Source: a virus
Virus record (IMG/VR): IMGVR_UViG_3300020465_000029
Span: 1 to 50,867 of that record
DNA: 50,867 nucleotides
Reading direction: 5' to 3' (one strand)
This document shows positions 1 through 50,867 of the stretch, piece after piece. The notes under the pieces were generated by a model. It was given only the letters and a program-made list of their open reading frames with translations. It was not told the DNA's origin and did no database searches. The stretch's first letter is position 1; each line of letters begins with the position of its first letter. The position numbers and the translations under genes were made by a program.

Positions 1-1607
1 TCCACACAGCCATTTGGACTTCCCAATCCACATCCTGTTGCAAGCTCTCTAAATCCAAAAGTATATGGTGGTCCTCTAAATGTCATTGAGTGTAACGTAG
101 TGTCAGTCCAAATAAGTATTTGACCTCTTGTTCTTTTAGCTCCAATAATTTTTGAACCACCTGTTAATAACTGTGACCCTGCTGTATTTGTTGCCGCAGG
201 TGTCCATGTATTAGTTGTCTCCTGTGAAGCCCATCTAACTTTTAAAGGATCATCTGCGCCTAGAGAAACTATGTGTCTGTCAGGAGAACTGACAATAACA
301 CCTCTTGTAGTGTTAGGGCAAACAGAATCACTTGTTGTTGTGTCATTAATAAATGTAGCTCTTGAGCTTGTTCCAACTGAAGAATCCCAAGTAATTAATG
401 GATGACCGTTAACAGACGCAATTAAGTCTTCACCCCATATGTCAAAACTCCACGTTCTTGCATCAACCTCAATCCCAATTCCAGAAGTAAACGGAACGCC
501 CCATCCTTCTACATTTGTTACTGTAACACCGTCACTATGAGATGCGGCATCTGTTGAGAACGCCCCTCTTGTCAACCCACTAAGAACTTCAGTTCCTGTG
601 TTGTTGCCAGTATACTGTATTCTTTCAGTGCCTATTAAAATTGTTCCTGCCGTAGGAAAAGCATCAGATGCTGTAAGAGTAACGCTAGTATCTGTTGCAT
701 TTATACCACCGCTATCATTCATGGTTGTAGTTGTAGTCCCAGCATCTCTTGGTTCGTTCCAGTTTCCTGTTCCAAAACCATATTCAGACACAGAAGTAGA
801 CGTTCCAATTGGTAAAAGTATTTCATACTTTACATTGTCTGCATCAATGCCTGTTTCTGTATTATTTGCGTTTGTAGATGCTTTTATTTTAAAATTGTTT
901 GAATCAACTATTTCAGTTACCGAAAACTCAGTATCTGCTGACCAAGAAATATTGTTAGCCGAAAATGCTCCAAATATAACCCTGTCACCAACCTGACATC
1001 CGTGAGTTACAATGTTAACATTAACAAAAGGTGATCCGTTTGTTGTTGAAAAATAATCATCTAAAGTTGTTGCTGTTTTTTGAACAGGAGTAATATCTGT
1101 TAAAAGTCCACCTTTGTACAAATAAAGATGTGTATGTGTACCAACAGTCATCAAAGCATTGCCGTCATTATCTCGCCAAGATATAAGACCACGACAACTA
1201 CCAAAGAAAGTAACCGTAGTAGAAACAGATGCACCATCACTGTGGTCTGCGGCTGTGGTAGAATTAGCTCCTCTAGTACAACCAGTTAATTTGTTAGATT
1301 CTAACCCAGTGTATGTAATTTGCTCATTTCCGATTGATGCATCAGGATTTACGATTGTTATAGTTCCACTGAACGGAAAATTGGTTGCGCTAGTCAATTC
1401 AATATTTTCACTTGTTGCAGTGATCGCACCGTTCAAAGTTGTAGTTGCGGTTTTTTGTGGAGTTGTAAATTTATTCCATCCGCCTATTTTCTCTGGCTTA
1501 CCGTTCCAAAATCTAATCTTGTCACTATCTGCCCAACCGCCTTCTGCGCTATAACTTGTATCGTCTTTTACAATTCCAGATTTTAGTTTTAATGTTTGTA
1601 AAGGCAT
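1..1607 (-). CDS. Tail hub/stabilisation-like protein (3' end cut by window)
   Basis: The open frame begins with ATG at 1605-1607, overlapping the TAA of the gene before it, and runs without a stop to the window edge (535 codons seen). The N terminus (MPLQTLKLKSGIVKDDTSYS, then a GGWADSDKIRFWNGKPEKIGGW-like stretch) resembles the large P22 gp10-like or T7 tail-tubular-B-like hub proteins common in marine podoviruses; this is family recognition from memory. Two internal segments are related copies (about residues 76-130 and 270-325): each has an ITYTG/IQYTG motif, then a TRGA motif, then a DHSDG/SHSDG motif, suggesting a duplicated beta domain. The role would be at the distal tail or hub. The C-terminal part is missing. 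Confidence 0.72.
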   Translation of the reverse strand, partial: MPLQTLKLKSGIVKDDTSYSAEGGWADSDKIRFWNGKPEKIGGWNKFTTPQKTATTTLNGAITATSENIELTSATNFPFSGTITIVNPDASIGNEQITYTGLESNKLTGCTRGANSTTAADHSDGASVSTTVTFFGSCRGLISWRDNDGNALMTVGTHTHLYLYKGGLLTDITPVQKTATTLDDYFSTTNGSPFVNVNIVTHGCQVGDRVIFGAFSANNISWSADTEFSVTEIVDSNNFKIKASTNANNTETGIDADNVKYEILLPIGTSTSVSEYGFGTGNWNEPRDAGTTTTTMNDSGGINATDTSVTLTASDAFPTAGTILIGTERIQYTGNNTGTEVLSGLTRGAFSTDAASHSDGVTVTNVEGWGVPFTSGIGIEVDARTWSFDIWGEDLIASVNGHPLITWDSSVGTSSRATFINDTTTSDSVCPNTTRGVIVSSPDRHIVSLGADDPLKVRWASQETTNTWTPAATNTAGSQLLTGGSKIIGAKRTRGQILIWTDTTLHSMTFRGPPYTFGFRELATGCGLGSPNGCV

Positions 1608-2368
1608 TACGCAGTAGCTCCAAATAAATCTTCAAAACTTATTGTTTCATTCCCAGAAGTGCCATCAGGAACACCAGTATTTAAGGTTAATGTTCTAATA
1701 TGACCTGCTGATTCTCTTGAATCGGCTGTGTTTATGTATATTGAATTAGCTATATTTCTTCTAATACCAACCTCTATACTATATGGAAGTTTAAAAGAAA
1801 GCCTTACAGGAGTTCCTGCTGTAGCACTAAAAGTTCCATACCTTGCAGTAGGACCGCTACCTGATCCACTTGATCCCATAGCTTCACTTACTTGACTGCT
1901 ATCGTTAGATGAAGTTCCAATTTTGAATGTTCCATTACTAGATTCATAAGACACATGTACATAATGATAAGTGTGTGTATGACTAAATGTTAAATCAACA
2001 ACTGTTTCTGGTGGATTAACTGTGGAATTATAACTTGCACTGTAAAAAAAAGTATCATTTACAGAGCCGTCTCTAGTCCAATTAATACTTGCAGAAGGAG
2101 TTACACCACCTCTAAAATAACCCATATTATGGTTTGTTGAAGATGCACCACAAGGACTTGCTGCGTTTCCATGATTTGATCTATCACCAACGTACCCAAG
2201 ACCACACAAAACATTAGCCACTTCAGAAACAGTACAAGTGGTATTTCCAGTTGCTGGAACTTCACTGCCACCTCTATATAAATCACTCATTGATATAGCT
2301 CCAGACATGCCAAACTCAGTTCGCATTTGATCCATGCTTATTGAATTTCCACTAACTGGTAGAGCCAT
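1607..2368 (-). CDS. Tail fibre/tip protein, 253 aa
   Basis: This probable virion adhesin component is rich in Gly, Ser, Thr and Asn. The N terminus MALPVSGNSISMDQMRTEFG followed by ISMSDLYRGG is a pattern often found at the start of phage tail-tip proteins. The middle contains a His/Tyr-rich strand (FSHTHTYHYVHVSY, about residues 128-141) typical of beta-rich receptor-binding proteins. It overlaps the fibre upstream by 17 bases and the hub protein downstream by a TAATG, so it is translationally coupled. The exact role is inferred from composition and position. Confidence 0.7.
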   Translation of the reverse strand: MALPVSGNSISMDQMRTEFGMSGAISMSDLYRGGSEVPATGNTTCTVSEVANVLCGLGYVGDRSNHGNAASPCGASSTNHNMGYFRGGVTPSASINWTRDGSVNDTFFYSASYNSTVNPPETVVDLTFSHTHTYHYVHVSYESSNGTFKIGTSSNDSSQVSEAMGSSGSGSGPTARYGTFSATAGTPVRLSFKLPYSIEVGIRRNIANSIYINTADSRESAGHIRTLTLNTGVPDGTSGNETISFEDLFGATA

Positions 2369-3677
2369 GACACTTACATCCTTGCTTGTGGCTGTCTAAT
2401 TCTTCTTTTAATTCTTTAATAGAGTTAATCAATAATGGTATTAACTGATCGTATTGAACGGCTTTAAAATAAGAACTTACAGGAGCTTCTGTAACTGCTT
2501 CTGGTAAAACCTTTTCACATTGTTGTGCAGATATACCTGCTTTTTTAATACTTTTGTCGTAACCTAATCCTTCAGCAGTATCGTTTGGACTGTATATAAA
2601 TCCATCTAATTGACACACTTTATCCAAGGCGTTCTCAATACTGCCATGAATATCTTTTAAGCGTTCATCTGAATAAAAAGCTGTAATATCATTAGTAGCT
2701 CTAATAGAGCCAGCAGTAGAATCAGGGGCAGTGTTTACGCCCAAAGCACCAGTAAGCTGTATTCCATCTCCTGTTGTTTGTAATTTATTAGAACCACCAT
2801 GATATAAATGAGTTGTACTACCATTTAATATTAAAGCACCTTGTCCAGTGTCATCAACGTAAGAATTGCTACCATCGTGATAAATTTTTAAATCAGCACC
2901 TGCTCCCAAATGAATAGAGTTTGTAGTTGTGCTACCATCGGCAGGTATAGATAAAACACCATTACTATTTAAAAACATTCTAGTCTCGGCATGATCATTT
3001 GATCCAGTTTTAAACTGTAATGTTGTCTTGTTTACGGCATCAGTAAATTCTGCTTCTGCTATAGCTACAATCTCAGCACCACGTTTTTGTGCATCTCCGT
3101 CAGCACCATCACCTTCTTCAGGAGCGTTAAATTGTATTGCACCTAAAACATCATCAGTGTCAATAGTGTCATGACTTGTTTGTAATTTTAATAAAGCACC
3201 ATCGTCTGTTTTGATTGTTACGTCAGTGTTAAATGACTCTGATCCAGAGTTAGAAACTAAATACACTCTATGCTCTCCGTCAGAATGTATAATTCCAGAT
3301 TTTCCGTTTTTTACAATTGCTGTATTTGTTCCGCTCCCAACTTTAAAAGTAATGTCATAGCCTGTGCCAACACCAGTGTCTCCAGTTCCCCAGTTAAGAA
3401 CGTTGTAAGTAATTTTAACGTCAGAAGGCAATGTAACCACCATATCCGCAGAAGCTGCACCAGTGTATTTTAGTGTAGCAGACCTTGTGTTTTGACCTGC
3501 TGTTGCATCAGTTGGAGCGGCAATTGTTTGCGTTGCAGACGTTGATGAAATCTCATAAATCTCAGATATTCTTTCATCAATTATGTCAAAATTAGTATTG
3601 GTTTTCGTTCCCCAAGTATTGGCGTTCTCGCCAGTAGCCTGTTTTTCTATTCCAATGTTTGTATATGTACTTGCCAT
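2352..3677 (-). CDS. Tail fibre with C-terminal S74 intramolecular chaperone, 441 aa
   Basis: The C terminus carries the Peptidase_S74 autoprocessing chaperone of trimeric phage fibres. The SDERLKD motif (about residues 335-341) supplies the Ser and Lys pair used for self-cleavage, followed by LDGFIYSPND, an AGISAQQCEKVLPEAV segment and a terminal helix. The body has beta-fibre features, including IHLGAGADLKIYHDGSNSYV, a common marine-phage fibre repeat unit. The chaperone normally trimerises the fibre and is then released. It overlaps the next tail gene by 17 bases. The final residues have a Cys pair (GCKCHG), slightly unusual after an S74 domain. Confidence 0.88.
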   Translation of the reverse strand: MASTYTNIGIEKQATGENANTWGTKTNTNFDIIDERISEIYEISSTSATQTIAAPTDATAGQNTRSATLKYTGAASADMVVTLPSDVKITYNVLNWGTGDTGVGTGYDITFKVGSGTNTAIVKNGKSGIIHSDGEHRVYLVSNSGSESFNTDVTIKTDDGALLKLQTSHDTIDTDDVLGAIQFNAPEEGDGADGDAQKRGAEIVAIAEAEFTDAVNKTTLQFKTGSNDHAETRMFLNSNGVLSIPADGSTTTNSIHLGAGADLKIYHDGSNSYVDDTGQGALILNGSTTHLYHGGSNKLQTTGDGIQLTGALGVNTAPDSTAGSIRATNDITAFYSDERLKDIHGSIENALDKVCQLDGFIYSPNDTAEGLGYDKSIKKAGISAQQCEKVLPEAVTEAPVSSYFKAVQYDQLIPLLINSIKELKEELDSHKQGCKCHGSTS

Positions 3678-3680
3678 TTT

Positions 3681-4166
3681 TTACCTCGTTAAATCAGTCC
3701 AGCTTTCATTATTGGTTGCTGTATTTAGATCAGTCCAATTTTCATTGGATGCGTTTGTAGTAAGATTTGTCCAGCTTTCAGTTTGAGCATCTGTGTTTAA
3801 ATTTTCCCACAAAACCTCACCGTTGGTTGTTTTAGTAATATTAAAATCTTGAGTAGACGAGCCTAAAAAAGTTGCCACGCCTGCTGTTGTTTTTGTAAAA
3901 CTGGTTTCATAGCCTAAACCTCCTGTTCCCAACACTAGAACAGCATTAGAGTCTGCGGTAAAGTTTGCATCCTGTGTTGACGATCCTGAGAAACTAGCAA
4001 TTCCTGTGGTTGTTTGAGTGATGTTTGATGATAAGTCACAAGCACCAACAAGTATACCAACCCCCACAGAAGTTTGAACTCCCAAACCTTCCATTTCTGC
4101 TACACCGTCATGCAGAATTATGTCATCGCTTATAGCCTTGCTAGAAAGAGGAACGCTACCTAACAT
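3681..4166 (-). CDS. Small tail protein with tandem ESWT(D/N)L repeats, 161 aa
   Basis: I do not recognise a named family. The C-terminal third contains four degenerate copies of a roughly 11-residue unit: ESWTNLTTNAS, ENWTDLNTATN and ESWTDLTR, preceded by a diverged VLWENLNTDAQT. Two longer related segments (SSNITQTTTGIASFSGSSTQDANF and TSFTKTTAGVATFLGSSTQDFNI-like, about residues 46-70 and 88-111) show a second internal duplication. Its place within the fibre cluster and its Thr/Ser/Asn richness suggest a structural tail component. Confidence 0.62.
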   Translation of the reverse strand: MLGSVPLSSKAISDDIILHDGVAEMEGLGVQTSVGVGILVGACDLSSNITQTTTGIASFSGSSTQDANFTADSNAVLVLGTGGLGYETSFTKTTAGVATFLGSSTQDFNITKTTNGEVLWENLNTDAQTESWTNLTTNASNENWTDLNTATNNESWTDLTR

Positions 4167-4393
4167 TATTGATTAGCACTTTCCTTTGCCTTAAATTCAT
4201 CTTTTTCTTCTAATGATTTTATTAAGGAACTTGTATAAGAGTTTTTAGCAACACGAATTGGATCAAGTTGAAAAGACAATCGCTCTTCTTCCGTTTGCAA
4301 GGCTCTTATTTGTTTTATTAAATATTTTTGTTGGTCAGACATAGTGTCAATATTATGATCTTTTCCGTTAATATGTATTATGTTTTCGCTCAT
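4166..4393 (-). CDS. DUF6447-like small coiled-coil protein, 75 aa
   Basis: The pattern INGKDHNIDTMSDQQKYLI near the N terminus, followed by a helical QIRALQTEEERLSFQLDPIRVAKNSYTSSL stretch, matches what I recall of DUF6447: a small beta hairpin and a coiled coil, found beside phage tail genes. It shares one base with the next gene, so it is co-translated in the tail operon. Function unknown; perhaps a fibre chaperone or assembly factor (inference). Confidence 0.65.
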   Translation of the reverse strand: MSENIIHINGKDHNIDTMSDQQKYLIKQIRALQTEEERLSFQLDPIRVAKNSYTSSLIKSLEEKDEFKAKESANQ

Positions 4394-4395
4394 AG

Positions 4396-4623
4396 TTAAA
4401 GTTTATCCATTTCGGTTTTTATTTGTGTCCATGTTACACCAAATTTGCTTGGGTCATTACTTGTAGTGCCATTGTTGTTAGCATCTACACTTACAACTTT
4501 ATGAAATCTAGCTAAAAATTCTGTTTCATTAGTTGGGTCATCTCCACGAACTGTCCAGCCACTAATCTTTAAATTTTTTAATGCTTGTGAAAATTTTCTT
4601 ATTCTAGCTGTTGGTGCTATCAT
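4396..4623 (-). CDS. Small tail-cluster protein, 75 aa
   Basis: An unrecognised short protein starting MIAPTARIRKFSQALKNLKI and ending in a DPSKFGVTWTQIKTEMDKL segment. It starts 4 bases inside the gene before it (ATGA overlap) and ends 2 bases before the next, so it belongs to the tail operon. No membrane segment or known motif. It could be a tail-assembly helper like its small neighbours. Confidence 0.6.
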   Translation of the reverse strand: MIAPTARIRKFSQALKNLKISGWTVRGDDPTNETEFLARFHKVVSVDANNNGTTSNDPSKFGVTWTQIKTEMDKL

Positions 4624-5156
4624 CCTTTTATCTCCTGTAACGTAAGAGAAGTTATAGTTGTTGCTGAGTAAAGAGCATCTGCATCTTGATGTTGGCGATT
4701 AATATCTACATCATAAGAACTTGCATCATTAGGACTTCCAGCTTTTATTTTATAAGTTGTAGCTGATGTTGTGCTTGGAGAATCTAACAAAACAATCGTT
4801 GGAGTATTTGAACCATAAGAAGTAAGATAGTTAGTAATAGTATAAAAGTGTGCAGCACTTCTTACTCTGTTTGAGCCTACTTGGTCACCTCTAGAATCAG
4901 TAAAATCAGCATCACCTCTAGTTACTTTTATGTCATAATGTCCATAACCACTTACTGTAACATAAGCCATTATTAAAATTTTACTTGATGTTGCAGATGG
5001 TGTAATTGCTAGTGTTAAAACATCAACAAATGATGTACTTTCTATTAATTGAATATCAGTTTTTACGTCTTGTACTGTTTGCAATACTGCACCAGTAGGC
5101 AAATTTGTACCACTTAATGTTCCTATTGCATTTGCACCTAAAGTTGTTATTGCCAT
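4620..5156 (-). CDS. Beta-rich tail protein, 178 aa
   Basis: This protein shares its design with the product of 5456-5983: a GA/SG-rich start, VLQTVQDVKTDIQ (compare VLQVKTATTDTQQ there), a VDVLTLAITPSATSSKILI strand matching LTVNITPTSTSNLIYV, and a C-terminal TYKI/TYKL plus SLTLQEI/SITVMEI strand. The two look like diverged paralogues with a jelly-roll-like tail-fibre head fold. Likely an adsorption or decoration component of the tail; inference from composition, paralogy and position. Confidence 0.68.
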   Translation of the reverse strand: MAITTLGANAIGTLSGTNLPTGAVLQTVQDVKTDIQLIESTSFVDVLTLAITPSATSSKILIMAYVTVSGYGHYDIKVTRGDADFTDSRGDQVGSNRVRSAAHFYTITNYLTSYGSNTPTIVLLDSPSTTSATTYKIKAGSPNDASSYDVDINRQHQDADALYSATTITSLTLQEIKG

Positions 5157-5159
5157 AAT

Positions 5160-5459
5160 TTAACCCTTTGGATATTTATCTTTTACTGCTTTAATAGTAT
5201 TTATCCAACCACTAATGCCTTTATGATATATTTCATCTAACTGATCTTCGATAGATGGATAAGCATTTGCTCTATCTCTTTGATATTTATTGTTATCATA
5301 AATAGTTTTAAGTTCTGTTTGTTTATCTGTAATTTGTTTACTAGTAATATTAGATGGATTATCATCATGCCAAATAATTTGATTTATATCTTCATTATTA
5401 ACACTTACTTTTGAATCTGCTTTTAATGCTTTAATTGCATCTATAATAAAATAACTCAC
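5160..5459 (-). CDS. XkdW-like tail accessory protein, 99 aa
   Basis: The C-terminal half (RDRANAYPSIEDQLDEIYHK, then GWINTIKAVKDKYPKG) matches the signature of small XkdW-like or fibre-chaperone proteins: R..AYP.I.DQLDE.YH...W...I..VK..YPK. A second copy of this family lies at 7215-7544. Each sits directly downstream of a fibre-like gene, suggesting that each partner assists its own fibre (inference). Confidence 0.7.
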   Translation of the reverse strand: MSYFIIDAIKALKADSKVSVNNEDINQIIWHDDNPSNITSKQITDKQTELKTIYDNNKYQRDRANAYPSIEDQLDEIYHKGISGWINTIKAVKDKYPKG

Positions 5460-5983
5460 GCTACTATCTCCATTACTGTTATACTATGTCTACCTCTTCC
5501 AGAAGCTGTTCCATTAGAGGGATAATTTATATATTGAGTAACACTTGTACTAGAAGCAAATTGTAATTTATATGTTAGTTGATTTGTAGATGGTGCTGTA
5601 TCTTGTAAAGAAAATGGTATTCCTAATAAAGTATGATCTCCTACATAATCATCAGTATTCCAGAAGGCATTACTTCTTATAAAATCACTATCCCCACTAG
5701 CAGTTGCACCAACAAAAGAAGCATTACCACCACCACTTGTTTCTGAACGATAACATCCAATTCCACCATTCGGATTTGAACCACTTCCTAAATAAACTGA
5801 TCCTGTAACATATATTAGATTACTTGTTGATGTAGGTGTAATATTGACTGTTAATCCAGTTATATCTGCCCAAGTTGTAGAAGCTGATAATGCTTGTTGA
5901 GTATCAGTTGTTGCTGTTTTAACCTGAAGTACAGAACCTGATCCAGAACTTAATAAGTTAGCGATATTTCGTGCATTACTCAT
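5456..5983 (-). CDS. Beta-rich tail protein, 175 aa (paralogue of 4620-5156)
   Basis: A serine/glycine-rich protein without recognised enzyme motifs. The pattern LQVKTATTDTQQALSA, then WADITGLTVNITPTSTSNLI, and the terminal HSITVMEIVA strand align with the 178-aa protein two genes downstream. It overlaps both neighbours by a few bases. Probably a fibre head or tip domain; having two diverged versions in one cluster may widen the host receptor range (inference). Confidence 0.66.
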   Translation of the reverse strand: MSNARNIANLLSSGSGSVLQVKTATTDTQQALSASTTWADITGLTVNITPTSTSNLIYVTGSVYLGSGSNPNGGIGCYRSETSGGGNASFVGATASGDSDFIRSNAFWNTDDYVGDHTLLGIPFSLQDTAPSTNQLTYKLQFASSTSVTQYINYPSNGTASGRGRHSITVMEIVA

Positions 5984-6297
5984 TAGATACTCTGACTTTC
6001 TGTAAATGTTTTATAATTAGCTTTAACTGTGTCAGTCCACGCTGCTTCAGCTATAGCTTTTACAGAAGCATCTTCACCACTTAAATCTGTTGCTGTATGT
6101 GTCCACTTACCATCAGAACCTTTGCTTGAAGTAAATGGTGCTAACACATGACGATGAAAAGAACGTGTTAGTTCTTTTTTAGAACCATCTGCTTGTTCTT
6201 CCATTACCTTTGTTGCTTTACGAACTTGTATGTTCCATGTTGATACGACCTCTATTTTATCGTATTCTATTTCTTTTGTTAAATCACCTTGTGCCAT
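5983..6297 (-). CDS. Small tail-cluster protein, 104 aa
   Basis: An unrecognised soluble protein beginning MAQGDLTKEIEYDKIEVVST with a mixed alpha/beta pattern and a C-terminal AAWTDTVKANYKTFTESQSI helix. It lies between two fibre modules in the tail operon. There is a 53-base gap before it, containing a GGAAAAAC-like ribosome-binding site. Similar small proteins are common next to fibres in marine phages; role unknown. Confidence 0.62.
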   Translation of the reverse strand: MAQGDLTKEIEYDKIEVVSTWNIQVRKATKVMEEQADGSKKELTRSFHRHVLAPFTSSKGSDGKWTHTATDLSGEDASVKAIAEAAWTDTVKANYKTFTESQSI

Positions 6298-6350
6298 ATT
6301 GTTTTTCCTTTTTAGGCTTCCAACTCTAGCAATCCACTAGAGTATTCCTT

Positions 6351-7214
6351 TTAATCAGTTGCTTGATAAGTAAAAGTAAATTTGATTTCATCATTAGCAC
6401 CGATAGTTTGTAAATTTGCATGAGTTGAATTATCTTTATTGTAACCTAAAAGAGCTGTAGTTGTATTAGCCACACCTTGCATCCTCCAGCCACCTAATTG
6501 ATCAGTTTGTTTTGCAAGTCCATAGATTAATGCAGTTCCAACTGCCCTCATCTTAGCATCATTATAAACTGTAAAAGGTAAACTTATAGCAAGATCGCCA
6601 GATGGACTACTTACAGAACTAACTCTGATGTCACCCATTACTGTAACAAGTCTGCCAATTTTAACATAATACCCCGTGTTATAAGAAGTATTTACTGTAA
6701 CTGAACCACTTGAACCGGGAGTTAAAGTAGCTGTATAGGTCCCCTCTTCGTAGTCCGAGAGTGTGTTACTATCTGTGTTTGATGTTACACCGAGATTAAT
6801 TCCGTTGCCTGAAGTACCAAAAATTATATCTCCGTTAGTAAGGGTTAAATTATTAGCAACTGTAAGACTGCTACTTACTCCACCACTTAATGTAACTGCA
6901 CCACTAAACGTACCACCACTTGTAGCACTAACTGTATCGGCAACACTAAATATATCATAGACTAACACAGTCACTTCATCATTTGCAGATAACGCTGATA
7001 GACCTGCTATAGTATTAGCAGTGTTTGTGTTGTAGTCTGTTCCTGCCTTTAGCAAGACACCATTTAAATATACGTCAACATATGCACCATCTGTAAATGT
7101 TAGAGTAGCTCCATTGGCATCTGCTCCAGATACGGATGTGTCATCAGCAGAAGCAACAAATAAAAATCTATTCCTTACTCCAAATCCGTCTGTTGATCTT
7201 CCTATGTATGGCAT
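6351..7214 (-). CDS. Tail fibre protein, 287 aa
   Basis: The N terminus MPYIGRSTDGFGVRNRFLFV and the segment FTDGAYVDVYLNGVLLKAGTDY are typical of virion-binding fibre domains (compare MPYLGNNPTANFATV at 7548-8372). The middle has beta-helix-like LTLSGGVSSSLTVANNLTLT strands and the C-terminal half is a beta-rich receptor-binding-like region (GTYTATLTPGSSGSVTVNTS onward). Directly followed by an XkdW-like gene upstream in the DNA. Likely a host-recognition fibre. Confidence 0.75.
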   Translation of the reverse strand: MPYIGRSTDGFGVRNRFLFVASADDTSVSGADANGATLTFTDGAYVDVYLNGVLLKAGTDYNTNTANTIAGLSALSANDEVTVLVYDIFSVADTVSATSGGTFSGAVTLSGGVSSSLTVANNLTLTNGDIIFGTSGNGINLGVTSNTDSNTLSDYEEGTYTATLTPGSSGSVTVNTSYNTGYYVKIGRLVTVMGDIRVSSVSSPSGDLAISLPFTVYNDAKMRAVGTALIYGLAKQTDQLGGWRMQGVANTTTALLGYNKDNSTHANLQTIGANDEIKFTFTYQATD

Positions 7215-7544
7215 TTATGTTTCCTTTGGATTGTCATCTTTAACTTTTTTAATTCGTGTTTTCCATGCATCTATATCTTTATAGATTTCATCTAATTGCT
7301 CACCTATATCTCCATAGGCTTTTCTTCTAGTATCTTTTACTTTCATGTTAGCTTCATCTTTATTTGCTTCTGTATCGTAAGATGCTAACTGTTCGTCTGT
7401 TGGTTTTGTTATTCCGTTTACATTCCAACTTTCAATAAAAGCACCAGAACCTTCGTCAGTTAAACTAAAATTATCAATTTCATTAGATATACTTTTAGAG
7501 TTTGCTTCTAAATACAGTTTTATTTTACTAAATAAACTTGCCAT
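7215..7544 (-). CDS. XkdW-like tail accessory protein, 109 aa
   Basis: The segment KDTRRKAYGDIGEQLDEIYKDIDAWKTRIKKVKDDNP, described here by position 72-107, is the same signature as in the 99-aa protein at 5160-5459. The N-terminal halves differ, so this is a diverged paralogue. It ends one base from the next fibre and starts 3 bases from the one before, in a tightly packed tail operon. Probably a fibre assembly factor; unproven. Confidence 0.7.
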   Translation of the reverse strand: MASLFSKIKLYLEANSKSISNEIDNFSLTDEGSGAFIESWNVNGITKPTDEQLASYDTEANKDEANMKVKDTRRKAYGDIGEQLDEIYKDIDAWKTRIKKVKDDNPKET

Positions 7545-7547
7545 AAT

Positions 7548-8372
7548 TTATCCTATTAACATCCCACCAAAGTTACTGTAAATTGAATTTCTATATATTT
7601 GAAATGTATTACTAGTAGCATTATTATCATGCAAAGACATTCTTATATCAATTTCAGCACTAGCACTTAAATAAAGACCCATTGAGATATTAACACTTCC
7701 TACAGTTTCCCACATTGGATTCCAATTTTTATGTTTAAGAGAACCTCCCTCATATAAAGCAGCTCCAAGTCTAGCATAGTCACTTGTATACGGAGAATAT
7801 AAATTAGCATAGAACATATACATACCTGTTACAGGAGCAGTAAAAGTATGAGTTCCATTCCAATTACCACCAAAGTCATAAACTTCGTCAGTAAAAGTTA
7901 TTCTATAATCAGTGCCATTTGTAGAACCAACATTATCTGTATCATCATTATTAAATCCTGCTTGAAACGCAACTCTAGCAGGTTTTAATACTCTACCACT
8001 ACTATCAATAGTTAATCCTGTAGTGCCACCAGTATGTTTTATAGTGTTTACACTTAAATCAGAAGTCACAGTAGCATTTGCAGCAGTTAAATCCTGTGCT
8101 GCAGGATGTGTTGCTGTGCTTACTGGTGTGTTGTGGTGCATTACATAGATGTTATTCGTGCCACTTGGGGGAGTGCCAGTAAATGTTAATGTTGTACCAC
8201 TAACTGCATATGCTGTTGTTGGTATTTGTCTTACGTTCTCAACATAAACGGCTACACCATTTGTCGTTGCTGTTTTAGATAAAGTAAACGCAGTCGTACT
8301 ACCATTCCCACTAAACGTATCTTTAGTGACTGTTGCAAAATTTGCTGTTGGGTTGTTTCCTAAATAAGGCAT
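7548..8372 (-). CDS. Tail fibre with C1q/TNF-like C-terminal domain, 274 aa
   Basis: The N-terminal third (MPYLGNNPTANFATVTKDTF, then FTLSKTATTNGVAVYVENVRQ) is a common fibre base domain. The C-terminal 140 residues read like a C1q-like jelly roll: RVAFQAGFN, ITFTDEVYDFGGNW, THTFTAPVTGMYMFYANLY and closing beta strands. C1q-like heads in phage fibres form trimers that bind cell-surface receptors. Assignment rests on residue pattern only. Confidence 0.78.
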   Translation of the reverse strand: MPYLGNNPTANFATVTKDTFSGNGSTTAFTLSKTATTNGVAVYVENVRQIPTTAYAVSGTTLTFTGTPPSGTNNIYVMHHNTPVSTATHPAAQDLTAANATVTSDLSVNTIKHTGGTTGLTIDSSGRVLKPARVAFQAGFNNDDTDNVGSTNGTDYRITFTDEVYDFGGNWNGTHTFTAPVTGMYMFYANLYSPYTSDYARLGAALYEGGSLKHKNWNPMWETVGSVNISMGLYLSASAEIDIRMSLHDNNATSNTFQIYRNSIYSNFGGMLIG

Positions 8373-8380
8373 ACTATTTC

Positions 8381-8707
8381 CTATGTACTAATTGCATCAA
8401 CAACGGAAACCCAAACATCTGCTGAACTGGCAGTATCACTTTTAACTTTAAGTGCATCACCAGACACCATAACTATTTTAGCTCCACCATCTAGAACCTG
8501 TAAACTTGAACCTGCTGGGATGGGTGCATCCTTCACAATGTGTATATCGTTTGAGCCATCATTAATATATACTTCTACTGCAATTTGACTTGATGTTATA
8601 TTAGCAACTGTTATTCCTACAATCGCATCATCAGAGTTTGCTGTTCTTAAAGTTGATGCACTTGTTCCTACACTATTTGCAGTATTTCGTTCAAAATCTT
8701 GTGCCAT
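8381..8707 (-). CDS. Small beta-rich virion protein, 108 aa
   Basis: The sequence pattern SDDAIVGITVANITSSQIAVEVYINDGSNDI and IHIVKDAPIPAGSSLQVLDGGAKIVMVSGDALKV (about residues 24-95) is an Ig-like or lectin-like sandwich found beside fibre genes in many marine phages. No signal peptide. It may be a capsid- or tail-decorating protein. Function inferred from context. Confidence 0.68.
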   Translation of the reverse strand: MAQDFERNTANSVGTSASTLRTANSDDAIVGITVANITSSQIAVEVYINDGSNDIHIVKDAPIPAGSSLQVLDGGAKIVMVSGDALKVKSDTASSADVWVSVVDAIST

Positions 8708-8716
8708 ATTATTCTC

Positions 8717-11590
8717 CTAAAGTGCTATCGCCATAGCTGTAGCAAAACCTTTTGTTGCTTTTGCATCTAATTGTGTTTGTATTGCTGATGTTACACCATC
8801 AGAGTAATTAAGTTCTGCCGTAGTTGCAGTAACGCCATCCATAATATTAAGTTCAGATGCTGTAGCTGTTACTCCGTCAAGAATGTTAAGTTCTGCCGCA
8901 GTTGAGGTAACTCCATCAAGAATGTTTAACTCTGCTGTTGTAGAAGTAACCCCATCCATTATATTAAGTTCAGATGCTGTTGCCGTAACGCCATCAAGGA
9001 TGTTTAATTCTGCCGTAGTTGCTGTAACGCCATCCATGATATTCAACTCTGACGCTGTGGCTGTTACTCCGTCAAGAATATTTAGCTCTGCCGTTGTAGA
9101 GGTTACACCATCCATAATATTTAATTCAGAAGCAGTAGCTGTTACTCCGTCAAGAATATTTAGTTCTGCTGCAGTTGATGTAACGGCTGTACTGCCTAAT
9201 ACTAAATTACCATCACCAACTGTTATTGTACTATTTGCTATAAATGGTTTATGTACAGTAACATCTGTATCACCACCATCCATAATATCTGTTCCATCTT
9301 CTTCTTGGAAGGTAAAGATTGGTTGTCCATCTTCATCGTCTAATAAGAATGTAACCTTACTACTATCGCCATCCATCGCAAAACATAATTGACCATATAC
9401 ATTAGTAAACATTATGTTTGCTTGACCACCATTTTCTGGTCTAAATACACTTGCCATCACTGTACCAGTGCTTGGATTATATTTAAAATTGCCATCCATT
9501 TCCAAGCCATGATTGCCTGTTCCATCTTGAGCATTTTCAACAAAGGTTATAAGATTATTTTCAGCCGCGCTTTCATTATCAGTTACTAAAACATGAGCAG
9601 CGTTTGTTGCGTCTGTAACTGTTACACCAGCAATTACAGTATTAAGTGCTGTGCCACCAACTGTTATTGCATCAGCTTCTAATGTGCCGTCTATATCTGC
9701 ATCGCCACTAATATCTAAAGAACTAGCTTCTATCTCACCACTCGTTTTAAATATGACATTATCACCACCATCAACTTCAAAGATGATTTGATTATCTGTG
9801 CCAAACTTTATTTGATTATCAGCATCACGACCTACAACAAGACTAGTATTTAAAACAGATTCGATGCCTGTCTGTGCTGCGTTTACAGTAAATGTTAAAT
9901 CATAAGGATCGCCATCTGAACCAGTAGAAGTATCTGTCCAGTTTATATCTAAACCACCACCTTCGACAAATTTAACTTCTTTACCATTGTCTACAGTAAC
10001 TTCTGTTCCGTCTCCGTCTTCAAGGATAAAGTTGCTCATCCCTCCAGAATTAGCATCTACATAAGCCTTGATTGACTGTTGTGACGCAATCGCTGTAGCA
10101 CTGTCACTCGCCATGTTATCTTCGTCTACAAAACTTTTTCCGTCTAAGATGTTAAGCTCTGATGCCGTTGCAGTTACACCATCTAAAATATTTAATTCTG
10201 CTGTAGTTGAAGTAACGCCATCTAGTATATTTAACTCTGCTGTTGTAGAAGTCACCCCATCCATAATATTTAATTCTGATGTGGTCGCTGTAACACCATC
10301 TAATATGTTAAGTTCTGCAGCTGTAGATGTCACACCATCAAGTATGTTTAGTTCTGCTGTAGTTGATGTTACTCCGTCAAGAATATTTAACTCTGTTGTT
10401 GTCGATGTTACCCCATCAAGAATGTTTAGTTCTGATGCAGTAGCTGTCACACCGTCAAGTATGTTCAATTCAGCAGTTGAGGAAGTAACTCCATCAAGAA
10501 TATTTAACTCTGTTGCTGTCGATGTTACAGCAACGTCTTCATTTATTTTTGGAGATGTTAATGTTTTGTTTGTAAGTGTCTGTGTTCCAGAAAGCGTTGT
10601 AACCGTTGAATCAATGGCTACTGTCAATGTATTGCCTGATCCAGAAGTATCAATACCTGTCCCACCAGCTATATCTAATGTTTCGCTATCTAGATCAATT
10701 GATAAAGCACCGCCTGTATCACCTTGAAAATCTAAATCTTGTGCAGTAACCTGACTATCCACATAAGCTTTAATCGACTGTTGTGACGCAATTCCTGTTG
10801 CGCTATTACTTGCCATGTTATCTTCGTCTAAAAAACTTTTTCCATCTAAAATGTTAAGCTCGGCTGCAGTAGATGTCACACCATCTAAAATATTTAGCTC
10901 GGCTGTGGTAGCTGTCACACCGTCAAGTATGTTTAACTCTGTTGTTGAAGAAGTAACTCCGTCAAGAATATTAAGTTCTGTTGCTGTAGCAGTTACACCA
11001 TCTAAGATATTCAATTCAGAAGCTGTAGAAGTCACACCATCTAAAATATTTAATTCAGCAGTTGTAGAGGTTACACCGTCTAAGATATTTAATTCAGCAG
11101 TTGTAGAGGTTACACCGTCTAAGATATTCAATTCAGAAGCTGTAGAAGTTACTCCATCTAAAATGTTTAATTCAGAAGCACTGGCTGTCACACCATCTAA
11201 GATATTAAGCTCTGCAGCTGATGAGGTTACAGCCGTTCCACTTATCATCAACTGGTTACTTGCGTTTAAGAAAACTGCTTTGTCAGCAGGGTATGTCATA
11301 AATATGGTTCTTGTACCAGATGACCAACTGACCTTGCTTCCTGAGTTAGAACTAGCTAAAATTGTGTCTCTTGTTAAGGTGTCTTTTCCAGAACTGTTGT
11401 CGTTAAAAGTTCCAATTCCAACTTCCCAGTTTGTGTTGTCTGTACAGGCGTAATATGTAGTGTCAACACCGTTATTGGTCATGACATCATCAAATTTTAA
11501 AAACCCTGTTACAGCACCTTCCAGTTCAAACGTTGACGTACCTGTGGTGTTCGTGGTTTCTTTTACTCTGTCCTTAACAACTAGAGCCAT
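8717..11590 (-). CDS. Long tail fibre with thirty 13-residue repeats, 957 aa
   Basis: This is the largest gene in the window. Its N-terminal 120 residues (MALVVKDRVKETTNTTGTST and a WSSGTRTIFMTYPADKAVFL segment) form a virion-attachment domain. It then carries three blocks of ten 13-residue repeats with consensus ELNILDGVTSTxx: about residues 121-250, 354-484 and 801-933. The blocks are separated by unique regions; the first and second end in GKSF-DEDNMAS. The C terminus reads NYSDGVTSAIQTQLDAKATKGFATAMAIAL. Such repeats form fibrous shafts. Synonymous codons differ between copies, so the protein repeat is preserved while the DNA has diverged. Confidence 0.86.
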   Translation of the reverse strand: MALVVKDRVKETTNTTGTSTFELEGAVTGFLKFDDVMTNNGVDTTYYACTDNTNWEVGIGTFNDNSSGKDTLTRDTILASSNSGSKVSWSSGTRTIFMTYPADKAVFLNASNQLMISGTAVTSSAAELNILDGVTASASELNILDGVTSTASELNILDGVTSTTAELNILDGVTSTTAELNILDGVTSTASELNILDGVTATATELNILDGVTSSTTELNILDGVTATTAELNILDGVTSTAAELNILDGKSFLDEDNMASNSATGIASQQSIKAYVDSQVTAQDLDFQGDTGGALSIDLDSETLDIAGGTGIDTSGSGNTLTVAIDSTVTTLSGTQTLTNKTLTSPKINEDVAVTSTATELNILDGVTSSTAELNILDGVTATASELNILDGVTSTTTELNILDGVTSTTAELNILDGVTSTAAELNILDGVTATTSELNIMDGVTSTTAELNILDGVTSTTAELNILDGVTATASELNILDGKSFVDEDNMASDSATAIASQQSIKAYVDANSGGMSNFILEDGDGTEVTVDNGKEVKFVEGGGLDINWTDTSTGSDGDPYDLTFTVNAAQTGIESVLNTSLVVGRDADNQIKFGTDNQIIFEVDGGDNVIFKTSGEIEASSLDISGDADIDGTLEADAITVGGTALNTVIAGVTVTDATNAAHVLVTDNESAAENNLITFVENAQDGTGNHGLEMDGNFKYNPSTGTVMASVFRPENGGQANIMFTNVYGQLCFAMDGDSSKVTFLLDDEDGQPIFTFQEEDGTDIMDGGDTDVTVHKPFIANSTITVGDGNLVLGSTAVTSTAAELNILDGVTATASELNIMDGVTSTTAELNILDGVTATASELNIMDGVTATTAELNILDGVTATASELNIMDGVTSTTAELNILDGVTSTAAELNILDGVTATASELNIMDGVTATTAELNYSDGVTSAIQTQLDAKATKGFATAMAIAL
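8790..9190 (-). repeat. Fibre repeat block 3 (ten 39-bp units)
   Basis: Ten tandem 39-bp units encoding (S/A)T(T/A)(A/S)ELNI(L/M)DGVT. Here ELNIMDGVT alternates with ELNILDGVT in most units, unlike the other two blocks, and the last unit is changed to ELNYSDGVT. Confidence 0.85.
10138..10530 (-). repeat. Fibre repeat block 2 (ten 39-bp units)
   Basis: Ten tandem 39-bp units encoding the ELNILDGVT repeat, with one ELNIMDGVT copy. The block ends in LDGKSFVDEDNMAS, matching the end of block 1. Confidence 0.85.
10841..11235 (-). repeat. Fibre repeat block 1 (ten 39-bp units)
   Basis: Ten tandem 39-bp units encoding ELNILDGVT. Two neighbouring units (about 11049-11130) are nearly identical at DNA level, which suggests a recent duplication; the others differ by many synonymous changes. 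Confidence 0.85.
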
Positions 11591-12057
11591 TACTTCATCT
11601 CAACTATTAAGTTTTCTGCGTTAATTCTAAATATGTCGCCTAATGCAAGTGTTTTTGGCGTATCTAAAGCACCAACAAAATATATGTTTCCACTAGTTGA
11701 TGCACTTGCTATAAAAACATGTGTGATAGTTACGTTTGCATCAGTCCCAGATGCTGACCATTCAATGTTAGCAGAGTTCTTTGCCTGTTGTTCGTTTTCA
11801 GTCGCACTGTCTAATGTCCAATTTGAAGCAGTTATTTGCTTTCTTGTGTAGTTTGTAAAAGTTGTTTCAGTCAAATCTGATGTTGAACCTGTTTCAGCGT
11901 CAGAAACAGCCGTTGCTAAACCAACCCATATATTATCTCCTAAACCATTTCCATTTCCAGTGCCAAAATTAGCACCGCCAACTTGTGCATTGTTTTTAAA
12001 AATAAAGTTTAGTATTCTGTGTTCTAGAAATGTGGTTGCGGCATTTGAAGTTGCCAT
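11590..12057 (-). CDS. Tail fibre base/adaptor-like protein, 155 aa
   Basis: The N terminus MATSNAATTFLEHRILNFIF and the strand IWVGLATAVSDAETGSTSDL, followed by FTNYTRKQI, match a small phage tail-fibre family that links fibres to the tail in many marine and enterobacterial phages (recognised from pattern). No catalytic motif. It overlaps the long fibre by one base, consistent with co-translation and a shared structure. Confidence 0.72.
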   Translation of the reverse strand: MATSNAATTFLEHRILNFIFKNNAQVGGANFGTGNGNGLGDNIWVGLATAVSDAETGSTSDLTETTFTNYTRKQITASNWTLDSATENEQQAKNSANIEWSASGTDANVTITHVFIASASTSGNIYFVGALDTPKTLALGDIFRINAENLIVEMK

Positions 12058-12681
12058 TTATCCCTCCGTTTTCATATAAAAATTGTCATAAGAACGTCTG
12101 TTAACGCCTTCTCTGTTTACGTCAGCAATTCCTTTTTGATATAGTTGTGCGTAATATTGAAGTGTCTTGTCGTTTCTATTATAAGTTGATGCTTCTACTA
12201 AACATGCATACAACAGAACATCATAAGCTTCAGATGTTAACCAGTTTGCAGTATTTGTTGTAGAAAGTGCAGGTAATCTTCTTCTGTAAGATACTTCTAC
12301 AGCGAGATTTGCAGATGGTGTTGGAGCTACATATATTGTCTCATTGTCAAAGTAACCATAGTATTTAGGCGTACCTGTTGCTGTTCTATTGGGCCAATAT
12401 TCTTGCATAAATTCGTCTGATTTTAAAAGTAAATTACTTCGCACGTTGCTACTGACCGTTTGTAAGTATTCAAGTGTTACAAGGTCACCGGGAAGTGTAA
12501 GGAAGGGGTCGTTTAAGGTAAGAGCCGAAGTTTGCCTTTTTCTAAAAGCAGGTATAGCTAAATCTCTTGATAGTTTCAGTTCGGCATTGTCTATAAAACG
12601 ATCAATGGCATTGGAAAACTCTGTACCATCGTCTTCCATATGATCTTTAATATCTGCCACTAATGTTACATATGAAGTCAT
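12058..12681 (-). CDS. T7 gp11-like head-tail connector (adaptor) protein, 207 aa
   Basis: The helical start (MTSYVTLVADIKDHMEDDGT and FIDNAELKLSRDLAIPAFRKR), then LPGDLVTLEYLQ, a KYYGYFDNETIYVAPTPSANLAVEVSYRRR segment and a C-terminal helical region, is typical of phage tubular-tail-A/gp11-type adaptor proteins that bind the portal ring and extend the tail. Its length fits. It lies one gene away from the second connector protein (12956-13645). Confidence 0.75.
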   Translation of the reverse strand: MTSYVTLVADIKDHMEDDGTEFSNAIDRFIDNAELKLSRDLAIPAFRKRQTSALTLNDPFLTLPGDLVTLEYLQTVSSNVRSNLLLKSDEFMQEYWPNRTATGTPKYYGYFDNETIYVAPTPSANLAVEVSYRRRLPALSTTNTANWLTSEAYDVLLYACLVEASTYNRNDKTLQYYAQLYQKGIADVNREGVNRRSYDNFYMKTEG

Positions 12682-12953
12682 GATCTTGTTCCTGCTGTAT
12701 GTGGATATAAATTGTCAAAGGTTGAAGTGTTGACACTTGCTTCGTCAGCTTCTGGTCTTGCGCCTTCTATTGATTGATCATCTTTAGGCTTAACCTTTCC
12801 TAAATGATTTTGGGGATGGTCTATATCCACAACATCTCTACCAACCCTTAATCCGCTTCTTCTTCCGTTTGTTACTTCGTAAACCAAATCAGAAAGCTTG
12901 TATCTAAATCCTGTTCTGTCACAGATACCAAGAGCATATTTACCATTACCCAT
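12678..12953 (-). CDS. Small conserved phage protein between connector genes, 91 aa
   Basis: Starts MGNGKYALGICDRTGFRYKL and includes LVYEVTNGRRSGLRVGRDVVD and a DIDHPQNHLGK segment. The first part looks like a small zinc-less beta hairpin that recurs in marine phages between head-tail connector genes. ATGA-type overlap with the next gene. Likely a virion or assembly protein; no defined function. Confidence 0.68.
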   Translation of the reverse strand: MGNGKYALGICDRTGFRYKLSDLVYEVTNGRRSGLRVGRDVVDIDHPQNHLGKVKPKDDQSIEGARPEADEASVNTSTFDNLYPHTAGTRS

Positions 12954-12955
12954 TG

Positions 12956-13645
12956 TTATCTCCCATAAAGCGTTGAAGGCACGATTTTAAAACTTGATCT
13001 ATCACGGTCTTCTGTTGCCGCTAATTGCCATTCCTCTTCATACAATTGCTTTAACAGCGATACTCTTTCAATTGCAGAAGGATTTTTTAAAGCTATATGA
13101 TACGACAATCCAGCAACAATTGCAGGTAAGAACCTTGTTGGAGCATCATATTGATATTCTCCACCGCTAGAAGAGTCTTGTATTCGTCTTACTCTGTAAT
13201 AGACTAGCGTATAAGTATTGTTGTTAGGAACGGGCCAAACTGTTATTTGTGGCGCATCCCTTAAACGTTCAATGTAAATTTGTGTAGGTCTTCCTGTCGT
13301 ATTTTTACTCGACAAAGAAGCATAGTCACCTACATGCATTCTTGTTATTGCTGTATCTACTTGAGTTGATCCAGTGCCTGTTCTAATTGCATAATCTAAT
13401 ATAGCAACAGTATCCACTGGCAAAGTGTATGTTGCTGTACCGCTTGTCAAAGCCTGAGTAGCATCTTCCACAGTCCATAAATTAATTCCACGATTAGCAA
13501 ATTCTTGACTAATAAGGTTTAATGATCTTCTGGCTGTTCTATAGTCAGAACCACTAAAAGCCCTGCCCAAGCCTGCTCTTTCGTAAGCTTCATCAATAAT
13601 TTCATCTATGTCTAGATTAAATGTACTTGTTCCGCTTGTTGCCAT
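12956..13645 (-). CDS. P22 gp4-like head-tail connector/tail accessory factor, 229 aa
   Basis: The sequence has the pattern of P22 tail accessory factor gp4: IDEIIDEAYERAGL near residues 12-25, RTARRSLNLISQEFANRGINLW (about 46-67), ALTSGTATYTLPVDTVAILD and a RLRDAPQITVWPVPNN strand, then a YYRVRRIQD segment and C-terminal helices. In P22 this ring binds the portal and stabilises packaged DNA. Portal type and the absence of a tape measure support podovirus-like morphology. Confidence 0.82.
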   Translation of the reverse strand: MATSGTSTFNLDIDEIIDEAYERAGLGRAFSGSDYRTARRSLNLISQEFANRGINLWTVEDATQALTSGTATYTLPVDTVAILDYAIRTGTGSTQVDTAITRMHVGDYASLSSKNTTGRPTQIYIERLRDAPQITVWPVPNNNTYTLVYYRVRRIQDSSSGGEYQYDAPTRFLPAIVAGLSYHIALKNPSAIERVSLLKQLYEEEWQLAATEDRDRSSFKIVPSTLYGR

Positions 13646-13659
13646 GTTTTACTTCCATA

Positions 13660-13965
13660 TTATTTAAATTGCTTTTTTATACTTTTTATAACGTTTTTTA
13701 AAATAAACGGTTTTTCATTTGGTCTGTAAGGACATTCGTATTGCCTTGGACATTCACCTGCGTCATACGGCATGTATTCTCTGTATTGAGTGTTGTTTGC
13801 ACCCAAAAACAAACAGACCCTTTGTTTTTTTACAATTAGTTGACTTGCAAGCCTGCAAATTGTCATTTTTTGCTTTTCATCGGTGGTTTCCGCTGCTGCA
13901 TTTACGCTTAAAAACAGCATTTGACCCGTCATGAGCAAAAACATTAGCCCGAAGCGATTAACCAT
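13660..13965 (-). CDS. Secreted Cys-containing small protein, 101 aa
   Basis: The N terminus has a hydrophobic segment followed by AAA (FLLMTGQMLFLSVNAAAETT, residues 9-28), which looks like a cleavable signal peptide. The rest is basic with four Cys (CRLAS, CLFLGANNTQYREYMPYDAGEC and CPYRPNEKPF), possibly in disulfides. An alternative ATG at 13944 overlaps the stop codon of the previous gene and would leave a shorter signal. The role is unknown; it may act in the periplasm during lysis or entry. Confidence 0.6.
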   Translation of the reverse strand: MVNRFGLMFLLMTGQMLFLSVNAAAETTDEKQKMTICRLASQLIVKKQRVCLFLGANNTQYREYMPYDAGECPRQYECPYRPNEKPFILKNVIKSIKKQFK

Positions 13966-14420
13966 ACCATCCCAGCAATTGCACCACAGCCAACTAAAGA
14001 GGCTATTCCAATTATTATATAGTCTCTTATTATCCTATTTCGTTCTTCTCTTGCATATATTGCATTTTGCCTTGCTTTTCGTATTCGACCTTCTTCAGCA
14101 ATAAGGTCATCCCATGCTTTTAAGCCGTAATGAGCAATTAAAAAGTTTTTTAATTCTTCTCTTTGTTTAGCAAGTTTTTTTTTGCTTGCAAAACTTTCAA
14201 TAGCTACGCTTTCTATTGAACCGTTAAAAAGCTTGTCAAGTGTTGATGGGTTATTAGCGTTCTTGTGTATGTTGTCCACATCACTTACTGCTGTCATCCA
14301 CGCTGACAATTGTGACCCCATATCTTCGATTTCTCTTCCCATTGTAATGGCTTTTTTTATACCATTATATGCGGCTGTTGCCCCACTGACTGCAGCAGAC
14401 AGGGTAATAGGATCAATCAC
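13944..14420 (-). CDS. Membrane-anchored helical protein, 158 aa
   Basis: Residues 1-135 are helical and charged (MIDPITLSAAVSGATAAYNG, MGREIEDMGSQLSAWMTAVS and EELKNFLIAHYGLKAWDDLI). A single transmembrane helix sits at the end (IIIGIASLVGCGAIAGMVWL, about 135-154). This N-terminal coil with a C-terminal anchor is common in small marine-phage proteins, where it is sometimes virion-associated. A role as an internal ejection protein is possible but unproven. Confidence 0.65.
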   Translation of the reverse strand: MIDPITLSAAVSGATAAYNGIKKAITMGREIEDMGSQLSAWMTAVSDVDNIHKNANNPSTLDKLFNGSIESVAIESFASKKKLAKQREELKNFLIAHYGLKAWDDLIAEEGRIRKARQNAIYAREERNRIIRDYIIIGIASLVGCGAIAGMVWLIASG

Positions 14421-14439
14421 ATTTCCCCCCTAAATAATA

Positions 14440-14517
14440 TTAATTCTTTTTCTTTTTTTTCTTTTTCTTGCTACCGTAAGTTACAGACTTTGGAATGTTT
14501 GATCTAGATATCGCCAT
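14440..14517 (-). CDS. Tiny lysine-tailed peptide, 25 aa
   Basis: A short ORF coding MAISRSNIPKSVTYGSKKKK followed by four more Lys and Asn. Its ATG overlaps the TAA of the 95-aa gene (TAATG), which implies coupled translation. The next gene starts 20 bases further on. Its N terminus, MAISRSNIPK, resembles the first residues of the major capsid protein (MAISRAQLMK). It may be a DNA-condensing or capsid-interior peptide; the short length makes it uncertain. Confidence 0.45.
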   Translation of the reverse strand: MAISRSNIPKSVTYGSKKKKKKKKN

Positions 14518-14804
14518 TAACACTTCCACCTTCTTCGAGCTTGCCTTAAACGACTGTTTGGATTTTTTGCCGCTTTAGGAAATTGTTTCATTTGCCCTGC
14601 GCTTCTTGCACAATAAGACTTGCGCCTCTTAGAAGCTTTGCTCCCTTTTTTAACTTTGCCAGTAACCGCCCCTTTTAGCTTACTGCCCGGATTGTCTCTT
14701 CTATATTTAGCAATCCCCTTTTTTGTCATTCCAGCACCAGCTTTAGTCGGTCTTTTATGACCGCCACCAATCGTATGCCCCTTCATACTACCTTTCTTTG
14801 TCAT
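14517..14804 (-). CDS. Highly basic small protein, 95 aa
   Basis: Nearly a third of the residues are Lys or Arg: MTKKGSMKGHTIGGGHKRPT, then GMTKKGIAKYRRDNPGSKLK, with C-terminal RQARRRWKC. The motif IAKYRRDNPGSKL recurs in small basic proteins of many marine phages. It overlaps both the 50-aa and the 25-aa ORFs by a few bases. Its charge suggests DNA or RNA binding inside the virion, as an internal DNA-binding protein; function inferred. Confidence 0.7.
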   Translation of the reverse strand: MTKKGSMKGHTIGGGHKRPTKAGAGMTKKGIAKYRRDNPGSKLKGAVTGKVKKGSKASKRRKSYCARSAGQMKQFPKAAKNPNSRLRQARRRWKC

Positions 14805-14953
14805 GCTTTCTTGGTTTTCTTTTTCTTTTTAGGTTTTGTTTTCTTCCAACCTTTTTGCATGTTTTTATAATTTTTATCAGAAATGGTTGATTTTGATTTA
14901 GGTCTAGAAATACCTAATCTTTTTCTACGATTTATATTTTCTACTAATGACAT
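14801..14953 (-). CDS. Lysine-rich small protein, 50 aa
   Basis: The short ORF codes MSLVENINRRKRLGISRPKS and ends in KKTKPKKKKKTKKA. An AAAGG ribosome-binding site lies just before the ATG, and the TGA overlaps the start of the 95-aa basic protein (ATGA). It is one of three consecutive basic mini-proteins at 14440-14953, probably a virion-interior or nucleic-acid-binding set. Confidence 0.6.
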   Translation of the reverse strand: MSLVENINRRKRLGISRPKSKSTISDKNYKNMQKGWKKTKPKKKKKTKKA

Positions 14954-14970
14954 AATAACCTTTCTTTTAA

Positions 14971-15147
14971 TTAATCAGTTTTTTGAGGAACGCAATAAGC
15001 CTTGACCCAAATTTTATCTCCTGCGAGGGATTGACTCCAGTTTTGTTCTCTAATCTTCTTTGCAATTCTAAGGCACGAATCCAGATCATTGAAGTACACA
15101 CTATCTTGAACCGTACCAGATAAAAAAATTAAAAGAACCCATATCAA
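14971..15147 (-). CDS. Small exported Cys-pair protein, TTG start, 58 aa
   Basis: Reads (M)IWVLLIFLSGTVQDSVYFND, then LDSCLRIAKKIREQNWSQSL and AYCVPQKTD. The proposed TTG start overlaps the TGA of the upstream gene (TTGA), supporting coupled translation. A short hydrophobic N terminus and two Cys suggest an exported, disulfide-linked protein. Small proteins with this design (hydrophobic start, Cys in a helix, terminal AYCVP or AWCVP) occur in many marine phages. The start codon is the least certain part. Confidence 0.55.
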   Translation of the reverse strand: MIWVLLIFLSGTVQDSVYFNDLDSCLRIAKKIREQNWSQSLAGDKIWVKAYCVPQKTD

Positions 15148-15623
15148 GTTGCGGTATACTTACCACCCCTTGTAGCAGCCCCCATACCACGACATATTGA
15201 ACCTTTTGGCTTTCCACCACGTTTCATCCCATAAGGTTTGCCACCATGCTTCATTCCGTATGGTTTTGGTTTTCCGCCATCTTTTAAACCACTCATACCC
15301 ATTGCCCTTTTAATTTTTCCAACAATTTTTTTGATAGGTTTGCCTTTGGTTTGATAATCAAATACAGACTGGTCTTCTCTTTGTTGCACCTGCTTGCCAA
15401 AACGATTCTTTTTTGGTGGTTCGCCAAAATATCCTTTTTCAGCTAAACGAGGATATTCTTTTTTATCTTCATCGATATCTTGTTTATCTTCCAGTTTTCT
15501 ATATTGCCTATAAGACATCTCTTTACCTGTCTTAGCATCACGAACCATATCTTTTTCGTTTATTGTTTCTAATGTATCAATAAACCTTTTAGCTCTTTTT
15601 TTTCCGTTACTCACTTTATCCAC
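15144..15623 (-). CDS. Basic protein with GGKPYGMK repeats, 159 aa
   Basis: The N-terminal 100 residues are charged helix (MDKVSNGKKRAKRFIDTLET, EYPRLAEKGYFGEPPKKNRF). The C terminus has a basic glycine-rich tail with the near-repeat (H/R)GGKP(Y/K)G and PYGMK (three copies, about residues 121-142), ending GAATRGGKYTAT. The tail would suit binding of DNA. Overlaps the next gene on both sides. Similar Gly-Lys tails occur in small marine-phage virion proteins. No enzyme motif seen. Confidence 0.66.
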   Translation of the reverse strand: MDKVSNGKKRAKRFIDTLETINEKDMVRDAKTGKEMSYRQYRKLEDKQDIDEDKKEYPRLAEKGYFGEPPKKNRFGKQVQQREDQSVFDYQTKGKPIKKIVGKIKRAMGMSGLKDGGKPKPYGMKHGGKPYGMKRGGKPKGSICRGMGAATRGGKYTAT

Positions 15624-15817
15624 CCCATAGCAAAGTTAACTATTACGCCTACAACACCGCCAAGACCCATCATAACCCAGAATGCACCTTTCCAACGATT
15701 TGCTGTAGCTCTTAATTCTGACATGTCTGTTTTCATTTCTTTCATGTCATCCTGCAAAGCTTCTACACGCTCTTCAAGCCTAGCTAGAGCAACTTCTAAT
15801 TTTTGTGCTTCACTCAT
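15611..15817 (-). CDS. Coiled-coil protein with C-terminal membrane helix, 68 aa
   Basis: I place the start at the ATG of MSEAQKLEVALARLEERVEA because a GGAG lies eight bases before it and it overlaps the TGA of the upstream gene; a longer frame reaches 15886. Residues 1-40 are a heptad coiled coil (LARLEERVEALQDDMKEMKT) and 44-66 form one hydrophobic helix (GAFWVMMGLGGVVGVIVNFA). Such small proteins often belong to holin-like or bactofilin-like families, but no function can be assigned. Overlaps the 159-aa gene by 13 bases. Confidence 0.68.
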   Translation of the reverse strand: MSEAQKLEVALARLEERVEALQDDMKEMKTDMSELRATANRWKGAFWVMMGLGGVVGVIVNFAMGWIK

Positions 15818-16004
15818 CTTTTGCTCCATCTTTAGCTTCACTTTTTTTATTATTCCCTTGAAAATATTTTGGTTCAAAATCTTCACAAGACATTTTCAAA
15901 TAAACCTTACCAGAATGTATGGCTCTGTCTACAGGTTTTAAAAGTCGTCTTCGTGTTTCTGCTATACTTGTTTTTAAAATATTAATTGTAGAATTTTTAA
16001 CCAT
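15810..16004 (-). CDS. Small charged protein, 64 aa
   Basis: Sequence MVKNSTINILKTSIAETRRR, then LLKPVDRAIHSGKVYLKMSC, ending in KKSEAKDGAKDE. No known motif. It sits 8 bases after the previous gene and overlaps the next by 8 bases. Probably a real gene given the tight packing; function unknown. Confidence 0.55.
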   Translation of the reverse strand: MVKNSTINILKTSIAETRRRLLKPVDRAIHSGKVYLKMSCEDFEPKYFQGNNKKSEAKDGAKDE

Positions 16005-16012
16005 TTTTATGA

Positions 16013-16411
16013 TTAATAATTTTTACGAAGTTTTAAAATTATAGTATAAGTGTCGCCACTAGAATGACCTACAGTTGTAAAATTAATGTCACCTGTAACA
16101 CCACTACCTGCATTATTTGGAATACCGCCAAAAGATGAATAGTCGTGATCACCAGATTGGTTTTCACCTAACTGCATAGCAAGAACGTCAGAAGAAGCAT
16201 CAAACAAAATGTTTACCTTCATTCCTATGCATTGCCACCAAATTTTTTCTATACTAACGCTTGTACAAGTAAGACCGCCATTTGTCGCTAAAGCACTTAC
16301 ATCAACCTTTGTTACGGCACTTTCGCCTGTTCCGTCACTAACGTTAGTAAATTTCATTACTGCATATTTTCCGCCATCAGCAATAGTCTGGCTTGTGACT
16401 GCATCAGCCAT
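16013..16411 (-). CDS. Virion-associated beta protein, 132 aa
   Basis: N terminus MADAVTSQTIADGGKYAVMK, then FTNVSDGTGESAVTKVDVSA and VSIEKIWWQCIGMKVNILFD. This family recurs next to capsid genes in marine phages and looks like a small beta sandwich. Preceded by an intrinsic terminator (16421-16453), so read-through or a local promoter must supply its transcript. A structural role is inferred from position. Confidence 0.7.
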   Translation of the reverse strand: MADAVTSQTIADGGKYAVMKFTNVSDGTGESAVTKVDVSALATNGGLTCTSVSIEKIWWQCIGMKVNILFDASSDVLAMQLGENQSGDHDYSSFGGIPNNAGSGVTGDINFTTVGHSSGDTYTIILKLRKNY

Positions 16412-16420
16412 AAAATTCTC

Positions 16421-16453
16421 CTAAAAAAAATGTGGGGGTTTTTACGCCCCCAC
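16421..16453 (-). terminator. Intrinsic terminator after the 194-aa virion gene
   Basis: On the minus strand a 7-bp GC-rich stem, GTGGGGG/CCCCCAC (16432-16453, 8-base loop), is followed by an A and eight T bases (16423-16430). This is a classical Rho-independent terminator placed directly after the capsid-module genes. Confidence 0.82.
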
Positions 16454-16462
16454 TAATTAAAT

Positions 16463-17047
16463 TTAACTATCAGTAAACGGAGTAGCTAATGTGCCATCAC
16501 CCATTAACCAAGCTTCAACCCACCAAGTTGTGGTGTTTACGCCTGTCAAGTTGATCCAACCGCCTGTTAACCATCCCTGTTCAATTGCACCTAAATCAAT
16601 AACATCATTTGATGAGGCAGGATGAAAGTTGTCAGTTTCACCAATTTCGCCTGTATCGAATAAAAATGCAGTTCCTAAGAAACCATCAGTTCCATCTGTA
16701 GTTGCTGTTTTAATTTGTCCAGCACCAGAAAAAGTTGTTTCTACTAAGAATTTATAGTTTAAACCAGCCGCTGGAGTTGGAAGTGTTACCACGATCCCAG
16801 CCGCTCTGTTAAAACCAAAAGTTGTTCCAGACATTGCTGTTGTTACAGTGTATGTTGCATCAGTTATAGATGTATATGGAACGACAATGTTAGTAGCACC
16901 TGTCATTTTAGAAGTACCTGTGCCAGTTATATTACCACTAGAGTCAATATCAAAATTGGTTGTTATTGCGCCTGTAGTGGAGCTTTTTGTGATTTGTTCA
17001 AAACCACCTTCAGACCGTATTGGTCCATTAAAAGTTGTATTAGCCAT
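16463..17047 (-). CDS. Capsid-associated/decoration-like protein, 194 aa
   Basis: N terminus MANTTFNGPIRSEGGFEQIT, then TTGAITTNFDIDSSGNITGT. This is a recurrent marine-phage protein found directly after the major capsid gene. The rest is beta-rich with AGIVVTLPTPAAGLNYKFLV and a tryptophan-rich end (WLTGGWINLTGVNTTTWWVE). The pattern suggests a trimeric head decoration protein. Terminators flank the gene on both sides, so it forms a unit that may be transcribed separately from the capsid gene. Confidence 0.74.
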   Translation of the reverse strand: MANTTFNGPIRSEGGFEQITKSSTTGAITTNFDIDSSGNITGTGTSKMTGATNIVVPYTSITDATYTVTTAMSGTTFGFNRAAGIVVTLPTPAAGLNYKFLVETTFSGAGQIKTATTDGTDGFLGTAFLFDTGEIGETDNFHPASSNDVIDLGAIEQGWLTGGWINLTGVNTTTWWVEAWLMGDGTLATPFTDS

Positions 17048-17090
17048 AAATTCCCCCTGTCTCGGCTACTGTCAGCTTTCGCTGTCAAAG

Positions 17091-17118
17091 AAAATTAAAG
17101 GGGGGATTGCTCCCCCCT
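17091..17118 (-). terminator. Terminator after the major capsid gene
   Basis: On the minus strand the stem AGGGGGG/CCCCCCT (17099-17118, 6-base loop) is followed by TTTAATTTT. It lies 6 bases after the capsid stop codon. Confidence 0.7.
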
Positions 17119-17123
17119 AAGAT

Positions 17124-18029
17124 TTAAGCTCCCGGTGAGCCGTAGTAAGCTAGAGGATCAGAATATCCAAATGAATATCTTTCTCTACCTTTGTAACGGA
17201 CATTACCAGTTTCAAAATCACCTTCCATAGAAGTCTTCATTGCGACCCTTGAAAAATGTTTGAAGCCATTAGGAATATCAGTTCCTAAGAACCATGCATC
17301 AGTGTCAGTTAGATAATGGTTAACCATATATCCGCCCGGTACTGCTGACATGGATTTAACAGCATTTAAGTCATTGTCTGCTGACCCAACTCTACCGTCT
17401 GTCTTCATCAGTCTTTCAGCTACAAACTGAAGGTCTGAAGGAATAAGAAGTTTCTTAGGTCTCGCAGCAATTTTAAGACCACGCTCATCAGTCCATTTTC
17501 CAATGGCAATGATCGCAGCTTCTAACGCTGTTTCGTTTAGATCGACAGCAACGGAAGGCTCATTTGCATTTGTTCCACCGCTAACGAGTGGGTGGTCAGT
17601 AGCAAAAAGACTTTTGCCGTCACCACCAGTTTGTCCAGTGAAGCCCTCATTAAAGAGTGCCGCACCCTTAACTTCCTTAGTATTTTGGAATGCACGAGCT
17701 AGTGCCTTAGTATAACGTGCTGACAAACTGTCATACAAGTTATCTTCAACAGCTTCCTGTGTAATTGAAAAGCCCATTGCAATTGCCTCGTGTGTATAAC
17801 GAGCAGTGTACACTTCTTGTGCATCATCATATGCAATTGCTGCGCCTTCGTCTTTCACAGGTGCAGTCCCAAAACCAGAAAGTTTTGTTTCTTCTTCAAA
17901 AGCCCTATCAGAATTTTCGACCTCATAACAAGACCTCCATTCCTCTGGGTATCGTGAATATTCCATGCCGAACAATGCGTTCAAGCCTGGGAGCAACTCT
18001 TTCATTAGTTGCGCTCTTGATATAGCCAT
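17124..18029 (-). CDS. Major capsid protein (Mu gpT-like, HK97 fold), 301 aa
   Basis: The sequence pattern is that of the Mu-like major head subunit family: MAISRAQLMKELLPGLNALF, then a YTARYTHEAIAMGFSITQEA segment (about residues 73-92), a SARYTKALARAFQNTKEVKG helix, LFATDHPLVSGG near 139-150, and RPKKLLIPSDLQFVAERLMK (about 189-208), ending in FGYSDPLAYYGSPGA. It forms the capsid shell. Flanked by the 198-aa head protein upstream and a terminator downstream. Length fits that family. Confidence 0.88.
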   Translation of the reverse strand: MAISRAQLMKELLPGLNALFGMEYSRYPEEWRSCYEVENSDRAFEEETKLSGFGTAPVKDEGAAIAYDDAQEVYTARYTHEAIAMGFSITQEAVEDNLYDSLSARYTKALARAFQNTKEVKGAALFNEGFTGQTGGDGKSLFATDHPLVSGGTNANEPSVAVDLNETALEAAIIAIGKWTDERGLKIAARPKKLLIPSDLQFVAERLMKTDGRVGSADNDLNAVKSMSAVPGGYMVNHYLTDTDAWFLGTDIPNGFKHFSRVAMKTSMEGDFETGNVRYKGRERYSFGYSDPLAYYGSPGA

Positions 18030-18044
18030 ATTTAATTACTCCCG

Positions 18045-18641
18045 TTAGGTTATTGGATCAACTAGGAACGCATTCTCTGCTGGATTTAGCATAACAACAA
18101 TATCTGTGTATGCATCTCCAATAGATGAACCCGGTCTGTCGATGAAGTCCACGATTTTCCAGCATTCGCCACCGACTGATGCAGTTGATGCATCGCCTTG
18201 GTTGCCAGAGTTACCAGTTATAGTGCTACCAGACGAAGTTTCCACTAGGTCTAAAGTCATCCCTAGTTGAGTCTGGGCGATAGCTCCATCACACTGCAAT
18301 TCATACAATGTGTGTGGATGGCATGCGACAACAGCTTTAATGTCACTTGCCGAAATGGAACCCGGATAGTATTGTTTCCAAGTTTTTTGCTCGGAATTTG
18401 GGTCTGTATAAGACACACCCAAAAATACACCAATTGGATTGATTTCACCTGCCACAGCTTCTTTGACGAGATAACCATCGTCAGTCGAACTTGCAACGTT
18501 AGCAAAGCCAACAACATCACCGTTAAAAATAGCTGTTGAATAACCAGATTTAATTAAATATTCTCTAGTTGAACCAGCAAACGGTGTGCCTCCAAGGATT
18601 CCAATAGGTTTTAGCCCTCTAGGGGCTGAAGTTGTACTCAT
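18045..18641 (-). CDS. Capsid decoration/head protein, 198 aa
   Basis: Starts MSTTSAPRGLKPIGILGGTP with a FAGSTREYLIKSGYSTAIFN segment. This N terminus occurs in a family placed directly before the major capsid protein in many marine and alphaproteobacterial phages. Beta-rich; no enzyme motif. Likely a head decoration or auxiliary capsid protein. A strong GGAGGT ribosome-binding site precedes it. Confidence 0.74.
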   Translation of the reverse strand: MSTTSAPRGLKPIGILGGTPFAGSTREYLIKSGYSTAIFNGDVVGFANVASSTDDGYLVKEAVAGEINPIGVFLGVSYTDPNSEQKTWKQYYPGSISASDIKAVVACHPHTLYELQCDGAIAQTQLGMTLDLVETSSGSTITGNSGNQGDASTASVGGECWKIVDFIDRPGSSIGDAYTDIVVMLNPAENAFLVDPIT

Positions 18642-18670
18642 AAGTACCTCCTAATTGAAAGTTAGAGTTA

Positions 18671-18688
18671 AAGGGGATTAATCCCCAA
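18671..18688 (-). terminator. Possible weak terminator at the end of the 154-aa gene
   Basis: A GGGGATTAATCCCC palindrome (18673-18686) overlaps the stop codon and is followed on the minus strand by TTTAACTCTAA. The T tract is poor, so it may attenuate rather than stop transcription. Confidence 0.35.
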
Positions 18689-19142
18689 ACGATACCCTGC
18701 TCTTTCTATCAGGTTGACTGATAGGCATAGCTGGGTTGGATTCCCTCATTAAAGATTGATCAACAGCTTTCATTGCATCTACCGATTGTGTTTTGTAGTG
18801 TTCATTTCGTTGATTTGCCATCTTTGAAGGCATCCTACAGAGAAGTAATCCACCAACTTCTATTTTCCCTTTGAACTTGGGGCTTGGATCAAGCACAAGA
18901 TGCTCTAACTCAGGACATTCTGCCATAGGAACAGCTTCCCATCCTTCTCTGAGCTTCTTGGAATAGTTCATTGGGTCGTCTCGACCTAAAGTTGATATGC
19001 GAACCCATTTAAAGTTCCATCCGTCTTTTGGCAATGGGTCAGGTAAAAGATTTGGTGGTGTCCAATCCTCATTGCGTACATCCTGTTCACGCTTCTCTAC
19101 ATCACGAGGTGTACGTTTTGCTTGGTTAGTTTTAGCTACCAT
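18678..19142 (-). CDS. Conserved marine-phage head-region protein, 154 aa
   Basis: Sequence MVAKTNQAKRTPRDVEKREQ, then WTPPNLLPDPLPKDGWNFKW (about residues 27-46), REGWEAVPMAECPELE and GGLLLCRMPSKMANQRNEHY. The WxPP...P.P.DGW.FKWVR pattern is a recurrent head-cluster protein in marine phages. Function unknown; its position between scaffold and decoration protein argues for head assembly. Confidence 0.7.
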   Translation of the reverse strand: MVAKTNQAKRTPRDVEKREQDVRNEDWTPPNLLPDPLPKDGWNFKWVRISTLGRDDPMNYSKKLREGWEAVPMAECPELEHLVLDPSPKFKGKIEVGGLLLCRMPSKMANQRNEHYKTQSVDAMKAVDQSLMRESNPAMPISQPDRKSRVSFGD

Positions 19143-19153
19143 TAGAATATCTC

Positions 19154-20044
19154 CTAATTATTAAGTGCGACAAATTGTTTGGCGTATTCCTCTAGGGGAA
19201 CGCCTAACCTTTTGGCGACAGCCACTTGGCTGGGTGAAAGTTTGACCTTGCGTGATTTTCTTGGTGACTGATTACCAGCAGGGGTAACAACAGTCTGATT
19301 CACGTTTTGTGAACTCTTCTGATCGGTCACAACTTCATCAGAAGAGAATTTGTGCGGAAACTCCTGCTTAATACGATCATTTAACTGTTCGTAATAAGCA
19401 TCACTGTCTCCACTAATTCCTCTTTTTATAAGTTCATCATGTATGGTGTATGCCGCATTTGTCATAACCATATCTTTGTTGAACCAAGGATTTTGTTCAG
19501 CCCACTCTACAGCCCTTGCATTTGGGGGCGGTGGTATTGACGGGTCAGGTGCAGTTGGAGCTACTGACTGGTCATTAGCCTGCTTCATCTCGGCAAGCTT
19601 GCCACGTTGAGTTGCCGCATCTATCATCCTTGTCTGTGCTTCTACTATTTTGTCAGCGTCACCTTCTTCATAGGCTGACTTATATGCTGACGTAGCACTT
19701 TCAATTTCAGATTTAATTCTGGCTTCCATTTCATCAGTGCCGAATTTACCAATTTTAGACGCTCTGTCTCGCAGTTTTTTATTTTCATCCATCGTTTTGA
19801 CGGCAACGTTGTAATATTCGTCTCTTTGACGTTCTGCTTCTCGTTGCTTTCTTGTCAAATCATCAATACGTTTTTGAAACTTATTTGGTTTTTTCGGCTT
19901 GTCTTCTTCAGCAGTGTCAGCTTCTTGAGAAACCTCTTCCTCTTTTTCTTCTACTGCATCAGGTTCTTTTTTGAATTCAGTTTCTTTTTCTTCATCCAGA
20001 TTTACTTCGACATTTTCGTCTTCGTTTTTAGATTCTTCAATCAT
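19154..20044 (-). CDS. Scaffold-like head protein, 296 aa
   Basis: An acidic N terminus (runs of Glu and Asp over residues 2-50), a long coiled-coil region (RIDDLTRKQREAERQRDEYY onward) and a basic C-terminal region (SPRKSRKVKLSPSQVAVAKRL) are typical of phage scaffolding proteins. Its place between portal and capsid genes fits. It carries the leftmost exact TGACTGGTCA site of this genome (19565-19574), coding Asp-Gln-Ser on the minus strand. No protease motif is seen. Confidence 0.72.
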   Translation of the reverse strand: MIEESKNEDENVEVNLDEEKETEFKKEPDAVEEKEEEVSQEADTAEEDKPKKPNKFQKRIDDLTRKQREAERQRDEYYNVAVKTMDENKKLRDRASKIGKFGTDEMEARIKSEIESATSAYKSAYEEGDADKIVEAQTRMIDAATQRGKLAEMKQANDQSVAPTAPDPSIPPPPNARAVEWAEQNPWFNKDMVMTNAAYTIHDELIKRGISGDSDAYYEQLNDRIKQEFPHKFSSDEVVTDQKSSQNVNQTVVTPAGNQSPRKSRKVKLSPSQVAVAKRLGVPLEEYAKQFVALNN

Positions 20045-20418
20045 ACATGCGCCCTCGCTATTTTAGTTGGATCGGAAACTACTGCCAATATGGCATCGTC
20101 ATTAACAATTCGCATTTCGGTTTCACTGCATTCAAAACGATGACCTGCATATTTTGAAAGCATAACCCAATCACCTTCTTTACACCACGGATTAAAACGA
20201 AACCTTGGGTCAGAATGTGGATAGGCATTTGGACCGACCTCTACGACCTTGCCAATTATTGAAGCTACGTCTTCTCTGTTCTTTGCATCAGAAGGGAGAA
20301 GAACGCCTCCTTTTGTTTTCTCTTCAACTTTGGGCATCACGATTAGCACATGATATCCTGTTGGTTTTGGATAGTCGTCAGGAATGGCGACTTCTGCGGT
20401 TGAATAAACCGTTGTCAT
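20041..20418 (-). CDS. groES: Phage GroES-like co-chaperonin (Cpn10), 125 aa
   Basis: The protein has the Cpn10 design: an N-terminal strand (GYHVLIVMPKVEEKTKGGVL, residues 21-40) leading into the mobile loop with GGVLLP (37-42), then ASIIGKVVEVGPNAY (52-66), KEGDWVMLSKYAGHRFE (81-97) and a closing MRIVNDDAILAVV strand. It would cap the host GroEL for folding phage head proteins, as T4 gp31 does (known example). Longer than bacterial GroES by about 28 residues, mostly at the N terminus. Lies in the head cluster, four bases overlapping the scaffold gene. Confidence 0.88.
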   Translation of the reverse strand: MTTVYSTAEVAIPDDYPKPTGYHVLIVMPKVEEKTKGGVLLPSDAKNREDVASIIGKVVEVGPNAYPHSDPRFRFNPWCKEGDWVMLSKYAGHRFECSETEMRIVNDDAILAVVSDPTKIARAHV

Positions 20419-20457
20419 ATATTCTCCTATGTTTTTGTGGTGGCTAACCGCAGACGT

Positions 20458-20655
20458 TTAGAAGTCTTCTTCGTCTTCGTCTGTTTTCTTTGCCAACGAG
20501 AGGAGTTCTCTCTCTGCGATGGCTAGACCCTCAATCTGTCCAACCATTCGTTGATATGCATCATAACTCTGTGCAGACCCCAGTGCCACGGAGTCTGTTA
20601 ATTCATTCATTAACGTTCTTAACTGCTTTCTAAAAGTTTCTGAATCAATCCTCAT
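20458..20655 (-). CDS. Small helical protein, 65 aa
   Basis: All-helical and acidic: MRIDSETFRKQLRTLMNELT, then QMVGQIEGLAIAERELLS pattern (QRMVGQIEGLAIAERELLSL) and a DEDEEDF tail. Overlaps the 86-aa gene by 11 bases. Unknown function; probably part of head assembly, as the acidic tail and size resemble small chaperone-like neighbours of portal genes. Confidence 0.62.
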   Translation of the reverse strand: MRIDSETFRKQLRTLMNELTDSVALGSAQSYDAYQRMVGQIEGLAIAERELLSLAKKTDEDEEDF

Positions 20656-20905
20656 AAAACGTCTCTACAAAAATTGGGGTTGCTTCCCCAACATAAGCTC
20701 CAGCAATATTAAAATTATAATATTCTCTGGCTTCTTCATATGTCATTTTGTCTTTCATTAATATTTCAATTATCTTTTCAACATCATATGCCACAACACT
20801 TCTCTGACCAAAAGAATTTGCAGTTCCCATAATAGCTTCATCAAAGCCATCTGCGAATGTATACGTTTCGTCAGTTTCTTCCAGTATTGCCTTTCGTATT
20901 GGCAT
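20645..20905 (-). CDS. Small unknown protein after portal gene, 86 aa
   Basis: Sequence MPIRKAILEETDETYTFADG, then VVAYDVEKIIEILMKDKMTY and AYVGEATPIFVETFYED. The pattern resembles small proteins found with portal genes in marine phages, but I cannot name the family. The start overlaps the end of the portal gene by 35 bases. Confidence 0.62.
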   Translation of the reverse strand: MPIRKAILEETDETYTFADGFDEAIMGTANSFGQRSVVAYDVEKIIEILMKDKMTYEEAREYYNFNIAGAYVGEATPIFVETFYED

Positions 20906-23282
20906 CTTTGTTCACTTTCATCAATTCAATTGCCAACTTATCATCAGCGATTTCTTTCTGTTGTGCAAGTCTTTTCTCTTCCAGATTGTTTCTCATCTGT
21001 GTTTTCTGCAAGTCTGTCTGTGCTTCAAGCTGTGCTTCCTGTGCTTCCTGTTGTAACTCAGCTTGTTTTAACTGCAATTCAGCCTGTTGCTGTTGTACTA
21101 CTGGGTCTTGAGCCGCGGCTAACTGTTGCTCAAGAACGGCTTGTTGTTGCGCTTTGCCAGTTATCTGAGCTGCAGCTTGTGCCGCACTTGTGGCTAATTG
21201 TTGTTCCTGCTCTGGTGAAAGTCCTTTAGGGTCTTTCTTTTCAATTGGTGGCAGGCTAGTACCCATCATTTGTTCAGCTTCATTTCTGTACTTATGCGCC
21301 ATATGCTCACTAATATGCGATGACAGTGCAGGCTGTATCATCTTAGCCATTGGGTTTTTCATCAATGAAGGGTCTTTCATTAAACTCATATGTGCAGAGA
21401 TATGAGCATCGTGATCTTGATATGAATAAACCTTATTGGGTATTCCTGTCATAATCCTCGCATTTTCTGAAATTGGGTCAAATGGCGGTATTTCATTTAC
21501 GTCTGGCAACACCTTGTCAACTTCTTCCATCCCAGTTGTTTCCAAGTATCTTCGATGCAGTTCCCTCATGTCATACAAATTGGGTGCAGATGCCGCTACC
21601 TGCATAGCCGCCTGTTGTTGCATCATACGTTGTGCAAAAGATGTTGCATTAGGATCAGATACTGGAATAATATCAACCCTGTTATCAAAATCTTCACTTG
21701 GGTTTCCTTTTTCCTCATAAGGATATTCCTCTATACTGGATGCTATAATATCTGAAAGCAAACCCAACTCTCTGCGTAGAGAATTGTGCAGTCTAGCATG
21801 AATAGCACTCATAACCTTCATTGACCTTTCAATCAATGCAAGAGTAGTCCCCACTGGTGCTTCCTGATTGCCCTGACCAACCTGAAGGTCTGCAATTGAA
21901 GCAAAACGCCTTCCTTCTTCTACAAGAACGCCCAACAATTGTGCCAACGTGGCTGAAGGCTCTTTAAAGGGCAACGGCATAATATTGTCTCTAATCGCAC
22001 CACTTGGCAAATCTAAATCCCTGAACTCACCGGGTGCTATAGGTGTATCGTCACCTTTTATTCTTAATCCTCTGGCTTTAAATCCAGCAGGTAAATTTGC
22101 CAACGTACCAGCATCAATTAACTGTCTTAGTATAGACGTTGAACTTTTTGCAATAGAACCAATAAGATGGATCAAACCAAAACCGTAATAACCTAGTCCC
22201 GGTTGAAACTTATAATGTACAAAGAACTGTGTTGGTCTTTTTAATGTGTCGTTCTGGTCGTAATTGCGGCGAATTGAAAGGATGGTATTGCTTTCCCTGT
22301 CAATCGTGACGACATACGGGAGTGCAATTCCTGTTTCTTCCCCGTCTTCTCCTTTGTCTTCAAACCCTGCGAGTTCGAGTTCTGCGTGAACTTCGAGGAT
22401 AGTCCGAAGGTCATTTTCGCTAACTTCCGTGACTCCTGTGAGTTCGTTGTATTTTGTTTTGACATCTCCGCCTCCTGACTGGGCTTCTGTTAACTCAACA
22501 TCCCTGTAAAAACCGTTTATTTGCATTTTCCGAACAAAATTTTCGGTTTTCTGCATAACATGTGTAAATCTTGGTGATGTCATCAAATCAGTTGTCGAGT
22601 AAGAAACAACAAAATCTTCTGCTGGCACAAAAACGCTAGACGGTCTTTTTAAATATGGATCATAGTATACTTTTCTAAAAGCAGAGCCTGCTAAAGAAAG
22701 TTGAAATAACAACTGCTCTGTTTCGTTTCTGTATTCTGGCATTTCTTCAGTCAAAAGATAATTCATGTAGCCTTCTACACGTTTTGCCTGACCGCCTTTT
22801 TCTTCTGAAAAACTTCCAACAACTTTAGTTTTAACAGGTCCAGAAGCTGGAAATATCTCCATCATAGATTGTGACACGAACCTAATAACAGCTTCTGACA
22901 GTATTGGGTGTGTAACACCTGTCGCACCATCAAATGGCTGTGTTCTCATTTCGTTCTTTATTCCAAGCAGTTCCAACCCATCTGTGTAGGTTTCTTCCCA
23001 CTCAGATCGTGAAGAACGGTCATCTTCATAAGATGCGATTAAATCAGAAGCCAATTCTGCAAGGTCTTCCTCATCCATCATTTCTGCAAGGTTTTCTGAT
23101 TCGTCTACTTGCTCTGACTCACTGTCAAAATTTATTTCTACACCACCGTCTTCTGTCTCAATCATAACAGCTTCAGGGTTCACAACGCCAATAGATACCT
23201 CTGACTGGTCAGATGGTTCAATCATATCCTGCTCGTCAAGAACCTGACTTGTCAGTGATTTTTCTATTTGATTGGTTGCCAT
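20871..23282 (-). CDS. P22-type portal protein, 803 aa
   Basis: The sequence is that of a P22-like portal: an acidic N terminus, then LASDLIASYEDDRSSRSEWE (about residues 76-95), a GATGVTHPILSEAVIRFVSQ segment, the clip and stem region with GLGYYGFGLIHLIGSIAKSS and LRQLIDAGTLANLPAGFKAR, and RRFASIADLQVGQGNQEAPV. The C-terminal 110 residues form a Gln/Ala-rich helical barrel (QQAVLEQQLAAAQDPVVQQQ). The portal forms the dodecameric ring through which TerL pumps DNA. P22 portals are about 725 residues; this one is somewhat longer. Contains one TGACTGGTCA site (23202-23211). Confidence 0.9.
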   Translation of the reverse strand: MATNQIEKSLTSQVLDEQDMIEPSDQSEVSIGVVNPEAVMIETEDGGVEINFDSESEQVDESENLAEMMDEEDLAELASDLIASYEDDRSSRSEWEETYTDGLELLGIKNEMRTQPFDGATGVTHPILSEAVIRFVSQSMMEIFPASGPVKTKVVGSFSEEKGGQAKRVEGYMNYLLTEEMPEYRNETEQLLFQLSLAGSAFRKVYYDPYLKRPSSVFVPAEDFVVSYSTTDLMTSPRFTHVMQKTENFVRKMQINGFYRDVELTEAQSGGGDVKTKYNELTGVTEVSENDLRTILEVHAELELAGFEDKGEDGEETGIALPYVVTIDRESNTILSIRRNYDQNDTLKRPTQFFVHYKFQPGLGYYGFGLIHLIGSIAKSSTSILRQLIDAGTLANLPAGFKARGLRIKGDDTPIAPGEFRDLDLPSGAIRDNIMPLPFKEPSATLAQLLGVLVEEGRRFASIADLQVGQGNQEAPVGTTLALIERSMKVMSAIHARLHNSLRRELGLLSDIIASSIEEYPYEEKGNPSEDFDNRVDIIPVSDPNATSFAQRMMQQQAAMQVAASAPNLYDMRELHRRYLETTGMEEVDKVLPDVNEIPPFDPISENARIMTGIPNKVYSYQDHDAHISAHMSLMKDPSLMKNPMAKMIQPALSSHISEHMAHKYRNEAEQMMGTSLPPIEKKDPKGLSPEQEQQLATSAAQAAAQITGKAQQQAVLEQQLAAAQDPVVQQQQAELQLKQAELQQEAQEAQLEAQTDLQKTQMRNNLEEKRLAQQKEIADDKLAIELMKVNKDANTKGNTGRN

Positions 23283-23374
23283 ATGATCTCTTTATGTAAT
23301 TTTTTATTTCATTAGGTTTAATAATATCTGATCTTTTTGTGTAGGGGACATGTTTTACCTGTCCACTTAAAATT

Positions 23375-24868
23375 CTAGTAATACTCTTTCTTACTTCGTT
23401 GATACCACGGTGCTTCTTCATCCTCGTAATCCGTTGGTAAACGGATAAACCCTCCCTGTCTAAAACGCATAAGTGCTAAAGTCGTACAATCAACCAAATC
23501 ATCATGTTGACCATTTGGGAATGATGCACATTGTTCAATTACTTCTTCTGCCCAACGTGTCGGAGGATACCATACAAGACCTGAAGCAAAGATATCGGCA
23601 ACTGCATTAACCCTACTAAGCTTATCTTGACCCCTAGAAGGAGTGTAGTCAGTGACTGGTACACCTGATGAACGTAATTCCTGAATAAGCGGTAAGCCTG
23701 CTGCTTTAGCCTCAACCAAGAAAGCGTCAGGCTGGTAGGAATGGTATATCTCGTGTGTCCTAGCCTTGAGTTCAGGAAATTCAAGCTTTTCGTTAATACT
23801 GTCGAGCAAAATAATATTAGAAGCTTCTTCATTGGTAAAAACGCCCCATGTAGTTATTGCAGAATAGTCAGAACGAGCATTCTTTGTATGTGCCGTGTCA
23901 ACTGACTGTATAATAAAATCGCATTCTGGCGGATTGGGTTTTGTCCACTCACGCCAGTATTCACGTTTTATTAAAGCACCTTCTTCTGCTGTAGGTGTTT
24001 GTTGATACTGAGCAAGCCATTTACCTAACGGCAACTCGGCTTTTAGTGCGTGTAACTCCTCTTTGGGCCAAAATTCGGGCCAAAGTGGTTCACCGCTTTC
24101 ATACATTGCTGGCAATTCAATGACTTCCCATTGATCAGAACCAGTCCGTTCTCTAGAAGATTGAACTAACCTAGAGGTTAAATCCATCTCCGACCATCGT
24201 GTCATCACGACAATAATTGCACCTTTCGGTTGTAAACGCTGTCTAGGACCTGATGAGTACCAGTCGTAAATGCTGTCATAATATTCTGGAGTAGGATTGA
24301 TACCCGCAGTCTCAGAATGAGGGTCATCAATTATCAACAAATCAGCACCACGACCAGTCATCGCAGCACCAACACCGCAAGCAAAATACTCGCCCCCACC
24401 ATTTGTATCCCATCTACCTGCAGCTTTTGAGTCTGCTCTTAAAGTAACTTCTGGAAATACTTCCTTAAATGGTTCGGAATCAATCAAGTTTCTGACTTTT
24501 CTGCCAAATCTTTGAGAAAATTCCGTGGTATGTGTCGCTGCTATGACCTTTCGTGAAGGGTCTTGCCCTAACAGCCAAGCTGGTAACAACCACGAAGTTA
24601 ATTCACTTTTTCCGTGTCTTGGGGCAATGTTAATTATTATTCTTTTAAGCTTGCCCTCGGCTACCGCTTGAAACTTTTCAGCCATTATCCTGTGGTGTGG
24701 TCCTTCTATAAAAGGGGGCCAAACCTGTCTGGCAAATGACAAAAAATCAGTCTTGGAGTTTTCTATGTTGTTGGCTTCTTGCCAATTCTTCAAAGCATTT
24801 GCTATTGATGCCTTATGATTGTTTGGTAATTTATCCAAATTGGATAAAATATCCTTTACACCGATCAT
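23375..24868 (-). CDS. terL: Terminase large subunit, 497 aa
   Basis: The packaging ATPase and nuclease. Walker A-like APRHGKSE is at residues 82-89, Walker B LLIIDD at 177-182, coupling motif region AIIVVMTRW near 217-225, and the RNase H-like nuclease begins with SVDTAHTK (Asp 324) and ends with HDDLVDC near residue 470. It translocates DNA into the capsid through the portal. The ATG has no Shine-Dalgarno; a perfect AAGGAG with a seven-codon ORF lies 60 bases upstream in the same frame. The small subunit is 2.1 kb away at 26984-27538. Confidence 0.93.
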   Translation of the reverse strand: MIGVKDILSNLDKLPNNHKASIANALKNWQEANNIENSKTDFLSFARQVWPPFIEGPHHRIMAEKFQAVAEGKLKRIIINIAPRHGKSELTSWLLPAWLLGQDPSRKVIAATHTTEFSQRFGRKVRNLIDSEPFKEVFPEVTLRADSKAAGRWDTNGGGEYFACGVGAAMTGRGADLLIIDDPHSETAGINPTPEYYDSIYDWYSSGPRQRLQPKGAIIVVMTRWSEMDLTSRLVQSSRERTGSDQWEVIELPAMYESGEPLWPEFWPKEELHALKAELPLGKWLAQYQQTPTAEEGALIKREYWREWTKPNPPECDFIIQSVDTAHTKNARSDYSAITTWGVFTNEEASNIILLDSINEKLEFPELKARTHEIYHSYQPDAFLVEAKAAGLPLIQELRSSGVPVTDYTPSRGQDKLSRVNAVADIFASGLVWYPPTRWAEEVIEQCASFPNGQHDDLVDCTTLALMRFRQGGFIRLPTDYEDEEAPWYQRSKKEYY

Positions 24869-24904
24869 TTTATTTACTTTTTTGTTTAATTTTATCTAGC
24901 AAGA

Positions 24905-24928
24905 CTATGCTAATTTTGAAGAAGTCAT
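24905..24928 (-). promoter_or_regulatory. Leader mini-ORF with perfect Shine-Dalgarno before terL
   Basis: AAGGAGATTTTAT leads to an ATG coding MTSSKLA and a TAG. The terL start, 37 bases further on and in the same frame, has no ribosome-binding site of its own. Ribosomes may reinitiate at terL after this mini-ORF; inference from layout only. Confidence 0.4.
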
Positions 24929-24952
24929 ATAAAATCTCCTTTATGCTTGCAT

Positions 24953-24988
24953 ATTACACTGTTTAGCGGTGTAATGTTTATTTTTTTT
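24953..24988 (+). terminator. Plus-strand terminator-like hairpin between terL and DUF3310
   Basis: ATTACACTG/CGGTGTAAT (9 bp with one G-U pair, 5-base loop, 24953-24975) is followed by GTTTATTTTTTTT on the plus strand. No plus-strand gene lies upstream, so it would stop antisense transcription. On the minus strand the same hairpin could shield the terL leader. Confidence 0.5.
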
Positions 24989-25000
24989 AATATTTGATGC

Positions 25001-25285
25001 TTATTTCGTGTTTTCAAGCTTATCTATTAACCTTTTTATGTAAAATTGTGCTTTTTCTAGGTCTTCTATTGGCTTTTCCTTAAAGGGGAATCGCCATATG
25101 TATTTAAAAATAACTTGCCACAAATACATCTGGTGACCATTCAAGAACGTGTTATAGTTTCTGTCCTGACTGGTCATAGCTTCCATTGCATCAATACATT
25201 CTATCTTGCTAGATGCATAATGCGGTGGATGATTAACCATATCAGTCGAAAAACCAGTCGTATTGTCCTGACTTGGGTTGTTCAT
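25001..25285 (-). CDS. DUF3310 protein, 94 aa
   Basis: I place the start at the ATG of MNNPSQDNTTGFSTDMVNHP, since the DUF3310 hallmark VNHPPHY follows at once; the open frame extends to 25507 but the extra part is the shadow of the zinc-ribbon gene. Then come IECIDAMEAM and YLWQVIFKYIWRFPFKEKPI with EDLEKAQFYIKRLID, the C-terminal helices of DUF3310 (sometimes annotated nucleotide kinase-like). Its function is unproven in the family. Contains TGACTGGTCA in a Thr-Ser-Gln frame (25167-25176). Confidence 0.82.
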   Translation of the reverse strand: MNNPSQDNTTGFSTDMVNHPPHYASSKIECIDAMEAMTSQDRNYNTFLNGHQMYLWQVIFKYIWRFPFKEKPIEDLEKAQFYIKRLIDKLENTK

Positions 25286-25592
25286 ATGATTTTCCGTGCC
25301 GTTTCCGCTGCACTTCTTCACGGTAACTTTTGGATTTTCTGCTTCCAGCCAGTTTTTCGTCTTTTTCCTGCTTTCTTCTTGCATCTGCCACTTTCCTTTC
25401 CTTATCTGTTGCGTTTGATCTGTGTCCCCAACACGACCAAGTTTTTCCGTGATCTTCCGAATAGCATACCCACTTATTAGAGCCGCATACCTTACAGGCT
25501 CTCTCATGAATTATTTTCTTTGTTAACTCTAGATTCTTCTTTTGTGATGTATATCCTGACCGCTTTGCGGATGACCTCTGCCATCGTGACAT
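25242..25592 (-). CDS. Small zinc-ribbon-like basic protein, 116 aa
   Basis: The motif CKVCGSNKWVC (residues 33-43) followed by WSCWGHRS suggests a zinc-binding knuckle. The rest is highly basic and helical (DKERKVADARRKQEKDEKLA and SKSYREEVQRKRHGK). It overlaps DUF3310 by 44 bases and the ribbon-helix-helix-like gene upstream by 89 bases; an internal start is possible. Probable DNA or RNA binding; role unknown. Confidence 0.58.
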   Translation of the reverse strand: MSRWQRSSAKRSGYTSQKKNLELTKKIIHERACKVCGSNKWVCYSEDHGKTWSCWGHRSNATDKERKVADARRKQEKDEKLAGSRKSKSYREEVQRKRHGKSYEQPKSGQYDWFFD

Positions 25593-25710
25593 GTTTCCCC
25601 TTCTCCCTCGTCTCTTTTACTGATAAATTATAAACTTTGTCAAGATCAACCTGCGGTATCATCAAGTTATAGCTTCTCGTAGGTTCTCCTATTGTTCTAG
25701 GTCTAGGCAT
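25504..25710 (-). CDS. Ribbon-helix-helix-like small protein, 68 aa
   Basis: The pattern SYNLMIPQVDLDKVYNLSVK (a strand then helix) followed by GKHVTMAEVIRKAVRIYI (helix) is that of ribbon-helix-helix or Arc-like DNA-binding proteins. It lies in the accessory cluster beside the control region, so it is one candidate for a regulator binding the palindromic sites at 27686-28020. That link is inference. Overlaps the next gene by 8 bases. Confidence 0.62.
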   Translation of the reverse strand: MPRPRTIGEPTRSYNLMIPQVDLDKVYNLSVKETREKGKHVTMAEVIRKAVRIYITKEESRVNKENNS

Positions 25711-26221
25711 TTCTTAAATCTTTCCAGCTTTTAAGCTCGTGTTGCTCTGCCATGTAGCATGGTTTCTTAAACAACCCATGATCGCCATACCTGCTTTCCC
25801 TGCAAAGTTCGTGTGCTTCCATTAAACCTGCCATTCTGTATTCCCCTTTTTGACCTACCATCAAAGCATAATAGTCAACATTGGGGTTTACAACAGAGCA
25901 AATTAACCTTCCGTTCTTGTAGCATGTCGTCTTTACATCGACAACCCTTGTTTCTCCCATAAACTTTACTGTGGCATCTCCGTAGTCCATTCCGTTCTTC
26001 TTGGATCGTACAAAAATGTCCAAAACCTGCCGTGGGTAAATTCCATGCGCCTTACAAAAAGCCATTTCGGCAAGAACGCCCTCAATATCTGGCTCTAAAG
26101 CCCCCATGCTATCCGAAACCTGTCCATTTGGCACATTACTACCCCGTGCCATTTCGTAGCGTTTCACGGCTATTAAATGAGAAATTTTTATTTCTAATTC
26201 GTTAAGTTGTATTTTTTCCAT
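25703..26221 (-). CDS. PD-(D/E)XK-like nuclease-fold protein, 172 aa
   Basis: The segment GMDYGDATVKFMGETRVVDV followed by KTT (about residues 77-99) has the D...(D)VK core of restriction-endonuclease-like folds, and ALEPDIEGVLAEMAFCKAHG gives the preceding helix with a conserved Glu. Similar proteins are scattered in marine phages. Could act in DNA repair, recombination or host DNA degradation. No partner gene makes the role clear. Confidence 0.62.
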   Translation of the reverse strand: MEKIQLNELEIKISHLIAVKRYEMARGSNVPNGQVSDSMGALEPDIEGVLAEMAFCKAHGIYPRQVLDIFVRSKKNGMDYGDATVKFMGETRVVDVKTTCYKNGRLICSVVNPNVDYYALMVGQKGEYRMAGLMEAHELCRESRYGDHGLFKKPCYMAEQHELKSWKDLRNA

Positions 26222-26390
26222 AATATGGTTTTAGATACACCATTCTGCTTACTTGTGCATACGTTAAATTAAATTTATCCATGACATGGTATATCGTAAA
26301 TATTTTGTCGTTGTCGGATTTTTTCAGTTTCTGTCCATCGAACCAGAAGTTTTGAACCTTGTTTATAAATTCATCAGAAAATGCTGTCAT
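26202..26390 (-). CDS. Small HTH-like protein, 62 aa
   Basis: Residues 28-52 (KIFTIYHVMDKFNLTYAQVS plus RMVYL) read as a compact helix-turn-helix. It overlaps the PD-(D/E)XK-like gene by 20 bases. As a tiny DNA-binding-like protein at the start of the leftward accessory operon it could regulate the nearby control region (inference). Confidence 0.5.
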   Translation of the reverse strand: MTAFSDEFINKVQNFWFDGQKLKKSDNDKIFTIYHVMDKFNLTYAQVSRMVYLKPYYGKNTT

Positions 26391-26399
26391 GTGTTTCCT

Positions 26400-26603
26400 T
26401 TAGTGTATAGTTTCCTGTTCTTGGCATCTCAGTGCCGTTTCGCATCCCATCAGAAAAATTACAAACGGTATTTCTTCATCTGTTAAGAGCATGTCCTCTA
26501 TACTCGCAAGTGCAGTCGCATACCATTTATGAATTTTTTCATGATCGGCTATAAAGTCCCCCCTTTCATTTATAAAGCATGCTTTTTTAATTGGTTTTTT
26601 CAT
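26400..26603 (-). CDS. Small unknown protein, 67 aa
   Basis: I chose the ATG of MKKPIKKACFINERGDFIAD because AAGG lies ten bases before it; the frame also opens at 26612. The remainder is helical (KWYATALASIEDMLLTDEEI). No family recognised. First gene of the leftward accessory operon. Confidence 0.55.
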   Translation of the reverse strand: MKKPIKKACFINERGDFIADHEKIHKWYATALASIEDMLLTDEEIPFVIFLMGCETALRCQEQETIH

Positions 26604-26612
26604 AGATATCAT

Positions 26613-26983
26613 ACCTTAGTAGGGAAACCACAGATTGTTAGGAAAGAAGAGAGGGGTCTGTGGCTTCCCTTTTAGCCACCTGTTAAGGTAATTCTTTATC
26701 TAATTATTCATGTTAATAGTCAAGTCAAAAATTTATGTACAAATTTTACCCCACTAGGGAAGTTAGACGTTCTTTTAATTAATTAGGGACTACCTGAGAA
26801 CAGGTAAGCAAGCGAAATGAAAATTTGGGGATTGCGTGGCTGAAATACTGTACATATTACAAACGACAGCTAGCCGACAAAGGGGGGGATGGGGTCGTTT
26901 TTGGCTTGATGATAAGTCCCAGTAAGTCCCCCCTAGTCAAAATTAGTCTCAGAACTTTCTCTGGTCTCCTCCAGTAGGGGATT
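26613..26983. other. Intergenic control region between accessory operon and terS
   Basis: No convincing gene. It holds the 26621-26670 hairpin, the inverted repeat TACCTG-AGAA-CAGGTA (26791-26806), and runs of G or C (AAAGGGGGGG near 26880 and CCCCCCT near 26932) that could pair into a 7-bp stem. Probably the leader and promoter zone of the leftward accessory operon. Confidence 0.6.
26621..26670. promoter_or_regulatory. Long inverted repeat at the start of the accessory operon
   Basis: GGGAA-A-CCACAGA (622-634) pairs with TCTGTGG-C-TTCCC (657-669): 12 paired bases with one mismatch, a 22-base loop, and TTTT after it on the plus strand. It ends 8 bases above the ATG-side leader, so on the minus strand it would be a leader structure; on the plus strand it looks like a terminator. 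Confidence 0.5.
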
Positions 26984-27538
26984 CTATTTGACTGTATCCT
27001 TGGAGAATAAAGCTATTACTTTCTCATCTTCCAGAGCCAGTCTGATAGTCTCCTCCAGACTTTCCTTGGTTGTATTGATATCTAGCTTTTGACTGGTCTC
27101 TATTTTTTCAGTGAATAGGTTAACTCCTTCTGACTTACCTAGTAACTCCAGAGACCTAACCCTACTGCTTGGCGAGTTGCCTTCTGTAGATTCCTGTAAT
27201 AATCGAGAAATAATAAACTCTCTCAGCTTGTCTCCCTTCAGTTGGTTCTTCTGGTCAATCTTCGTCATCTCCTCAAATACGGCTTGGGAGACTTTAGGGT
27301 TGGATAGCAATTTAGATGCCTCAACATACAATCCATTCTTACTACCATTCCAGTTATATATCTCTGAATACGATGCACTCGCTATTCCTTTGGTATCTGG
27401 GTTAGGCACTCCATGAACGTATGCCATTACAAAAGCATATTGTTTGTCAGTTAGATTATATCCCAGACCAGATGTTAGTTTACCAGATGCACCCATAGCA
27501 TTCTCCATTGTTGTAGTTCCAAGCATACCAGTTCCCAT
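26984..27538 (-). CDS. terS: Terminase small subunit, 184 aa
   Basis: The pattern LTDKQYAFVMAYVHGVPNPD (residues 29-48), then a helical SEIYNWNGSKNGLYVEASKL and LSNPKVSQAVFEEMTKIDQK, is a TerS DNA-recognition domain of the Terminase_2-like type. The C terminus (KESLEETIRLALEDEKVIAL) would contact TerL. It recognises the packaging site, which in many phages lies in or near terS. It is separated from terL by six small genes on the same strand. The start ATG has no clear ribosome-binding site; an inner Met is possible. Confidence 0.8.
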   Translation of the reverse strand: MGTGMLGTTTMENAMGASGKLTSGLGYNLTDKQYAFVMAYVHGVPNPDTKGIASASYSEIYNWNGSKNGLYVEASKLLSNPKVSQAVFEEMTKIDQKNQLKGDKLREFIISRLLQESTEGNSPSSRVRSLELLGKSEGVNLFTEKIETSQKLDINTTKESLEETIRLALEDEKVIALFSKDTVK

Positions 27539-27685
27539 TGCCAGTTGTTTATTTATCTAGCTTGGCAAAATTACAGGCTAGCAGGTACTACCTATCCTAT
27601 TGACTGGTCAGTAGGTCTGGTCAGCTAGTTATCCCTCTATATGTATTTATGGCATTTAAGGTATTTTTCTGGGAAATATTACAGT

Positions 27686-27698
27686 CAAGAATTTCTTG
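27686..27698. promoter_or_regulatory. Operator-like palindrome O1
   Basis: CAAGAATTTCTTG: perfect 6+6 inverted repeat around one base. On the minus strand its end runs into TTGACT, a good -35 box pointing at terS. Confidence 0.58.
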
Positions 27699-27801
27699 TA
27701 TAGGTTTAATGGAGTTCTCAGAGCATTACATGGGAGTTTATATCTCTGGCATATGATTATACCTTTTCATATGTCTTTGCCCCTCTGGTGGTCTTTATAT
27801 C

Positions 27802-27814
27802 AAGAATTTCTTGT
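27802..27814. promoter_or_regulatory. Operator-like palindrome O2
   Basis: CAAGAATTTCTTG, identical to O1, 116 bases away. Minus-strand extension TTGATA. Confidence 0.58.
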
Positions 27815-28007
27815 AACCATTACACTGCTTGGGTTGTGACCAGTCAGAAGAATACGAGTCGCTAGTGATTCTCTGATATTCTGGGAATTTCCAGTAGTAC
27901 CTGTCAATCTGCTCCCAGTAACCTGTAAATACTACCTCTAGGCATAGAGCCAAATAGGTCTTTTTTTGTGTTGTTTATGTCACATGTTTAAAACTTTTAA
28001 ATACTGT

Positions 28008-28020
28008 CAAGAAATTCTTG
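28008..28020. promoter_or_regulatory. Operator-like palindrome O3
   Basis: CAAGAAATTCTTG, the same palindrome with the middle base complemented. On the minus strand it continues into a perfect -35 hexamer TTGACA, although the -10 downstream is weak. Confidence 0.58.
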
Positions 28021-28092
28021 GTATTGCCGAAAGCAGATTTTCGTGATAATTGAAACTCATGTTTCAAAGGCACTGATTAGCCACTCACTACT

Positions 28093-28104
28093 CCCCCTAG
28101 GGGG
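28093..28104. promoter_or_regulatory. Perfect 12-bp GC palindrome
   Basis: CCCCCTAGGGGG followed by the purine run AAGGAAGGAAGG, the only such GC palindrome seen in this AT-rich genome. A possible protein-binding, cos/pac or replication element. Confidence 0.4.
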
Positions 28105-28334
28105 AAGGAAGGAAGGTATTTTAAGTATGATTTTTTAAGGTTGGCAACCCAGAGCCAGTAGGGCGAACGTCTCACACTCTACTTTAAAACAGACCCAGTT
28201 AGTCAAATTGTGCAGATGGTTCTCCAGAGATGCAACCCATGTCGTGATGACACTAGATGCTTTTCGTAGAGAGGGAGTTTAAGCAGTAACAGTTAACGAT
28301 CCAGACAAGATCATAACAAAAACCATCCAAGTAA

Positions 28335-28385
28335 ACTGTCAGATAGTGTGTGCTATCTCTGATGAGTTCAAAAGAACGAAACAGT
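28335..28385 (+). ncRNA. Hammerhead ribozyme, type III
   Basis: The conserved core is complete: CTGATGA (28359-28365), stem II GTTC-AAAA-GAAC (28366-28377), GAAA (28378-28381). Stem I is closed: AGATAG-TGTGTG-CTATCT (28341-28358). Stem III is open: ACTGT (28335-28339) pairs with ACAGT (28381-28385). The cleavage triplet is GTC, so cleavage is predicted between 28340 and 28341. Every core position of the hammerhead motif (C3, U4, G5, A6, G8, A9, G12, A13, A14, A15.1-U16.1, H17) is present. It lies 23 bases above the first gene of the early operon. Confidence 0.9.
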
Positions 28386-28407
28386 AACCAATAACCAAGG
28401 AGTTCCA

Positions 28408-28689
28408 ATGGAATATACAGTAGATAAATTTATCGCTAAATTTAATGAAGATGAACTTAGCTTGTTGGCAAAGTTAGTTGATGCTTATTGGCTTTGCAAT
28501 AGTGGAGACACTGGCAACAATGGTTTAAGTGCTGACTTAGTTAGCACTGGTTGTAATCCAATTTCACAAGCTATCAAGGCAGTGATCAAAGATGACGAAC
28601 TTTATTGGGAGTGGGTTAATTGTGGCTTAGAGGTGACTTGGGTAGCTAAAGATTATTTTCAAGATGGAACACCAAAAAGGAACTTTTAG
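28408..28689 (+). CDS. First early-operon protein, flanked by ribozymes, 93 aa
   Basis: An acidic protein beginning MEYTVDKFIAKFNEDELSLL, with a CNSGDTGNNGLSADLVSTGC region and an acidic, aromatic C terminus (DDELYWEWVNCGLEVTWVAK). AAGGAG lies 8 bases before the ATG. No known family. It is the only gene between the type III and type I hammerhead ribozymes, so double cleavage would release it as a separate RNA of about 408 nt. Being first in the early operon suggests an early host-takeover or regulatory role (inference). Confidence 0.78.
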   Translation: MEYTVDKFIAKFNEDELSLLAKLVDAYWLCNSGDTGNNGLSADLVSTGCNPISQAIKAVIKDDELYWEWVNCGLEVTWVAKDYFQDGTPKRNF

Positions 28690-28697
28690 TACTTAAT

Positions 28698-28754
28698 TCT
28701 CAACTGACGAGTTCATAAGAACGAAACATGGGGCATCTGCTCCATGTCTTGAGA
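28698..28754 (+). ncRNA. Hammerhead ribozyme, type I
   Basis: Core CTGACGA (28704-28710), stem II GTTC-ATAA-GAAC (28711-28722) and GAAA (28723-28726). Stem III is closed: ACATGGGG (28726-28733) pairs with CTCCATGT (28740-28747) around loop CATCTG, one G-U pair. Stem I is open: TCTCAA (28698-28703) pairs with TTGAGA (28749-28754). The cleavage triplet is GTC; predicted cleavage between 28748 and 28749. The variable position 7 is C instead of U, which the motif allows. The core plus stem II matches the first ribozyme at all but two bases. Confidence 0.9.
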
Positions 28755-28777
28755 TAAACATTAACCAAGGAGACAAT

Positions 28778-28996
28778 ATGTTAACCACTAAATTTTTATA
28801 TGAGTTAGAGAAAAACAATAACTCACAAGTCAAGATCAGAGTTAGATCATCTAAAGGGAAATCATGGTATAAAGAAGATTTCTCAATACAAGGCATTGTA
28901 AGAGCGAATAAGTATTACAATGCTCAGTTAGAACTTTTGAGCAGAGATGTTATCTCTGGTCTAAGAATTGATTTCATAAACGTGGGGGGCAAGTAA
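28778..28996 (+). CDS. Early protein, 72 aa
   Basis: A basic, Ser/Lys-rich protein: MLTTKFLYELEKNNNSQVKI, then RVRSSKGKSWYKEDFSIQGI and a LELLSRDVISGLRIDFINVG end. The leader TTAACCAAGGAG is also found before 28408 (ATAACCAAGGAG), so both mRNAs share a leader module. It follows the type I ribozyme, whose cleavage would give this mRNA a new 5' end 29 bases above the ATG. Function unknown. Confidence 0.7.
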   Translation: MLTTKFLYELEKNNNSQVKIRVRSSKGKSWYKEDFSIQGIVRANKYYNAQLELLSRDVISGLRIDFINVGGK

Positions 28997-29256
28997 TGTC
29001 AGAAGACAGATATAAAAAAGCATATGACACTGTTCAAGAGATAAAACGTCTAGTTAAATATCTTGACGAAAATGTATCAGCTAACCTACCAACCTATGCA
29101 GTCCAGACTGTATGCAGTAGGGTTAGCTTACTGGCGATTAACTTAGAAGAGTTAAGTGTTGACCAAGACTACGTTGACACTTGGGTTTCTGAAAATCGTG
29201 AAGAAATACATAAACAAAAACAAATTTTAAAATTTTATAACATCAACAACCAATAG
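28996..29256 (+). CDS. Early helical protein, 86 aa
   Basis: Helical and charged (MSEDRYKKAYDTVQEIKRLV, then VCSRVSLLAINLEELSVDQD and EEIHKQKQILKFYNINNQ). The ATG overlaps the preceding stop codon (TAATG). Unrecognised; early-operon position suggests regulation or host takeover. Confidence 0.66.
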   Translation: MSEDRYKKAYDTVQEIKRLVKYLDENVSANLPTYAVQTVCSRVSLLAINLEELSVDQDYVDTWVSENREEIHKQKQILKFYNINNQ

Positions 29257-29264
29257 GAGAGTGT

Positions 29265-29495
29265 ATGAAAACACATGATGTACTGGCTCTATTCAAGAGC
29301 AAATTCGTAACTGGAACATTTACCAAAAAGAATGGCGATGTTCGCAAGTTCTGGGGGCAACTAGAAAATGATGTTAGGCATCCCAGATCAGTCACATACT
29401 TTGACTATCACAAGCATGGGTTCAGAAGGATGAGCCTAGACCAAGGAACGGTCACAATAAAATCTGGCGAGACAGTGTTAACTGTCTCCAAGTAA
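29265..29495 (+). CDS. Early small beta protein, 76 aa
   Basis: The pattern FVTGTFTKKNGDVRKFWGQL, then VTYFDYHKHGFRRMSLDQGT and VTIKSGETVLTVSK suggests a small beta barrel like the SH3-like or WYL-related domains of phage early proteins. Good GGAG ribosome-binding site. Function unknown. Confidence 0.66.
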   Translation: MKTHDVLALFKSKFVTGTFTKKNGDVRKFWGQLENDVRHPRSVTYFDYHKHGFRRMSLDQGTVTIKSGETVLTVSK

Positions 29496-29533
29496 TTAAC
29501 TTTTAACTTTAACTTTTTTTTAAGGAGACATAT

Positions 29534-30643
29534 ATGTCAAATTTTTCAGAGAATTTTACTTCATGCACAATGGAACAAGCAGAGAGACTAACAGTAAGAA
29601 ATGCCTTACTTAATCAGACTACTATGATGCTAGGTGGCTATGGATGGGGAAAAACATCAGTAGGCATCAATCTTAAAAACAATCCACTGTTGAATGCCCA
29701 GTATCCAATTGAACACATTGTCCACTTTGTGCCTTCAGAGTGTGATCTTACTGACAACAAAGGTGCATTAGATACAATAGATGTTAACGGTGTTAAGCTA
29801 ACTAGCTTTTGCCCACCTCAAGAATATTACAAAATTGTTGAGTTAGCCAAGCAAGGCAAAAGATCAATAATCATATGTGATGAAGTCACTGATGCTGATA
29901 CTATCATGCAAGGCATCCAGAGACGTATTGCTAACGAAGGTGTTGTTGGCAATCTTGATCTTAAAGTTGAGTACCAAGGCAAGATCATCAGACCAATTGT
30001 TGTTTTACTTGGCAATAGACCAGAAGATAATTCTGGATACCAAGATGTTCCTAATGCATTGTTTGATAGATGTAATGTTATATTCATCAAGCCAGATGCA
30101 GAGACTACTGCAAACTGGATGGCTGAGAATGGATGCCATCCTTGTCCACTAGCATGGGTTAGAAGTAATCCAAAAGTAGTTAACGAAGGTCAGAACCCAG
30201 ACCACATAGTGTCCATGTCTGGGCGATCTCTGGAAAGAGTGAGTGACCAAGAAAAGATGGGAAATATTCCTGCCGATCTTGAGTTGCCATTGTTCGAGGG
30301 CATCGTAGGCACTGAGTTAGCTGAATCTTATGTGGCATTCAGACGAATATACGAAGGTCTCATTGATAGAAATAAAATCTATGCTGATCCTCTTGGAACT
30401 GAATTGCCTAGTGAAGAGAGACCAGACATTGCATATACACTGGTAACGTCTCTGGGTTATTTCATGGACAAGGACAATGCCACTGCAACTGTCAAGTATG
30501 TCAGAAGGATGAAAAAGACATATGCTCTCTTATGCATTAAGGATGCAACATCTAGAAATCCTAAACTAATGAATAATGCAGAGGTCAGCAACTTTTGCAT
30601 GGATAACTTAGATGTATTCACTAACCTAGGTAAAGGTGAATAA
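29534..30643 (+). CDS. MoxR-type AAA+ ATPase, 369 aa
   Basis: A AAA+ ATPase with Walker A GGYGWGKT (residues 34-41), Walker B IIICDE (112-117), sensor-like VVLLGNRPED (156-165) and LFDRC with a candidate arginine finger (Arg 179). The arrangement matches MoxR/CbbQ ATPases, which remodel partners together with VWA-domain proteins. It is followed by a helical protein and then by a VWA/metallopeptidase protein, the classical MoxR partner. It is placed early in the operon, so it acts early in infection. Target unknown. Confidence 0.82.
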   Translation: MSNFSENFTSCTMEQAERLTVRNALLNQTTMMLGGYGWGKTSVGINLKNNPLLNAQYPIEHIVHFVPSECDLTDNKGALDTIDVNGVKLTSFCPPQEYYKIVELAKQGKRSIIICDEVTDADTIMQGIQRRIANEGVVGNLDLKVEYQGKIIRPIVVLLGNRPEDNSGYQDVPNALFDRCNVIFIKPDAETTANWMAENGCHPCPLAWVRSNPKVVNEGQNPDHIVSMSGRSLERVSDQEKMGNIPADLELPLFEGIVGTELAESYVAFRRIYEGLIDRNKIYADPLGTELPSEERPDIAYTLVTSLGYFMDKDNATATVKYVRRMKKTYALLCIKDATSRNPKLMNNAEVSNFCMDNLDVFTNLGKGE

Positions 30644-30646
30644 CTT

Positions 30647-30672
30647 ATCACTAGGGGGGCAGTGATGCCCCT
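30647..30672 (+). promoter_or_regulatory. Alternative-hairpin element after the MoxR ATPase gene
   Basis: ATCACT (30647-30652) can pair with AGTGAT (30661-30666), and the loop's GGGGC (30656-30660) can pair with GCCCC (30667-30671). The two helices exclude each other, as in a switch or attenuator. No T tract follows. Confidence 0.4.
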
Positions 30673-30682
30673 CATTTACAAT

Positions 30683-30695
30683 CAAGAATTTATTT
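30683..30695. promoter_or_regulatory. Degenerate operator-like site O4
   Basis: CAAGAATTTATTT, a left half-site of the O1-O3 palindrome. It is flanked by TTTACAAT and lies 30 bases above the gene at 30725. A TGACCAGTCA site (30701-30710) lies next to it. Confidence 0.4.
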
Positions 30696-30724
30696 ACAAT
30701 TGACCAGTCAATAAGGAGACTATT

Positions 30725-31627
30725 ATGGATAAAAATATTAATAAGCAAACTATGTTGCAACAAACTACGATCATCTGCAACTTCAGAGCAAAGTACGGTG
30801 GCTCTGGTCATTTTTTTGACAAGGCACACAATGCTAAATGGTGCAAGGCAAATGGCATCAGTGTTGAGAATAGCGAGAAACTTTCCAGAACAACTTTTGC
30901 AAAGTTTGGAGTTACTGGGCAAACTATGTTTGATGCTATCCAGTCGCATTACAAAAAAGCTTTAGCAACCCATAATTCATACTTGCTTTGCAAAATGGGT
31001 GATGCTCAGTATGGCGATGGCATCATGGCAAAAGAATCCCTCATCCCACATGCTGAGAGGATGGAAGAGATGGAGACCAAGTTTATTGAACTGGTTACAA
31101 ACTTTCTTAATGCATACGAGCAGATCAAGAAGGATGCAATATTTCTCTACGGTAACAAAGTCTCTGAGAGTATGTATCCATCAGTTGACGAGATGCGAGG
31201 GAAGTTTGCATGGAACATTGAGAGGTCATCATTACCAGAGACCAATTCAGTCAGCAATTTGTCTTCAGAATGGGAACAAGAAATTATTAACTCTACTGAG
31301 AAAAGATTAACTGAAGTATTTGATAGTGCAGTTAACAATCTGGTCTCTAAGTTAAAAGAGTGTGTTTCTAATATCAATAAGCAGACTAAGACCAGAGGTG
31401 GCATCAATGCTGACACGTTCAATAACTTTGCCAGTCTGTTAGAGAGTGTTCCACAACTGAACATTTCTAAATGTCCTAAAATCGCTAAAGTTTGCGAGGA
31501 TGCAATTAACCTTTTCAAGTATGCTCCAGAGTCAACTAATGACGATGCAGTAAAACAAGACCTTGAAGATAAATCTCAAACAATACTTAATGACCTAGAG
31601 TTGCTAGGCATTGGTTCTGAAATATAA
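30725..31627 (+). CDS. Helical protein of the MoxR/VWA module, 300 aa
   Basis: Almost entirely alpha-helical with no signal peptide or membrane segment: FRAKYGGSGHFFDKAHNAKW (residues 20-39), then a long helical middle (MEEMETKFIELVTNFLNAYE) and ESVPQLNISKCPKIAKVCED. Not recognised. It sits between the AAA+ ATPase and VWA genes with short gaps (81 and 9 bases), so it is probably a third component or the substrate of that pair, as in other three-gene MoxR-VWA systems (inference). Confidence 0.72.
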   Translation: MDKNINKQTMLQQTTIICNFRAKYGGSGHFFDKAHNAKWCKANGISVENSEKLSRTTFAKFGVTGQTMFDAIQSHYKKALATHNSYLLCKMGDAQYGDGIMAKESLIPHAERMEEMETKFIELVTNFLNAYEQIKKDAIFLYGNKVSESMYPSVDEMRGKFAWNIERSSLPETNSVSNLSSEWEQEIINSTEKRLTEVFDSAVNNLVSKLKECVSNINKQTKTRGGINADTFNNFASLLESVPQLNISKCPKIAKVCEDAINLFKYAPESTNDDAVKQDLEDKSQTILNDLELLGIGSEI

Positions 31628-31636
31628 GGAGACGAT

Positions 31637-33079
31637 ATGATAGACGTTAATAACAGAATATCCCCAGAGGATAAAATAGAGAACAGTAAGGCATACTTAC
31701 TGTTCAACCTTCCTATGTACGGTTTGCCAGTCAATAGGCTAGTCTGGAAAATAGATAACTCAATTTCGACTGCTTGCACTGACGGTAAGCACATTTACTG
31801 GAATGAGAAATTTTTTGATAGTCTTTTCAAGCCAGAGTCTACTGGAGTTTCAATGCATGAGGTGTTGCACGTTATTTTTGAACATCCATCACAATTGGCT
31901 AGGTTCTTAAAAAAATATCCTCAGTATAGTACACCGTTCTATAATCAGTTTATGCAGATGAGCATGGACTTTGAAATTAACTTTATAATTTTTGATATGA
32001 AATCAAAGTTTATAAAATTACCAGATGGTGCATGCTTTGACGAGCAATACAGAGGTATGGTCTGGCAAGAAATATTCTTTAAATTAATTAAGGATGTTAC
32101 TCCACCAAAAGATGAAGAGCCAGACGAGATAGTGAACACTGGTGGCTCTGGAACTTGCGAAGGTGACGGTGATCAGCAATCTGACGTAGGCAACCACGAA
32201 GTTGATGACCAAGGCACTTCAGAAGGTGGTGATGGCGATGACCAAGATGGTTCTGGAGATGACCAAGAAGGTGGTTCTGGTAATCAGCAATCAAACGATG
32301 ACCAGTCTTCTTCAGGCGATACGGGTTCACCATCTGGTGCTGACCAGTCAGTAGACACTGGTGGTTGTGGTGGTGTTATTGTTCCTAAGAACGATGACGG
32401 CTCTGATCTAAGCGAGCCACAATTAGAGCAGATGGAAAAAGAAACCAGAATAATGGTTAGGAACTCAATTCAACTTGCCAAGAAAAAAGGCAACGACATT
32501 CCTTCCCAAGTAATGGATGCTTTTAACGAAAATAGAAAAGCAAAAGTTGACTGGTTGTCAGTATTGAGAAAGCATACTGCCCCTATCTTTAGGAGCGATC
32601 AAACTTACTCAAAGCTTAATAAAAGACTAAGACCATTAGGCTATAAAATGCCATCTTATAAAAAAGACGGTACTGGTGAGATTGTTATATGCAACGATAC
32701 ATCTGGCTCAATGACTGCTAATGAGGTGGAGCAGAGCAACACTGAGACCTATAAAATTGTATCCAAGGTCAAGCCTAAGAAAGTTACTATTCATTATTTT
32801 CATACCAGTGTGTGGTGTACACAGACTTATAAGACTGGTGAGAAATTTAAAATGCCTAGTCATTTTGAAACTGGTGGTACTGACTTTCAAGCTTTCATGG
32901 ATAAGGTTAACGAGCAGAATGCCAAGCCTAAAGTTATGATTGTCTTTACAGATATGTATGACAGATATCCACCCAAGCCGTCATTTCCAGTTATCTGGAT
33001 ATCGACAACTAAAGATAGAGTTGCACCATATGGTAAGACTATCTATCTTGATCCATCTGAATTAAAGGGAGTGGCATAA
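31637..33079 (+). CDS. VWA-like protein with HExxH metallopeptidase domain (DUF2201-like), 480 aa
   Basis: The N-terminal domain has a zinc-peptidase motif HEVLH (residues 74-78). A long linker of Asp, Gly, Ser and Gln follows (about residues 160-265). The C-terminal VWA domain has the MIDAS motif DTSGS (354-358), a threonine in TGGTD (near 415) and an Asp in FTDMYD (439). This layout matches DUF2201/CobT-like proteins that work with MoxR ATPases. The linker carries one exact (32341) and one near (32299) TGACCAGTCA site. It may be a metal-dependent protease or chaperone partner. Confidence 0.82.
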   Translation: MIDVNNRISPEDKIENSKAYLLFNLPMYGLPVNRLVWKIDNSISTACTDGKHIYWNEKFFDSLFKPESTGVSMHEVLHVIFEHPSQLARFLKKYPQYSTPFYNQFMQMSMDFEINFIIFDMKSKFIKLPDGACFDEQYRGMVWQEIFFKLIKDVTPPKDEEPDEIVNTGGSGTCEGDGDQQSDVGNHEVDDQGTSEGGDGDDQDGSGDDQEGGSGNQQSNDDQSSSGDTGSPSGADQSVDTGGCGGVIVPKNDDGSDLSEPQLEQMEKETRIMVRNSIQLAKKKGNDIPSQVMDAFNENRKAKVDWLSVLRKHTAPIFRSDQTYSKLNKRLRPLGYKMPSYKKDGTGEIVICNDTSGSMTANEVEQSNTETYKIVSKVKPKKVTIHYFHTSVWCTQTYKTGEKFKMPSHFETGGTDFQAFMDKVNEQNAKPKVMIVFTDMYDRYPPKPSFPVIWISTTKDRVAPYGKTIYLDPSELKGVA

Positions 33080-33088
33080 GCCACTCTC
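33067..33088 (+). promoter_or_regulatory. Hairpin across the VWA stop codon
   Basis: GGGAGTGGC/GCCACTCTC (33067-33088, nine pairs with one G-U pair) with the TAA stop in the ATAA loop. No T tract, so it is more likely an mRNA-stability or processing element than a terminator. Confidence 0.45.
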
Positions 33089-33112
33089 TAACTTATCACT
33101 AAGGAGAAATAT

Positions 33113-34252
33113 ATGTTTAATATTCATAAAGGTATTGAAGATACCATGAAACTTTTTAATAAAGCTGAAGGAACATCAGACCAGAGAAAAATTGCAGTTT
33201 TATTAGGCGAACATAAAACTGGATTTTTAGTTTTTAAACCAACTAAAAAAGTTGGAGAATTTACTTATAGCGAAAGCTATAACGAAATAAATAATGTTTC
33301 AGATAAAATGTTTACTGGCATTAAAAAAACCTACAGAGCAAAAACATTCCTCAATTACATAATTGAAACTAATGCACTAAAAGATTTTAGCCACCTTACA
33401 GAGGACAAGGAAAAGCCAACTCTGTACCTTGTCAGAAAAATAGTTAAGGAAGTTTCCATGATGAGAGGAAGAGGTAGTTTTGTAACTGGTTTTGGTGATC
33501 AGAATGTTAGAGAAGTATTATCAACAGTAATGATCAAAAAAGAGATTATGGAAAATAGGTTTCATTACAATGTTCTTAATCAAATTTGCAGAGCCAGTGT
33601 TGACCTTATTGCCTATCGCATTGAAAGAAACAATGTGTGCGAAACTGCGAAACTTTCTTGGAAACAAAAATATAATCATGCAGGCATTGCCCAGAGGATG
33701 TTGACTAGGTTTGGCACTGAATACAAGAATGCAATCAATAAGCCAGTATGCAATAAAGAAAATTCTGCTCTAGACGGCTCTAGATTAGATCACAGTGTTA
33801 ATGCAAGGTTTGCTAATCATAACATCTCTAAGAGAGAAGGTATTCCAGTATGGCACTGGGAATTAATACTAGGTTTTAACGGTTATGATTTTAATATAAT
33901 GCTACCTAAGAACTGGAGACAAACTGTTGTGAAGGAAAACATTGCAGTAGTCGATAGCAAAATTATTACCAGTGTTATCAAGGTGGAGAAGGAGACCTTG
34001 AGAAATCAACCTATTACAATCTATGAGGTACGGTACTCTAAGAGAGAGGTTCATAAAGGTCACGATAACGAATACCGTAAAAACGATAAAATCTTTACAC
34101 ATGGTCACAAGGGTTTTGTTGTTAAGGTAGGCGATGCTAACAACCCAATAGCATTAAGGTTAACTGACCACTATGTGCAAGTAAGAAAAATTGCACAGAA
34201 CAGTGTGACCAGAGAATTTTTCAAACAACTATCAGCTAACAATGGAGAGTAG
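33113..34252 (+). CDS. Unknown early protein, 379 aa
   Basis: A mixed alpha/beta, basic protein: MFNIHKGIEDTMKLFNKAEG, then FVTGFGDQNVREVLSTVMIK (about residues 122-141), an LSWKQKYNHAGIAQRMLTRF segment and a C-terminal region with HGHKGFVVKVGDANNPIALR. I recognise no family or catalytic motif. The GGAG ribosome-binding site and steady codon use support a real gene. Location after the MoxR/VWA genes suggests it belongs to that module or is a separate early factor. Confidence 0.74.
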   Translation: MFNIHKGIEDTMKLFNKAEGTSDQRKIAVLLGEHKTGFLVFKPTKKVGEFTYSESYNEINNVSDKMFTGIKKTYRAKTFLNYIIETNALKDFSHLTEDKEKPTLYLVRKIVKEVSMMRGRGSFVTGFGDQNVREVLSTVMIKKEIMENRFHYNVLNQICRASVDLIAYRIERNNVCETAKLSWKQKYNHAGIAQRMLTRFGTEYKNAINKPVCNKENSALDGSRLDHSVNARFANHNISKREGIPVWHWELILGFNGYDFNIMLPKNWRQTVVKENIAVVDSKIITSVIKVEKETLRNQPITIYEVRYSKREVHKGHDNEYRKNDKIFTHGHKGFVVKVGDANNPIALRLTDHYVQVRKIAQNSVTREFFKQLSANNGE

Positions 34253-34255
34253 ATT

Positions 34256-34633
34256 ATGATATTTGAAATGCCACCAATACCAAAATTTTTGTTAAGGGAA
34301 AAACCAAAGGTGGGTGTTAACAACATCCACTCAGTCCCCACTACTACTGCTGACCAGTCAATACTTACACAGTCAAAAGCTGAGTATGGCAAAAACAAAT
34401 TGACTGCAAAGTTCAAGGAAGACTTAGCCGTATTAATTAAAGGCGAGGTCTTAAAGGGCAATAATACTTTCTACAAAGTTAAGAAGGTCTTAGGTCATAG
34501 GTATAGTGACAACGAATTAAAGTGTGGTTTTAATCAAGCGAGAAAATTTAATAAAACTTTCGCACTGAAGAAAATCATTTATTGGAAACTTGAACTGAAT
34601 GGGAAAACCTATTCAGTCATTAATGATATATAG
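34256..34633 (+). CDS. Unknown early protein, 125 aa
   Basis: MIFEMPPIPKFLLREKPKVG followed by a Thr-rich stretch that includes an Asp-Gln-Ser encoded by TGACCAGTCA (34351-34360), then a helical basic region (KGEVLKGNNTFYKVKKVLGH). The C-terminal part may be a compact DNA-binding fold: HRYSDNELKCGFNQARKFNK looks helix-turn-helix-like. Family unknown. Confidence 0.65.
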   Translation: MIFEMPPIPKFLLREKPKVGVNNIHSVPTTTADQSILTQSKAEYGKNKLTAKFKEDLAVLIKGEVLKGNNTFYKVKKVLGHRYSDNELKCGFNQARKFNKTFALKKIIYWKLELNGKTYSVINDI

Positions 34634-34642
34634 GAGAGGGTT

Positions 34643-34891
34643 ATGAAAGTAACTGACAAAAAATTTACATTAAACTTTAATGTTCAATTATATGTTTCAA
34701 AAGCAATTGAAGGTTGCGAGACTAAAGAGCAAGCCATTCAAAAACTAATCGAAGAAATGAACGAAGGTTTCATGCAAGAGAAAAAATATACTTCCCAAAC
34801 ATTTGGGAAGAAAAATCAAAACTGGATTATCAAGTCTGAAGAAATAACCATAGATGAAGACAATTGGTCGAGTTCAGAGAGGGTAAGCTAA
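34643..34891 (+). CDS. Unknown small acidic protein, 82 aa
   Basis: MKVTDKKFTLNFNVQLYVSK, then a helix (CETKEQAIQKLIEEMNEGFM) and an acidic end. Shaped like a small beta-alpha-beta protein. AGGAGAGGG precedes the ATG. Function unknown. Confidence 0.62.
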   Translation: MKVTDKKFTLNFNVQLYVSKAIEGCETKEQAIQKLIEEMNEGFMQEKKYTSQTFGKKNQNWIIKSEEITIDEDNWSSSERVS

Positions 34892-34916
34892 AAAACGTCT
34901 CGTTTTAAAGACCGTC

Positions 34917-34958
34917 AGAGGGGTGGAACTATACCTTTTGGTATATTTGTACCTCTCT
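34917..34958 (+). promoter_or_regulatory. Long intercistronic RNA hairpin
   Basis: AGAGGGGT (34917-34924) pairs with ACCTCTCT (34951-34958), an internal loop follows, then TATACC-TTTT-GGTATA (34930-34945). No T tract follows, so it is probably a stability or processing signal. It lies just above the O5 site. Confidence 0.5.
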
Positions 34959-34963
34959 ACAAT

Positions 34964-34976
34964 CAAGAATTTATTG
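34964..34976. promoter_or_regulatory. Degenerate operator-like site O5
   Basis: CAAGAATTTATTG, one change from O1, inside the longer inverted repeat TACAAT...ATTGTA. It lies 22 bases above the 34998 gene. Confidence 0.45.
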
Positions 34977-34997
34977 TAACTTATAAGGAAAAAACAA

Positions 34998-35228
34998 ATG
35001 AATAAATATCAAACTAGAGTATTTAAATCACTAACACTGTTTTTAATTTTATTAATGTTAGGCATCATGTCTATCTTTTGTGGGTTTGCCTTAATTGGTT
35101 TGGCAGAGACTACCACAATAAGTGAGATGAATTACAACGACATGTTCTTTACATTCAGTGGTTCAGTATTAGTTTTCGCATCCTTCTTCTGGGTCTCATG
35201 CATGAGCCTAGTAAGCAGAATAAAATGA
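34998..35228 (+). CDS. Small two-helix membrane protein, 76 aa
   Basis: Two hydrophobic helices, SLTLFLILLMLGIMSIFCGF (about residues 11-30) and FFTFSGSVLVFASFFWVSCM (about 50-69), with short charged ends. It could be a superinfection-exclusion or holin-like protein. Placed in the early operon, not the lysis cluster, it is more likely an early inner-membrane protein (inference). The tRNA begins 10 bases after the stop. Confidence 0.68.
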   Translation: MNKYQTRVFKSLTLFLILLMLGIMSIFCGFALIGLAETTTISEMNYNDMFFTFSGSVLVFASFFWVSCMSLVSRIK

Positions 35229-35238
35229 AAAAGAATAA

Positions 35239-35312
35239 GAGGGCATGGCAGAATGACAATGCACCAGACTGCAACTCTGGAGAAGTGGGTTTGATTCCCA
35301 CTGCCCTCTCCA
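35239..35312 (+). tRNA. trnC: tRNA-Cys (anticodon GCA), CCA encoded
   Basis: The acceptor stem GAGGGCA/TGCCCTC is fully paired, the discriminator base is T, the usual Cys identity base, and CCA is encoded. The anticodon stem is CCAGA/TCTGG with loop CTGCAAC (anticodon GCA). The T stem is GTGGG/CCCAC. The D stem is only three pairs (GCA/TGC) and its loop lacks the usual GG. The T loop is TTTGATT rather than TTCRANN. Located inside the early operon, so it would be cut from the mRNA. Confidence 0.88.
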
Positions 35313-35338
35313 AAAATTCTATAGCACAAAATTTGAGC

Positions 35339-35362
35339 GATCCTTTGTTTAGACAAAGGGTC
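35339..35362 (+). promoter_or_regulatory. Hairpin after the tRNA
   Basis: GATCCTTTGT-TTAG-ACAAAGGGTC: ten pairs with one G-U pair, 26 bases after the CCA end. No T tract follows; it may protect the downstream mRNA or mark a processing site. Confidence 0.45.
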
Positions 35363-35435
35363 GTTGCTGACAAAAAAAAATATAGCAGGAAAAGGTCTAA
35401 GCATTTGACCAGTCAAATTATAAAGGAGAAAAATT

Positions 35436-36704
35436 ATGATAAGTGATGTACTGTTTGCAAATGAGGTTCTCGCAGGATTATCTAATCCAGAGAGGGGAAT
35501 AAACGGTTACTGCTCTAAAAAAAGAATTAAACAAGCAGAGCCTAGATTTGGAAAAGATACGAACAAAAGAGCAATAATGTCATGCAGACAAGCCGTAAGA
35601 GAAGTTTCTGATGCTCAAAAGTTTTTTATTGATAGAAAGTTAGTTGAGACGGCAGTTGAACTTTCCTTTCAAGAGCCTTCAGATATTATTAAAATGGCTA
35701 GTAGATCAAAGCCTTGCTTTGACAATATGTGGATTGAATGGGATGAAGACCATCGTGTTGACTTTATGATGGAGACCACTAAAAAAATATTTGATAAAAA
35801 ATACCACGAATATTTACATGTTGAATTTAAAGAAGGCACTCTTTCAAGAATAGGATACCACATACAAAAAATAAATGGTCAGCCTTTTTATACAATGTAT
35901 GGAAAAGACCCAGAATTTAGTAATGGCAAAATAAATATTTTACACAATGGGTTTTACTTTTCTAATCAAGAAGAATTGCTTACTGAAGAATTTAAAAAAC
36001 TTACTGATTGGGAAAGAAATACAAAAATTGATGCTGAACTTGATAACGATACACCATCCTTTTTATTGATGGGTAAAACTTATCCATTGTATTTACTAAG
36101 TAAGAAGGGCGATGCTTGGGTGAATGCCTACATTTATAATCACAAGAAAAAAAATGACAAGGCGATTGTAGAGTTATTAGAAGAAGTAAAATATGACAAA
36201 TTTTTAAAATGGTTTTCACCTCGCATAGAAACTGCCCAGTCAAGAGGAACGGAAATGTTTTTAACTGACAAGCAGTTTAACGAGGGTTTTGACCATCATA
36301 AAATGAGCAAGTTAGTTGGTGCTGAATTGGTGGCGATGAATGGTGATTTAAGGTTCTTGATCTGTGTACTTGGATTGTTGAACTACGATCACATTGTATA
36401 CAACAATGCAAAAACTAACTCCCAAGTTTCAAGACTAAGGTATGGCATGCATACTCCAAAGCATACCTTTAAACTTGTTACTATTGATCTTCCAAAGCCT
36501 AACATAAGAAGAATTTGCAAGGGCATTGCCACTGGAACTGGTGTTCCAAAAGCAGAGCATTGGAGAAGAGGTCACTGGAGAAAAATGCCTAAAAAACGTA
36601 TTTGGATTGAGCCTATGAAAGTAGGCAACAAAAAAAATGGTGTAATTGAACATGATTACATCTTACGAGGAAGAAAAAACTTAATCACTGACGAAAGGAG
36701 TTAA
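35436..36704 (+). CDS. Unknown large early protein, 422 aa
   Basis: No known catalytic motif. The N-terminal 110 residues are helical (CRQAVREVSDAQKFFIDRKL). The C terminus has the segment AEHWRRGHWRKMPKKRIWIE (about residues 376-395), a basic signature seen in a recurrent phage protein family of unknown function. The middle includes LLNYDHIVYNNAKTNSQVSR. Its position between tRNA and cell-wall hydrolase does not point to a function. It may be a nucleic-acid-binding protein. Confidence 0.7.
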   Translation: MISDVLFANEVLAGLSNPERGINGYCSKKRIKQAEPRFGKDTNKRAIMSCRQAVREVSDAQKFFIDRKLVETAVELSFQEPSDIIKMASRSKPCFDNMWIEWDEDHRVDFMMETTKKIFDKKYHEYLHVEFKEGTLSRIGYHIQKINGQPFYTMYGKDPEFSNGKINILHNGFYFSNQEELLTEEFKKLTDWERNTKIDAELDNDTPSFLLMGKTYPLYLLSKKGDAWVNAYIYNHKKKNDKAIVELLEEVKYDKFLKWFSPRIETAQSRGTEMFLTDKQFNEGFDHHKMSKLVGAELVAMNGDLRFLICVLGLLNYDHIVYNNAKTNSQVSRLRYGMHTPKHTFKLVTIDLPKPNIRRICKGIATGTGVPKAEHWRRGHWRKMPKKRIWIEPMKVGNKKNGVIEHDYILRGRKNLITDERS

Positions 36705-36706
36705 AG

Positions 36707-36913
36707 GTGAGTATTACATACGAAAAAGTTGACACTGTTCAAGACCTTATTGACGTATTGCAAGCAATACCAGATAAGAATTTAGGTGTAAGGCTAGAGG
36801 TTAATAGTAAAGACGATCCTACAAACTACTGGCTTTATGAAATTGTATATAACCCCACTGGTACTAATGGGTATGAAATGAGTGGCGAAGTATCGCTATT
36901 CGGAACTGAGTAA
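36707..36913 (+). CDS. Small unknown protein with GTG start, 68 aa
   Basis: GTG start preceded by AGGAG at six bases. The sequence (M)SITYEKVDTVQDLIDVLQAI, then LGVRLEVNSKDDPTNYWLYE, looks like a small beta-alpha fold of the type found in many short phage proteins. No family assigned. Confidence 0.62.
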   Translation: MSITYEKVDTVQDLIDVLQAIPDKNLGVRLEVNSKDDPTNYWLYEIVYNPTGTNGYEMSGEVSLFGTE

Positions 36914-36924
36914 AGGAGAATAAT

Positions 36925-37362
36925 ATGTTATTAGAAACGGCAACGGCTTTAACGTGCTTGGCACACACCATATTCTGGGAAAGTCGATCTGAGAGTCTGG
37001 TGGCTCAAATCGCAGTCGCACATGTGGTTATGAACAGAGTTAATGATTACAGATTTCCAAATACAGTATGTGGTGTTGTTACTGATGGGTTGAGGTATAA
37101 GTGGAACAATCAAATGGTAAAGCATAAATGTGCATTTAGTTATTATTGCGATGGCAAGCCAGAAGATGTTAGCATTGATCCTAAAGCTTATGACTGGTCA
37201 GAAACAATTGCTTTAGCAGTATTAGATGGCACATTTAATGTTGATGTAACAGAAGGTGCTACACATTACCATGCAGATTATGTTTATCCAACATGGGCAA
37301 GCACCATGACGATGACAGTTTGCATTGACACACATTGTTTTTATAGATGGGAGATGGATTGA
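36925..37362 (+). CDS. SleB-like cell-wall hydrolase (endolysin-type), 145 aa
   Basis: The pattern matches SleB/Hydrolase_2 peptidoglycan lytic enzymes: HTIFWESRSES with a likely catalytic Glu 19, AHVVMNRV (residues 32-39), CAFSYYCDGKP (69-79), THYHADYVYPTW (113-124) and HCFYRW (137-142). These enzymes cut glycan strands of the wall. No signal peptide is evident, so it would need a holin. It is encoded in the early operon, not beside the holins, which have their own GH24 lysozyme. Confidence 0.82.
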   Translation: MLLETATALTCLAHTIFWESRSESLVAQIAVAHVVMNRVNDYRFPNTVCGVVTDGLRYKWNNQMVKHKCAFSYYCDGKPEDVSIDPKAYDWSETIALAVLDGTFNVDVTEGATHYHADYVYPTWASTMTMTVCIDTHCFYRWEMD

Positions 37363-37568
37363 TGAAAATTAGCAACATGAATGCTCATACTAAATATAGC
37401 AACGATGAGGAAACAGACAAACTTCCTCAAGTCGAACACATTGTTAATTATGAACTTAATGGAAGAAAGATTAGCATGGAGTTAATGGCTAACTGTCCAT
37501 TAGATGCAATAGAAAAAGTAAATGCAATATTAAAAATTCAAGGAGACAATAATGAAATTAAAAATTGA
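37362..37568 (+). CDS. Small unknown protein, 68 aa
   Basis: The ATG overlaps the hydrolase TGA (ATGA) with GGGAG upstream; the longer frame from 37347 is less likely. Sequence MKISNMNAHTKYSNDEETDK, then a beta-alpha VEHIVNYELNGRKISMELMA and an end IEKVNAILKIQ. No family. Confidence 0.6.
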   Translation: MKISNMNAHTKYSNDEETDKLPQVEHIVNYELNGRKISMELMANCPLDAIEKVNAILKIQGDNNEIKN

Positions 37569-37785
37569 TGATATTAAATCTGTGAATACATTGGGAACAA
37601 TGCACGACAATCAGATGTTAAATGTTATACTAAATTCATTAGATGGAAAGTATGACAAGGTTATGGACTGTGGTGTTAGATTAAGTGTCTTAACACTACT
37701 AGACATAAGCAAAGAGAATAGGAAAAACATTAGACTTGTTCTTAATAAAAAAGTAAAATATTACCACATAGAAAGAGAGGTTTAG
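37552..37785 (+). CDS. Small unknown protein, 77 aa
   Basis: Overlaps the previous gene by 17 bases and abuts the next. MKLKIDDIKSVNTLGTMHDN, then QMLNVILNSLDGKYDKVMDC. Helical; no motif. AAGGAG precedes the start. Confidence 0.58.
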   Translation: MKLKIDDIKSVNTLGTMHDNQMLNVILNSLDGKYDKVMDCGVRLSVLTLLDISKENRKNIRLVLNKKVKYYHIEREV

Positions 37786-38094
37786 GTGATTAGAATTAAT
37801 GTATCCACAAGAAGAAACGAAAAGAACGAACTTTCGTTTGACGTTTTTATAGGCGATTCAAAAGACCCACATATATTTTTAACCGTTCCTTCAATCGTAT
37901 ATGAAGAAACAATGAAACCAATTTTAACAAATTTGGTAGAAGAACGATCTTATACATGGGAAGACGAAGAACATATTTGTGAAGACTGCCAAACCCAGCA
38001 GAATAAAACGCCTCAAGATAGTTCTGACCAGTCAGAAGAAATCAATACTTTAATTGATGAACTTGATCTTGACGACAAGATCACGAAACATTAA
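37786..38094 (+). CDS. Small unknown acidic protein, GTG start, 102 aa
   Basis: GTG start directly after the previous stop, with AGAGAGG upstream. MIRINVSTRRNEKNELSFDV, then a likely zinc pair CEDCQTQQ (Cys 66 and Cys 69 approximately) and an acidic tail. It carries the TGACCAGTCA site at 38025-38034 as Asp-Gln-Ser. Unrecognised. Confidence 0.6.
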   Translation: MIRINVSTRRNEKNELSFDVFIGDSKDPHIFLTVPSIVYEETMKPILTNLVEERSYTWEDEEHICEDCQTQQNKTPQDSSDQSEEINTLIDELDLDDKITKH

Positions 38095-38120
38095 TCTATT
38101 TATAAATTTAAGAGGATTTT

Positions 38121-38390
38121 ATGAGTAGATTACATGATTTAATGACAGAATTTAGACATGTTAAAAAGATGATTCGATCAACTGATTCGGAAAATACAAA
38201 GAATAAGTTGATTGGATCGCTTATGTCTATAAAGGGTCAATTCAAAGAAGCAAACCAAAATTTAATTAAAAGACGTTTGTATGCACAGAACTGGCGAGAT
38301 AAAAATCGCACAGAAGTAAGCAAATACAATAGAGAGTATGCTAGAATAAGGAGAAAGAAAATTGAAGACAATAAAATGCATTCAGTGTGA
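38121..38390 (+). CDS. Small basic helical protein, 89 aa
   Basis: Helical and basic: MSRLHDLMTEFRHVKKMIRS, then LMSIKGQFKEANQNLIKRRL and a REYARIRRKKIEDNK end. Probably nucleic-acid binding; no family. AGGATTTT precedes the start; overlaps the next ORF. Confidence 0.6.
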   Translation: MSRLHDLMTEFRHVKKMIRSTDSENTKNKLIGSLMSIKGQFKEANQNLIKRRLYAQNWRDKNRTEVSKYNREYARIRRKKIEDNKMHSV

Positions 38391-38535
38391 AAAGCCATCA
38401 GTGGTAATTATTGAAGATAAATACTATTGTGGGTATCATGGAAAGCATAAGACATTTAGCATAGCTAGAAGAGGGAAAAATGAGCGAATATCAAAAATAC
38501 CATTCTTCAAAGAGAATGAAAGACGAGCGAGTTAA
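38362..38535 (+). CDS. Mini zinc-knuckle protein, TTG start, 57 aa
   Basis: TTG start with AAGGAG eight bases before it. The N-terminal zinc-finger-like pattern C-IQ-C then C-GY-H (CIQCEKPSVVIIEDKYYCGY followed by HGKH) has four ligand candidates. It overlaps the preceding gene by 29 bases and the HNH-like gene by 56 bases, so the 3' half may not be functional. I call it from the ribosome-binding site and the zinc pattern. Confidence 0.5.
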   Translation: MKTIKCIQCEKPSVVIIEDKYYCGYHGKHKTFSIARRGKNERISKIPFFKENERRAS

Positions 38536-38686
38536 AAGAAATAGGAATAGAAGAAAATTACAAAAGAAGGGCAAAGTCAGAAAAGGCGATGGTAAACACA
38601 TTGACCACAAAGACGGCAACCCAAACAACAACTCGTCTAAAAATTTAAGAATTATTTCAGCTAAAAAAAATAGGAAAAAGCAATGA
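38480..38686 (+). CDS. HNH-like mini protein, 68 aa
   Basis: Very basic, with a compact HNH-like motif: GKHIDHKDGNPNNNSSKNLR (residues 38-57; His 40 and His 43 with NP..N). This is the second half of HNH/NUMOD-like endonuclease modules found in phages. Small for a full homing endonuclease, so it may be a minimal nuclease or a remnant. It shares 56 bases with the zinc-knuckle ORF upstream. Confidence 0.6.
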   Translation: MSEYQKYHSSKRMKDERVKRNRNRRKLQKKGKVRKGDGKHIDHKDGNPNNNSSKNLRIISAKKNRKKQ

Positions 38687-38892
38687 GAAAGTATCAGTAT
38701 TTTTCTGGAAGAAAACAAGACTTCACATTCTGGTCAAGTAATATGACCAGTCAAAAGGAAGAGCATCCCCAACCGAAGGGGCAGAAAGAAAGTTTGGACA
38801 AACTTTCGAGTACGGTGTTCGGACAAGGATTAGTTGGCGAGTGCCTTGAACATGAAAAACCCCAACAAGCCATAGACCCTTTTTTTAGTTAG
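38683..38892 (+). CDS. Last gene of early operon, 69 aa
   Basis: The ATG overlaps the previous TGA. MRKYQYFSGRKQDFTFWSSN, then MTSQKEEHPQPKGQKESLDK. It carries the TGACCAGTCA site 38744-38753 in a Thr-Ser-Gln frame. Low complexity and unrecognised. The early operon ends after it. Confidence 0.5.
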   Translation: MRKYQYFSGRKQDFTFWSSNMTSQKEEHPQPKGQKESLDKLSSTVFGQGLVGECLEHEKPQQAIDPFFS

Positions 38893-38954
38893 TTTTTTTA
38901 TGATAAGTCTTTATGATAAGTCAGAAAGCTAACAATCCTTATGGTCGTGATGGC

Positions 38955-38980
38955 GAGGGAGAGAAGGGTGTCTCTCCCTC
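38955..38980. terminator. Perfect 10-bp hairpin between convergent operons
   Basis: GAGGGAGAGA-AGGGTG-TCTCTCCCTC. It sits between the plus-strand early operon and the minus-strand replication operon and directly abuts the stop codon at 38982. No T tract on either side, so it would be a weak bidirectional terminator or a stability hairpin. Confidence 0.5.
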
Positions 38981-38981
38981 A

Positions 38982-39479
38982 CTACATCCCTCTAAACTTC
39001 CCCACCTCATCCAAAGCACTTTGCAACACTTGCAATTTCCCAGTGCGAGATTTCCCAGTAGACTTAGACCAACCAGATAAACTCTGGTTATAAATTATTA
39101 TCCCCTCTAAAAGACTAGATGAAACTCTTCCACAATTCTTTTTAATATGTTCTAAGACTTTATTAAGCATTACTCTTGACTGGGCAGAACGTTCATTCTG
39201 ACCCGTAGAGCTACCTTTTCCCATAGGCACTGGATTAGACAAAAAAGATTGAACCGTTAATTTAATGTTGGAACGTATGGCGAGAGAGTGCAACCACTCA
39301 GCAGACTGATGTTGGTCTTGAGTAATCTTTTCTTGAAAATAATACAGATCATAAACACTTGTGTCAGCAAAACGAATGGTTGACCTAATGCCATTACCTA
39401 TGTAATTGACTTCAACTGGTCTGTTTTTAATAGTGTTTATTTTAATTTTTTGCTTATGTTTTGAAATTTTCTTTTTCAT
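38982..39479 (-). CDS. Replication-operon protein, DUF6456-like, 165 aa
   Basis: I take MKKKISKHKQKIKINTIKNR as the start because AAGG lies before it and it overlaps the helicase end by 26 bases; a longer frame opens at 39542. The C terminus (SRVMLNKVLEHIKKNCGRVS, then LLEGIIIYNQSLSGWSKSTG and LQVLQSALDEVGKF) resembles DUF6456, a family of alphaproteobacterial proteins (tentative). Basic N terminus, so DNA binding is likely. Confidence 0.55.
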   Translation of the reverse strand: MKKKISKHKQKIKINTIKNRPVEVNYIGNGIRSTIRFADTSVYDLYYFQEKITQDQHQSAEWLHSLAIRSNIKLTVQSFLSNPVPMGKGSSTGQNERSAQSRVMLNKVLEHIKKNCGRVSSSLLEGIIIYNQSLSGWSKSTGKSRTGKLQVLQSALDEVGKFRGM

Positions 39480-41055
39480 AATACCTTGCCGTTGATTTAT
39501 TAAACCCAAACATAACTTGTCCAGTCGTTCCAAGTATATCATGGTATCTGCTTTTCAATACTCTTACAATACTGTCATCGCCTATTCTATGAACAACCAA
39601 GCCAACATCACATTTATTATACCAGTGACGGCTATCTTCAATGTTATATAAATTAGGTATTGGTAAAGTTCCATCAGCCTTCTCTCCAAGCTTTGTTGGA
39701 TGGGCAACAACCATGACATGCACACTGTACCTACTGGCAAAACGTTTTAATTTTTTAATACTATCCCCAATATAGTCTGTTGAAGATTGTCTAAAATCCC
39801 TTGAATGATCTATCTCGTTGTAAGGGTCTATGACAATAATATCTACATCGTGCTGAATTACACACACAGACATTTTTTCTAATAGCCAATCCAAGTCAGC
39901 ACTCTCATCATCTTCTTTTACTATAAAAACAAACTTACTGTTTATATACTTAGACACAAGAAAACTGGTCGAGTGGCTACGGCCCCCGGCAGCTAAGTCA
40001 GATTTATCGTCTTGACTGGTCAAAAGCGAAGACAACCCGGCAGGACCTGTTGCTGAAAGCCACCTCTCTAAATTTCTCTTATGATCTATCTGAGGTGGTT
40101 GTTCAAAACTTGCAAAGGCTATCTTTAGATTATGCTTTAAACTAAGGCGACAGATAGCATCATTAACAAAAGTTGATTTACCATGTGATGGTATTCCAGT
40201 TACAACAGAAAAGTCACCAAGCCTTATACCAAGATGATCATCAAGCTTACCCATGCCAGTCCTAAAAACCTCTGGCTCTGGAAGTGGTGGCAATTGATCA
40301 AGAGTATAAACCCCAGACACTGCCCACCATTTTGCATTACCAATTACACCATGTATTGCTTTTTCTCCCCACTCCTTGACGCTGTCATTTATGTCTTTGC
40401 ACCTTTCTGACTGGTCAATAGCGGAATCTTCCAGCAATTCCTGACGCACTGACCTCTTGAGAGGATATTCAACCCATTTACATCTAGGCTTACCTAGTCT
40501 CAAGGCAAGGTCTTTAGCTAAAACTCTTCCTGCTCTATCGCCATCAGTGGCGATGATTATTTCCTTAACGTTCCTTAAAAGATCAATTGAATTGTTTAAA
40601 TATTCAAAAGCCGTGTCACTCCTCTCGTCATCCAGTGGTATTGATTTCAGATTAGCACCGTTTGGAACTGATACACATTTTGGGTAATGTGGCAGAATTG
40701 TTAAACAATCTAATTCGCCTTCAGTAATGATAAGTGGAAAGTCGGATAGCGATGGATCGCTCAAACAATCAACGTTAAAAAAATGCTTTCCCCTATCCTC
40801 TTCGCTCCCTGACCAGAAGCATGGGTTTTTACTATTGACTGGTCTAACTTTATAACTGTGCGTTTTTCCCTGAATTTTATAGGGCAAGGCTAATAGTTCA
40901 GAGCCACCAGTTCCTTTTATTAACCCCACTCCGAACTTTACTGCCACCTCTGACGATATGGCTCTTTCCTCTAGTTGGCGACAGATTGTTTCTGTCAAAC
41001 CCCCCACTCGGTTTTTTGAATTTTGTTTCGCATTTTGCTGACCAACATTGGGCAT
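39454..41055 (-). CDS. T7 gp4-like primase-helicase (TOPRIM and DnaB-type helicase), 533 aa
   Basis: TOPRIM primase motifs are TEGELD (residues 111-116) and TDGDRAG (170-176). The helicase has Walker A GIPSHGKST (287-295) and a Walker B-like IIVIDPYNEIDH (near 410). The early segment GGLTETICRQLEERAISSEV (residues 18-37) is the linker found after the zinc domain in this family. The zinc domain itself is missing here and lies in another frame of the overlapping ORF 40898-41209. Together they would form replicative primase and helicase. Carries two TGACTGGTCA sites (40013, 40408). Confidence 0.88.
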   Translation of the reverse strand: MPNVGQQNAKQNSKNRVGGLTETICRQLEERAISSEVAVKFGVGLIKGTGGSELLALPYKIQGKTHSYKVRPVNSKNPCFWSGSEEDRGKHFFNVDCLSDPSLSDFPLIITEGELDCLTILPHYPKCVSVPNGANLKSIPLDDERSDTAFEYLNNSIDLLRNVKEIIIATDGDRAGRVLAKDLALRLGKPRCKWVEYPLKRSVRQELLEDSAIDQSERCKDINDSVKEWGEKAIHGVIGNAKWWAVSGVYTLDQLPPLPEPEVFRTGMGKLDDHLGIRLGDFSVVTGIPSHGKSTFVNDAICRLSLKHNLKIAFASFEQPPQIDHKRNLERWLSATGPAGLSSLLTSQDDKSDLAAGGRSHSTSFLVSKYINSKFVFIVKEDDESADLDWLLEKMSVCVIQHDVDIIVIDPYNEIDHSRDFRQSSTDYIGDSIKKLKRFASRYSVHVMVVAHPTKLGEKADGTLPIPNLYNIEDSRHWYNKCDVGLVVHRIGDDSIVRVLKSRYHDILGTTGQVMFGFNKSTARYYEKENFKT

Positions 41056-41209
41056 AAATTCCTCCCTTTTCGTTTATTATGACTGATAAATTACCCCCAC
41101 AAACTGGACACAAAGTTTTATGCCATTGTTCATAACCGTTAAATCGTTTAATCTTTATGCGATTATGGTCTAGCCAATTCCTCTGTTCATTTTTCAAAAT
41201 GCAGTCCAC
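40898..41209 (-). CDS. Primase zinc-binding domain protein in a separate frame, 103 aa
   Basis: CPVC (Cys 34 and 37) and CWSAKC (Cys 55 and 60) form a zinc ribbon like the N-terminal primer-template-recognition domain of T7 gp4 primases. Preceded by ERNWLDHNRIKIK-type residues. After residue 62 the frame continues to KRNWWL without conserved pattern, while the conserved primase linker is in the +1 frame from 41055. The overlap holds AAAAAA and GGGGGG runs, so fusion by programmed frameshift or a sequencing indel is possible. Confidence 0.78.
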   Translation of the reverse strand: MDCILKNEQRNWLDHNRIKIKRFNGYEQWHKTLCPVCGGNLSVIINEKGGIYAQCWSAKCETKFKKPSGGFDRNNLSPTRGKSHIVRGGSKVRSGVNKRNWWL

Positions 41210-41889
41210 CCCTCAACGTTGTCTTGCGTTTCTTCCTCTAAATAATCTTTATACTTTCCATTGGCAAAAGTGCTTGCCATTTTAACAAAGCTAGTGCCTA
41301 CACGACCAACACTGCTCATCTCTTTATTATAATTTTCAACGGCAAAAAAGAAGTCATCAAATGTAATTTCACCCTTTTTAACCTTGCTTAAAATTTTATT
41401 GTAAGCAGAAGTAATTTCTAAATTACCGTCTCTTTTAGGATATTTTTGTTTCATAATAGTAGAAAATTCACCCTTATCTATGAGTATTATTTCCTTTCTT
41501 TTCTTACCTTCTTTCTTTTGTTGCCCTTCATCTGCCTTTACTGTGCCATTGACTTGCCCAGAAAACTGGTAACTATCGTAATTTATTACAAAAATCTGTG
41601 TCTTTCCCAAACCAGTTTCTGTCCTAATCATTTCGTCTTTTACAAGTCTTTTTAAGAACGTTCTTACTTGCTTTTCGCTCCATTTCCATTCCTTGGCGAG
41701 ATATCGTACACTGGTTACTAATGAAGTTCTAACAACTACAGTTGTCTGACCAAGAACGTCTTGCCTTGTATCTTTAAAGCAAGCATTCTCAATAATCCAA
41801 ACCCATGCACTCCTTCTGTCGTATGGCGACAAAGGGTTTAATGCAGGGTTGTCCATCCAACCTCTATTAAGTAGATAAAAGTTTTTCAA
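41194..41889 (-). CDS. Replication initiator-like winged-helix protein, 231 aa
   Basis: The N-terminal part matches phage replication-initiator (O-like) winged helix: FYLLNRGWMDNPALNPLSPY, then RRSAWVWIIENACF, RTSLVTSVRYLAKEWKWSEK and QVRTFLKRLVKDEMI. A Lys-rich linker (about residues 122-136) joins a C-terminal helical domain. It probably recruits the helicase-primase whose gene follows immediately. Located first after the RNR operon, 60 bases downstream of the RNR stop. Confidence 0.78.
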   Translation of the reverse strand: MKNFYLLNRGWMDNPALNPLSPYDRRSAWVWIIENACFKDTRQDVLGQTTVVVRTSLVTSVRYLAKEWKWSEKQVRTFLKRLVKDEMIRTETGLGKTQIFVINYDSYQFSGQVNGTVKADEGQQKKEGKKRKEIILIDKGEFSTIMKQKYPKRDGNLEITSAYNKILSKVKKGEITFDDFFFAVENYNKEMSSVGRVGTSFVKMASTFANGKYKDYLEEETQDNVEGWTAF

Positions 41890-41949
41890 TCGACTCTCCT
41901 AATTATTTATACAATTAAATAAATAAAATAGAAGAGTCAATAAATTATT

Positions 41950-43647
41950 TTATAAGTCGCAACTTTTAGTTCCAGTTTCTGGGTCAATGTAGCAAGCTTC
42001 ACTTTTTTCTTCTTCTGGTTTTACAAGTATACCGAACCGTTTACCAGATGCCCTAAATGTAGTTAATCCTTTTGCTCCACCCTTCCATGCAACGTAGTAA
42101 AGGTCTTTAAATTCATCAAAAGAAACATCGTCACCTATGTTGCAAGTTTTGCTACAAGCTGAGTCAACATATTTTTGACTGGTCAAGAGTACATTAACGT
42201 GTTGTGCTGCTGTTATTTCATCCGATGTACGGCATTTATATCCCCTCGCATAAGCATAATCCTCAACTCTTTCAACTCTGTCTCCTTCAAAAGTTCGCAA
42301 AGTTCTATCATAATAATGAGAAAAGGGTGGTTCAATCCCAGACGATATATTGTCTGCTGACAAAGAAATTGTGCCAGTTGGGGCGATAGATGTTAAGTGA
42401 CTATTTCTCATACCGTTTTCTTTGATGCTTTCAATAACATGTGGCGACAGAGTTTTAACAAATTTTCCATTTAAATATTTTTCTTTGTCAAACATAGGAA
42501 AAGAACCTTTTTCCTTCGCTAATAATGAAGATGTATAATATGTCTCGTCTTTTATAATTTTTAAAACCTTACGTTGAAACTTCATAAAATCATCTGATGC
42601 ATATGGATAACCTAGCATTTCCCCTGCATTAGCAAGTCCAGTTATTCCAAGACCCATACGTCTCTTGTTCTTTGCCTCTACACATTGTTTTTCTAATGGG
42701 TAAATTGTAGCATCAACAACATTGTCCATCATTCGCACAATTTCTGGAATATCCTCTTTTAATCCTGACCAGTCAAATTCAAAGTTAAGATTGGGATCAA
42801 TGCTATGATATAAGTATTTAACAAGATTAAACGATCCTAATAGACAAGCACCGTAAGGTGGCAATGGTTGTTCACCACAAGGGTTGGTAGCTTCTATATC
42901 TTCACAGTAGTAAAGGTTATTCATTTCGTTTATTCTATCAATAAACAATACCCCCGGTTCTGCCCAATCCCAAGTGTTTCTCATGATTGTATCCCATAAT
43001 TCTTTAGGATTGACAGTTTTGTAAATTTTACCTTCAAACTCTAATGGAAAAGGCTCGTCTTTTTCTAGTGCCTTCATAAATTTATCTGTCACGGCTAAAC
43101 TTACATTAAACCCAGTTAATTGGTTTTGGTTGGTTTTCGCATTTATAAAAGCTTCTACATCTGGATGATGTATAGGAAAGACACCCATTTGCGCCCCTCT
43201 GCGATGACCGCTTGAAGAAATTGTTTGGCATATTGAATCAAATATGTTCATAAAAGAAATCGGACCGCTTGCTTTGCTTTCTAATGTTTTAATCCAATCG
43301 CCATGTGGTCTAATATGACCGAAATTGTATCCAATTCCACCACCTCTCCTCATCGTTTCTGATGCCTCTTTTGCTCTGTCCATAATTGAATCCATTGAAT
43401 CTTCAATCTTTCCAGACACAAAACAATTAAAAGCAGTCACTGCTCTTGGAGAACCTATTGCCGTCTGCACTCTGCCAGCAGGCAAAAATTTCATGTCTCT
43501 AAGTATTTCATAAATCCTAGAATAATGCATTTGAGAGTCGCTTAATGTTCTAGCTATCCTTTCAACCTTACCCTCAAACGTCTCTTCTGGCTGACGATAC
43601 TTCATTTTATCTATTTCTATTGCTATATTTGTTTTTGGTCCTGACAT
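41950..43647 (-). CDS. nrdJ: Class II (adenosylcobalamin-dependent) ribonucleotide reductase, 565 aa
   Basis: Reduces ribonucleotides to deoxyribonucleotides. The active site shows NPCGEQP (Asn 255, Cys 257, Glu 259), the redox Cys 75 and Cys 268 (spaced like the T. maritima enzyme), and AGRV/GIGYNFG phosphate-site motifs near residues 57-110. The segment PLPPYGACLLGSFNL is diagnostic of class II. The C-terminal Cys pair for re-reduction is in CYIDPETGTKSC. Strong AAGGAG ribosome-binding site. Needs B12 cofactor from the host, which is common in marine phages. No cobalamin riboswitch is seen upstream. Confidence 0.92.
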   Translation of the reverse strand: MSGPKTNIAIEIDKMKYRQPEETFEGKVERIARTLSDSQMHYSRIYEILRDMKFLPAGRVQTAIGSPRAVTAFNCFVSGKIEDSMDSIMDRAKEASETMRRGGGIGYNFGHIRPHGDWIKTLESKASGPISFMNIFDSICQTISSSGHRRGAQMGVFPIHHPDVEAFINAKTNQNQLTGFNVSLAVTDKFMKALEKDEPFPLEFEGKIYKTVNPKELWDTIMRNTWDWAEPGVLFIDRINEMNNLYYCEDIEATNPCGEQPLPPYGACLLGSFNLVKYLYHSIDPNLNFEFDWSGLKEDIPEIVRMMDNVVDATIYPLEKQCVEAKNKRRMGLGITGLANAGEMLGYPYASDDFMKFQRKVLKIIKDETYYTSSLLAKEKGSFPMFDKEKYLNGKFVKTLSPHVIESIKENGMRNSHLTSIAPTGTISLSADNISSGIEPPFSHYYDRTLRTFEGDRVERVEDYAYARGYKCRTSDEITAAQHVNVLLTSQKYVDSACSKTCNIGDDVSFDEFKDLYYVAWKGGAKGLTTFRASGKRFGILVKPEEEKSEACYIDPETGTKSCDL

Positions 43648-43967
43648 GTTTTATCTCCTTTACGTTCTTTTCTGCGAAACCAATCTCTCCACTCTATTAA
43701 TGCCCTCTTAGCTTTAGAGTCACCTCTTGCAACTCGCATTGCAAATTTTCTAATTAATCTTGAATCAAGGTTTGCCAATGCACAAACATCTTCAAAATCA
43801 GAATCATCATCACGAAACCACTGACGAGCTTCCTCAGTAATTTGACGATGTTTCCAGTCGGGCCAACTAGGATTGACAGTCCTTGACAAGTTGCCACAAT
43901 CAAGCAAAGCTTGAAGTATGACAGACTGCCATAATCTTATATCATTTTCGTTGCAACTTCCACTCAT
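43623..43967 (-). CDS. Conserved alphaproteobacterial-phage protein, 114 aa
   Basis: Contains LWQSVILQALLDCGN, ITEEARQWFRDDDSDFEDVC and ALANLDSRLIRKFAMRVARG. This pattern (LW..VI.QAL, ..A..W, DF..VC.LA.LD) recurs in alphaproteobacterial phages and prophages without a known function. It may be a small DNA-binding helical protein. Overlaps RNR by 25 bases and the VRR-NUC gene by 26. Confidence 0.7.
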   Translation of the reverse strand: MSGSCNENDIRLWQSVILQALLDCGNLSRTVNPSWPDWKHRQITEEARQWFRDDDSDFEDVCALANLDSRLIRKFAMRVARGDSKAKRALIEWRDWFRRKERKGDKTCQDQKQI

Positions 43968-44304
43968 AAATTAAGTCCATTGCTTCTTTTTCACTTTTGA
44001 CAACGGCTACTTTTGCCCCCTGTGATTTTAGCTTCTCGTGTAGTTCTGACTGGGCAGGAGATAGTTTGCCTACAGGTGTTTTTACTTCAATACCATAGTA
44101 TTTTCCTTTGTGTAACAGTTGTAAGTCGGGCCAACCTGCAACAAGACCCATTCGTTTTAATCTTGCCCCACGAATTTTACCACCACCACCTGACGGAAAG
44201 CACGTTATTAATACGTCTTTTGAAAGTATTAAGTTTATAGCTTGAAAAATAGATGTCTGCAAAACAGACTCAGTATCTTTTCGTTTTGTTCTTGATTTGT
44301 TCAT
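43942..44304 (-). CDS. VRR-NUC family nuclease, 120 aa
   Basis: The pattern GGGGKIRGARLKRMGLVAGW (about residues 40-59), PDLQLL, then YYGIEVKTPVGKLSPAQSEL, with PD and E-V-K catalytic residues, is the VRR-NUC fold (Holliday-junction-resolvase-like endonuclease). Likely resolves or repairs branched replication DNA. I take the ATG of MNKSRTKRK; a GTG five codons upstream (44319) is also possible. No clear Shine-Dalgarno for either. Confidence 0.84.
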   Translation of the reverse strand: MNKSRTKRKDTESVLQTSIFQAINLILSKDVLITCFPSGGGGKIRGARLKRMGLVAGWPDLQLLHKGKYYGIEVKTPVGKLSPAQSELHEKLKSQGAKVAVVKSEKEAMDLIYEWKLQRK

Positions 44305-44346
44305 ATTGTGTCGTAACACAACTTTAACAAAATTAAAATACCGATT

Positions 44347-44380
44347 AAAAAAACCCCAGTCAAAGGAGCTAACTGGGGTT
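44347..44380 (-). terminator. Intrinsic terminator between the divergent replication and recombination operons
   Basis: On the minus strand AACCCCAGT/ACTGGGGTT (9-bp stem, 44352-44380, 11-base loop) is followed by seven T bases (44347-44353). It lies above the leftward RNR operon, so it could block leftward read-through from the lysis operon or act as an attenuator in the leader. Confidence 0.7.
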
Positions 44381-44398
44381 AATTCAATTTAATATCTT

Positions 44399-44417
44399 GG
44401 GAGGAAATTAAATGTAA
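44399..44417 (+). promoter_or_regulatory. Perfect ribosome-binding site followed by ATG-TAA start-stop
   Basis: GGGAGG, seven bases, then ATG directly followed by TAA (44412-44417). The exonuclease start 45 bases downstream has no ribosome-binding site. A minimal start-stop ORF can hold or hand over ribosomes; inferred from layout. Confidence 0.42.
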
Positions 44418-44461
44418 TTAAAGAATATATAAATAAAAAAACTTGTCAATAATTTTTTTAA

Positions 44462-45412
44462 ATGTTACTTTTCAACATGGGTTTAAAAGGACTGGAAAAT
44501 TTTTCTATACCAATTCAGAACGCCTTGACTAATGATAGTTATGATGGTGGTTCTATGACGGATATATCTGTAACAGGACTAATTGACTCTGCTAGAATAA
44601 AACAACTTAGACAACTGCATTATACTTCTATAGAAGAAGATGCAAGCAGAAGAATTAATGCACTGATAGGAACTGCATTTCATAATTTAGCTGAAGAACA
44701 TTCACCTGATGATTGGATTACAGAAGAAAGATTTTATGCTGAAGTAAACGGAAAAATTATTTCTGGTCAAATAGATGCAGTTATACCAATCCCTTTAAAA
44801 CAAGCCAAAAAAATTAACCCAAACGTGGGCGAAAAACCAGTAATGATTAGAGACTACAAAGTTATTACTGCCTTTAAGGCTCAGTCTGGTATGAAAGATT
44901 ATGAAAGACAGGGCAACCTGTATTCATATTTATTACAGAGCAACGGCTTTTCTCCTATATCATTTGTTATTGAAGCTTATATAAAAGACTGGAAAGAGTC
45001 TTTTGCTTTAAGAGATGAGAATTATCCCCAGTTACCAATACAGGATTACGAATATGCACTTTGGTCTTTTGACCAGTCAGAGGAATACATTAAGAAGCGA
45101 CTTGAGCTTCACTTTCCAGAAGACGAGTTTTACATACCTAAATGTTCAGATGAAGAAATGTGGTCTACTGATGCTAAATGGGAGGCAAAAAAGAAAGGTC
45201 ATACAAAAGCGACAAAGTTGTTTAACAGTGAAAGGGAAGCATTAAATTGGATTGCTGATCAAGATCACAGAACAACCAGAGGAACAACATTTGAAGATTG
45301 GGATATTAAACAAAGACCAGTTGAAAGAAGAAGATGCGAAGGAAACTGGTGCAATGTGGCAGAACATTGCGATCAATTTGCACAATATAAGGAGTCATTA
45401 AATGGAAATTGA
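44462..45412 (+). CDS. PD-(D/E)XK exonuclease (Cas4/RecB-like), 316 aa
   Basis: The nuclease core is GQIDAVIP (Asp near residue 104) followed by MIRDYKVITAF (the D.K pair, about residues 129-139), a helix KDYERQGNLYSYLL, and a C-terminal Cys cluster RRCEGNWCNVAEHC, similar to the iron-sulfur or zinc site of Cas4/AddB-like nucleases but with only three Cys. Followed by an ERF annealing protein and SSB, so it is the 5'-3' exonuclease of a phage recombination set. Start uncertain; Met 7 is another option. No Shine-Dalgarno. Confidence 0.83.
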   Translation: MLLFNMGLKGLENFSIPIQNALTNDSYDGGSMTDISVTGLIDSARIKQLRQLHYTSIEEDASRRINALIGTAFHNLAEEHSPDDWITEERFYAEVNGKIISGQIDAVIPIPLKQAKKINPNVGEKPVMIRDYKVITAFKAQSGMKDYERQGNLYSYLLQSNGFSPISFVIEAYIKDWKESFALRDENYPQLPIQDYEYALWSFDQSEEYIKKRLELHFPEDEFYIPKCSDEEMWSTDAKWEAKKKGHTKATKLFNSEREALNWIADQDHRTTRGTTFEDWDIKQRPVERRRCEGNWCNVAEHCDQFAQYKESLNGN

Positions 45413-46007
45413 AAGTCATAACATAATGTTTTCGACAACAGAACTAGACAAATTACTTGGTGCTTTAGCAAAGGCACAGGGTGAATTTGATATACCAAAA
45501 AAATCTCATGATGGGTATCACGGAAAATATGCCAACCTTCAAGATTTAAAAAATGCAACACAAAAGCAGTTAGCCAGCAACGGATTGTCAATCACACAGT
45601 CTCATGACCAGTCAACAATAAAATCTATGCTGGGTCACGCTTCAGGACAACACATTGTCTACATAACCAAGTATAAGGACAACCCTTCAGATAAGTTTAA
45701 ACAAGCATCAGCATGGACTTTTATGAGAAGATATGCAATCATGGCTATACTCAATGTGTCTGGAGATGAAGACCCAGAAAGTTATGGCGAAGTATCGTTT
45801 ACTCCAGATGACGGACTAAGTGAAGCATCACAAGCTATTTTAGATGGTGGTTTAAAAACTAAAAAAGTTGAAGAATTTAATCAATACTACGGTGCAAATC
45901 AATTTAAACTTAAAAGACTTGAAAAAGATGACAATGAAGAATATAAGTTTATTGAAAAGCATTTTAAAATACACAAAGATTCATTGAAAGGAAAGAAAAA
46001 CAAATGA
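45402..46007 (+). CDS. erf: ERF-family single-strand annealing protein, 201 aa
   Basis: The pattern LDKLLGALAKAQGEFDIPKK, YHGKYANLQDLKNATQKQLA and GLSITQSH, then MLGHASGQHIVYITKYK and SAWTFMRRYAIMAILNVSGD with EDPES matches ERF recombinases, which anneal complementary single strands in phage recombination. The C-terminal region is helical and basic. It overlaps the exonuclease by 11 bases, and SSB follows with a 4-base overlap. Two-gene exonuclease-annealer pairs are a standard phage design. Confidence 0.86.
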   Translation: MEIESHNIMFSTTELDKLLGALAKAQGEFDIPKKSHDGYHGKYANLQDLKNATQKQLASNGLSITQSHDQSTIKSMLGHASGQHIVYITKYKDNPSDKFKQASAWTFMRRYAIMAILNVSGDEDPESYGEVSFTPDDGLSEASQAILDGGLKTKKVEEFNQYYGANQFKLKRLEKDDNEEYKFIEKHFKIHKDSLKGKKNK

Positions 46008-46354
46008 ACACAATATCTGTTACTGGAAACCTAGCCAAAGATTGCGAAGTTAAAAACATAGGCGAAGACAAGTTTATAGCCTTTACTGTTTGTGACAATC
46101 TTTATCAAGGAGAAGGAAAAGAAGACCATACAAATTATTTTGATGTTTTTTGGAAAGTTAAAAAAACAGAAAAACTTGTTCAGTCTTTGACAAAGGGATC
46201 ACAAGTTACCGTCAACGGTGAACTTATAATTAAGAAAGTTGAAAAAGACGGTAAGACATACTATAACGTTGGGATTAAATATCCAAAAGTTGCTTTGCCT
46301 AGCAAAAAAGAAAGCAATACTAACAACGACATGGATGATGAAATACCGTTTTAA
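46004..46354 (+). CDS. ssb: Single-stranded DNA-binding protein, 116 aa
   Basis: OB-fold pattern: MNTISVTGNLAKDCEVKNIG, FIAFTVCDN, HTNYFDVFWKVKKTEKLVQS and LTKGSQVTVNGELIIKK. The acidic C-terminal tail ends DMDDEIPF, the partner-binding tip of bacterial SSB. Protects single strands in replication and recombination. Directly coupled to the ERF gene. Confidence 0.92.
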   Translation: MNTISVTGNLAKDCEVKNIGEDKFIAFTVCDNLYQGEGKEDHTNYFDVFWKVKKTEKLVQSLTKGSQVTVNGELIIKKVEKDGKTYYNVGIKYPKVALPSKKESNTNNDMDDEIPF

Positions 46355-46362
46355 ATAGTTAT

Positions 46363-46455
46363 GGGGGGGACTTGTTTGTTTTAACTTTAAAAATGAAAGG
46401 TCTCCTTTGATTGTAGTTAAGCAAAATGTAATAAATTTTTACAAGTCTACCCCCC
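46363..46455 (+). promoter_or_regulatory. Long-range RNA stem just before the HNH gene
   Basis: GGGGGGGACTTGT (46363-46375) pairs with ACAAGTC-TA-CCCCCC (46441-46455): 7 plus 6 pairs with a two-base bulge, enclosing 65 bases. It ends 6 bases before the ATG at 46462, which has no Shine-Dalgarno, so it may control translation of the HNH gene. Confidence 0.55.
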
Positions 46456-46461
46456 ACCAAA

Positions 46462-46734
46462 ATGCTAAAGTCTGAAAAGCATTTAAAAAAAATAAGAGAA
46501 TTAAGTTGCTGTATATGTAACTTACCACCAAGATCAGACCCACATCACATAACATATGCAGAAAAACGTGGATTCGGACAAAAGGTAGGAGACAATTTTA
46601 CTGTTCCACTGTGTCGAATATGTCACACTGAATTACATAATTATCAACATGGCGAGGAATTGTTTTGGTCTTTAAAAGGAATTGACCCAATAGAATTAGC
46701 AGAGGAGTTATATAATGGTGAGGAAACTACCTAA
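46462..46734 (+). CDS. HNH nuclease-like protein (DUF968/NinG-like), 90 aa
   Basis: The motif CCICNLPPRSDPHHITYAEK, then FTVPLCRICHTELHNY is that of small HNH recombination nucleases found in phages: two CxxC pairs bind zinc and the His-His and H.E.H residues form the HNH site. A role in recombination or DNA processing fits its place after SSB. No Shine-Dalgarno before the ATG. Confidence 0.83.
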   Translation: MLKSEKHLKKIRELSCCICNLPPRSDPHHITYAEKRGFGQKVGDNFTVPLCRICHTELHNYQHGEELFWSLKGIDPIELAEELYNGEETT

Positions 46735-47203
46735 AAGAGCATACGAGGAAGTGACAACTTTTGAAGCAATGGTTGTGGCTTACAGAATGGAAGAGAAAGA
46801 CGGTGGTATGATTAGGCTTACGTTGTATGTTGACGACATTGGCAAGGGTGATTGGATTATGAATTGCTACCCTCAAACACCAGTAGCCATAGGGCTAAAG
46901 GCGTTGGACTACGATAATCCTGACCAGTCAAAAGTAAGTACAGCAGGAGAAAAAGCTGTCAAAAGAGCAGGAATGCTTTGCAGAAACAAGAAGTTCCAAA
47001 AATTTATGGAAGACTTGACAAAAAAATCTAACGAATATAGTAATTATGCATGGGGATTAGGACAAGACGAAAAAGAATGCATTAAAGCTTTATACGATGT
47101 GTTAGACATTAACTCTAGAAAAGAGTTGTCTAGTAATCACAAAAAGAGAGATAATTTTGATTCGCTTGTCCAAAAATTTGAGGAATGGATTAAATGTCAT
47201 TAA
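46715..47203 (+). CDS. Conserved phage protein, 162 aa
   Basis: Beta-alpha N terminus (MVRKLPKRAYEEVTTFEAMV, then VAYRMEEKDGGMIRLTLYVD and YPQTPVAIGLKALDY), helical C terminus with KRAGMLCRNKKFQKFMEDLT. It has a GAGGAG ribosome-binding site and overlaps the next gene by 10 bases. Carries TGACCAGTCA at 46921-46930. I recognise it as a recurring phage hypothetical without a function; its partners are recombination genes. Confidence 0.65.
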   Translation: MVRKLPKRAYEEVTTFEAMVVAYRMEEKDGGMIRLTLYVDDIGKGDWIMNCYPQTPVAIGLKALDYDNPDQSKVSTAGEKAVKRAGMLCRNKKFQKFMEDLTKKSNEYSNYAWGLGQDEKECIKALYDVLDINSRKELSSNHKKRDNFDSLVQKFEEWIKCH

Positions 47204-48078
47204 AAATTACAATCAAAACAATTAAGGATGCTCTTGATGTTCACAAGGATATGTTAGAACATGAGGGAAGGTTTAACAGTAGACACAAAAGTCTTTTAAA
47301 AAACATAGAAGGGTATTTTGGTAAATACAAGGTACACGAGATACCTAAATATGTAGTTGACAACTATTATAAGTCAGAACAAAAAAGGCGAAATGTAAAG
47401 CCACAAACAATCACAAGAGAGATATCTGTAATAAATGCTTCGTTAAGTTTGTGCTATAATTTAGAATATTTAGAAACAAAGCCAAGAATGTTGGATGCAA
47501 GTCACAAGAGTGATGTAAGAAATGTCTGGCTTACTGAGCCTGAGATTAAAAAATTATTAAATGCAAAACGTTTGAAAAGAAACCCTAGCATTGAGAAAGC
47601 ATGCAAGATCGCACTGACAACCACTGCAAGGAAAAGTGCTATAAGAGAATTAAGGGTAGAGCAGATTAGGTGGGATGAAGGTCTTATAGATTTTAACAAC
47701 GACCTTATGAGGAATAAATCTAAGCCAAGAGCCGTTGTTCCAATTCCAAAAAGTATTGAGTCAATGTTAAGAACGGCTTGCAAAGAAAGCAAAAAGGGGT
47801 TTGTTCTACAGTCCAACAGTGGCAACAAAATTGGAGACCCACTTTATATTTTAAAAGAATGTGTAAGGGATATTGGTCTTAACAAAGATATATGTTTCCA
47901 TACGTTAAGGCACACTGGTGCAGTGCATATGGCGATGAATAACGTTCCTCTTATGGAATTAAGCAGATACATGGGGCATAAAAGCATAGAAATAACTGAA
48001 AAGGTTTATGCAAAATTCTATCCTTCTTTTATGAAACATTCTTCAGAAGTTGCAGGGGGATTGATAAATGACTGTTAA
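47194..48078 (+). CDS. int: Tyrosine recombinase/integrase, 294 aa
   Basis: Catalytic residues fit tyrosine recombinases: Arg 146 (TTTARKSAIREL), HTLRH (His 236, Arg 239), His 262 in YMGHKS and the nucleophile Tyr 272. The N-terminal 100 residues form a SAM-like core-binding domain (RHKSLLKNIEGYFGKYKV). It would integrate phage DNA into the host or resolve multimers. I find no attP core next to it and no clear repressor. Shine-Dalgarno GAGG is present; it overlaps the methyltransferase by 11 bases. Confidence 0.9.
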   Translation: MSLKITIKTIKDALDVHKDMLEHEGRFNSRHKSLLKNIEGYFGKYKVHEIPKYVVDNYYKSEQKRRNVKPQTITREISVINASLSLCYNLEYLETKPRMLDASHKSDVRNVWLTEPEIKKLLNAKRLKRNPSIEKACKIALTTTARKSAIRELRVEQIRWDEGLIDFNNDLMRNKSKPRAVVPIPKSIESMLRTACKESKKGFVLQSNSGNKIGDPLYILKECVRDIGLNKDICFHTLRHTGAVHMAMNNVPLMELSRYMGHKSIEITEKVYAKFYPSFMKHSSEVAGGLINDC

Positions 48079-49162
48079 TGTTTTAGTTGGAGACTGCCGT
48101 GATAAGTTAGATGAATTGCCAGAAAATCATTTTAATACAATTGTGACATCACCACCGTATTGGGGACTTCGTGATTACCAAACTGGTAACTGGGAAGGTG
48201 GCGACCCAAATTGTCTCCATATGAGAACGACAAAAATTGGGAAGACTGTGAAGACAACGACTGGTCATCAGGCAATGCATGACCAAGGCAATGTGGTTGG
48301 GGATGCAATATATAAAACAAAATGTCCTAAATGTGGAGCGACAAGAAAGGACTTGCAAATAGGACTGGAAGAGACACCAGAAGAGTATGTAAATGCATTG
48401 GTAGAAGTTTTTAGGAAGGTCTGGAGAGTGTTAAGAGATGACGGAACAGTTTGGTTAAACCTTGGTGACAGTTATTGTGGAACTGGACACAAGGGAAACC
48501 ATAAAGACCCTAAACACAAGGAAGGAAGGAATGCACAGTCTGTAGCATTAAATAACAAGATACAAGGCTTAAAACAAAAAGACCTTGTGGGTATACCTTG
48601 GAAAGTTGCATTTGCATTGCAGGCTGATGGTTGGTATCTACGTCAAGATATTATATGGCATAAACCAAACCCAATGCCAGAAAGTGTCAAAGATAGATGC
48701 ACAAAATCACATGAGTACATCTTTCTACTTTCTAAAAAGAAAACATATTACTATGACCATGAAGCCATTAAAGAACAGGTAGTTCAGGATTGGGGAACTC
48801 GTGACAGGTCAAAAGGAAAATATCACAATGAGGGTTCAGGGTTGCAACCACATAGTGGATTGGAAAAATCTTATGAAACGAAAAATAAACGTTCTGTTTG
48901 GACTGTTTCCCCTAAACCTTTTCATGAGGCACATTTTGCCGTCTATCCTACAGAATTAATAGAACCATGCATTCTTGCAGGATGCCCAGAAGGTGGCAAC
49001 GTTCTTGATCCATTCGGTGGTGCATGCACTACTGGATTAGTTGCAGACAGATTAAAGCGAAATGCAACATTAATAGAACTTAATGAAGACTATGCAAAAA
49101 TAGGGACAAAACGACTAAACGATGATGCCCCATTGTTTACTGAAGTAGGATCACCCTTCTAG
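48068..49162 (+). CDS. DNA methyltransferase (beta-class, TSPPYW), 364 aa
   Basis: Motif IV TSPPYWGLRDY (residues 28-38) precedes motif I DPFGGACTTGLVADRL (about residues 320-335), the beta-class order for N4-cytosine or N6-adenine methylation. An insertion with CPKCG (about 95-99) and GDPNCLH suggests a zinc finger for target recognition. No matching restriction gene is adjacent, so it is likely a solitary, protective or regulatory phage methyltransferase. It ends 12 bases inside the lysozyme gene of the opposite strand. Confidence 0.9.
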   Translation: MTVNVLVGDCRDKLDELPENHFNTIVTSPPYWGLRDYQTGNWEGGDPNCLHMRTTKIGKTVKTTTGHQAMHDQGNVVGDAIYKTKCPKCGATRKDLQIGLEETPEEYVNALVEVFRKVWRVLRDDGTVWLNLGDSYCGTGHKGNHKDPKHKEGRNAQSVALNNKIQGLKQKDLVGIPWKVAFALQADGWYLRQDIIWHKPNPMPESVKDRCTKSHEYIFLLSKKKTYYYDHEAIKEQVVQDWGTRDRSKGKYHNEGSGLQPHSGLEKSYETKNKRSVWTVSPKPFHEAHFAVYPTELIEPCILAGCPEGGNVLDPFGGACTTGLVADRLKRNATLIELNEDYAKIGTKRLNDDAPLFTEVGSPF

Positions 49163-49603
49163 ATCAAGTATTCTTTTTATTAAACGATCTGCCCTGTTTT
49201 GGGTTTGACGATACCACCTAGAATCTCGCATCTCGTTTGCCATATCAGTCCACCTATGATCATTGCAGGCTGAAATTGTTTTTTTAAATTTAGACAACCT
49301 TGGTCTTCCTAATTGAAAACACATGTTTGCGGTAACTAATCTTGCTTCTTTTGGAAGTCCTGACCAGTCACTGAAGATTTTCTTGCAGTCTTCGATAGTA
49401 ACCTGTATATCATTATCGAAACAGGCTTCAACACGTTCTTTTGAAACCTCGTTGCCGATCTCCATTTCGCTTTCTGGGTCTGTCGGCAACACCAAATGAC
49501 CAATGCCAAACGTAGGTTTCCCAAGGCTACATAAATAAATCTCATACTTTACCCCCTCATCTAGTTCAAGATCATTCCTTAGTCTTTCATTAAACGTTTC
49601 CAT
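49151..49603 (-). CDS. GH24 (T4-type) lysozyme, 150 aa
   Basis: The sequence DEGVKYEIYLCSLGKPTFGI followed by GHL aligns with T4 lysozyme DEG...IGIGHL: Glu 16 matches catalytic Glu 11, Thr 31 matches Thr 26, and Cys 25 takes the place of Asp 20. This E-8aa-C-5aa-T triad is a known variant. I start at the ATG of METFNERL because GGAG precedes it by seven bases; the frame opens earlier at 49648. It degrades peptidoglycan after the holins act. Contains TGACCAGTCA at 49361 as Asp-Trp-Ser on the minus strand. Confidence 0.86.
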   Translation of the reverse strand: METFNERLRNDLELDEGVKYEIYLCSLGKPTFGIGHLVLPTDPESEMEIGNEVSKERVEACFDNDIQVTIEDCKKIFSDWSGLPKEARLVTANMCFQLGRPRLSKFKKTISACNDHRWTDMANEMRDSRWYRQTQNRADRLIKRILDLEG

Positions 49604-50093
49604 TTTTACTCCATACCTCATATTTAGTTTGTTTGTTAAAAGAGCCATCCCATATACTTATGGCTAATGCTCTATCTGGTTTACCACCCTTTCCTAGATA
49701 ATCTTCTCTCCAATCAAGATTAATAAAACGTGAAGGTTGGTGTCTTAAAAATTGTTCTTTCCCCTTTTTACATGCCCATATCCTCTCTGGACATACCAAT
49801 GCCATGTAAGTAACACCTATACTAAATGCATGGTCTATAAATTGTCTAATGGGTTTAAAGGGGGGATTTGTAACAAGTGCTATAGAAGGACATTCTGACC
49901 AGTCAAAAAAATCATTACCAGTTGTAATATCATGAGATATTACGGAATATCCTTCTCTTTCAAACGTTCTTGCCATCCTGCCGTCTCCTGCACAAGATTC
50001 CCATACAGGGATACTTTTGCTCCAACCCAAGTTTTCAACAAGAACGTCTATTATTGGCTGTGGGGTTGGATAATAATCGTTTTTTATTCTCAT
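49590..50093 (-). CDS. NPPF adenine-methyltransferase-like protein, 167 aa
   Basis: Motifs: YPTPQPIIDVLVENL (about residues 7-21), a SAM-site-like VWESCAGDGRMARTFEREG (about 30-48) and NPPF (about 75-78), as in small N6-adenine DNA methyltransferases (Dam/N6_N4-like). Shorter than most. No restriction partner. It probably marks phage DNA or regulates packaging. It overlaps the lysozyme start by 14 bases and the small ORF upstream. A second methyltransferase is at 48068-49162. Confidence 0.78.
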   Translation of the reverse strand: MRIKNDYYPTPQPIIDVLVENLGWSKSIPVWESCAGDGRMARTFEREGYSVISHDITTGNDFFDWSECPSIALVTNPPFKPIRQFIDHAFSIGVTYMALVCPERIWACKKGKEQFLRHQPSRFINLDWREDYLGKGGKPDRALAISIWDGSFNKQTKYEVWSKNGNV

Positions 50094-50262
50094 ATTTTTT
50101 ACCAATAGCTTGATAATAAGCTTTTGTTAATTCTTTCAAATCATACTTTAAAAGCTCGTTTTCTTTTTTTGCTTTTAAAAGCTCTCTTCTCAAGGCTTCT
50201 TCAAAAGTTTCTTCGTGGTTATTCCAACCTTTATTTTCTACTGCTGATTGCACTAAAACCAA
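50035..50262 (-). CDS. Small helical protein in lysis cluster, TTG start, 75 aa
   Basis: A TTG start has AGGAG six bases before it. Sequence (M)VLVQSAVENKGWNNHEETFE, then EALRRELLKAKKENELLKYD and LKELTKAYYQAIGKKYENKK: a coiled coil. Overlaps the two neighbouring genes by 32 and 59 bases. No lipobox or signal, so calling it a spanin would go too far. Confidence 0.55.
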   Translation of the reverse strand: MVLVQSAVENKGWNNHEETFEEALRRELLKAKKENELLKYDLKELTKAYYQAIGKKYENKKRLLSNPTANNRRSC

Positions 50263-50458
50263 AATAAGCTCCTACAAGTCCACACATACTTATATACTGT
50301 GTCATCAATATAGACTCAGCTTCTGCCAATCTTTCTGGAAAAGCAAGTGTTAATACTGTAGTCAAAGACATAAGCAAAATCAAAACCCAAGCCATTCTTC
50401 TTTTATTTCTTTGATAGGCATGTTTGTCTGGAACTAGGTCGTTGCTATCGTCAGACAT
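50231..50458 (-). CDS. Small two-helix membrane protein (holin-like), 75 aa
   Basis: A charged N terminus (MSDDSNDLVPDKHAYQRNKR) is followed by helices WVLILLMSLTTVLTLAFP (about residues 24-41) and ILMTQYISMCGLVGAYFGFS (about 50-69). This matches small phage holins with two membrane helices. Adjacent to the 127-aa holin-like gene and near the lysozyme, so it is likely a holin or antiholin. Confidence 0.68.
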   Translation of the reverse strand: MSDDSNDLVPDKHAYQRNKRRMAWVLILLMSLTTVLTLAFPERLAEAESILMTQYISMCGLVGAYFGFSAISSRK

Positions 50459-50459
50459 G

Positions 50460-50843
50460 TTATTTTTTGCCTCTAAACTTATCCAATCCTCTGATGCCCA
50501 AGGCGGCGGATACTGTTAAGAACAATAAATAGGTATACCAATCTGGCAACTCATTTAATCTTTCAAAACCGTTCTTAACTATATCTTCCATTCCGGGAAT
50601 AAAAACTAAGATTGTGGGGATTAAAATAACAATGGTAACCAGTTCGTCTTTCCAACTATTCTGAGTACCCTGTGCCATAATGATTTCCCATTTTGAATCA
50701 TGGGTTGCGGCAGTTCTCATAATCTCTGCTTCAGCTTCAGCCTTAGTTTGTGCAAGTGTAGCTTTTGCTTTTTGTTTATTTATCTGCCCTTGCATGAACG
50801 ATCCTGCAAGATCAGCAATTGGTCCTATAAATGCTTGAAACAT
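50460..50843 (-). CDS. GTA_holin_3TM-like holin, 127 aa
   Basis: The pattern QINKQKAKATLAQTKAEAEA (helix, residues 20-39), then KDELVTIVILIPTILVFIPG and GFERLNELPDWYTYLLFLTV with SAALGIRGLDKF, matches the holin family of gene transfer agents and alphaproteobacterial phages (two clear and one possible membrane helix). It would release lysozyme by forming membrane holes. First gene of the lysis operon in the window; the gene before it lies beyond the window edge. Confidence 0.82.
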   Translation of the reverse strand: MFQAFIGPIADLAGSFMQGQINKQKAKATLAQTKAEAEAEIMRTAATHDSKWEIIMAQGTQNSWKDELVTIVILIPTILVFIPGMEDIVKNGFERLNELPDWYTYLLFLTVSAALGIRGLDKFRGKK

Positions 50844-50867
50844 AACTTACCCCTGAAAAAATATATG

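Follow-up and report, generated by a model that had tools for sequence, protein, structure and literature searches.

The window considered here, meaning the whole stretch of DNA analyzed, is one virus contig from IMG/VR, 50,867 bases long. Structural genes occupy its left half on the minus strand, and a plus-strand group of mostly unknown genes includes three closely packed reading frames, each with an AAGGAG-type ribosome site ahead of it. These encode an ATPase (29534–30643, 369 aa), a helical middle protein (30725–31627, 300 aa), and a metallopeptidase-VWA protein (31637–33079, 480 aa). All three reading frames are real and intact, in agreement with the original prediction of a three-gene module at this position. 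The trio does not adjoin replication genes in the window, which encodes no family A DNA polymerase, and the neighboring genes are uninformative about what the trio might act on.

Ribozymes had been predicted upstream of the module, and the two hammerhead-like ones there look real. They flank a 93-aa reading frame on the plus strand, and the catalytic-core letters are intact in each. The first is a type III hammerhead at 28333–28387 (E=1.3e-5, core CUGAUGA/GAAA) and the second a weaker match at 28681–28754 (E about 0.04, core CUGACGA/GAAA), both below the Rfam gathering score. The predicted intercistronic hairpins are likewise present on the plus strand, one at 30654–30673 (8-bp stem, 4-nt loop, z −1.98, no T tract) and one across the VWA stop codon at 33066–33089 (10-bp stem, 4-nt loop, z −3.65), which also has no T tract on that strand. 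The operator-like site placed inside the module, however, is at chance level: the palindrome-like site at 30682 has 3 mismatches, and about 13 such matches are expected by chance in the window, whereas good copies of the palindrome CAAGAAWTTCTTG lie at 27685, 27800, and 28007, upstream of the plus-strand genes. These three are exact copies of the repeated palindrome TCAAGAAWTTCTTGK, and a copy with a single mismatch lies at 34963. The claims of joint regulation and of early expression are both weak, joint regulation being no more than plausible; promoter-like sites are no commoner in the sequence than in shuffles.

Components of the trio

In a single-sequence PHROGs search, the ATPase matches phrog_1297 (E=5e-37); the same single sequence has no Pfam match. 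The profile of the ATPase and its relatives matches midasin best (1.7e-17), with CbbQ-type MoxR proteins lower and 2r44 also found. Alignment places a Walker A motif at GGYGWGKT (G37, K40), Walker B at CDE (D116, E117), sensor-1 at N161, the Arg finger at R179, and sensor-2 at R231, and each of these residues is invariant among the window ATPase and 7 phage relatives. Because the catalytic positions are invariant and in the family arrangement, and because the profile matches midasin and then CbbQ-type MoxR proteins, the ATPase is by its sequence a MoxR/midasin-type AAA+ protein of phrog_1297, as its original MoxR-type assignment implied.

The metallopeptidase-VWA protein matches PF13203 (DUF2201_N; E=2.4e-20, 73.7 bits against a gathering cut-off of 23.2), PF09967 (DUF2201; E=2e-18, 67.2 bits, cut-off 26.4), and phrog_1314 (E=8e-75). 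Its zincin-like DUF2201_N domain aligns HEVLH at residues 74–78 together with H83 and D111, and its MIDAS is complete (D354, S356, S358, T415, and D439, with DTSGS starting at 354). The linker, about residues 158–243, is low-complexity and rich in Gly, Ser, Asp, and Gln; it holds 25 D/E versus 1 K/R within 86 residues and is predicted to be disordered (pLDDT 30–37). The anticipated architecture, an HExxH domain joined to a MIDAS domain by an acidic linker, is thereby borne out. A fold search with the model of this protein returns mostly VWA folds at weak E values, a weak zincin match (selecase), and the VWA of NorD among the structural neighbors.

The MIDAS residues are invariant among the VWA relatives aligned, but the zincin motif is not. 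In the VWA proteins of the Variovorax trios (L013 and L027), HExxH is gone (ATVLH) and the MIDAS is complete, which suggests that the zincin domain is non-catalytic there; in the relative from phage Littlefix, Leu replaces the catalytic Glu of HExxH, again with a complete MIDAS. Because some relatives are without the catalytic Glu, peptidase activity cannot be assumed for the window protein.

The name given to phrog_1314, "HNH endonuclease," was rejected for the window protein, whose matches are to DUF2201 metallopeptidase-VWA domains, with none to an HNH family. The same name is attached to the N4 gp25 family, also metallopeptidase-VWA proteins, in PHROGs and in many RefSeq phage records, where it is probably a propagated misannotation.

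The middle protein had been described as an unrecognized helical protein. It is helical, but it can be recognized, with profile comparison, Foldseek, and the annotation of a cyanophage homolog all pointing to DUF3150. As a single sequence it scores 14.0 bits against DUF3150 (PF11348), below the gathering cut-off of 24.9, and single-sequence scores across the middle family stay under the cut-off (best E values, 0.033 and 0.0091); because of these scores, it is not assigned to PF11348 here. When the middle family is compared with DUF3150 in hhalign, P is 2.5e-6 (probability 88.8), as against P of 0.07–0.93 for reversed, column-shuffled, and unrelated controls, and the homology is confined to about 145 N-terminal columns, that is, to the N-terminal half. 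Confidence in the structure model is moderate (pLDDT 67). Its best viral match in Foldseek is an uncultured-phage protein annotated as "DUF3150 domain-containing protein" (E 1.4e-9, TM 0.63), and a search of PDB folds gives no significant match. Profile comparison and fold search together thus indicate that the middle protein is a remote homolog of the DUF3150 superfamily. In the Pfam and PADLOC scans it gave no match to VMAP, the third component of the ternary conflict systems (PMC7159879). Matches to CRISPR Csm2 and Cas11 (PADLOC, NCBIfam) were rejected as weak chance matches between helical proteins.

Recurrence in phages and plasmids

Searches for related loci with single window proteins as queries found nothing, and tblastn with the window's middle protein gave no match among cultured phages. 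Relatives of the middle protein were reached only through plasmids and IMG/VR loci, and phages of the MinM2 type were found afterwards. In tblastn against plasmids, the middle protein finds Burkholderia counterparts at E about 1e-10; the Variovorax protein appears only at E 0.6. A profile search with the middle family reaches 14 contigs, seven of them viral and seven from genomes. At every middle-protein locus uncut by a contig end (L010–L013, L014–L017, L020, and L021–L027), which together cover viral or phage loci and plasmids or genomes of Burkholderia, Paraburkholderia, and Variovorax, both the ATPase and the VWA protein are encoded. This association is not built into the sample, because the loci were selected through the middle protein alone, and the expectation that the three genes would co-occur in relatives is upheld. 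Gene order differs among the loci, with the middle gene second, first, or last (ATPase-middle-VWA, middle-ATPase-VWA, and ATPase-VWA-middle). The converse fails, in that many phages carry the ATPase-VWA pair without a middle protein of the window type. In the VWA tree, which has a weak root, the window sits on a long branch, and 4 changes would be needed to account for trio and pair.

Among the closest counterparts are Synechococcus phage MinM2 (OQ594354), a cultured cyanophage, and Planktothrix phage Pag-Yong1 (OL906435), which have the trio in the same order. They differ from the window in that one small reading frame lies between the ATPase and DUF3150 genes and three precede the VWA gene, and their middle protein is about 15% identical to that of the window. 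In MinM2 the middle homolog is annotated as DUF3150 and is flanked by genes for a "MoxR family ATPase" and a "VWA-like" protein; our own scan of it gave no PF11348 match. The trio of Burkholderia, Paraburkholderia, and Variovorax plasmids (ATPase-hypothetical-VWA-like) has the families and order seen in the window but is plasmid-borne and, in Burkholderia, adjoins VirB-type T4SS genes.

Among plasmids, 1,168 records carry DUF3150 genes, and 978 of these records are typed as conjugative. In each of five plasmids read in detail, the DUF3150 gene is accompanied by a gene for a MoxR/AAA ATPase and one for a VWA protein, and in most of the five RecT/Bet, exonuclease, ssb, or tra genes are nearby. 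The two plasmid VWA proteins that were translated both have HExxH near the N-terminus and a low-complexity linker of considerable length. The set in IncC and related plasmids parallels the window in having an AAA+ protein, a DUF3150 protein remotely homologous to the window's middle protein, and an HExxH-linker-VWA protein. It differs in that the ATPase (AAA_5 and CbbQ_C) and the VWA protein (CobT-like) belong to other branches and in that, in IncC, ssb-bet-exo separates the ATPase from the rest of the trio. Genes for MoxR and VWA proteins are also included in ORF100–103 of pCAR1, which are conserved in R478, Rts1, SXT, and R391 (PMC2642839, 2009).

The sister plasmid trio's CbbQ-type and CobT-like signatures, together with the NorD neighbor of the VWA model, could suggest a complex for metal or cofactor insertion, as in CobS-CobT or NorQ-NorD. 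We consider this very improbable; no gene for a chelatase large subunit or metalloenzyme partner was noticed beside the trio in the loci read.

Other phages have a pair rather than a trio. In Schitoviridae, N4 gp24 and gp25 are, like the window proteins, an ATPase of phrog_1297 and a VWA-metallopeptidase of phrog_1314, but the small reading frame that separates them shares no homology with the window's middle protein; neither alignment nor hhalign (0.11) detects homology between these small N4-like proteins and the middle protein. Both gp24 and gp25 are middle genes, and the pair is core in 25 of the 25 N4-like phages compared (PMC4193335), so that the core gene set of N4-like viruses holds the two-component version. 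The group 2.2 jumbo phages resemble the window in having MoxR and a vWA protein fused to an N-terminal metallopeptidase, but the pair is described without a third component, and a role in the virion is proposed (PMC7824862).

A virion assembly chaperone with a maturation peptidase would accord with that proposal, with the archaeal virus tail precedent cited in its support (PMC7824862), and with the position of gp24/gp25 near structural genes in roseophage RPP1 (PMC4193335). Conjugative plasmids with the same trio, however, make no virion, and in the window the structural genes lie elsewhere and on the opposite strand, which leaves this reading a distinctly unlikely one.

A literature search for DUF3150 found no paper, and none was found in the literature searched that treats the trio as a single three-part system. 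The window trio is one more instance of a gene set already in the databases, and we are highly confident that the three-part module itself is real.

Candidate targets of the module

The MoxR-VWA pairs RavA-ViaA and NorQ-NorD, like midasin, are chaperone-like; some of these are reviewed in PMC7159879. MoxR-VWA pairs are widespread, and targets are known for few. The trio is best explained as a three-component remodeling module of the MoxR type carried on mobile elements. The ATPase would form an AAA+ ring, as its family suggests, and the VWA protein, by comparison with RavA-ViaA, NorQ-NorD, and midasin, would use its MIDAS and long acidic tether to dock both on this ring and on the target. The DUF3150-like protein would be a dedicated third subunit, most likely presenting the target as an adaptor or scaffold, and the zincin domain would probably trim or clamp that target. 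The target would most likely belong to the element itself, as its DNA-processing complex or early nucleoprotein complex, in replication, recombination, or post-entry establishment.

We lean slightly toward this explanation taken as a whole. The choice of a DNA-processing or establishment complex as target is more tentative and falls somewhat short of probable. It is favored because plasmids build no virion and because DNA polymerase, helicase, and recombination genes are frequent neighbors, with phage copies often lying upstream of a gene for DNA polymerase, for a helicase, or for primase; gene neighborhood is weak evidence as a pointer to the target.

The original prediction had instead proposed that the module inactivates or matures a host complex early in infection. 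Such a role is not specifically supported, as the trio is also found in plasmids and its neighbors are frequently replication or recombination genes. A phage-only function in host shut-off is argued against because conjugative plasmids carry the same three-part arrangement. A rival along the general lines of that prediction is counter-defense or host takeover, in which the trio would remodel, clip, or extract a host complex, such as a restriction or defense assembly, at entry. Its presence in both phages and conjugative plasmids fits this idea, since anti-defense genes are often common to the two, and zincin domains are known in other anti-restriction proteins of mobile elements. Typical counter-defense genes are patchy, however, whereas the trio lies in large conserved plasmid backbones and all of the N4-like phages compared have the ATPase-VWA pair among their core genes (PMC4193335). 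PADLOC matches are only weak and unrelated. We regard counter-defense as unlikely, though the most credible of the rivals.

Presence in phages and conjugative plasmids alike suggests a step common to phage and plasmid life, and a form with its own third subunit, found in both, offers a tractable route to what these machines remodel. The chances are about even that tailed phages and conjugative plasmids have in common a ternary MoxR-VWA-zincin machine in which the DUF3150-like protein is indispensable as third subunit. Such a machine would exist in two parallel versions, one of phrog_1297/DUF2201 type and one of CbbQ/CobT-like type, whose other two subunits have been exchanged or have diverged.

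Other features of the window

The plus-strand group that contains the trio also encodes a cell-wall hydrolase at 36925–37362 (Hydrolase_2, 7.5e-22). An ERF-family annealing protein (1.4e-7) is encoded at 45402–46007, outside the gene group of the trio. A Proteo-phage-1 RNA lies on the plus strand at 38767–38870 and scores 45.9 bits against a gathering score of 42. On the minus strand, among presumed tail genes, a 957-aa protein (8717–11590) contains many tandem repeats of the ELNILDGVT type.
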